A stretch of 26,987 nt of DNA, taken from positions 1 through 26,987 of the IMG/VR virus record IMGVR_UViG_3300005511_000647. The stretch is one strand, 5' to 3'. Position 1 is the first letter of the stretch, and each line of letters starts with the position of its first letter. Source of the DNA: a virus. Positions 1 to 26,987 of this stretch are shown here, in pieces. The position numbers were made by a program, and so were the translations under genes. The notes under the pieces were generated by a model that saw nothing but the letters and a program-made list of their open reading frames with translations, had not been told where the DNA came from and searched no databases.

Positions 1-337
1 CTGCACCGACTGCCAGCGACGAACCGGCGCGCCTTTCGGCGTCGGTGCGTTCTATCCAACTGACACGGTCACGATCTCGGGGCGCCCGAAAGAGTTCGTC
101 CGCGATGGCGGCAGCGGCGCAAAGGTCCGTAACTATTTTTGCCCCGACTGCGGTTCAACGGTGTACTGGCGTGCAGACAGGCTGCCGACCATGATCGGCG
201 TCGCCGTCGGCGCGATCGCCGATCCGGAATTTCGTGCGCCCGCGATGTCGGTGTTCGAACAATCCAAGCATTCCTGGGTCGAGATCACCGGCGCCGAACA
301 TTTCGCGCAGGGCAGTGCGACCAAAGCTTCGCGCTGA
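1..337 (+). CDS. GFA-family protein (glutathione-dependent formaldehyde-activating enzyme-like), 5' end missing
   Basis: The frame is open from base 2 to the TGA at 335-337, giving about 111 residues of a C-terminal part. It shows the zinc-binding layout of the GFA (CENP-V-like) family: a CTDCQRRTG motif at the very start, FGVGAFYP just after it, and a second CPDCGS pair about 45 residues on. The family includes glutathione S-(hydroxymethyl) synthase and many uncharacterised zinc proteins, so the exact substrate is unknown. The start codon and first residues lie outside the window. It is an ordinary chromosomal gene and ends 29 bases before the tRNA fragment, so I take it as the host flank of the prophage. 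Confidence 0.85.
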   Translation, partial: CTDCQRRTGAPFGVGAFYPTDTVTISGRPKEFVRDGGSGAKVRNYFCPDCGSTVYWRADRLPTMIGVAVGAIADPEFRAPAMSVFEQSKHSWVEITGAEHFAQGSATKASR

Positions 338-366
338 ATGGCATCTGCTGAATGGTATCTCAGGGG

Positions 367-414
367 TGGTGCCGGCTGAGGGGATTGAACCCCCGACCTT
401 CGGTTTACAAAACC
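367..414 (-). other. tRNA-Thr(UGU) 3' fragment, probable phage attachment site
   Basis: Read on the minus strand this is the 3' half of a tRNA: anticodon loop TTTGTAA, 3' anticodon strand ACCGA, variable loop AGGTC, T stem GGGGG/CCCTC around the T loop TTCAATC, 3' acceptor strand AGCCGGC, discriminator A and an encoded CCA. The matching 5' acceptor strand GCCGGCT and a D arm are absent where they should lie (about 425-442); similarity appears to stop within the anticodon stem. Only a 3' fragment next to host DNA on the left and phage DNA on the right is what an integrase using a tRNA 3' end leaves at one prophage end. The UGU (Thr) identity comes from the loop and is likely but not certain. 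Confidence 0.75.
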
Positions 415-508
415 ACGACACACCTCGGCCACCGCAGTCCTATCAAGCTCTTAGCCGCTCCGGCATCGGCAGCAGGGGGCGCTGAAATGCAGCGCGGCGC
501 AGCAAGTC

Positions 509-556
509 GGGGACAGTTCGGGGACAGTCCCTCCGAAATGGAGAATTCCATTCTCC
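509..556. repeat. short tandem repeat and inverted repeat in a gene-free stretch
   Basis: The stretch 415-688 has no convincing gene. It holds GGGGACAGT twice (509-517 and 520-528) followed by a perfect 7-bp inverted repeat GGAGAAT-tcc-ATTCTCC (540-556). These may be parts of an intergenic repeat or a site near the integration end. I see no integrase or excisionase frame here. Confidence 0.4.
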
Positions 557-688
557 TTGGCTTCATGGGGATGGTGTAGGCGCCCATCCTCAGTATCGGC
601 CGCATCGCCCGTGTCTATCCGCGCACCCCTTTGACGCCCCCAGGGCGGTGGGGGTGGGGATAGCGCCGAAGGCGGGGCGTTCAATAAA

Positions 689-808
689 TCAGCTGCACAG
701 GCGGCGCGAGACCATCCACATGATGTGCAGGGCCATGGCCCATCCGGCAACGGCCGCACTGACCATCAGCCAGCAATCACGGTCAAACCGTTTGAGGAAT
801 GTCGGCAT
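689..808 (-). CDS. single-span membrane microprotein, 39 aa
   Basis: The 39-residue frame begins MPTFLKRFDRDC with ATG at 808 and ends in TGA at 689-691. A GGGAG ribosome binding site lies just upstream of the ATG. The protein has a basic amphipathic N-terminus, one hydrophobic segment of about 20 residues (WLMVSAAVAGWAMALHIMWM) and a basic end (SRRLCS), so it is predicted to sit in the inner membrane. No family is recognised. It is divergent from the 41-aa membrane protein at 1232, and the DnaA-box-like cluster lies between them. Size, SD and clear membrane pattern support a real gene; function is unknown. Confidence 0.55.
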   Translation of the reverse strand: MPTFLKRFDRDCWLMVSAAVAGWAMALHIMWMVSRRLCS

Positions 809-897
809 CGGATTCTCCCTGGCCCATGGAGAGGTGATTTGCGAATCAGCGTCAATACTGGGGAGAGGCGCGTACGGGCCGAGAGGGCAGAAAAAAG

Positions 898-1071
898 TTA
901 TCCCATGTCAAGGTAGGCGGCCGGATAGTTATTCACACCCTAAAGCGTTGACGGCTTTGCCAGATTCAGAAATCAAGTGCCAAGCTGTGGAAATCGACGG
1001 CTGAAATCACCACGGGATAAGTGATGCTCATTATCCGCAATGGCCTTTCCGTCAAGGCGTCCATCGGATAA
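898..1071. promoter_or_regulatory. cluster of DnaA-box-like 9-mers; candidate replication origin or operator array
   Basis: Six sequences related to the DnaA box TTWTNCACA lie within 174 bases: TTATCCCAT at 898, TTATTCACA at 929 (exact consensus), TGTGGAAAT at 986 (minus strand, one mismatch), ACGGGATAA at 1012 (minus), TTATCCGCA at 1031 (one mismatch) and ATCGGATAA at 1063 (minus). GGATAA at 1015 and TTATCC at 1031 form an inverted pair. The sites lie in a divergent intergenic region (809-1231) with no good gene. They could be host DnaA boxes of a phage or plasmid origin, or operators for a repressor that recognises GGATAA. Confidence 0.45.
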
Positions 1072-1078
1072 GCGGGAA

Positions 1079-1108
1079 GTAGGTAGTGCTTTGGCGAGCA
1101 CTACCTAC
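1079..1108. repeat. perfect 12-bp inverted repeat (hairpin)
   Basis: GTAGGTAGTGCT at 1079-1090 and its exact complement at 1097-1108 are separated by TTGGCG. No T tract follows on either strand, so it is not a typical intrinsic terminator. It lies directly beside the DnaA-box-like cluster and 120 bases before the membrane microprotein at 1232. Confidence 0.7.
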
Positions 1109-1231
1109 AGCCTGGTGGAGAGCCGACGGCATCTCCTCCGCAACGTTGAGCGTTGTCGCTTCCCCCAGGCTTTCTGTCAATCACATAGCGCGCGGGCAAA
1201 AACCCGAGTTGCGCAACGGAGAGCTATTGCC

Positions 1232-1357
1232 ATGTCGGATAAGTTGCTGGTGAGCCTTTGGGGCGTCAGTATCAACGCGGAAGGGCTTTGGGCCATCGCT
1301 GCTGCAATCATCATCGTCTGCATCGTCGCCGCGGTAGTCGTATGGGGCCGTGCTTAG
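1232..1357 (+). CDS. single-span membrane microprotein, 41 aa (family A, copy 1)
   Basis: Forty-one residues starting MSDKLLVSLWGVSINAEG, followed by a run of about 18 strongly hydrophobic residues and a short WGRA end. The ATG at 1232 has GGAGAG eight bases upstream. The layout, a short polar N-terminus with a G-[VL]-S-[IL]-x-A-x-G motif directly before the membrane span, is shared by the 40-aa protein at 10922, so the two look like paralogues. Predicted inner-membrane protein; role unknown. Small phage membrane proteins can act in superinfection exclusion, lysis timing or host modulation, but nothing here chooses between these. Confidence 0.65.
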   Translation: MSDKLLVSLWGVSINAEGLWAIAAAIIIVCIVAAVVVWGRA

Positions 1358-1405
1358 ACCTAAGTGGTGCTTGAAGGACGGCTCGCGCTGCTTTTCAAGC
1401 GGGCC

Positions 1406-1732
1406 ATGTCTAGCCAAGAACAAGAGCCGCTTTACCGCATAAGCAAAGATGAGCGCTGGGTCGCTCCATCCTACAGAATGCGTCGGATGCTCCGCCGCGT
1501 GTGCAAAGTGCATGAAGCGGATACGCTCATAGACTGCGTCCGATACGAGACTTATTGGCGCCGTCTTCACCCGGCCTCGGAACTGAAGTTACTCCTGGAG
1601 GCGCTGGTTGCCGAACACCCTGACGGCAAATGGCCCGACTTCCTTGGCAATGAGTTCAAGCTCACTAAGGACAACACGCTCCCGTTCATCCTCATGTGGG
1701 AGCAGCCTCTCGGATGGTACGATACCCGTTAG
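1406..1732 (+). CDS. hypothetical protein, 108 aa
   Basis: The frame runs to TAG at 1730-1732. I prefer the ATG at 1406 (MSSQEQEPLYRISKDERWV); an in-frame GTG at 1364 would add 14 residues but has no visible ribosome binding site. The protein is soluble, charged and rich in aromatic residues, with a basic segment (YRMRRMLRRV) near residue 27 and a tryptophan-containing C-terminus. No domain is recognised. It is convergent with the next gene, overlapping its 3' end by four bases. Confidence 0.5.
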   Translation: MSSQEQEPLYRISKDERWVAPSYRMRRMLRRVCKVHEADTLIDCVRYETYWRRLHPASELKLLLEALVAEHPDGKWPDFLGNEFKLTKDNTLPFILMWEQPLGWYDTR

Positions 1733-2223
1733 CTCTTCGAAGCTAAGAGGGCATCATTGGCTTGAACCCAAACACCTTGGCCAACTGCAACCACTCCATC
1801 TTCGGCCCGCAGATTTAAATCATCCACGAGAGCCTGGAGAGCTTCACGCACCCCCGCAGACGGTGCGGCTGGCGGCTGAGCCATGTTCGACAGCTGCCCG
1901 AGCTGGAAAGCCCGTTTAAGGGCAGCCCATAGCGTCACGACGTGCATGTTTCGGCGCTTGGCGTCGTGGACTTCTTGAAGCGTTTGGCACTTCATTATTT
2001 TTGTGCCCAAGAACTCCATCTCCTGCATCGTAGCAGCTTGCTGCGGGGATGCTGGGCGGGTCATCGCGGCGGCAAAGGCGGTAGATAACTCAGCTTCTAC
2101 CCTTCCACACGATGCTAAGCGTTCTTTGTGACCAAGCGTGTAGCTATATTTGGTGGCTTTGACGAGATACCAACCACCCGGCAATTCAATCCGGCTCGGC
2201 GCTGTGGTGTTTGGGGTATTCAT
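1729..2223 (-). CDS. hypothetical protein, 164 aa, downstream of the methyltransferase
   Basis: The ATG at 2223 overlaps the TGA of the upstream methyltransferase gene (2220-2223, ATGA), so the two are translationally coupled. The protein begins MNTPNTTAPSRIELPGGWYL and continues with an alanine-rich, mostly helical central part and a C-terminal segment (VREALQALVDDLNLRAED). This looks like a phage accessory protein of the kind found next to methyltransferases, but I recognise no domain. It ends convergently with the gene at 1406. Confidence 0.6.
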   Translation of the reverse strand: MNTPNTTAPSRIELPGGWYLVKATKYSYTLGHKERLASCGRVEAELSTAFAAAMTRPASPQQAATMQEMEFLGTKIMKCQTLQEVHDAKRRNMHVVTLWAALKRAFQLGQLSNMAQPPAAPSAGVREALQALVDDLNLRAEDGVVAVGQGVWVQANDALLASKS

Positions 2224-2981
2224 GCTGCCACCCTCTCACAGGACGTGAGCGGAATATCAAAGGTGACGATAATCGTACGGACCATGGTCCCACTCGACCG
2301 AAAAGCACCCTCGGGGAGTAGTATGAAGCGGCCCCCCATCTCTTCGACAAAGGTTCTGAAAAAGTTGCTCTTCGCGTTTTCACGAAACTCAATGCCGGCG
2401 GACATTACAGACACCAGCCGACCGCCAGGCTTTAAGAAGTCCGCGGCGTGCATGATGTGTTTTATGTCAGCCTGCTTCGAGAAGGGTGGGTTCATAATCA
2501 CCCGGTCGTAAATCGGCACCGGCTTTTGCGCCAAGAAGTCGGCTTGCATCGCCTCATCTGCGAGAAGCCCCACGACCTCGAAATTCTTCGGGAACAATTC
2601 GATGGCAGTGACCGTGCAGCCAGCTTGCTTTGCGGCCTTAACGATGGCGCCACGGCCAGCGCTTGGTTCAAGGATGCGCATACAGGGCTTCGGGTCGGCC
2701 AATTCGATGAGCCGCGCCACCACGTCGGACGGGGTTTCAAAAAACTCAAAGTCTCGCGCGGAGGAGATCTCGCCAGTGAAAATAATAGGTTCAATGGCCT
2801 CGGCGGCCCCACCCTCGAACAGGTGAGCCTTTTCCTTCCGGCTCCACTTTCCGCCAGCGGCTTCTAGGGCCTCGTTGGCAGCGACGTAGTCTTTTCGGTC
2901 GAGCTGGCGCGTAATGCGTAACTGTTGCCCGTTGATTTCCGAATTGGCGAGAATTTCAACAATGTGTGGTGCAATTTTCAA
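2220..2981 (-). CDS. SAM-dependent DNA methyltransferase, N6-adenine type
   Basis: The 253-aa protein has the class I methyltransferase motifs in the order used by gamma-type enzymes: motif I LEPSAGRGAIV (about residues 103-113) for SAM binding, an acidic residue after the next strand (TAIELFPKNFE), and catalytic motif IV NPPF (about 164-167), typical of N6-adenine methylation. FFETP near residue 80 matches the motif X-like region of such enzymes. There is no restriction subunit beside it, so it is probably an orphan phage enzyme protecting DNA or altering regulation. The start is a TTG at 2981, preceded by AGAAAG eight bases upstream. It overlaps the downstream gene by four bases. Confidence 0.85.
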   Translation of the reverse strand: MKIAPHIVEILANSEINGQQLRITRQLDRKDYVAANEALEAAGGKWSRKEKAHLFEGGAAEAIEPIIFTGEISSARDFEFFETPSDVVARLIELADPKPCMRILEPSAGRGAIVKAAKQAGCTVTAIELFPKNFEVVGLLADEAMQADFLAQKPVPIYDRVIMNPPFSKQADIKHIMHAADFLKPGGRLVSVMSAGIEFRENAKSNFFRTFVEEMGGRFILLPEGAFRSSGTMVRTIIVTFDIPLTSCERVAA

Positions 2982-2996
2982 ATCCTTCTCTTTCTC

Positions 2997-3380
2997 TTAG
3001 ATTAAATTGCTCTCAGCAAAGCCGCTGATGTTGCCGCACTTGGCGACGATAGCAGCGCGGAGTTCTTGCAAGAAGTCTTCGCTCTCCAGCTCATCCCGGT
3101 CGGCATCAAGCAGAACCTCTTGAGCCTTGATAGGCTTATCGAACATGGCGCTGATAACGGTGCATCCGCTGGGGTGCTTCCATTTGAATCCCTCGGCGGT
3201 GAAGGTAAGGCGGTGAATCTGGCGCTCAGCGTAGCCTACTCGGTGTCCGTTCCAAGTGCAGGCTGCTTCTACCCGTTCGGGCTCGTCGGTCTCTTTGCCG
3301 ATAAGCTCAATGTCGTAATCTGATTGAAAATCATCCAAGAAATCTTGGGTTTCATCGGTCAGATATGGTGCGTTTTGCAT
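2997..3380 (-). CDS. hypothetical acidic protein, 127 aa
   Basis: Begins MQNAPYLTDETQDFLDDF and is acidic throughout, with a likely beta-rich middle (CTWNGHRVGYAERQIHRLTF) and a helical, glutamate-rich C-terminal third. No family is recognised. The ATG at 3380 is preceded by GGAAAG with an 8-base spacer, the leader shared with many genes here. Its TAA stop is part of the leader of the next gene, the methyltransferase, 15 bases downstream, so the three leftward genes form an operon reading away from the divergent region 3381-3590. Confidence 0.6.
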   Translation of the reverse strand: MQNAPYLTDETQDFLDDFQSDYDIELIGKETDEPERVEAACTWNGHRVGYAERQIHRLTFTAEGFKWKHPSGCTVISAMFDKPIKAQEVLLDADRDELESEDFLQELRAAIVAKCGNISGFAESNLI

Positions 3381-3590
3381 ATTGATTTCTTTCCTTAAGC
3401 CACTGAATCGTGCGCCGAAGGAAAGGGGTCGTCAATAAAATTCGGAAAAATAAAATCGGGGCCGCGCAAATTCTGCTTAAGGAAAGAGCGGACCCCTGGC
3501 CTCCTCGAAAGGAACGGTTGGCCAAAGCTCTCACACCCTTCCATTCTCGGCAAGCGCGCTTTAAGGTCCGGCCTTCGTTAAAGGTGCCTG

Positions 3591-3953
3591 ATGAAGAAAC
3601 AGAAGCCGTTCACTCCGCCTCCCGAGCATGAGTTAGGCCGCAAGGTCATCCTCGGCTTCATGGGCCTTGGCGTAAACGACATGAAGTACACGCTCGAAGC
3701 AATGCATCGTGTATACGATAAGGCCCGTAAAGCTCATGACGAGATGATGGCGCATGAGTTGCGGCGCCTCGAAGTGGAGGAGAAGAAAGCTGCGGGCTTC
3801 AAGAAGACCAGGGCGAAGCCTAAGCCAACCCATCGCAGCAAGAAGGACCGCAAGCTCACGTGGACGGGTAGGGGCTCGATGCCGCGCTGGATGCGGGAGG
3901 AGATGAAGGCGTTGAAGTTGAAGCCAGATGCGTTCCTCATCAAAGCGCGGTAG
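3591..3953 (+). CDS. H-NS-like DNA-binding protein, 120 aa (copy 1)
   Basis: The C-terminal part has the H-NS signature TWTGRGSMPRWMREEM (about residues 91-106), matching the TWTGRGR-x-P-x-W core that inserts into the minor groove of AT-rich DNA, followed by LKPDAFLI. The N-terminal half is helical and charged (residues 30-70, with KVILGFMGLGVNDMKYTLEA before a Glu/Lys/Arg-rich stretch), consistent with an oligomerisation coiled coil. AAGG lies a few bases before the ATG. A linker rich in lysine joins the halves. Family knowledge: such proteins silence foreign AT-rich DNA; a phage copy may silence host genes, its own genes or rival elements. The next gene overlaps its 3' end by 26 bases. Confidence 0.8.
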   Translation: MKKQKPFTPPPEHELGRKVILGFMGLGVNDMKYTLEAMHRVYDKARKAHDEMMAHELRRLEVEEKKAAGFKKTRAKPKPTHRSKKDRKLTWTGRGSMPRWMREEMKALKLKPDAFLIKAR

Positions 3954-4152
3954 GTTTTGGAACTATCCCCATGGTGTTCTCACCGATTGGGAGGACACTC
4001 AGGGTATTCGGCATGTCTTCAAGGCGGCAAAAATCTGCGGCAAAGCCGGGTGGGACCGACAACACTGGTACGGCTCGATGGTTCACTTCCGCTTCACGGA
4101 CCTAGACGAAGCGATCATTTTCGCCGTCATCACAGAAGGCGAACTTTTGTGA
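3928..4152 (+). CDS. hypothetical protein, 74 aa
   Basis: Seventy-four residues starting MRSSSKRGRFWNYPHG, overlapping the end of the H-NS-like gene by 26 bases in another frame. The second half (HFRFTDLDEAIIFAVITEG) resembles the strand-helix pattern of small phage proteins, and the string F-x-DLDE also occurs in the 132-aa protein at 10268 (FKDLDEYGMYSF), which may hint at a shared fold. Function is unknown. The overlap suggests coupling to H-NS-like expression. Confidence 0.5.
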   Translation: MRSSSKRGRFWNYPHGVLTDWEDTQGIRHVFKAAKICGKAGWDRQHWYGSMVHFRFTDLDEAIIFAVITEGELL

Positions 4153-4169
4153 GTTAGCAATCAGCGGGC

Positions 4170-4766
4170 TCACTTCTCCTCCACATGTTCGATGAAGGTG
4201 ATGCCTCCGATGCCGTGGTCCATTGCATGAAAAACTGTGATGCCTGAAGCATTCAACATAACGCTCCAGACCTCCCCCAGGTCATCATAGGCTGCGAGAA
4301 TTGGCTCAGGCGTACAGTCCTTCTCCCACTTTGGTCCGACGTCGTAGCGCTTGCCGTCCAACTCGCCGACTTCGGCAATTACTTCCTCGTCCATCTCAAA
4401 CGTTTGAGGCTTAGCGTGGGCGAAGGTATTGCGCAGCTCCTTCATCGCTCTCATGCTACTGAAAGGGCGGACCTTCCAATCAGGTGCCATTTTCAACGCG
4501 GCGAAAACCTTGTCTTCTTTAGTGTCAGTGCCCCATCGCTCCTTCCAACCCTTCACCAGCTCGGCGCCGAAGAAGTTGAGGTAAGCTTCGAATGCGAAGG
4601 CGATCATAGTCGAGCAGGCCATGCAGTCATGGAACAGATGGTCGTGTTTGCCTGAGGCCAGCTTGTCTTTGATAATCTGCTGGAGATACAGCGCAGCGCC
4701 GTCGAGGTCGTTATGCGGGCGAACGTGCCGGGTCTCCTGGACACGCGCCTTTATCCTCTTCGCCAT
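4170..4766 (-). CDS. HEPN-like protein, 198 aa, putative RNase
   Basis: I take the ATG at 4766 (MAKRIKARVQETRH) rather than an upstream start because AGAAAG-G stands seven bases before it. The protein is mostly helical. At about residues 119-124 it has ELRNTFAHAKP, fitting the HEPN catalytic motif R-x(4-6)-H (R-NTFA-H, commonly RNxxxH). An upstream helix with CMACSTMIAFAFEAYLNFF fits the first HEPN helix. HEPN proteins are often metal-independent RNases used in toxin-antitoxin and abortive-infection systems. It lies between two H-NS-like genes in the opposite orientation. A non-catalytic HEPN scaffold is also possible. Confidence 0.6.
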   Translation of the reverse strand: MAKRIKARVQETRHVRPHNDLDGAALYLQQIIKDKLASGKHDHLFHDCMACSTMIAFAFEAYLNFFGAELVKGWKERWGTDTKEDKVFAALKMAPDWKVRPFSSMRAMKELRNTFAHAKPQTFEMDEEVIAEVGELDGKRYDVGPKWEKDCTPEPILAAYDDLGEVWSVMLNASGITVFHAMDHGIGGITFIEHVEEK

Positions 4767-4847
4767 AACGCACCTTTCTGCCCCGCCAAGCCAACTTGGC
4801 CGTCTTCGGCGCAAAGCCTAGCCTCGGCTAATATTCGTGGAGGTTGT

Positions 4848-5135
4848 ATGGCCGGTATCGTAGCGAGTTTCAAAGCGCTGTCACTGGACGAGATGATTGA
4901 GGCGTACCCGCATATCACCGCGTTGCTGGCGGCAGCCAAAGACGCTCGGCGGCAGGAATTGGAGAAGGAAATTCGAGAGCTGGGCTTTCGGCCCGGTGAA
5001 GCCCGGAAGCCGCCCGCAGTGGCGAAGTACCGGGGTCCTAATGGGCAACCGTATTCCGGGAGGGGCGCGTTGCCAAAGTGGGCAATCGAAGCAGGGGTGA
5101 CGACCAAGGAAGGAATGGAGAAATTCAGGGTCTGA
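4848..5135 (+). CDS. H-NS-like DNA-binding protein, 95 aa (copy 2)
   Basis: The ATG at 4848 has a strong GGAGG seven bases upstream. The protein has the full small H-NS layout: N-terminal helices (residues 1-50) with a coiled-coil-like stretch [20 protein letters not shown], then [19 protein letters not shown] (about residues 62-80), the K-Y-R-x-P-x-G...YSGRG-x-x-P-x-W signature of the minor-groove-binding domain. It is compact like alphaproteobacterial and burkholderial H-NS proteins, and differs from copy 1 in its linker and motif. Its 3' end overlaps the HNH gene (convergent) by 11 bases. Confidence 0.85.
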
Positions 5136-5643
5136 AGGTGCATATCTCCGCCGGGGGTACGTGCCTCCATAGCTTCCGAGTATTGATTTGGGAGATCAGC
5201 TGAGGCGTTACCTCGTACCAAGTAGCAACATCGATGCCCATATAACCAGCTTCAAGGAGGCGTTTGATGTAGGCTACTTGGCTTCTGACGAGAACTGCAT
5301 TGTGCTTTTGCTCACCCCTAAGCACGCTCACGCCACCCGGTAAGTGGCGGCCCTTGTCGTAGGCGTCCTTGAGGTTCTCGGAGTGTGTGCCAGCCCAGAG
5401 GTGCCGGGGATTGCAGCAGGGGCGGTTATCGCATTCGTGGCATACGACGTTGCCATCGGGCGGCAAACGCTGGTTCGCGATGATCCAGGCAAACCGATGA
5501 GCGGTGACGCTTTTCGGCTTTTCGATGCAAAATATTCCGTAGCCGCTTGAGGAGATGGCGCCGATCCATGGCCAACATTCGTTGGGGCCGCGCCTGTCTA
5601 CTTTACGCAAGAATCTTTCAATGACATGTTGTGGGAAGTCCAC
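5125..5643 (-). CDS. HNH endonuclease with C-terminal helix-turn-helix, 172 aa (copy 1)
   Basis: An HNH domain of the zinc-loop (HNH_3) type covers residues 15-90: [14 protein letters not shown], then [25 protein letters not shown] and [12 protein letters not shown], with the conserved cysteines, the H of AHR and the N-P-R-H-L segment. The C-terminal 50 residues ([23 protein letters not shown]) form a likely helix-turn-helix. Freestanding phage homing endonucleases look like this: they nick DNA and spread their own gene. The start is GTG at 5643 with CGAAAG and an 8-base spacer. It resembles the second HNH gene at 9255 in domain order. Confidence 0.85.
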
Positions 5644-5668
5644 GAACCTCGCTTTCGTTGGATTGATG

Positions 5669-5695
5669 ACCGCCTGTTCGAGCAGGCGGTTTTAT
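5669..5695 (+). terminator. hairpin with T-rich tail, plus-strand terminator-like
   Basis: ACCGCCTG (5669-5676) pairs perfectly with CAGGCGGT (5683-5690) around TTCGAG and is followed by TTTATT. No plus-strand gene ends nearby: the HNH gene begins leftward just to its left. It may block antisense transcription, or form a leader hairpin of the leftward HNH transcript. Confidence 0.4.
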
Positions 5696-5728
5696 TGTGA
5701 GGTCTGCGGGTCACCTCGTCCAGAAAAT

Positions 5729-5902
5729 TCACAGGCCACCGACCCGGTACTGGGCGTAGAGGGTCAGACCCAAGCCCACCCACAGCGCCACCTGCATCAC
5801 GGTCAGCGCCCATAGCGGGACCGTTGGCAGCCATTGCAGCGCTGGTGACTTCGCCAGCTGAATGACCATGCGCTCGTGGGCGCGGACGAACCGGGCAATC
5901 AT
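5729..5902 (-). CDS. single-span membrane microprotein, 57 aa
   Basis: Begins MIARFVRAHERMVIQLAKSP with ATG at 5902-5900 overlapping the TGA of the upstream gene (ATGA), and ends with TGA at 5729-5731. A basic amphipathic N-terminus is followed by a hydrophobic run of about 25 residues starting WLPTVPLWALTVMQVALWVG and a short polar end. It is predicted to be an inner-membrane protein translationally coupled to the gene before it. No family recognised; a holin-like or exclusion role is possible but unsupported. Confidence 0.6.
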   Translation of the reverse strand: MIARFVRAHERMVIQLAKSPALQWLPTVPLWALTVMQVALWVGLGLTLYAQYRVGGL

Positions 5903-6204
5903 CTGGCATACCCTTCTACAAACTCATCCCCGAAAAGCCGGGCGAAATCTTCATAAGCCCATGGCGAGGCCTTTGGACCAAACTCAATCGCACAATCTGG
6001 TGTCATTGCGACGGCGGCTGCTGCAAGTTTCTTCACGAGGTCGAGTTGAGCGTTCGTCGGTCCACGGTCGGGGTTGGGATAGAGCTTCACCCTGGCAATC
6101 CTGGCCCTCGTGAATGGACGGTGCTCCTTGTACGTCCCATCCTCGTAAATGGTGAGGGTGGGCCTTTTCACGTCGTCATAGGCGAAGGAAACGTGCTTGG
6201 GCAT
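5899..6204 (-). CDS. hypothetical protein, 101 aa
   Basis: Begins MPKHVSFAYDDVKRPTLTI, with GAGG in the region just upstream of the ATG. The first half is beta-like (LTIYEDGTYKEHRPFTRARI), the second is helical (LVKKLAAAAVAMTPDC) and ends in DFARLFGDEFVEGYAR. I recognise no domain. It overlaps the downstream membrane microprotein by four bases and lies directly after a strong terminator that ends the transcript of the upstream gene, so it needs its own promoter in 6205-6230 or terminator read-through. Confidence 0.6.
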   Translation of the reverse strand: MPKHVSFAYDDVKRPTLTIYEDGTYKEHRPFTRARIARVKLYPNPDRGPTNAQLDLVKKLAAAAVAMTPDCAIEFGPKASPWAYEDFARLFGDEFVEGYAR

Positions 6205-6232
6205 GATGCACCTCGCGGCGGATTCTAGTCAG

Positions 6233-6257
6233 AAAAAAGCCCTCCGCAAGGGAGGGC
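6233..6257 (-). terminator. rho-independent terminator, leftward
   Basis: On the minus strand GCCCTCC (6257-6251), loop CTTGC and GGAGGGC (6245-6239) form a perfect 7-bp GC stem followed by TTTTTT (6238-6233). It lies 77 bases after the stop of the leftward gene at 6334-6624 and should end that transcript. Confidence 0.85.
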
Positions 6258-6333
6258 AAGTCTGGGGGAGGAAGGGTTGGGGTTTCCCATCGAAGGGAGC
6301 TGCACCGCCTGGTCAGCACCCCAAGCTCGATGT

Positions 6334-6624
6334 TCACGTTGAGCAGAGGTCTGCGAACGGATGCTTCGTAGTGATGTTGCCGGGGAAGGGCGATGTGCCT
6401 TCCTTGAAGACAAGCTCCACGGTCGGGTCCAGGCTCGTGGCGACGTTCGCGAGATGCGCGATTGCCAGCCTCTGGTAGTCGTTCGGGAATTCTTCGCCGA
6501 AGACGACGCCGACGCGGGTTTGCCGCCGTTCCAGATTGGTCAGGGCGATGATGTCGCCGTTGATCTCGATGAAATGGGTATAGGTCGCGTGATTGCTCAC
6601 GCGCTCAAACGTGATGCTCTGCAT
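6334..6624 (-). CDS. hypothetical protein, 96 aa
   Basis: Begins MQSITFERVSNHATYTHFIE; the first 40 residues look like beta strands (HFIEINGDIIALTNLERRQT), the rest are mixed. There is no clear Shine-Dalgarno before the ATG at 6624. No family recognised. It has a strong terminator downstream (6233-6257) and another terminator-like hairpin upstream (6709-6736), so it is probably a single-gene transcript; the promoter would lie in 6625-6708, where I see no clear consensus. Confidence 0.55.
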   Translation of the reverse strand: MQSITFERVSNHATYTHFIEINGDIIALTNLERRQTRVGVVFGEEFPNDYQRLAIAHLANVATSLDPTVELVFKEGTSPFPGNITTKHPFADLCST

Positions 6625-6708
6625 GATGATGTCTCGCTGGTGAGTGTGCGAGCATCGTGAGTCAGGAAGTTGTATACCGCAACGAGCTTGAGGGGGCGTG
6701 AGAGCGCA

Positions 6709-6736
6709 TAAGAAAGTCCCCCTCCGAAGAGGGGGA
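6709..6736 (-). terminator. rho-independent terminator-like hairpin, leftward
   Basis: TCCCCCTC (6717-6724) and GAGGGGGA (6729-6736) form a perfect 8-bp stem with a CGAA loop; read leftward the stem is followed by CTTTCTT. It lies about 110 bases after the end of the leftward gene pair at 6847-7243. The T tract is interrupted, so termination may be partial. Confidence 0.7.
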
Positions 6737-6846
6737 AGTCGTCAGCACCTTGCGAGTCCTAAGCTCTCAACGCGGCTTTCTGTGTCCCTGACCGCGCCAG
6801 CGTGCCTCGTCGCTGCTCTGGGAAGAATCGCACTGACGAGCTTTCG

Positions 6847-7065
6847 CTATCCGAAGAGGTCGAGCTGCGGCGGCGCAGGTATATCGACGACGCCGTTGTC
6901 TTCTATGAACTTGGCGGTCGTCATGTCCTCGCTTGCCCAGGGGAATTGAAGCAGTTCGCACGTAGGACAAGGCGAGTTCTCGGGCTCGGGCGTCTCTCTG
7001 GTCCACTGCATCAGCTGGTGATCCCAGTCGCAGCGGTACCAGTGGCGATGCATGTTAGTCGCCAT
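6847..7065 (-). CDS. hypothetical protein with Cys pair, 72 aa
   Basis: Begins MATNMHRHWYRCDWDHQLMQ. A CPTC pair near residue 33 and earlier Cys/His residues (HRHWYRCDWDH) could bind zinc. The C-terminus is acidic and ends in APPQLDLFG, similar to a clamp-binding peptide (Q-L-x-L-F), although that is only a resemblance. The start overlaps the end of the upstream gene by 11 bases, and the terminator at 6709-6736 follows. Function unknown. Confidence 0.6.
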   Translation of the reverse strand: MATNMHRHWYRCDWDHQLMQWTRETPEPENSPCPTCELLQFPWASEDMTTAKFIEDNGVVDIPAPPQLDLFG

Positions 7066-7243
7066 CGATATCCTCGTCAGCGTAGTAGTTGCTGTCCGTC
7101 AGCACTTCCGGCCGGTAGTGCGAGAGCTTTTCGTCCTCACACTTCGGGCAGACCCTCGCTAGGGGAATTCCGCGGGCATCGTTTGCCCAACGGGAAGATA
7201 AGCCGCTGCCACATGGACAGGGGCGTGCGTCGTCGATCGCCAT
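7055..7243 (-). CDS. conserved small phage protein with zinc-ribbon-like cysteines, 62 aa
   Basis: Starts MAIDDARPCPCGSGLSSRWA with GGAG upstream. Two Cys pairs, CPCGSG at residues 9-14 and CPKC at about 32-35, are followed by EKLSHYRPEVLTDSNYY. I recognise the overall pattern (AIDDARPCPCGSG...CPKC...YRPEVLTD) as a widespread uncharacterised small protein of alphaproteobacterial phages and prophages. The cysteines would form a compact zinc knuckle. First gene of a leftward pair. Confidence 0.75.
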   Translation of the reverse strand: MAIDDARPCPCGSGLSSRWANDARGIPLARVCPKCEDEKLSHYRPEVLTDSNYYADEDIDGD

Positions 7244-7344
7244 AAGCGTCTCCGCAGAAAAGGTTGAAGATGTTTGGTTGGTGCGACGAATCTTGCGCCG
7301 CCGGTCATTCCTCGTAAAGTCGAAAGATCGGGGGAGGGATTCTT

Positions 7345-7734
7345 ATGCTTGTGATTTTAGCTGTACTCGCCGCAATGATGAGCGTCGGCATTGGAGTAGG
7401 AACTGCCTATCAAGTGTACCTATTTCTTTGGCGCCCGGAGCAGACGCTCGGCTTCAATCGGGTGACGCAGCGCGAGAAGATGCTTCGATATGCAGCAATC
7501 GTCGCCACGATGATTGGCGTAGGCTACATGATCTACAAGGGCGTTGAGGGCATGCTCTGGTGGATTCCGCGAAGCTGGGTGCAAATCGACGAAGACGGCG
7601 ACGCGCAGTGGATTGGCCACAGCATCGCAGGGCTGGCCGCATTTGTCGGTTCGTTGCTCGTCACGTCGAAGCTGGAAGAAGTCGCAAGAGAGCTTGTGCG
7701 CTTTCGGGAGAATGCCAGTAACAAAAGCTCTTGA
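7345..7734 (+). CDS. membrane protein, 129 aa, two to three spans
   Basis: Starts MLVILAVLAAMMSVGIGVGT after GGGGGAGGG, an SD about five bases from the ATG. It has a hydrophobic N-terminal span (residues 2-28), a loop, a second span (about 48-72, YAAIVATMIGVGYMIYKG) and a third moderately hydrophobic segment around 90-107 (IAGLAAFVGSLLVT), then a charged helix (KLEEVARELVRFRENA). Predicted inner membrane. No family recognised. It is divergent from the leftward pair ending at 7243, with promoters expected in 7244-7330. Confidence 0.65.
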   Translation: MLVILAVLAAMMSVGIGVGTAYQVYLFLWRPEQTLGFNRVTQREKMLRYAAIVATMIGVGYMIYKGVEGMLWWIPRSWVQIDEDGDAQWIGHSIAGLAAFVGSLLVTSKLEEVARELVRFRENASNKSS

Positions 7735-7771
7735 TGTATACGACTTCTCTCCGCAAGCTTGGCTTCGACGG

Positions 7772-7954
7772 CTAGGGCGTGCAAACGCAATAGCCTGAAA
7801 GCAGGCCCATACTCCTGTTGCCGTCGGCGTTTTTCAGTATGGCGCCAACACAATGAAAGTATGGAGCATTGAATGTCTCGTCAAAATTGATCTGCGTCTG
7901 CGCTGCGCGGTCGGCATACAGCTGCAGTGTAGTCCTTCCTAAATACGCTCCCAA
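7772..7954 (-). CDS. possible small protein, 60 aa
   Basis: An open frame starting at a TTG (7954) and ending in TAG at 7772-7774. Its composition looks protein-like (QINFDETFNAPYFHC, then GAILKNADGNRSMGLLSGYC). It overlaps the membrane microprotein frame at 7881-8012. No ribosome binding site or family is visible. It may be the second half of a frameshifted membrane-anchored protein, because joining the two frames would give a single-span anchor followed by this domain. Confidence 0.35.
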   Translation of the reverse strand: MGAYLGRTTLQLYADRAAQTQINFDETFNAPYFHCVGAILKNADGNRSMGLLSGYCVCTP

Positions 7955-8012
7955 GCAACCGGATCACCATCCAGAGGATGAGTGCTATTGCGGCGATTAT
8001 CGCAGAGACCAT
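7881..8012 (-). CDS. possible membrane microprotein, 43 aa
   Basis: From the ATG at 8012 the frame reads MVSAIIAAIALILWMVIRLL, a clear membrane span, then GSVFRKDYTAAVCRPRSADADQF. An earlier in-frame ATG at 8081 would add 23 polar residues. There is no good ribosome binding site. The region 7735-8113 otherwise has no plus-strand gene, so this frame and the overlapping one at 7772-7954 are the only candidates. Confidence 0.35.
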   Translation of the reverse strand: MVSAIIAAIALILWMVIRLLGSVFRKDYTAAVCRPRSADADQF

Positions 8013-8113
8013 GTTGGTGGAACGGGCGCTTGTGTCTTCACATTGAATAACCCGCGTGGCGGCCACCCCTTCGACACTCATTGCAATGAGTTTCGCTTGG
8101 TAGGCAAGGCAGG

Positions 8114-8950
8114 ATGGCGCGACGCATGAACAAATTGCGCAAACCCGAGAGCGACTTTACTCAAATCCCGAACGGCCTGTTTCGCGATAAAGGCCTGAGC
8201 CTCAAAGCCAAAGGCGTGTACTGCCTTCTATTCTCAAAGCCAGATGATTGGGTGTACATCGAAGAGGTTCTGGTGCGTGAGAGCACTGATGGCCGTGATG
8301 CCTTCCGGTCTGCAATCACCGAGCTGGCTCGCGCTGGCTGGTTGAGCAAGAAGCAGGTGCAAGAGAAGGGCTCCTTCGGTCACACCGAGATATGGCTCCA
8401 CACCGTCGCCGGAAAACCCGTCGACGGTTTATCCGTCGACGGAAAATCCGACGCTACTAATACTGACCTTACGAACACAGATGAAATAATCCCCTCTGTA
8501 TCCCCCCAACCAACGAAAGCCTCCAAACGTGCAAACCTCCCTCTCCGAAGCCTTGACGAATTTCTGCAAGACAGCGGAGGTCAGCCGCCAAAGGAATTCT
8601 CCGACTACGCCGCTAGCCTCGGGTGGACACCAGAGTTCGCTGGAAGCGTTTGGACAAAGTTCTGCCGGTACTGGCGAAGCCCTGATGCAAAGGGCGGTGG
8701 TCGTAAGCGGGACTGGCTCAGCACTTGGCAGAACTGGTGCGATCGAGAAGCCGCGAACCGCGGCGGAGGCGGAAGCTCTCGCAGTAGTCCTAACAAGGGA
8801 CTCGCTGCCGCCCTCGATTTCAGCCTGGCTGCACGCAATGGAGCAACACAGCCTGGTGGCGGCGTCAGTGGGGGGCAAGGCTCCGGCGATGCCTGCGTTG
8901 ACGGAGGCGGAACGGTCCCAGCTATCCCAGCAGGTGAAATCCCTTTCTGA
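8114..8950 (+). CDS. winged-helix replication initiator-like protein with SSB-like tail, 278 aa
   Basis: Residues 15-95 (FTQIPNGLFRDKGLSLKAKG, then an Arg/Gly-rich FRSAITELARAGWLSKKQ segment) match the winged-helix N-terminal domain of phage replication initiators in which GLSLKAKGVY is a hallmark. Residues 120-150 are a linker, 150-215 a second domain with WRSPDAKGGGRKRDWLSTW and NWCDREA, as in DnaD/RepO-type phage proteins. The last 60 residues are glycine-rich and end in AGEIPF, like an SSB acidic tip. AAGGCAGG precedes the ATG. It probably recruits host replication proteins to the phage origin. Its 3' third overlaps another coding frame (8685-9254). Confidence 0.75.
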   Translation: MARRMNKLRKPESDFTQIPNGLFRDKGLSLKAKGVYCLLFSKPDDWVYIEEVLVRESTDGRDAFRSAITELARAGWLSKKQVQEKGSFGHTEIWLHTVAGKPVDGLSVDGKSDATNTDLTNTDEIIPSVSPQPTKASKRANLPLRSLDEFLQDSGGQPPKEFSDYAASLGWTPEFAGSVWTKFCRYWRSPDAKGGGRKRDWLSTWQNWCDREAANRGGGGSSRSSPNKGLAAALDFSLAARNGATQPGGGVSGGQGSGDACVDGGGTVPAIPAGEIPF

Positions 8951-9254
8951 GATCCTGCAGCCTGCAAGGGAGCGCGGCCCCGAACTGGAAGTCGCCATCG
9001 GCAGCATGTTCGCGGTCATGAATGTGTTCACCGGGGATGAAGCTAAGCTCAAGCTGCAGGTGGCAGGCTGGTGCGAAGCCCTGGGCGATTACCCGCTGTT
9101 CGCCATCCGCAAGGCGGCGAAGTGGGCGGTGACGGGGAGGGAGAAGCTGCCAAGCGTGTCCGCCTTCATCGACGACGTGAGGCTTGCGATGGGCGGCAAC
9201 GTGATGGAGCGGCACCGGCTGCTTCAAAAGCTAACTCAACAGAAAGTGGGGTGA
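8685..9254 (+). CDS. replication-associated protein, possibly a helicase-loader type, 189 aa
   Basis: The frame is open well upstream, but its protein-like part starts around the ATG at 8685 (MQRAVVVSGTGSALGRTG); a later ATG at 8838 (MEQHSLVAASVGG) is an alternative. The C-terminal half (PLFAIRKAAKWAVTGREKLP followed by SVSAFIDDVRLAMGG) fits the small domain of phage replication accessory proteins similar to lambda P in layout. It ends at the TGA at 9252-9254, directly before the HNH gene. With a start at 8685 it overlaps the initiator gene by 266 bases in another frame; both frames look coding. Confidence 0.5.
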   Translation: MQRAVVVSGTGSALGRTGAIEKPRTAAEAEALAVVLTRDSLPPSISAWLHAMEQHSLVAASVGGKAPAMPALTEAERSQLSQQVKSLSEILQPARERGPELEVAIGSMFAVMNVFTGDEAKLKLQVAGWCEALGDYPLFAIRKAAKWAVTGREKLPSVSAFIDDVRLAMGGNVMERHRLLQKLTQQKVG

Positions 9255-9689
9255 TTGGAATGGAATGAAGCTCGGCTCGAAGAGTTCTGGAGCCACGTAG
9301 TCAAAGGAGGCCCCGAGCAATGCTGGCTCTGGTGTGGCCCAATCTTAGACGGCAGGTATGGGCGTCTCTGGAACATCCCGGCGCACCGGCTGAGCTGTGA
9401 GATCGTCAACGGGCCAATCCCGCCCGGCATGCTGGTGATGCATTCCTGCGACAATGGCTTTTGCGTCAACCCTCGGCATTTAAGTGTCGGCACTCCCGCG
9501 GAGAACATGGCCGACAAAATGAGGAAAGGGCGGAGCGGCACTACCAGGCTCTGCGCGTCAGAGGTGCGGGAAATTCGCGCCCTTCGGGAACAGGGATACT
9601 CCTTTCGGAAGATTGCCGCTGAGACGGGCGTAGCTCTTTCGGGAGTCCATGGGATAGCGAACCGCCGAAAGTATTACTGGATACCCTGA
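9255..9689 (+). CDS. HNH endonuclease with C-terminal helix-turn-helix, 144 aa (copy 2)
   Basis: The HNH domain covers residues 15-85: CWLWCGPILDGRYG, AHRLSCEI, HSCDNGFCVNPRHLSVGTP and ENMADKMRKGR. A helix-turn-helix follows (VREIRALREQGYSFRKIAAE, then TGVALSGVHGI). This is the same layout as the HNH gene at 5125. The TTG start at 9255 directly follows the upstream TGA, and AGAAAG stands eight bases before the start. It is a likely freestanding homing endonuclease that has inserted between the replication genes and the next small genes. Confidence 0.85.
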   Translation: MEWNEARLEEFWSHVVKGGPEQCWLWCGPILDGRYGRLWNIPAHRLSCEIVNGPIPPGMLVMHSCDNGFCVNPRHLSVGTPAENMADKMRKGRSGTTRLCASEVREIRALREQGYSFRKIAAETGVALSGVHGIANRRKYYWIP

Positions 9690-9762
9690 CCCGCTAAATA
9701 TAGCGGCTTGCGTTTGTTCACGTTTTGCCCCCATTCTACTTGGGAATTTTCCCAGGTTGTCC

Positions 9763-9996
9763 ATGCCCACACTCGAATATCTCCGCTCGGAAATCGAGCG
9801 CATGCGCACGCAGATAGGTCGGCAGCGCAAGGAAATCCTCCAGCTTCAACGTGCCGGGATAGGGACGGCCTCGGCCGAGGCGCTCCTGGCCCGGATGCAG
9901 GCCAAGGTGGACCAGCTCGTTGCCCAGCGGGATGAGATGAAGGGTGCTCAGCCGCGGGAGGCGAAGCCGCGGGTTCTGGGTGGTCGAAAGTGGTAG
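9763..9996 (+). CDS. coiled-coil small protein, 77 aa
   Basis: I choose the ATG at 9763 (MPTLEYLRSEIERMRTQI). The protein is one long amphipathic helix with heptad spacing from residue 4 to 65 (QRKEILQLQRAG, ALLARMQAKVDQLVAQRDEM) and a short basic tail (LGGRKW). I recognise this type from Rhizobiales genomes as an uncharacterised protein. It could oligomerise or act as an adaptor. The next gene starts directly after its stop codon. Confidence 0.6.
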   Translation: MPTLEYLRSEIERMRTQIGRQRKEILQLQRAGIGTASAEALLARMQAKVDQLVAQRDEMKGAQPREAKPRVLGGRKW

Positions 9997-10224
9997 ATGG
10001 ACAACCTTCGACGCTTTCCGGCGCCGTGGACGATGGAAGAGGACAAGGACGGCTTCCGCGTCTTCGATGCAACCGGTTTTTACATCTGCGGCGTCATGCA
10101 CCGCGAGGACCTGCACAGCCACGGCTACCAGTACGCCAGCCAATTCCTCTCCCGCGATGAGGCGAGACGAATTGCTAAGGCGATATCCCGGCTGCCCGAG
10201 CTGCTGAAGCGGCCGCAGTATTGA
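9997..10224 (+). CDS. conserved hypothetical protein, 75 aa
   Basis: ATG directly follows the TAG of the previous gene. Starts MDNLRRFPAPWTMEEDKDGF, with a compact mixed fold (FDATGFYICGVMHREDL) and a C-terminal helical segment (DEARRIAKAISRLPELLKR). This kind of small protein is common in Rhizobiales phage and prophage regions. No function is known to me. Translation is probably coupled to the upstream gene because no separate ribosome binding site is seen. Confidence 0.6.
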   Translation: MDNLRRFPAPWTMEEDKDGFRVFDATGFYICGVMHREDLHSHGYQYASQFLSRDEARRIAKAISRLPELLKRPQY

Positions 10225-10267
10225 GCCGCCGCCACCTCCCGGCAATAATGAGCCGGGGGGAAGCACC

Positions 10268-10666
10268 ATGGAGTCATGGCTTATTGTGCTGGTCATCGCT
10301 GGCGGGTGGTACCTGTGGCAGCGTTCGAAGAACCAGGAGAAGGCGACGGCCGCCAATGAGCGGCTGGAGAAGGACAGGCGCCTTTACGAGCACATCAAGA
10401 CTGGAATGCGGGAGTATCACTGGCGTGAGCGCGACCAGCCGCTATGGCGGGCCAAGCACGGTGAGAGGGTCTTCGAGACCGCTCACCTCATCGCCTTCCA
10501 CCTCGACCATTTCGCCGAGAGCCGGGTTGGCTTCTACTTCAAGGACCTGGACGAATACGGGATGTACAGCTTCTTCGCCGGCAACGATGACGATTTCATC
10601 GAGAGCTATTACCGGACCGACCGGGACTTCCAGAAGGAAGGTGTCCTCTTAGCGGGCGACGACTGA
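10268..10666 (+). CDS. membrane-anchored protein, 132 aa
   Basis: A short N-terminal span (MESWLIVLVIAGGWYLWQR) is followed by a charged helix (KNQEKATAANERLEKDRRLY) and a soluble domain rich in aromatic residues (FHLDHFAESRVGFYFKDLDE), so the domain probably faces the cytoplasm on a bitopic anchor, although the orientation is not certain. The SD GGGGGGAAG lies about four bases before the ATG at 10268. It carries the F-x-DLDE string also seen in the 74-aa protein at 3928. Function unknown. Confidence 0.65.
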   Translation: MESWLIVLVIAGGWYLWQRSKNQEKATAANERLEKDRRLYEHIKTGMREYHWRERDQPLWRAKHGERVFETAHLIAFHLDHFAESRVGFYFKDLDEYGMYSFFAGNDDDFIESYYRTDRDFQKEGVLLAGDD

Positions 10667-10921
10667 GCCCAATGAGGGGATGTGATCTGCTTCACGTGAC
10701 GCCTTTGTAAAACTTTTTCGGTTGACGGATTTCCCCGAATATACGGACAAAATCCTCAAGAAAATCAGACACTCAGCGCGGTCATTGTGAGTCGAGTTAA
10801 CGCCGGTCAAATTTTTAGATGGCTCCAGCGTGAATCAATTCGCTTGCGAGTCTTACAATTTCGGGTCTTATGAATCTTAGTCGGCGACGCAGAATCCAAA
10901 CTTAAATGGAGAGCTGCGCCT

Positions 10922-11044
10922 ATGTCTGATCATCCCGAGCTGCATGTTAAATTCCTGGGCCTGAGCCTCAGCGCTAAAGGCGCGCTGGCGATCTGTGCCG
11001 CCTTGACCATCGTTCTGTCCGTGCTCGCCTTCTACCGGTTTTGA
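10922..11044 (+). CDS. single-span membrane microprotein, 40 aa (family A, copy 2)
   Basis: Starts MSDHPELHVKFLGLSLSAKG and continues with a hydrophobic stretch (ALAICAALTIVLSVLAFYRF) to the TGA at 11042-11044. GGAGAG lies nine bases before the ATG, almost the same leader as the 41-aa protein at 1232, and both share the G-[VL]-S-[IL]-x-A-x-G motif directly before the span. The two are probably paralogues separated by 9.7 kb. Predicted inner-membrane protein of unknown function. The intergenic stretch 10667-10921 upstream (255 bases) has no gene and is relatively AT-rich; I could not define a clear promoter. Confidence 0.65.
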   Translation: MSDHPELHVKFLGLSLSAKGALAICAALTIVLSVLAFYRF

Positions 11045-11080
11045 TTGACGCTCGCTTGCGATCGGCTCACGATTCCGGCC

Positions 11081-11257
11081 ATGCAAACATCTCAACCTGT
11101 GAAGCGGCGTCGGCCCGGACGGCCGAGCCTTTACAACGAACGAACCGTACCCGTTCGCGTGCCAGCCAAACTCGTGGACGAGGTTAAAGCGCTTCTCCGC
11201 AAGGCCCCGCGCAAGCTTCCTGTGTACGTTGTCGGAAAACCGATCAAAGCTCTTTGA
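11081..11257 (+). CDS. small basic protein with AT-hook-like motif, 58 aa
   Basis: The ATG at 11081 starts MQTSQPVKRRRPGRPSLYNE. KRRRPGRPS is an AT-hook-type core (R-P-G-R-P), followed by VPVRVPAKLVDEVKALLRKA, which fits a ribbon-helix-helix strand and helix. It is probably a DNA-binding or nucleoid-associated protein. No strong ribosome binding site is visible. The next gene (resolvase) starts with TTG directly after its TGA, so the two are likely coupled. Confidence 0.6.
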   Translation: MQTSQPVKRRRPGRPSLYNERTVPVRVPAKLVDEVKALLRKAPRKLPVYVVGKPIKAL

Positions 11258-11707
11258 TTGGGCCGCAAATTCGTGCTCGGCTTGGATCTAGGGACAACCC
11301 TCGGCGTAAGTAGGGTGTATCTGGATGGAGGACTCGATGCCCAGGCACTTCGGTTTGAAGGCAACATCGGCAGCCGGACGGTCGGCGTTCACAGGATCGT
11401 CCAGCGCTTCGCCGGACCGGATTGCATCGGCGTCTGTATCGAAGAGCCATTCTCCGGACAATTCAGCAGTGTCAAGGCGCTCTTCCCCATGCTCGGAGCT
11501 GCCGTACTCGCCTGCGAGTTGGCGGGGCTGCCATGGGCGACGATCCATCTCAGTAAACTGAAGATACTTGCGACCGGAAAAGGCAACGCCAAGAAGCCCG
11601 AGATGCAGGCTGCCGCGAAGGCTCGCTGGGGAAAAGACCTCGGCGAGGATGAGGCTGACGCCGCGTGGACTGGAGCTTACGCCCTAGACCACCAGCTTTT
11701 TGGCTAA
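11258..11707 (+). CDS. RuvC-like Holliday junction resolvase, 149 aa
   Basis: The protein has an RNase H fold layout: GLDLGTTLGVS at residues 8-18 (first acidic residue in DLGTT), an IEEPFSGQFSS motif near residue 66, KLKILATGKGNAKKPEM near 105, and the C-terminal EDEADA near 135 supplying acidic residues. This arrangement (D-x-G-T, EEP, K-x-x-TG-x-G-x-AxKxxM, DEADA) is typical of phage RuvC-like nucleases that cut branched replication or packaging intermediates. Start is a TTG at 11258 or the in-frame GTG at 11273. It ends convergently with the DUF4238 gene, overlapping it by 24 bases. Confidence 0.8.
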   Translation: MGRKFVLGLDLGTTLGVSRVYLDGGLDAQALRFEGNIGSRTVGVHRIVQRFAGPDCIGVCIEEPFSGQFSSVKALFPMLGAAVLACELAGLPWATIHLSKLKILATGKGNAKKPEMQAAAKARWGKDLGEDEADAAWTGAYALDHQLFG

Positions 11708-12625
11708 GTCTGACTCCTCCACATTCTTTCGGTCATTTGGAATGAAGAAGCTGCGGTCGTTCTGGGAGTCTATCGAAAACTGAGCCCTCACAAGCGCCAC
11801 CTGCGAGTGGTCATGCGCCCAAACGTACTTGATGGCATTGCGGACCACTTGTTTGTTGTAGCTCCGCACTACATCGAGCGGATTGTAGGCATGGATTTCC
11901 CGGGTAGTCTGCTTGTCATTGGCAGCCAGAAAGAGATTTGTGGGGCTGATTGCGATGGCGAGGTGGCCGCCCTTAACACCAACACCATTGGTCATCACAA
12001 TCGGGCGGTCAGAAGTGAGGAATCGGTATTTACTCCCGCCAACGTCCAGGACCGACCAATCCATGGCGTTGATGAAGTTTCCGATGTTCTGATTGTCTAT
12101 GAAGCGTTGAAGAGCCAAAGCAGCGTATTGCTCACTGGCAAGCTGGTCGAAGGGCCCTAACGGCTCGGACGTGGGATCTTCCCGTAGCAGTCGCTCCCGC
12201 TCTCGTTCCCAGTGCTCGGGTAGACCATCGACCAGCCTGAACTTGATCTCGGCGACCGACTTTGGTGAACGGATAAGGAGAGCGATAAGAAAGCGTGACC
12301 AGGCGCTCCGCATGTGAGCAGACCAGTCGTCCATGTGCCTGCGATTAAGTTTTGCCAGCGCGTAGGAGGCCCAGTCGTCCACGAGCTTAAAGAAGCGGCT
12401 CTCGATCAATTCAGCCTTATCGTCTGGGAGGCCCGGGATGCGATATAGTCCCCGGACGTATCCGGTGGCGTCCGGATATTTGTACTGCCCCTTCACGATG
12501 CCGTTGTAGGGGGCGCTGAATTCCACGAGTCGTCCATTGCCGGGCACCGCTTTGGGGGGCGCCCACTGCTTTAGATAAAACACCGGGATATAGTGGTGCT
12601 TCGGGAGTTTTGGCTCCTTGGCCAT
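11684..12625 (-). CDS. DUF4238 family protein, 313 aa
   Basis: The N-terminus MAKEPKLPKHHYIPVFYLKQ has the HHYIPxFYL motif of DUF4238, and FLTSDRPIVM near residue 200 is the second family motif, expected to be part of the same site. Length is normal for the family. Its function is unknown to me; it occurs in accessory loci, and the conserved His and Asp suggest an enzyme. No strong ribosome binding site is seen before the ATG. It is leftward, in an insertion-like position between rightward genes (to 11707) and the leftward SSB block, so it may be cargo. Confidence 0.75.
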   Translation of the reverse strand: MAKEPKLPKHHYIPVFYLKQWAPPKAVPGNGRLVEFSAPYNGIVKGQYKYPDATGYVRGLYRIPGLPDDKAELIESRFFKLVDDWASYALAKLNRRHMDDWSAHMRSAWSRFLIALLIRSPKSVAEIKFRLVDGLPEHWERERERLLREDPTSEPLGPFDQLASEQYAALALQRFIDNQNIGNFINAMDWSVLDVGGSKYRFLTSDRPIVMTNGVGVKGGHLAIAISPTNLFLAANDKQTTREIHAYNPLDVVRSYNKQVVRNAIKYVWAHDHSQVALVRAQFSIDSQNDRSFFIPNDRKNVEESDLAKKLVV

Positions 12626-12654
12626 GACCGACTCATCTGTGGGGATACCGCAGA

Positions 12655-12873
12655 TTAGTTGTTGGCCTTGAGCAATTCAACCTTGGCCTCAGCTTGACGA
12701 ATTGCGGCGATGTTGATTGCGGTCTGGCGGCGGCCCCCTGCTTGGCGGGCCGTGTAGTGGCAGCACACTTCCCACACCTGCGCGATTGGGATGTCCCAGA
12801 GCTTAGCGAGGCGCCGGACCTCGTAGTGAGTCTCCGGCGCGACCGTGATTGTAGTCTTCGTCTTGTTCTTCAT
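12655..12873 (-). CDS. small protein, possible ribbon-helix-helix type, 72 aa
   Basis: Starts MKNKTKTTITVAPETHYEVR: a short basic beta-like strand (KTTITVAPETH) then helix, turn and helix (RRLAKLWDIPIAQVW, TARQAGGRRQTAINI), which fits a ribbon-helix-helix DNA-binding domain. The ATG overlaps the stop of the upstream gene (ATGA at 12870-12873), so it is coupled to the 126-aa gene. It could be a local regulator of the leftward block. Confidence 0.55.
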   Translation of the reverse strand: MKNKTKTTITVAPETHYEVRRLAKLWDIPIAQVWEVCCHYTARQAGGRRQTAINIAAIRQAEAKVELLKANN

Positions 12874-13250
12874 GCGGCGGCCGCCTTGACTGGCTTGACC
12901 TTGACCTGAACGGCGTAGGTGGGCTCAAGAGGCATGCCCTTGCCAGCCATCCACACGCCGGTCTTCTCCCAGTCAATTACTGGGCTGATTTTTTCGGTGA
13001 TGCATTCGGCGGGCAGCTCTTTCATGCTGACGCCGTAGTTGCGCTCCAGCCAAGCTCCGCTCATTGCTTCCTTGGTGAGGATGGAAACGACACCATCGCC
13101 TTCCAGGTTGGTCTCGCCGGTAGCTTTGTGGCGGCCAAGGAGCTCCTTCCGGATTTCGTCGAAATATGCGTAGCGCTCGTCTGCATAGGCGCGGGCATCC
13201 CGCGCCTCCTGCAGCAGCTGTTCGGTCGTCATCGTCTTGATGTTCTCCAT
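12870..13250 (-). CDS. hypothetical protein, 126 aa
   Basis: Starts MENIKTMTTEQLLQEARDAR after an AGGAGG ribosome binding site (in 13260-13264) with an adequate spacer. The first 45 residues form a helical, charged stretch (DERYAYFDEIRKELLGRH); the middle is mixed and the C-terminal end is a Lys/Val strand (AVQVKVKPVKAAAA). No domain recognised. It lies 12 bases after the SSB-like gene, in the same operon, so a role in phage DNA metabolism is likely. Confidence 0.6.
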   Translation of the reverse strand: MENIKTMTTEQLLQEARDARAYADERYAYFDEIRKELLGRHKATGETNLEGDGVVSILTKEAMSGAWLERNYGVSMKELPAECITEKISPVIDWEKTGVWMAGKGMPLEPTYAVQVKVKPVKAAAA

Positions 13251-13262
13251 GATGACGGCCTC

Positions 13263-13940
13263 CTAGAATGGGATTTCGTCATCGAAGGGCGCGTCGGTAG
13301 AGACGACCTTGACAGCGTTCGCGATAGCGACGCCATTCATGCCCTTGAACTCGCTGGATTCGCCAATCTTCTTGCGAATGAACTCAGGAAGCTTGTCGAA
13401 ACCCTCCTGGTCAAACTCCACATCCGAGCCCTCGCGCGGGAGTAGGAAGAGCGTAGACGCATTGACCTGCGCCGGAGCGCTCATGCCTTTGATCATCGGC
13501 TTGGCGTCAATGACGTTCTGGTAGCCCTTGCTACCATCTTCGTTGATGGTCGTCGCCAAGGTGAGGCGGCAGGGCACCCCGAGAAGCTTGGTGATGTCGA
13601 AGCCTTTAAGCTCGTCCTCAGTGAACGGGCGCCCGCGCCAAGCTTCCAGGAACTTGCGGAAGTTTGTCGCTTTATCAGGGCTGCCGAGCGACGGGTTGAA
13701 GATGCGGTCAACGGTGAACGGCTTGCCTGCGTGGTCTCCGCTGCTCATGTAGCCAGAGCCTTCGCCGGTGAGATTGTCCCCGTGCAGCTCCCAGCCAATG
13801 CGGACAGATGCTTGCGGGTTGCCGTAGCTGTTTATGTGGGTGCCGGTGTCAATGAACCGATTGCAGATGGCGATGTATTCGCCGTCGTTGGGGCGAGGGT
13901 ATTCCTTCTTCTCGCTCTGTTTAGCTATGTAGCCACTCAT
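13263..13940 (-). CDS. phage single-stranded-DNA-binding-like protein with DDEIPF tail, 225 aa
   Basis: The protein starts MSGYIAKQSEKKEYPRPNDG and ends in APFDDEIPF, the conserved acidic tip of bacterial SSB that docks with replication and repair partners. The middle shows beta-rich, aromatic/charged segments (IRIGWELHGDNLTGEGSGYM-like layout and FRKFLEAWRGRPF) consistent with an OB-fold phage SSB or recombination-mediator family, but the sequence is divergent. The ATG at 13940 is preceded by AGAAAG with a 7-base spacer in the shared leader. It probably coats ssDNA and recruits host enzymes through the tail. A recombinase-accessory protein is an alternative. Confidence 0.7.
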   Translation of the reverse strand: MSGYIAKQSEKKEYPRPNDGEYIAICNRFIDTGTHINSYGNPQASVRIGWELHGDNLTGEGSGYMSSGDHAGKPFTVDRIFNPSLGSPDKATNFRKFLEAWRGRPFTEDELKGFDITKLLGVPCRLTLATTINEDGSKGYQNVIDAKPMIKGMSAPAQVNASTLFLLPREGSDVEFDQEGFDKLPEFIRKKIGESSEFKGMNGVAIANAVKVVSTDAPFDDEIPF

Positions 13941-13954
13941 TTCCTCTCTTTCTC

Positions 13955-14173
13955 TTAGTTGGTGGTTCTATCAACGCCGCGCCGGAGCAACATGCCCAGG
14001 TCGGCATCAACATCGTATCCGTGCTTGCGGATGGCATCGCGGAATGCCGCTGAGCCCATCTCGCCGGAAAGGTCATCAATCAAACGCGCAAGCTCGCCGA
14101 CGCGGCGCTTGTGCTCTGCTTCTTTGAAATCAGGAAGCACCGAAACGGCGCGCCCTCTCGTCTCTGTTTGCAT
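13955..14173 (-). CDS. hypothetical protein, 72 aa
   Basis: I choose the ATG at 14173 (MQTETRGRAVSVLPDFKEAE), eight bases after AGGAG; a second ATG at 14179 is too close to it. The frame stays open upstream but that part is out of the leader region and looks non-coding. The protein is helical and charged (RRVGELARLIDDLSGEMG, KHGYDVDADLGMLLRRGV). Its TAA forms part of the leader of the SSB-like gene 15 bases on. First gene of the leftward block; a hairpin around its SD suggests control of translation. Confidence 0.55.
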   Translation of the reverse strand: MQTETRGRAVSVLPDFKEAEHKRRVGELARLIDDLSGEMGSAAFRDAIRKHGYDVDADLGMLLRRGVDRTTN

Positions 14174-14182
14174 AGTCATTTC

Positions 14183-14201
14183 TCCTGTTGTGAAAACAGG
14201 A
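14183..14201 (-). promoter_or_regulatory. hairpin overlapping the SD of the leftward gene
   Basis: TCCTGTT (14183-14189) and AACAGGA (14195-14201) form a perfect 7-bp inverted repeat with a GTGAA loop. In the leftward mRNA the right arm carries AACAGGAGA, so most of the ribosome binding site of the gene at 13955-14173 can be paired. It could also be an operator half-site pair. Confidence 0.5.
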
Positions 14202-14247
14202 TGAGTCGAGAAGTCGTATACAGCAACAAAAAACGTGCAGAATTTAC

Positions 14248-14263
14248 GTGGCAAATTTGCCAC
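14248..14263. promoter_or_regulatory. perfect 16-bp palindrome, candidate operator
   Basis: GTGGCAAATTTGCCAC is perfectly self-complementary and lies midway in the divergent intergenic region 14174-14327 between the leftward SSB block and the rightward microprotein run. A TTGACG (14274-14279) follows, with a weak -10 (CAGCAT at 14297) at 17-bp spacing, so a repressor bound here could block rightward transcription. The match to a specific family is not known to me. Confidence 0.6.
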
Positions 14264-14327
14264 CAAAAATTTGTTGACGGGATTCCTGATGTGACTCAGC
14301 ATGACGGTAACAACAGGAGATCGAACA

Positions 14328-14423
14328 ATGACTATCAGGAATACACTAATAATCGCTGGCTTCGCGATGTGCGGCTGGTTTGGCATGGGCGCTGTGATGG
14401 CGCACGCAATCGTCAACCAATAG
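14328..14423 (+). CDS. single-span membrane microprotein, 31 aa
   Basis: AGGAG stands nine bases before the ATG at 14328. The protein reads MTIRNTLIIAGFAMCGWFGM and then GAVMAHAIVNQ, almost entirely hydrophobic with small residues, and is predicted to be a single inner-membrane span. It is the first gene of the rightward run, 12 bases before the next start. Too short for standard gene finding, but SD, operon position and composition support it. Confidence 0.6.
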   Translation: MTIRNTLIIAGFAMCGWFGMGAVMAHAIVNQ

Positions 14424-14435
14424 AAAGCGAGGGAT

Positions 14436-14879
14436 TTGGAAAAGCTTAAGATTGAAGCCGGTAAGTATTATCGGACCCGTGACGGACGAAAGGCGCGTAT
14501 CGACTGCATCATCGAGCCCGTGATGGGAAAACTGAAGTACCCGTGCGTGGGCGAGTTGGAAGGGTGGCTGTCTAAAACGCCACCGTCATGGCAACTGGAC
14601 GGCTCATTTGATAGTGTAGAAAGAGAGCAAGACCTCGTAGCCGAGTGGAAAGAGCCCAAGCGCATCAAGGGCTGGATGAACATTTACGACCAGCTTCATG
14701 AAGATTTGCAAGCCACTGTTGTTGCGGAAGGCTCTGCATTCCCTGGCACGACTATCTTCTCAAACAAGTTGAAAGCAGACGAGGCCGCGGTCAAAGCCGC
14801 TGCATGGTCGGGTAATCGCATCGCTTGTGTCGAAATCGACGTCCTCGAAGGCCAAGGCGTAGATGGGAGCGCCCGATGA
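14436..14879 (+). CDS. hypothetical protein, 147 aa
   Basis: The TTG start at 14436 is preceded by AGAAAG with an 8-base spacer. Starts MEKLKIEAGKYYRTRDGRKA, a strand-turn pattern like a small beta-barrel domain (residues 5-65, with GWLSKTPPSWQLDGSF), then a helical part (DQLHEDLQATVVAEG) and a final strand (NRIACVEIDVLEGQG). No family recognised. TGA and the ATG of the next gene are adjacent. Confidence 0.6.
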   Translation: MEKLKIEAGKYYRTRDGRKARIDCIIEPVMGKLKYPCVGELEGWLSKTPPSWQLDGSFDSVEREQDLVAEWKEPKRIKGWMNIYDQLHEDLQATVVAEGSAFPGTTIFSNKLKADEAAVKAAAWSGNRIACVEIDVLEGQGVDGSAR

Positions 14880-15155
14880 ATGCGCATCCTCTCATTCTTT
14901 CGTCCCAATCCGCCTGAACCCACCCAGCATCAGCTTAACGTCCAGGCTCGCGTCGTCGAGTACTTGAAGAAGCACGGCGGCATTGACGCGCGTACCGTGC
15001 AAACGCTCGGGACGACTTCAGCGCACAAACTGCTCAGTCGTCTCCGCGACAAGGGCTACCTGCATCCTGCTAATGACCCGCGCGGCTTCGTTTCGCTGCC
15101 GAACGCAAGCGGGCAGGGCTGCTACCGGTGGCATCGGTGGACGGGCAAACAATGA
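14880..15155 (+). CDS. winged-helix-type small protein, 91 aa
   Basis: The ATG at 14880 lies directly after the stop of the previous gene. Residues 20-60 (ARVVEYLKKHGGIDARTVQ then HKLLSRLRDKGYLHP) form a helix-turn-helix with a following hairpin, consistent with a winged-helix DNA-binding domain. The end has GQGCYRWHRWTG. Family unknown. It could be a regulator of the rightward run, or of the palindrome upstream. ATGA overlap with the next gene. Confidence 0.6.
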   Translation: MRILSFFRPNPPEPTQHQLNVQARVVEYLKKHGGIDARTVQTLGTTSAHKLLSRLRDKGYLHPANDPRGFVSLPNASGQGCYRWHRWTGKQ

Positions 15156-15271
15156 GCGCACTCGCTGCCCTGATACTTGCCATCGGCATCTACAACGCCG
15201 GCCTCGCGATCGGGCGGGGCATCGTGAATGCTGAGCGGCTACGCCAAGGCCAAAGCCTCGGCAAAGAGTAA
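15152..15271 (+). CDS. single-span membrane microprotein, 39 aa
   Basis: Starts MSALAALILAIGIYNAGLAI with an ATG inside the previous stop (ATGA at 15152-15155), indicating coupled translation, and ends in a polar tail (AERLRQGQSLGKE) at TAA 15269-15271. The first 24 residues form one hydrophobic span. No family recognised. Confidence 0.6.
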   Translation: MSALAALILAIGIYNAGLAIGRGIVNAERLRQGQSLGKE

Positions 15272-15291
15272 TCTAAGAGAAAGTGAGGTCA

Positions 15292-15783
15292 GTGTGTGCA
15301 TTCAAGATCACAGGGCCGGGCGACTACCGAACTCGTGAAGGCGTGAATCTCTCGATTCGGAGGCGATCACGCGATGCTTCCGGGGCTCGTACCTGGCCGT
15401 GGATTGATCAGAACGAGTTTACCTACCGCAACAGCGGACATTGGTTGAATCCGAGAAACCCGCATCCGTTTGACATCGTAGCAAAGGTTCGCGCCCCCAA
15501 GCGCAAACGTCGCCCATCAAAACCAACCAAGAGGAGGATAACTCCCATGACCAATCGCACCCCCAACAAATACTTTATCGGCAAGCTCGATAAAGCCATC
15601 CGCGGGTCCGTCTATCGCATCTTCCGGCGCCGCAAGAATAAGATGCTGCTGACCGTTGATGAGATGTGGACGCGCTCGGGCTGGAAGAAAATGAAGAAGG
15701 GCTATTTCAAGATAAGCCATCTTCTGTACAGCCAGGCCGCCGCTCGTGAAGAGCAGCGGTGGTACAAGAAGCATGGGCTCTAA
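15292..15783 (+). CDS. basic hypothetical protein, 163 aa, with a second in-frame start
   Basis: GTG at 15292 is preceded by AGAAAG-TGAGGTCA (8-base spacer); GTG at 15283 would add three residues. The N-terminal 65 residues hold CAFKITGPGDYRTREG and WPWIDQNEFTYRNSGHWL. A very basic linker (KRKRRPSKPTKRR) follows. Inside the frame GAGGAGGAT stands nine bases before ATG 15547, which starts MTNRTPNKYFIGK; this smaller 78-aa protein may also be made. The C-terminal part is basic and helical (RIFRRRKNKMLLTVDEM). It may bind nucleic acid. Confidence 0.6.
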   Translation: MCAFKITGPGDYRTREGVNLSIRRRSRDASGARTWPWIDQNEFTYRNSGHWLNPRNPHPFDIVAKVRAPKRKRRPSKPTKRRITPMTNRTPNKYFIGKLDKAIRGSVYRIFRRRKNKMLLTVDEMWTRSGWKKMKKGYFKISHLLYSQAAAREEQRWYKKHGL

Positions 15784-16001
15784 TGGAAAAGCCGGGATGG
15801 GTGGAGTTCGCTCCCGTATGGGGGCGACCTCACCGGCCCGGACCTTCGGATAGGTTTAGTGAAAACCTGATTTCCAAGGTGTTCGGGCTGGCGATGGCAA
15901 ATCTAAGGGGTGAGCTGTCGGAAGTAGATACGCAAATAAGGTTTGCTCGGCTTCAAGTGCAAATGTCGATGAGCCGTCAGATTGAAACAATGAGAAAGTG
16001 A
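15783..16001 (+). CDS. hypothetical protein, 72 aa
   Basis: The ATG overlaps the previous TAA (TAATG at 15781-15785). Starts MEKPGWVEFAPVWGRP and becomes helical from residue 28 (ISKVFGLAMANLRGELSEVD, then IRFARLQVQMSMSRQ), with a coiled-coil-like heptad pattern. No family recognised. TGA at 15999-16001 lies within the leader of the next gene (GAGAAAGTGAGG). Confidence 0.55.
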   Translation: MEKPGWVEFAPVWGRPHRPGPSDRFSENLISKVFGLAMANLRGELSEVDTQIRFARLQVQMSMSRQIETMRK

Positions 16002-16005
16002 GGAA

Positions 16006-16113
16006 ATGAAATACCTGAATGACCAACAACTGATTGACCGAGTGCTTTGGTACGGCCTGCTTATGATGGCTGCTGCCTGGACGTTCTTCCAAGTGAAAGA
16101 CGCTTTGCAGTGA
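16006..16113 (+). CDS. single-span membrane microprotein, 35 aa
   Basis: The ATG at 16006 is preceded by AGAAAG with a 7-base spacer. Starts MKYLNDQQLIDRVLWYGL and continues with a hydrophobic stretch (LMMAAAWTFFQV) and a short polar end (KDALQ). Predicted bitopic inner-membrane protein. It shares GTGA with the next gene (GTG at 16110). Function unknown. Confidence 0.55.
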   Translation: MKYLNDQQLIDRVLWYGLLMMAAAWTFFQVKDALQ

Positions 16114-16247
16114 TTTGGATACTTGCTCTGCTGGTGCTCTGTATTGTGGTCGAGATCGCCTACTTCATGAGCATCAACTCAGGCACTATCCCAGGAGATC
16201 CAAGTTTCTTTCAGTGGATGCTCTGGCTTTGGAGGAGACTCTTCTAA
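16110..16247 (+). CDS. single-span membrane microprotein, 45 aa
   Basis: GTG start at 16110 overlaps the TGA of the previous gene. The protein reads MIWILALLVLCIVVEIAYFM, then SINSGTIPGDPSFFQWML and a basic WRRLF end. It has one strong span and a second aromatic amphipathic segment that could lie on the membrane surface. It is the last gene of the rightward run. The pair with the 35-aa protein is coupled; a lysis or exclusion function is possible but not shown. Confidence 0.6.
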   Translation: MIWILALLVLCIVVEIAYFMSINSGTIPGDPSFFQWMLWLWRRLF

Positions 16248-16249
16248 GT

Positions 16250-16930
16250 GACCGTACGTAGCTGTACAGCACCCCAAAGTGGGACTTTTCCGTACGTTCA
16301 TTCTTTGGATAATTGTCTCATACCTGCCTTGAAAGGGCCTAGCCCCCCTTGGCAAGGCCTTGAAGGTGGGGAAAATTGTCCCTAGAACAAGTTGACAAAA
16401 CCCAGCGATTCACAAGTTGGGGCCGAATGGTAGAGGAAGCACATGGGCCGTCTTAACCGGATGGTAACCATACCCCGGCGAGGCTCTGGCGAGAGCGCTG
16501 CCATTGAACTCCAACTCAATTACAACCGACCCTCTTTTACCAGGTCGGGTTCGAGATTTCCGGGAGACCCCCGGAAATGCCAGAGGGGCCGCCCGTAGGC
16601 GACCCCCCATCTTGTAGAACTATGGACTCCTGAGCCGTCCTACCGGCTTGGGAGTCCTCTACAGTGAGAGCAAACCTGCTCCCAGCGTCCGAACCGGAAC
16701 CTCTTGTAAGAGGTCACCCGGACCGGCATGTGGATCGGACAGAACAGCTTCACGCTGCCCTCCTTTCTTCACCTGACTAGCGGATTAGGCCGCCGCCCCT
16801 TGGGGCCTGATAGTTCAGCACCCAAACCTGTGATGAAGGGGCGCGGGAACGAATCGGGTGAAGTCCACAATCTCGTAAATACCAAAGGGCAATCCCGAAT
16901 CACAACCAAGGGACGGCCTTAAGGCGAGAA
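16250..16930. ncRNA. 680-base gene-free region with many hairpins; candidate structured RNA
   Basis: No frame here is convincing, but inverted repeats are dense: CCGACC/GGTCGG (16526-16531/16543-16548), a perfect 9-bp stem (16556-16564/16570-16578), GGGG-GCC/GGC-CCCC (16585-16606), a three-part stem GTAGA, GGACTCC, GCCG with their complements (16614-16662), CCTCT/AGAGG inside GTCCG/CGGAC (16687-16740), GCTCT/AGAGC (16483-16496) nested in GGC/GCC, and ATTAGGCC/GGCCTGAT (16784-16811). GTTGGGG (16416-16422) can pair with CTCCAAC (16509-16515). It lies between the early rightward run and the late operon. The strand is not certain; the hairpins work in either direction, and no normal tRNA is found. 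Confidence 0.5.
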
Positions 16931-16949
16931 ATAAACAGCCTTCTCCACC

Positions 16950-17462
16950 TCAGAAGGGGATGTCGAAGTCTACCTCCTGTATCGCCGGTTTGGCCGGCAT
17001 GGGTTGAATATTGATGGCGACCTGTTGCCGGCGGGCGACAGCCTCCTGCTCCCGGGCCGCGACCCGGAGGTCGTGCCACTCCACCGCGAACGGGGCCAAC
17101 TTGTCCGCCAACGGCCGGAGGTCATAGGACAGCCGGTCCTCGCGCGTCTTCTTCTCCACGCGGGCGATAAAACCTTTATCCTGCAGAGACTTGAGGCAGC
17201 GCTGCACCTTGCGGATGCCCAACCCCATGCGCTTCGCGATCGTCTTCGAGTGCGGGAATGGCGCGCGCTCGGCAGCGTGCCAGTGCGTGATCAGGTGCAT
17301 CAGCACGTTCATCTCGTGCGGATCGAGGCCCAGGCGGGCCTGATACAGCATCAGCACGACCGGGTAGGTGCCGAAGCCCGGCACGGACGACAGGCCCCAC
17401 TTCGCCCGGACCCGCGTCCGGTCGATGATGATGTCGCCAATGCTTTCGTCCGTTGTGTCCAT
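16950..17462 (-). CDS. winged-helix (helix-turn-helix) protein with IPF tail, 170 aa
   Basis: Residues 45-105 (ARLGLDPHEMNVLMHLITHW, then HSKTIAKRMGLGIRKVQRC and LKSLQDKGFIARVE) form a classic winged helix-turn-helix, as in phage replication initiators and MarR/RepA-like regulators. The C-terminus is a flexible segment (AREQEAVARRQQVAINIQPM) ending EVDFDIPF, an SSB-like acidic tip. It faces left, divergent from the late operon. It could be a transcription regulator of late genes, or a replication protein using host SSB-interaction pockets. Confidence 0.7.
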   Translation of the reverse strand: MDTTDESIGDIIIDRTRVRAKWGLSSVPGFGTYPVVLMLYQARLGLDPHEMNVLMHLITHWHAAERAPFPHSKTIAKRMGLGIRKVQRCLKSLQDKGFIARVEKKTREDRLSYDLRPLADKLAPFAVEWHDLRVAAREQEAVARRQQVAINIQPMPAKPAIQEVDFDIPF

Positions 17463-17628
17463 GACCGGCCATAAGCCCGGATTCTGCTATAGAGTCCATG
17501 GGTGATCTTTTAACGGTGTCTGATGGGACGCTTTTTGTAGAGGTTGGCACAGTCCCGTCCCGCTAGAGGTTCCATATTACCGCTGCTTGGGTTACTATCA
17601 GCGGGTGAACAGAGGACGAGCAGCGGCG

Positions 17629-18006
17629 ATGCGACCGGACGGGATGCCGGTCGGCAAGCCGTTCCAGGCAGGGGAGTCCGGCAATCCGGCTGGCCGTCCT
17701 CCCGGCATTCCCAACCTTGAAGCCCGCGTACGGGCGCTGCTCGACGGGGACACCGTGCTTCCCCAGCCCATCGCCGACGCCATCCGGGCTCAGTGCGGCG
17801 AGGACAAGAAGGCCATCGACGCCGTCTTCATCGTCGGGCTGCTGCAGGCGCTGCAGGGCGACAAGGCCTGGGCTCAGTTCATCGTCGAGCGCGGCTGGGG
17901 GAAGGTGCCGGACAAGATAGAGGGCGGTGACCCCGCCAACCCAGTCCAGGTTGAGAACAGGCTCGAAGTCGTCCTCGTCCGGCCCAAGGGAAGCTCTGAT
18001 GCTTGA
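17629..18006 (+). CDS. small terminase-type protein (DUF5681-like), 125 aa
   Basis: I choose ATG 17629 (MRPDGMPVGKPFQAGESG) over an earlier start at 17587. The segment FQAGESGNPAGRPPGIPN is the N-terminal motif of DUF5681, which is regularly found directly upstream of terminase large subunits and is taken as the small terminase or a related DNA-recognition protein. A helical middle follows (ARVRALLDGD... to FIVGLLQALQGDKAWAQFI). The next gene starts by TTGA overlap, the order expected of TerS-TerL. Confidence 0.8.
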   Translation: MRPDGMPVGKPFQAGESGNPAGRPPGIPNLEARVRALLDGDTVLPQPIADAIRAQCGEDKKAIDAVFIVGLLQALQGDKAWAQFIVERGWGKVPDKIEGGDPANPVQVENRLEVVLVRPKGSSDA

Positions 18007-19283
18007 ACCGCATCGAGATCCCCGAAAAGTTCGCCGGGCTCTTTGAGCCGCATCGCTACAAGGTCTTCCATGGTGGCCGTGGTTCGGGGAAGAGCTGGTC
18101 GGTCGCCCGCGCTCTTGTCCACCTGGCTGCCCGCAAGCCCCTTCGCGTCGTATGCGCCCGTGAATTCCAGAACAGCATCGAGGAGAGCGTTCACCAGCTC
18201 CTCAAGGACCAGATTGAGCTGTTCAAGCTGCCTTACACCATCGGCAAGTACAGCATCACAAACAAGATTGGTTCTGAGTTCGTTTTCAAGGGCTTGGCGA
18301 AGAAGGACGCCACGGCCATCAAGTCGCTTGAAGGTTGCGACATATGCTGGGTTGAAGAAGCGGAAGCAGTCTCCGATGCCAGCTGGAAGAACCTTACCCC
18401 CACCGTGCGGAAGGATGGTTCCGAGATATGGATAACATTCAACCCGGACATTGAGGATGCGCCGACCTACCGCCGCTTCGTGCTGCGCCAGCCAACTGAC
18501 TGCATCTCCATCCAAGTCAACTATTTCGACAATCCGTGGTTTCCCAAAGTTCTGGAGCAAGAGCGGCTCGATATGCTTCGGGATGACCCGGATTCCTATG
18601 ACAACGTGTGGCTTGGAAAACCAAGAACCTTCAGTCAAGGCGCCATCTTCCGTCGGGAGATGGAGGCTATGAAGGAGGGCGGTCGCATCGGAAAGGTGCC
18701 GCACGACCCAAACAAGCCGGTCTTTGCAATCTTCGACTTGGGCCATGCCGCTAGCGGGAGAGGAGACCCCAACTCCGTTATCTTCGCTCAATCCGGTGCC
18801 GGGACAGGTTACAACCTCATCGACACTTGGGAGGGTAACAACGACACCCTTCCTAACGTCATCTCGACGGTTCTGCTCAAGAAGCCGTATCGATATGCGA
18901 AGGTCATCATTCCTCACGACGGCAACAACACCAACAATCACACCGGCAAGACGGACCAGGAAATAATCGAGGAGTTCGGCCTCTCGGTCGAGCTATTGGA
19001 GCGCGCTCCTTCACTCGACAAGGACATGAACAATATCCGGGTAATCTTCCCGTACCTCTATGCCGATGAAGAGAACTGCAAGGGCTTGCTTGCCGCGCTT
19101 CGTGGACACCGTCGCGAGCGTGACGACAAGACTGGCATCTGGAGGTTCAAGCACGACTGGACAAGCCACCCCGTCTCAGCTCTTCGCTACATGGCCGTTT
19201 ACATCAACATGAATGGGGGACTGCCTGCGGCGAAAGTGGCAAATGACAACCACGCCACACCACGCCGCATGGTCGCCTGCTAA
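18003..19283 (+). CDS. terL: terminase large subunit, 426 aa
   Basis: ATPase: Walker A HGGRGSGKS at residues 23-31, Walker B ICWVEEAE near 113-120, motif III FNPD near 146. Nuclease: FAIFDLGHAASGRGDPNSVI around residue 240 with the acidic D of DLG and of GDP. This is a PBSX/terminase_3-type motor that packages and cuts concatemeric phage DNA. The start is TTG at 18003, overlapping the small-terminase TGA (TTGA). Length is normal, so the gene looks intact. Confidence 0.92.
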   Translation: MNRIEIPEKFAGLFEPHRYKVFHGGRGSGKSWSVARALVHLAARKPLRVVCAREFQNSIEESVHQLLKDQIELFKLPYTIGKYSITNKIGSEFVFKGLAKKDATAIKSLEGCDICWVEEAEAVSDASWKNLTPTVRKDGSEIWITFNPDIEDAPTYRRFVLRQPTDCISIQVNYFDNPWFPKVLEQERLDMLRDDPDSYDNVWLGKPRTFSQGAIFRREMEAMKEGGRIGKVPHDPNKPVFAIFDLGHAASGRGDPNSVIFAQSGAGTGYNLIDTWEGNNDTLPNVISTVLLKKPYRYAKVIIPHDGNNTNNHTGKTDQEIIEEFGLSVELLERAPSLDKDMNNIRVIFPYLYADEENCKGLLAALRGHRRERDDKTGIWRFKHDWTSHPVSALRYMAVYINMNGGLPAAKVANDNHATPRRMVAC

Positions 19284-19289
19284 AATCAT

Positions 19290-19661
19290 TTGCCAGCGAA
19301 AAAAGTTCGGCCTTATGATTCAGCAACAACGAAAGACATGGAGATGGCTACCGACAAACAACAAATGGAAACCCAAGACCAGCGCATGGAGCGCCTGAAG
19401 TCCGAGCGCGAGAAGGAGCGGCAGGAAGATATCGCCGCAAAAGTGGCGAAAGCCAAGAAGGGCGGCATCACAGGCAAGGCGCTGGATCTCTACACCAAGG
19501 CGCTGAACGAAAAGTCCGGGTTCACCCTCATCCCGGCAGGAAAGGCGCCGCAGACCGACAAGGAGACCGGCGAAGAGTCCGGCAATCACATGGTCGAGGT
19601 CGAGATGATTGACGGCAAGCCGATTGAGTTCGACGGCATGGTTGTCGTTTCGACGAAGTAG
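19290..19661 (+). CDS. small charged protein upstream of the portal, 123 aa
   Basis: The frame starts at TTG 19290 or at ATG 19338 (MEMATDKQQMETQDQRMERL), followed by a long Glu/Lys/Arg-rich helix (MERLKSEREKERQEDIAAKV, AKAKKGGITGKALDLY) and a beta-rich C-terminal half (FTLIPAGKAPQ, HMVEVEMIDGKPIEFDG). It ends in TAG at 19659-19661, and the following 183 bases continue open in the same frame into the portal. That arrangement could let read-through make a fusion. Function unknown; possibly a small virion or packaging cofactor. Confidence 0.6.
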   Translation: MPAKKVRPYDSATTKDMEMATDKQQMETQDQRMERLKSEREKERQEDIAAKVAKAKKGGITGKALDLYTKALNEKSGFTLIPAGKAPQTDKETGEESGNHMVEVEMIDGKPIEFDGMVVVSTK

Positions 19662-19667
19662 CCACCC

Positions 19668-21500
19668 ATCGCAGAGTACACCGCCCGCGAGAAGGAACTC
19701 TTAGAGAAAGCTAAGAGCCAGTTCGAGGCTGCCATCTGCAACCCGACGTATCAGGGATGGTACAGGCAGGCGAAGCAGGCGTACGGCTTTTACGAGGGCG
19801 GTCTCAAGCATTGGACACCGCAAGAGATTGAGTCGATTGAGGCCATGGGCATCCAGCCCCTGACCTTCAACAAGATCCTGCCGCGCCTAAACAACGTCGC
19901 CGGCATGGAGGTGCAGACCCGCACCAAGGTGACGTTCCGGGCGCGCTCATACGACAAGAATGAAAAAGACACCGCAGAGGCGCTGAGCGATCTCGCGATG
20001 TTCGTCCAGGACAAGAACAACTCCACACATATCCTCAGCCATGTTGGCCATGATGCCCGTGTATGCGGCCTCGGCTGGCATGAGTTCGATGTGCAGGACG
20101 GCGTTATCCGTGAGGGCCGCTCCGACCCGCTGCTGACCATTCCCGACCTGGCTGACCGTACGCCCGGCCTGACTGAGCAGCGCTTCGTCGGCAAGGGCTG
20201 CTGGATGCCGAAGGATTTGGTCAAGCAGAAGTGGAGCGATGCTGACGTAGACGCCGCGCAGTGGGGATTTGCGATGCCCTTCGGTGGAGAGGCGTACTGC
20301 CCGGTGACGACCTGTGGCGGCTACATGAACGATGAGACCCAGATGGTGTTCGTCGTTGAGTGGTCAATGCGCATCCCGTCCAAATACTATGAGGTCATCG
20401 ATCGTTCTAACCGACTGGTGACGACCTTCGATAAAGCGGAGGCCAAAGCCATCGCCGCTCGGCCTCAGTACAAAAACATCACGGAGAAGCAGGGCTATAA
20501 GATTGTCTTCGTCTACTTCACCGGCAACGTGCTGCTCGAGGTGCTCGAGGACAGCTATCAGCTCAACCCGGCCAAGGGCCTGTTCCTGCTCACTCCCACC
20601 GTCTGCTTCCGCGATAACGATACGGGGGCACCGTTCGGCTTGGTCCGCAACGCCATCGACCCGCAGCGCCGGTACAACAAGACCAAGAACCGTCTGATTT
20701 GGCTGCAGGCAGCCCACCAGGTCATCATGGAAGGCGATGCTGCGGACGAGCAAAAGGTACGTGACGAAGCAGCCCGCCCCGACGGTGTCCTTATCGTAAA
20801 AGCCGGTAAGCAACTTAATATCAATCGTCACGAACAGGCCATTGCCCAGCACCTTGCTGCGTTGGACAGCGACGACAAGGACATCCAGGCCGCGCTCGGC
20901 ATCTATGATGAGAGCCTTGGCATCGAGACCAACGCCAACAGCGGTATCGCCATCCAAAAGCGCCAGCTCGGCTCCTCCCGCAACATGGCCATGGTCATTG
21001 ATAACGCGCTGGCGGCCAAGAAGCGTTGGGCCGAAAAGCTCCTCTACCTCATCCAGTCCGTATTCACCGAACAGACCGCCTTCTGGGTCGTGGATGACAA
21101 GAACGAGATGCAACAGCTGGTGCTCAACCAGCCCGAGCTTGGTGCCGATGGAAAGCCAGCAAAGGACAAGAGCGGCAAGCCCATCCTCAAGTACGACATC
21201 AAGACCGGCGTCTACGACGTGTTCGTGGAGGAAGTGCCGGACGTAGCCTCTCAGCAAGAGGTTGCCCGAGACATGATCCTGCAGGCTCTTCCGGGTATCG
21301 GCGGTCTCCAGAACCTCACGCCTGGCTTCCTTGAGCTGCTTGGCGTTCCCCAATCTTCAAAGCTCATGCAGGAAGTGATGCAGGGCGTGCCGCAGAAGCT
21401 CGCCGCTGCAAACGCCGCTGCAGAAGCTGCAGCAAAGAATTCAGTAGGAGGCCTCGTGCCGACGAACACCCCCCAGCTCGGGGCGCCAATGCCGGCGTAG
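19668..21500 (+). CDS. portal protein (P22-like), about 610 aa, start codon unclear
   Basis: The main body has YNKTKNRLIWLQAAHQVIME and the NSGIAIQKRQLGSSRNMAMV segment characteristic of P22-type portals, which form the dodecameric DNA channel at the head vertex. The first ATG in frame is 19845, but coding continues upstream: AEYTAREKELLEKAKSQFEA and FYEGGLKHWTPQEIESIEA are the normal portal N-terminus. Between the amber codon at 19659 and ATG 19845 there is no ATG, GTG or TTG; the only candidate near the start is ATC at 19668. I give the start as 19668, but read-through of the TAG is equally possible. The C-terminus is Ala/Asn-rich. Confidence 0.85.
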   Translation: MAEYTAREKELLEKAKSQFEAAICNPTYQGWYRQAKQAYGFYEGGLKHWTPQEIESIEAMGIQPLTFNKILPRLNNVAGMEVQTRTKVTFRARSYDKNEKDTAEALSDLAMFVQDKNNSTHILSHVGHDARVCGLGWHEFDVQDGVIREGRSDPLLTIPDLADRTPGLTEQRFVGKGCWMPKDLVKQKWSDADVDAAQWGFAMPFGGEAYCPVTTCGGYMNDETQMVFVVEWSMRIPSKYYEVIDRSNRLVTTFDKAEAKAIAARPQYKNITEKQGYKIVFVYFTGNVLLEVLEDSYQLNPAKGLFLLTPTVCFRDNDTGAPFGLVRNAIDPQRRYNKTKNRLIWLQAAHQVIMEGDAADEQKVRDEAARPDGVLIVKAGKQLNINRHEQAIAQHLAALDSDDKDIQAALGIYDESLGIETNANSGIAIQKRQLGSSRNMAMVIDNALAAKKRWAEKLLYLIQSVFTEQTAFWVVDDKNEMQQLVLNQPELGADGKPAKDKSGKPILKYDIKTGVYDVFVEEVPDVASQQEVARDMILQALPGIGGLQNLTPGFLELLGVPQSSKLMQEVMQGVPQKLAAANAAAEAAAKNSVGGLVPTNTPQLGAPMPA

Positions 21501-21528
21501 AGCACTACAACCACGGAAGTAGCGAACA

Positions 21529-22293
21529 ATGACGACGACTGATGAGGACCAATTGCAACCGACCGCCGATGGCGAGGACACAGTAATCGACGAGACCGAA
21601 GCGCCTGCTGAAGGTGCCGAGGGCGAGGAGGGCACTGAACAGCCGGACCCGGAAGCAAATGGTGACGAGCAGAAAGAACAACCGAAACCGCAGGAGAATG
21701 CGGAGCTTAAGCAATGGCGCGACAAGGCCAACATCTCGAACGGGCAGCTTGCCACTGTCACGAGGACCCTCAAGGCCCTCAAGGACAAGGGACTGTTGAC
21801 CGACGAAGCCATTGAAGAAGCTGCCGCAGCTCAAGGTGTTGACGTAAGCGCACTGCGCAGCGTCCTGAACCAGGAGCCTCCGCCAGCCAACCCCGTGCAA
21901 GCAAATGCGCAGCGCCTGGTTGAGCAGTTCGACCGGGAAAAGCCGGGCGAGTTGAAGCTGGCAATGGACGAAGCGTATGGCGAAGACACTCAAAAGTACT
22001 TTGATGCCTTCAACTGGCTGATTGGTGCGGACAAGGACGAGGTACAAGCCCTCGGAGATGTTCCCGCCAATAAGGTGGTTGCCTACGCAATCCGACGCGG
22101 GAAGGAAATCTTTGCTGAGTATGAGGAACTGCAAGCCTATGGCGGCTCTCCTCTCAAAGCTCACCGTGCCTTGAAGAAAGGTGCGGCCAAACCTCCTCAG
22201 CCGAAAAAAGAACGGACGCCCATGAATAGCAGTGAGGCCCCGCCGACGCCTAAACCGCGTCAGCCCGGGAAGAGCTTCTACGACGGCGTTTAA
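21529..22293 (+). CDS. scaffolding protein, 254 aa
   Basis: Starts MTTTDEDQLQPTADGEDTVI and is strongly acidic at the N-terminus, helical in the middle (ELKQWRDKANISNGQLATVT, DEAIEEAAAAQGVDV), with a basic C-terminal tail (KKGAAKPPQPKKERTPMNSS). Low complexity, acidic to basic polarity and the position directly before the coat gene are those of phage scaffolding proteins that organise capsid assembly and then leave the head. GGAAG and GCGAA are weak signals before the ATG. Confidence 0.75.
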   Translation: MTTTDEDQLQPTADGEDTVIDETEAPAEGAEGEEGTEQPDPEANGDEQKEQPKPQENAELKQWRDKANISNGQLATVTRTLKALKDKGLLTDEAIEEAAAAQGVDVSALRSVLNQEPPPANPVQANAQRLVEQFDREKPGELKLAMDEAYGEDTQKYFDAFNWLIGADKDEVQALGDVPANKVVAYAIRRGKEIFAEYEELQAYGGSPLKAHRALKKGAAKPPQPKKERTPMNSSEAPPTPKPRQPGKSFYDGV

Positions 22294-22319
22294 ACAACAA
22301 CGCAACGAAAGTGAGGTAA

Positions 22320-23435
22320 TTGGCTACATTTACCGAAAACGTCGCAACTGGCAGTTCGCTCAAGCCCATCAACGTGGCTGACAGCGTCTTCCGGGGCTAC
22401 AAAGAAGACAACCGCTTCAAGCGCCTTATGGGCAGCGGTGAAAACAACATCATCAACGTCAAGTTCTTCGAGAAGGGGGAAGGTGATACCTTCAAATTCC
22501 CGTTCTCCGCTGGCGTCCCGCTCAGTTCCTGGGTGGCCGACACCACTGTGATGGAGGATACCGGTGCGCAGTTGGTGAAAACAACCGACAGCATCACCAT
22601 CGGTCTCAAGCGTGTGCCGATTCTGATTAATGGGTACACCATGAGCCAGAACCGCACCACGTTTGACCTGTGGGAGAATGACACCTTCGAGCTGAAGCGC
22701 AGTGTGGGTGAGAAGACCGAAGACGTGATCCTTAGTGCCTTCCTCGACACCAGCGCAGGCCGTGTGCAGGAGCGCTACCGGTACGGCTCTGACTACAACA
22801 ACTGGAACGCCACCGCGGCGACTGCAAAGGCCAACGTCGACAACACCGATGACAAGCTGAAGCTGTCAGACATCAAGAACTTGGCTCTCCAGGCCAAGCG
22901 CAAGTACGTGTCCGGCGGTCTCCGCATGAACCCGTACCAGATCAAGACTGGCGAAGGCGGTGCTCCGGCCCGTAAGTGGATTTATGTAGGCCATTCGCTC
23001 TCGATCCGCGACCTGAAGGATGATCCCGACTTCCTGAACCAGATCATCTACAAGGACCGTCCTGAGTTCGATCTCATCGGTGGCTCCGACTATATCGGTG
23101 AGTACGAAGGCGTGATGATCTATGAGCTGAACAACGACAGCATGCTTGAAGCCTCTGCTGGCGCTGGCGGCATCCAGATCGCACACAACTTCCTGTTCGG
23201 CCAGAACGCCCTGGGTCTCGGCTTCGGTAAGGTGCCGCTGACGCCTGGCACTGCCATCAAGAAGGTGTCCGCACCTGAAGACCGCGGTGTCATCACCATC
23301 ATGGAGAAGGACCACGGCCAGAAGGTTGAGGCGGGCTTCTCCTACGTGATTGGCGCCAAGCAGCTCTGCGAAAACACCTCCGGGACCTCGCAGGCCTTCG
23401 GCACCATCCACCACTACACCGCAGCGGTGGAGTAA
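22320..23435 (+). CDS. major capsid protein (DUF4043-like), 371 aa
   Basis: Starts MATFTENVATGSSLKPINVA and carries NNIINVKFFEKGEGDTFKFP, SQNRTTFDLWENDTFELKRS and RKWIYVGHSLSIRDLKDDPD, matching the DUF4043 (N4-gp56-like) coat family with an HK97 core. The C-terminus has FSYVIGAKQLCENTSG. The TTG start at 22320 is preceded by CGAAAG with an 8-base spacer (CGAAAGTGAGGTAA). It is the most abundant virion protein, and is directly downstream of the scaffold gene. Confidence 0.85.
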   Translation: MATFTENVATGSSLKPINVADSVFRGYKEDNRFKRLMGSGENNIINVKFFEKGEGDTFKFPFSAGVPLSSWVADTTVMEDTGAQLVKTTDSITIGLKRVPILINGYTMSQNRTTFDLWENDTFELKRSVGEKTEDVILSAFLDTSAGRVQERYRYGSDYNNWNATAATAKANVDNTDDKLKLSDIKNLALQAKRKYVSGGLRMNPYQIKTGEGGAPARKWIYVGHSLSIRDLKDDPDFLNQIIYKDRPEFDLIGGSDYIGEYEGVMIYELNNDSMLEASAGAGGIQIAHNFLFGQNALGLGFGKVPLTPGTAIKKVSAPEDRGVITIMEKDHGQKVEAGFSYVIGAKQLCENTSGTSQAFGTIHHYTAAVE

Positions 23436-23440
23436 GCGCC

Positions 23441-23818
23441 ATGAACCAGAACCTCAAAGCTCTGGGTCTGGCGGCGGTTTTGACGGGCGCTCTTATGGGC
23501 GCCCTTCAGGCCGCGGACACCTCAGTTACCATCGTCTCACGGCAGACACCCAAGCATGTGGGGAGCACACCGACCGCCAGTTACGTCCATGCGACGGCAA
23601 CGGCGACCGGCAGCTTTACCTACGACGTGCTGGACCCGAAGTCGAATGTGCCTGCATCCAAGATTGTTGGATGTATGACCACGACCGAAAGCTCCAACGG
23701 CACCGCGAAGCTCCTGAAGGCGACGCGGAGCGGCCGAACCGTAACCATCTCTGCCGGTGTCAGTGACACCGTGCTGGTCAGCGATACGGCGCGCACCCAC
23801 TGCGACATAAAGCCGTAA
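23441..23818 (+). CDS. small secreted-type protein between capsid and adaptor genes, 125 aa
   Basis: The ATG at 23441 lies six bases after the capsid stop, with GGAG (AGTAAGCGCC spacer) before it. The N-terminus MNQNLKALGLAAVLTGALMG and then ALQAADTS is a typical Sec signal peptide with likely cleavage after AQA-like ALQA. The mature part is a Ser/Thr-rich beta protein with two cysteines (KIVGCMTTTESSNG, ARTHCDIKP). An export signal is unusual for a virion gene position. It may be a periplasmic protein or a decoration protein; I cannot say which. Confidence 0.65.
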   Translation: MNQNLKALGLAAVLTGALMGALQAADTSVTIVSRQTPKHVGSTPTASYVHATATATGSFTYDVLDPKSNVPASKIVGCMTTTESSNGTAKLLKATRSGRTVTISAGVSDTVLVSDTARTHCDIKP

Positions 23819-23823
23819 CCCAC

Positions 23824-23843
23824 AGGGGCGGGGTAACGCCCCT
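23824..23843 (+). terminator. hairpin after the secreted-type protein gene, no T tract
   Basis: AGGGGCG (23824-23830) and CGCCCCT (23837-23843) form a perfect 7-bp stem with a GGGTAA loop; the following AACTAATCG has no T tract, so it would at most attenuate or stabilise the upstream RNA. It lies six bases after the TAA. Confidence 0.4.
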
Positions 23844-23863
23844 AACTAATCGAAAGAACGAAC

Positions 23864-24502
23864 GTGCCTACCGCAGCCCAGCTCATCACCAATATCCGCA
23901 GCCTGGCGCTGGTTGGTACGACGGGCGCGGTGGATCTGACCCGGGTCGAGGCCTACCTGAACATGGCCTATCGAGACCTCTATGAGAAAGTGGCGGAGCG
24001 GTACCCGTGGTTTGTCCAGGAGGTGGAAGAGGTATCCGTCATCTACGGTCAAGGCGAGTTCCACACGCAGCCCCTGCACATTCTCAGTGTCTACGACATT
24101 GGTGGCCAGCGGCTGCTGACTGCAACCGATATCGCCGCCATTGAGCAGAAAGACCCAGCGTTCACGTCCGCGGGTAGCCCGGAAGAATTCTACGTCCTCG
24201 GCTTCGACGCCCTGTGCTCCTGGCCGCAGAACGACACCACGCTCCGGGTGCGGTTCACTCCGAACGCTGCGGTTCTGTCCAATGACAGCACGGAAGCCGA
24301 CATCAAGCTCCAGCCCGCCCACCATGACGTGCTGACTTGGGCCACATTGAAGCTGATGGCGTATGACGAGCGGGACAAAGTTGTTGGAGCTGAATTGGCT
24401 TTCAACCAGCAGGAGATGGACCGGGCAGAGGACCGCATGTGGCGCTGGTTCGATGCCCATGCACCCAAGAAGAGTAAACCAGTGAAAAGCTACATGCTTT
24501 GA
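23864..24502 (+). CDS. head-tail adaptor protein, 212 aa
   Basis: Starts MPTAAQLITNIRSLALVGTT and has AYLNMAYRDLYEKVAERYPW, a helical pattern of the phage adaptor family (DUF6682-type) that attaches under the portal. The middle is beta-rich (HILSVYDIGGQRLLTATDI). The GTG start at 23864 is preceded by CGAAAG with a 7-base spacer. The order portal-scaffold-capsid-adaptor is normal. The next gene overlaps by TTGA at 24499-24502. Confidence 0.75.
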   Translation: MPTAAQLITNIRSLALVGTTGAVDLTRVEAYLNMAYRDLYEKVAERYPWFVQEVEEVSVIYGQGEFHTQPLHILSVYDIGGQRLLTATDIAAIEQKDPAFTSAGSPEEFYVLGFDALCSWPQNDTTLRVRFTPNAAVLSNDSTEADIKLQPAHHDVLTWATLKLMAYDERDKVVGAELAFNQQEMDRAEDRMWRWFDAHAPKKSKPVKSYML

Positions 24503-26331
24503 GCGCCACGCGCATCGGCTTGTTCGATGGGCGTCTGCTGACGCTCTTTCCGCGCGCTCTACTGAACACTGCTCTCAGCCCGACGCTAGTCGTCAAGGAC
24601 AAGCAGGCAAGGCTTATCGAGAACATCATTCCCAACACCAACAAGGCCGGCAGCGGTGCGAAGCGCTTTGGGCTATCCCGAAAGGGAAATGCGTTTGTCG
24701 GCGTTAGCGCGGTTGGAGAACCATTCGAGTATCGCAAGAGCGATGGCACCCTGCAGGTCATCCAGTATTTCAGCGACGGCAGCCTGCGGACCTTGGATGA
24801 AGGTACGGGCGCCTACACCATCATCAAGACCGGCCTTAATACCAGCGGCACGGTCGGGGCGGTACCGTTCAATGACAAGCTGGTCTTTTACAATGGCGTG
24901 GACAACTGCTTCGCGTGGGACGGCTCGACCTGCACCGACCTTGGGGAGTACGTGACCGATATCCTGGCCACATCAGCGACTCAGGTATCGACCTCGCAAT
25001 TCACGTTGAAGCCTGGCGGCAGCCGCGCTGCGAGTGACTACCCCAATGGCCGCGCAATCAAAGTCACGTTCGCCACTTCTGGCGTCATCTCAGCCACAAT
25101 CTCCTCCACCTCCTATAATGCTGGTACCAACACACTGACCATCAACGTGACCGGCACACCTTTCCCAGCTGTCGTGGAGACCATCGACAAGGTCGAATAT
25201 TTCGCCAAGCCGCCAACCTTCAGCTTCCTCTTCGCTCACCTTGACCGCTTGTGGGGTCTCTCTGCAGGGGTTCTCAAGGCCAAGCAGTTTCGCGGGCAGG
25301 ACGGCATGAAGGTCTGCTTCCAGGCAGCGGCTAACAACGAAAACTCCTGGTATTTCTACACAGGGACAGGAGCTACACAGGACATTCCATTCATCAATCT
25401 GCGCAACAAGGTGCCGCAGTTCGACGAGCTGGTTTCGATGTCAGTCATAGATGGCTCCGCCTGCTTCCACGGTCGGAGTTATCTGGTGCTCTATACGGGC
25501 GACGACCCGATGACGGTCGGCGGCTTCGTCTGGGCTAAGACCATCCCGGTAGGCACGGTCCATCAAAAGTTGGTGCAGCGTCTGCCCACCGACACACTCT
25601 TCGTCACACCCGCCGGCATCCGCTCTCTGCGGAAGGTCTTCCAGACCGAACAGGCAGAAGTCCTCGATGACCTCGGGGGTGATATCGACCCGACCGTCCA
25701 GGCCAAGATTAAAACGCTTTTGTCCGGTGATGCCGAGTACAGGAAGGCCCGGAGCTTCTACTATCCACATGACGGCTTGTATGGATTCAAACTCGATGAC
25801 GATGGCCTGCTGGCCTTCATTCTGAACAAGCAGGGGGCAGGGTGGGTTATTCTGACGGGCTATTTCGCTGACGCGCTCGGCTTCCTAGGTACGACAGACG
25901 GCCGCCTTCTCGTGTCCAGGGCCACAAATCTCTATGCCTACGCCAACGGTACGGACGATGACGCACCGATCGCCTATAGCGACAACGGCAACGCCATTGA
26001 TTGCAAATGGTGGATTCCGTGGGTGCAGATTGCCGGGCGCTGGGGCAACCGTGCTTTTGAGATTCTGGTGGAGCAGACTGCGGGCGGCACCATCACCATC
26101 GACCGCTTTATCAATTTCAATGAGCAGGACGTTGTGACGACCACAGCTCAGATGCAAGAGATGGGGTCGATGTGGGATGACGCGATGTGGGATGAAGCCA
26201 CATGGGATGGCAACACTCAGAACCCGGTCGTATCCGATAAGTTTTTGGCTGACAGCTTCTCGGTTTTGGTGAGACACTTCGATACAGAGGGACCGAGATC
26301 CATTCTCGGGATAAGACCAATAGGAAGATGA
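24499..26331 (+). CDS. head-closure/stabilisation-type tail protein, 610 aa
   Basis: Starts MSATRIGLFDGRLLTLFPRA after a TTG at 24499 inside the previous stop. The body is beta-rich with repeated short blades (DKLVFYNGVDNCFAWDGSTC, SYLVLYTGDDPMTVGGFVWA, RLLVSRATNLYAYANGTDDD). Position behind the adaptor and this composition match podovirus head-closure or packaged-DNA-stabilisation proteins (P22 gp10-like) or the tail-tube/hub protein of similar phages. The C-terminus has MGSMWDDAMWDEATWDG, a short Trp/Asp repeat. Confidence 0.7.
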   Translation: MSATRIGLFDGRLLTLFPRALLNTALSPTLVVKDKQARLIENIIPNTNKAGSGAKRFGLSRKGNAFVGVSAVGEPFEYRKSDGTLQVIQYFSDGSLRTLDEGTGAYTIIKTGLNTSGTVGAVPFNDKLVFYNGVDNCFAWDGSTCTDLGEYVTDILATSATQVSTSQFTLKPGGSRAASDYPNGRAIKVTFATSGVISATISSTSYNAGTNTLTINVTGTPFPAVVETIDKVEYFAKPPTFSFLFAHLDRLWGLSAGVLKAKQFRGQDGMKVCFQAAANNENSWYFYTGTGATQDIPFINLRNKVPQFDELVSMSVIDGSACFHGRSYLVLYTGDDPMTVGGFVWAKTIPVGTVHQKLVQRLPTDTLFVTPAGIRSLRKVFQTEQAEVLDDLGGDIDPTVQAKIKTLLSGDAEYRKARSFYYPHDGLYGFKLDDDGLLAFILNKQGAGWVILTGYFADALGFLGTTDGRLLVSRATNLYAYANGTDDDAPIAYSDNGNAIDCKWWIPWVQIAGRWGNRAFEILVEQTAGGTITIDRFINFNEQDVVTTTAQMQEMGSMWDDAMWDEATWDGNTQNPVVSDKFLADSFSVLVRHFDTEGPRSILGIRPIGR

Positions 26332-26335
26332 CGAT

Positions 26336-26987
26336 GTGGATTTCCGTAAAGTAGCCCTTGGACTCGCGCTTCTCAGTTCAACCAGCTTCGCCGCAGTATG
26401 GGAACGCCCGTCCGGCGCCTACACGCCGTCAAACCACTCGGCTAACATCACGGAATTTCAGGACGATAGCGCCGCGCACCGCGCGATTTCGTCTGCAAAA
26501 GTGGACGGCAATCTCAACAAGGCCTTCGAGGGCCTGAACGATATTGAATCACGCACCCCGCCGTCAGTAACCAGCAACGCGGGGCTCTTCCTCACAAACG
26601 ATGGTGCGTCTGCGCTATGGGCAGGCATATCCACATCCACGATTATCAGCGCCACCGGAGGCCTCTATTCTGGTGGCGATATCTCCGCCACCGGCCGCAC
26701 CGTAACGGCGGACAAATTTACAGGTGCAACCGTCAGCGCGTCGTTGGTCAGCGCATCGACGCTTCGAGCTACCAGCGTAAGCGCCAGTAACATCTCGGCG
26801 ACAAACTTAGCTGTCGGCAGCATCAGCGGCGTTCCGCTCGGCTTCAGTCACATTCAATCATTCGCCTCGAACGGCACCTACAGCTTCACACCAAGCACAA
26901 CGCAATACGTGCGTATTCGTGTATGGGGGCCCGGCGGCAATGGTGGCAACGCCAGCGGGGCTACAAGCACCTGTGGCGGCGGTGGCG
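26336..26987 (+). CDS. tail-fibre-like protein with signal-like N-terminus, 3' end outside window
   Basis: The frame starts with GTG 26336 (MDFRKVALGLALLSSTSFAA), after GGAAG with an 8-base spacer, and stays open to the last base. The N-terminus looks like a Sec signal peptide; WERPSGAYTPSNHSANIT and AHRAISSAKVDGNLNKAFEG follow. From residue 100 it is a Ser/Ala/Thr-rich repeat (ISATGG, ISATGRT, VSASL, VSASTL, ISATNL), then a Gly-rich part (GPGGNGGNASG), as in phage tail fibres. It is probably a receptor-binding or tail-spike protein. Confidence 0.7.
   Translation, partial: MDFRKVALGLALLSSTSFAAVWERPSGAYTPSNHSANITEFQDDSAAHRAISSAKVDGNLNKAFEGLNDIESRTPPSVTSNAGLFLTNDGASALWAGISTSTIISATGGLYSGGDISATGRTVTADKFTGATVSASLVSASTLRATSVSASNISATNLAVGSISGVPLGFSHIQSFASNGTYSFTPSTTQYVRIRVWGPGGNGGNASGATSTCGGGG

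Follow-up and report, generated by a model that had tools for sequence, protein, structure and literature searches.

Comparative evidence for a near-cognate start codon of the portal gene in Bradyrhizobium-related phages and prophages

Gene organization around the portal gene

The DNA analysed here, termed the window, is the whole 26,987-base virus record IMGVR_UViG_3300005511_000647. The genes of the region are arranged in the order terL, a small gene, the portal gene, a gene at 21529 and the capsid gene, and the portal gene thus occupies the position expected of a P22-like portal, with the terminase on one side and the scaffold/capsid genes on the other. Features are listed in Table 1.

Table 1. 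Features of the small gene and the portal gene in the window
Feature	Position	Strand	Remarks
Putative sigma70-like promoter	19290..19319	+	TTGCCA (19290-19295), 18 nt, TATGAT (19314-19319)
GAAAG, putative ribosome-binding motif of the small gene	19331..19335	+	can pair with the extended anti-SD tail of 16S rRNA
Small upstream gene	19344..19661	+	105 aa from ATG 19344; 107 aa if from ATG 19338
GAAG, weak SD-like motif of the portal gene	19655..19658	+	-13 to -10; overlaps AAG (Lys), the last sense codon of the upstream gene
Stop codon of the small upstream gene	19659..19661	+	TAG here; relatives have TAG or TAA
6-nt spacer between stop and start	19662..19667	+	length conserved, encoded residues not
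Putative near-cognate portal start, ATC	19668..19670	+	ATC, ATT or CTG in the clade; TTG, GTG or ATG in other relatives
Portal gene, P22-like (PF16510)	19668..21500	+	610 aa; stop codon TAG 21498-21500
SQFEAAICNPTYQGWYR			example peptide within portal residues 1-59

The original prediction gave the small upstream protein 123 aa. A length of 107 or 105 aa is more likely, because TTG 19290, which was taken as the start by the ORF finder, forms part of the -35 box of the sigma70-like element and is unlikely to be the start of the gene. Judged from its sequence, this element is probably the head-operon promoter. A promoter-like TTGCCA-N17/18-TATGATTC was strongly conserved in the gap between terL and the small gene of the relatives. 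For the ribosome-binding motif of the small gene, the extended anti-SD tail of 16S rRNA was used in its generally known form. No family was found for the small upstream protein, which was predicted to consist of a long N-terminal helix and a small C-terminal beta domain (model pLDDT 79); the model gave no fold match. In one relative (L025:2707-2800), the N-terminal half of the small gene carries three copies of an AKTQKAAPA tandem repeat that is absent in the other relatives.

The N-terminal stretch of the portal frame is coding

The 183 bases at 19662-19844 are open in the frame shared by both neighbouring genes and contain no in-frame ATG, GTG or TTG. Counted from ATC 19668, codons 1-59 are all non-canonical, and the first canonical codon in frame after the TAG is ATG 19845, which is codon 60. 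The claim that 183 coding bases lack a canonical start was therefore confirmed by this frame check, and also by six relatives described below.

The Pfam P22_portal profile (PF16510) matched the portal frame with an E value of 5e-84 and a score of 283 bits, against a curated cut-off of 26.1 bits. The match spanned residues 30-590 of the frame following the stop and positions 11-565 of the 594 in the profile, and thereby began 30 residues past the stop, well upstream of ATG 19845. The frame also matched the phrog_156 portal, and solved portals in the PDB aligned over part of the N-terminal stretch, from profile position 37 or earlier. Over 58 N-terminal codons, dN and dS between the window and its relatives were 0.12 and 0.81 (L004), 0.41 and 1.49 (L002), and 0.45 and 2.9 (L003), and dN/dS over approximately 58 N-terminal codons was below 1 in every computable pair. 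By these comparisons, the N-terminal stretch of the portal is protein-coding and under purifying selection; the Pfam match upstream of ATG 19845 and the dN/dS values well below 1 bear out the portal-like N-terminus that had been noticed in the translation. The AlphaFold model of the portal (pLDDT 44) was unusable.

Amber recoding was dropped as a candidate, as TAG terminates both the small gene and the portal gene and the window yielded no tRNA; genome-wide recoding of TAG had been considered unlikely in the original prediction for its part.

Near-cognate codons at the same site in relatives

Six independently sequenced relatives, with 95-56% amino-acid identity, also lack a canonical start, and two of the six lie in bacterial genomes. 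L005 (isolate genome of Bradyrhizobium manausense, 95% amino-acid identity) and L004 (IMG/VR contig, 90%) carry ATC like the window, L002 (IMG/VR contig, 78%) carries ATT, and L003 (IMG/VR contig, about 67%) carries CTG, as do L024 (bacterial genome) and L025 (viral contig), both at 56-58% identity. Genome G036, from the same genus as the genome carrying L024, is presumably Bradyrhizobium-like as judged from a 16S fragment, and the genus of L024 is therefore assumed as well. In L024, codon 35 of the portal frame is an ATG.

In all seven near-cognate loci, the codon located exactly 6 nt past the upstream stop differs from ATG by one mismatch. The stop itself is TAG in four of the seven and TAA in three, and the two spacer codons encode PP, PP, QT, TD, PE, RA and RA. 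When loci with canonical starts were taken together with these, the distance between stop and start was 6 nt in nine of ten loci and 7 nt in one, and this held down to 40% identity. In the tree, a single branch with moderate support (75/86) separates the near-cognate loci from the others.

Since the missing start is common to six relatives, it is neither a chance feature of the window nor an error. An error of sequencing or assembly, such as ATC read in place of ATG, had been raised originally, and one contig by itself could not have excluded it; independent contigs and two genome assemblies share the same absence with different codons, and the same arrangement in an isolate genome excludes this option for the clade, so that its probability is negligible. 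ATC, ATT, ATA and CTG together account for 7.4% of the portal codons, and the chance of finding such codons in three separate lineages (the ATH group, L003, and L024/L025) was about 4e-4, a rough figure, since the lineages share ancestry and the site was picked after the fact. As ATC, ATT and CTG encode Ile or Leu, conservation of the residue may account for some of the pattern, and the near-cognate loci are few (seven), some of them being close relatives.

A nucleotide search against GenBank phages gave no matches, and protein searches against GenBank phages and plasmids gave only low-identity portals (about 22-34% over the matched part), five of which were examined and all had canonical starts. 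A degenerate DNA pattern scan produced only chance matches besides the known loci. Searches of Rhizobiales genomes were mostly empty, with one match in 146 Mesorhizobium genomes and one in 266 genomes of the genus of G036. The loci with a near-cognate portal start make up a small group of Bradyrhizobium-related phages and prophages.

Canonical starts at the same site in more distant relatives

In L035 and L037 (40% identity), a canonical TTG lies in frame at exactly 6 nt past the stop. In L039, found in a genome of the same class as that carrying L006, an ATG is placed so that MAQQNEAGKETLARVKGWFEAA pairs gap-free with IAEYTAREKELLEKAKSQFEAA, and the number of residues from this ATG to the conserved FEAA motif equals that from the near-cognate site. 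In L006 (Mesorhizobium genome, 64%), the homologous canonical codon is a GTG one nucleotide further, 7 nt past the stop, and its frame differs from that of the upstream gene; thus no fusion of the two products is possible in L006. Because canonical starts occupy this site in more distant relatives, the conserved site is very probably the start codon, which would have turned non-canonical in one part of the tree.

These loci also bear on UAG-C read-through, by which a fraction of ribosomes would fuse the small protein to the portal, as the original prediction had offered. In nine of ten loci, the upstream gene, the stop and the portal are indeed in the same frame, seven loci have no canonical start, and the linker Arg-Ala is common to L024 and L025. 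Programmed read-through would be marked by a conserved leaky stop and frame followed by a startless extension, and this pattern was not found: the stop varies, with three of the seven near-cognate loci ending the upstream gene in TAA, the linker residues vary, the L006 portal lies in a different frame and has a GTG, L035 and L037 carry their canonical TTG at this very site, and no suppressor tRNA was found in the window. The TAA stops, the variable linker, the frame of L006 and the canonical TTG and ATG of distant relatives contradict read-through as a conserved mechanism, and it is considered very unlikely.

A portal beginning at ATG 19845, one of the outcomes named in advance as refuting the prediction, would leave the 183 bases as a relic or an upstream leader. 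This ATG is the first canonical codon in frame, and ATG or TTG occurs among codons 59-64 in several relatives. However, this ATG is not a conserved codon; in L003, the first canonical in-frame codon comes no earlier than codon 78, inside the conserved core. The stretch preceding the ATG is under purifying selection and is partly matched by Pfam and by solved portals, and TTG or ATG stands at the upstream position in more distant relatives. A start at ATG 19845 is thus scarcely probable at all. Comparison of the relatives strongly supports the remaining option of the prediction, a non-standard start at ATC 19668.

Ribosome-binding motifs and coupling to the small gene

The GAAG motif was present at -13 to -10 in all seven near-cognate loci, where it is formed by the end of the upstream gene (GAAG-TAG). 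Most genes of the cassette have GAAAG or GGAAG around -14 to -9, in keeping with base pairing to the extended anti-SD tail, and the portal GAAG lies at the same place. All other aligned cassette genes start with ATG, GTG or TTG, the portal gene being the exception. Across all seven near-cognate loci, the pairing energy of GAAG was -1.8 to -2.9 kcal/mol, versus about -4 to -11 kcal/mol for most other genes, and the motif is the weakest of the set except that of the gene at 24499 (below). When in-frame positions were ranked with a motif matrix derived from the other genes, the portal site came first to seventh of 77 in the seven near-cognate loci, while the score of the window itself was unremarkable, with 4% of the positions in the gene being equally good; the ranking is supportive of the start site, not decisive. 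No convincing conserved RNA fold and no Rfam match were found around the portal start.

An SD-like GAAG at the right distance would also suit free 30S subunits initiating at ATC 19668 in an uncoupled manner, in which case the nearby stop would be incidental, and infC offers a precedent in starting at ATT with an SD. What speaks against uncoupled initiation is that GAAG is so weak a motif within the set, that initiation at a near-cognate codon behind a weak SD should be very poor unless ribosomes are delivered to it, and that the stop-start distance is kept over such divergent loci. This conserved closeness of stop and start, 6 nt in all loci but one, is characteristic of coupled gene pairs. 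Uncoupled initiation is accordingly regarded as unlikely, with some weight left to it, and the portal most likely starts at ATC 19668 by termination-reinitiation after the small gene.

Proposed mechanism of portal initiation

Comparison of the relatives gives the position of the portal start, its codons and its spacing. At this position, the initiator tRNA would decode ATC 19668 as fMet. A ribosome ending translation of the small gene at TAG 19659 would be retained by the GAAG motif close by, move on to the codon 6 nt further along and reinitiate there, which we infer to be favoured over independent initiation. The near-cognate codon, presumably checked by IF3, would keep portal synthesis low relative to that of the coat protein. 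A low portal output is probable because such codons initiate at about 1% of the level of ATG and are subject to the IF3 check. A virion needs about 12 copies of the portal, versus several hundred coat proteins, and this small number makes a low output plausible as the purpose. It is conceivable, although rather doubtful, that near-cognate starts were fixed as a portal dosage valve, in which portal synthesis would depend on ribosomes delivered from upstream and, throttled by host IF3, would set the portal-to-coat ratio. Two points count against a near-cognate start: such initiation is as a rule very inefficient, and the portal is an essential protein. In E. coli, a CUG start gives 0.86% of AUG expression (PMC11497404); reinitiation drops steeply with distance (PMC10666635) and is sensitive to IF3 (PMC2268962).

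Comparison with known systems

The infC gene, encoding IF3, starts with ATT in E. coli and ATC in Streptomyces (PMC5472188). It shares with the portal gene the class of start codon against which IF3 discriminates, but infC has a good SD and is autoregulated, whereas the portal, a phage structural gene not known to be autoregulated, is preceded by a weak SD and starts 6 nt after a stop. In three Rhizobiales genomes (G036 and the genomes carrying L024 and L006), infC appears, as read from the sequence, to start with ATT after an SD; the three loci (L026, L027 and L028) read ATT CGC CGT/AGA after GGAG or GAG. Because infC appears to begin with ATT, this suggests that the ribosomes of such hosts accept near-cognate codons.

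The GTC start of Streptomyces sigR (PMC5472188) is likewise a weak non-canonical start limiting the level of a protein, but it belongs to a host regulator and was experimentally shown, whereas the ATC, ATT and CTG of the portal are known from sequence comparison. As in M13 genes V and VII and other coupled pairs (PMC2268962; PMC10666635), in which upstream ribosomes translate the downstream gene, stop and start are a few nucleotides apart at the portal; most known pairs have an overlap of 4 or 1 nt, unlike the portal with its +6 nt and near-cognate codons. Genes of Campylobacter phage vB_CcoM-IBB_35 (PMC3322345) have also been annotated with ATT, ATC and CTG starts; in the part of that report available to us, these were given as overall percentages only, with neither comparative or experimental support for individual starts nor a tie to the portal. 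A search of the literature available to us found no report of a near-cognate portal start, and the start described here would be a conserved, new variant of the phenomenon known from infC (AUU) and sigR (GTC).

Near-cognate starts are very uncommon: CUG accounts for about 0.024% of bacterial starts (PMC11497404), and three switches to CUG or AUU were counted among 61,358 ancestral AUG starts (PMC5622118). The codon has changed between ATC, ATT and CTG in the clade and yet has stayed near-cognate in an essential structural gene, which suggests that its weakness is tolerated or selected. The clade offers a direct test of whether phages use initiation strength and IF3 for structural stoichiometry. 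Standard gene callers, which take only ATG, GTG and TTG, would truncate such portals.

Other start codons in the cassette

The start of terL in the window (17980-18007) is a TTG that overlaps the terS stop (TTGA), and the other aligned relatives begin terL with TTG or GTG; this is a second conserved weak start in the cassette, and apparently a coupled one. The gene at 24499-26331, which has a TTG start and a weak SD, gave an unexpected match to a PHROG amidase family (E 3e-12) and lies in a structural position. The start of the capsid gene (22300-22322) varies between TTG, GTG and ATG among close relatives, with the upstream GAAAGTGAGG invariant in four.
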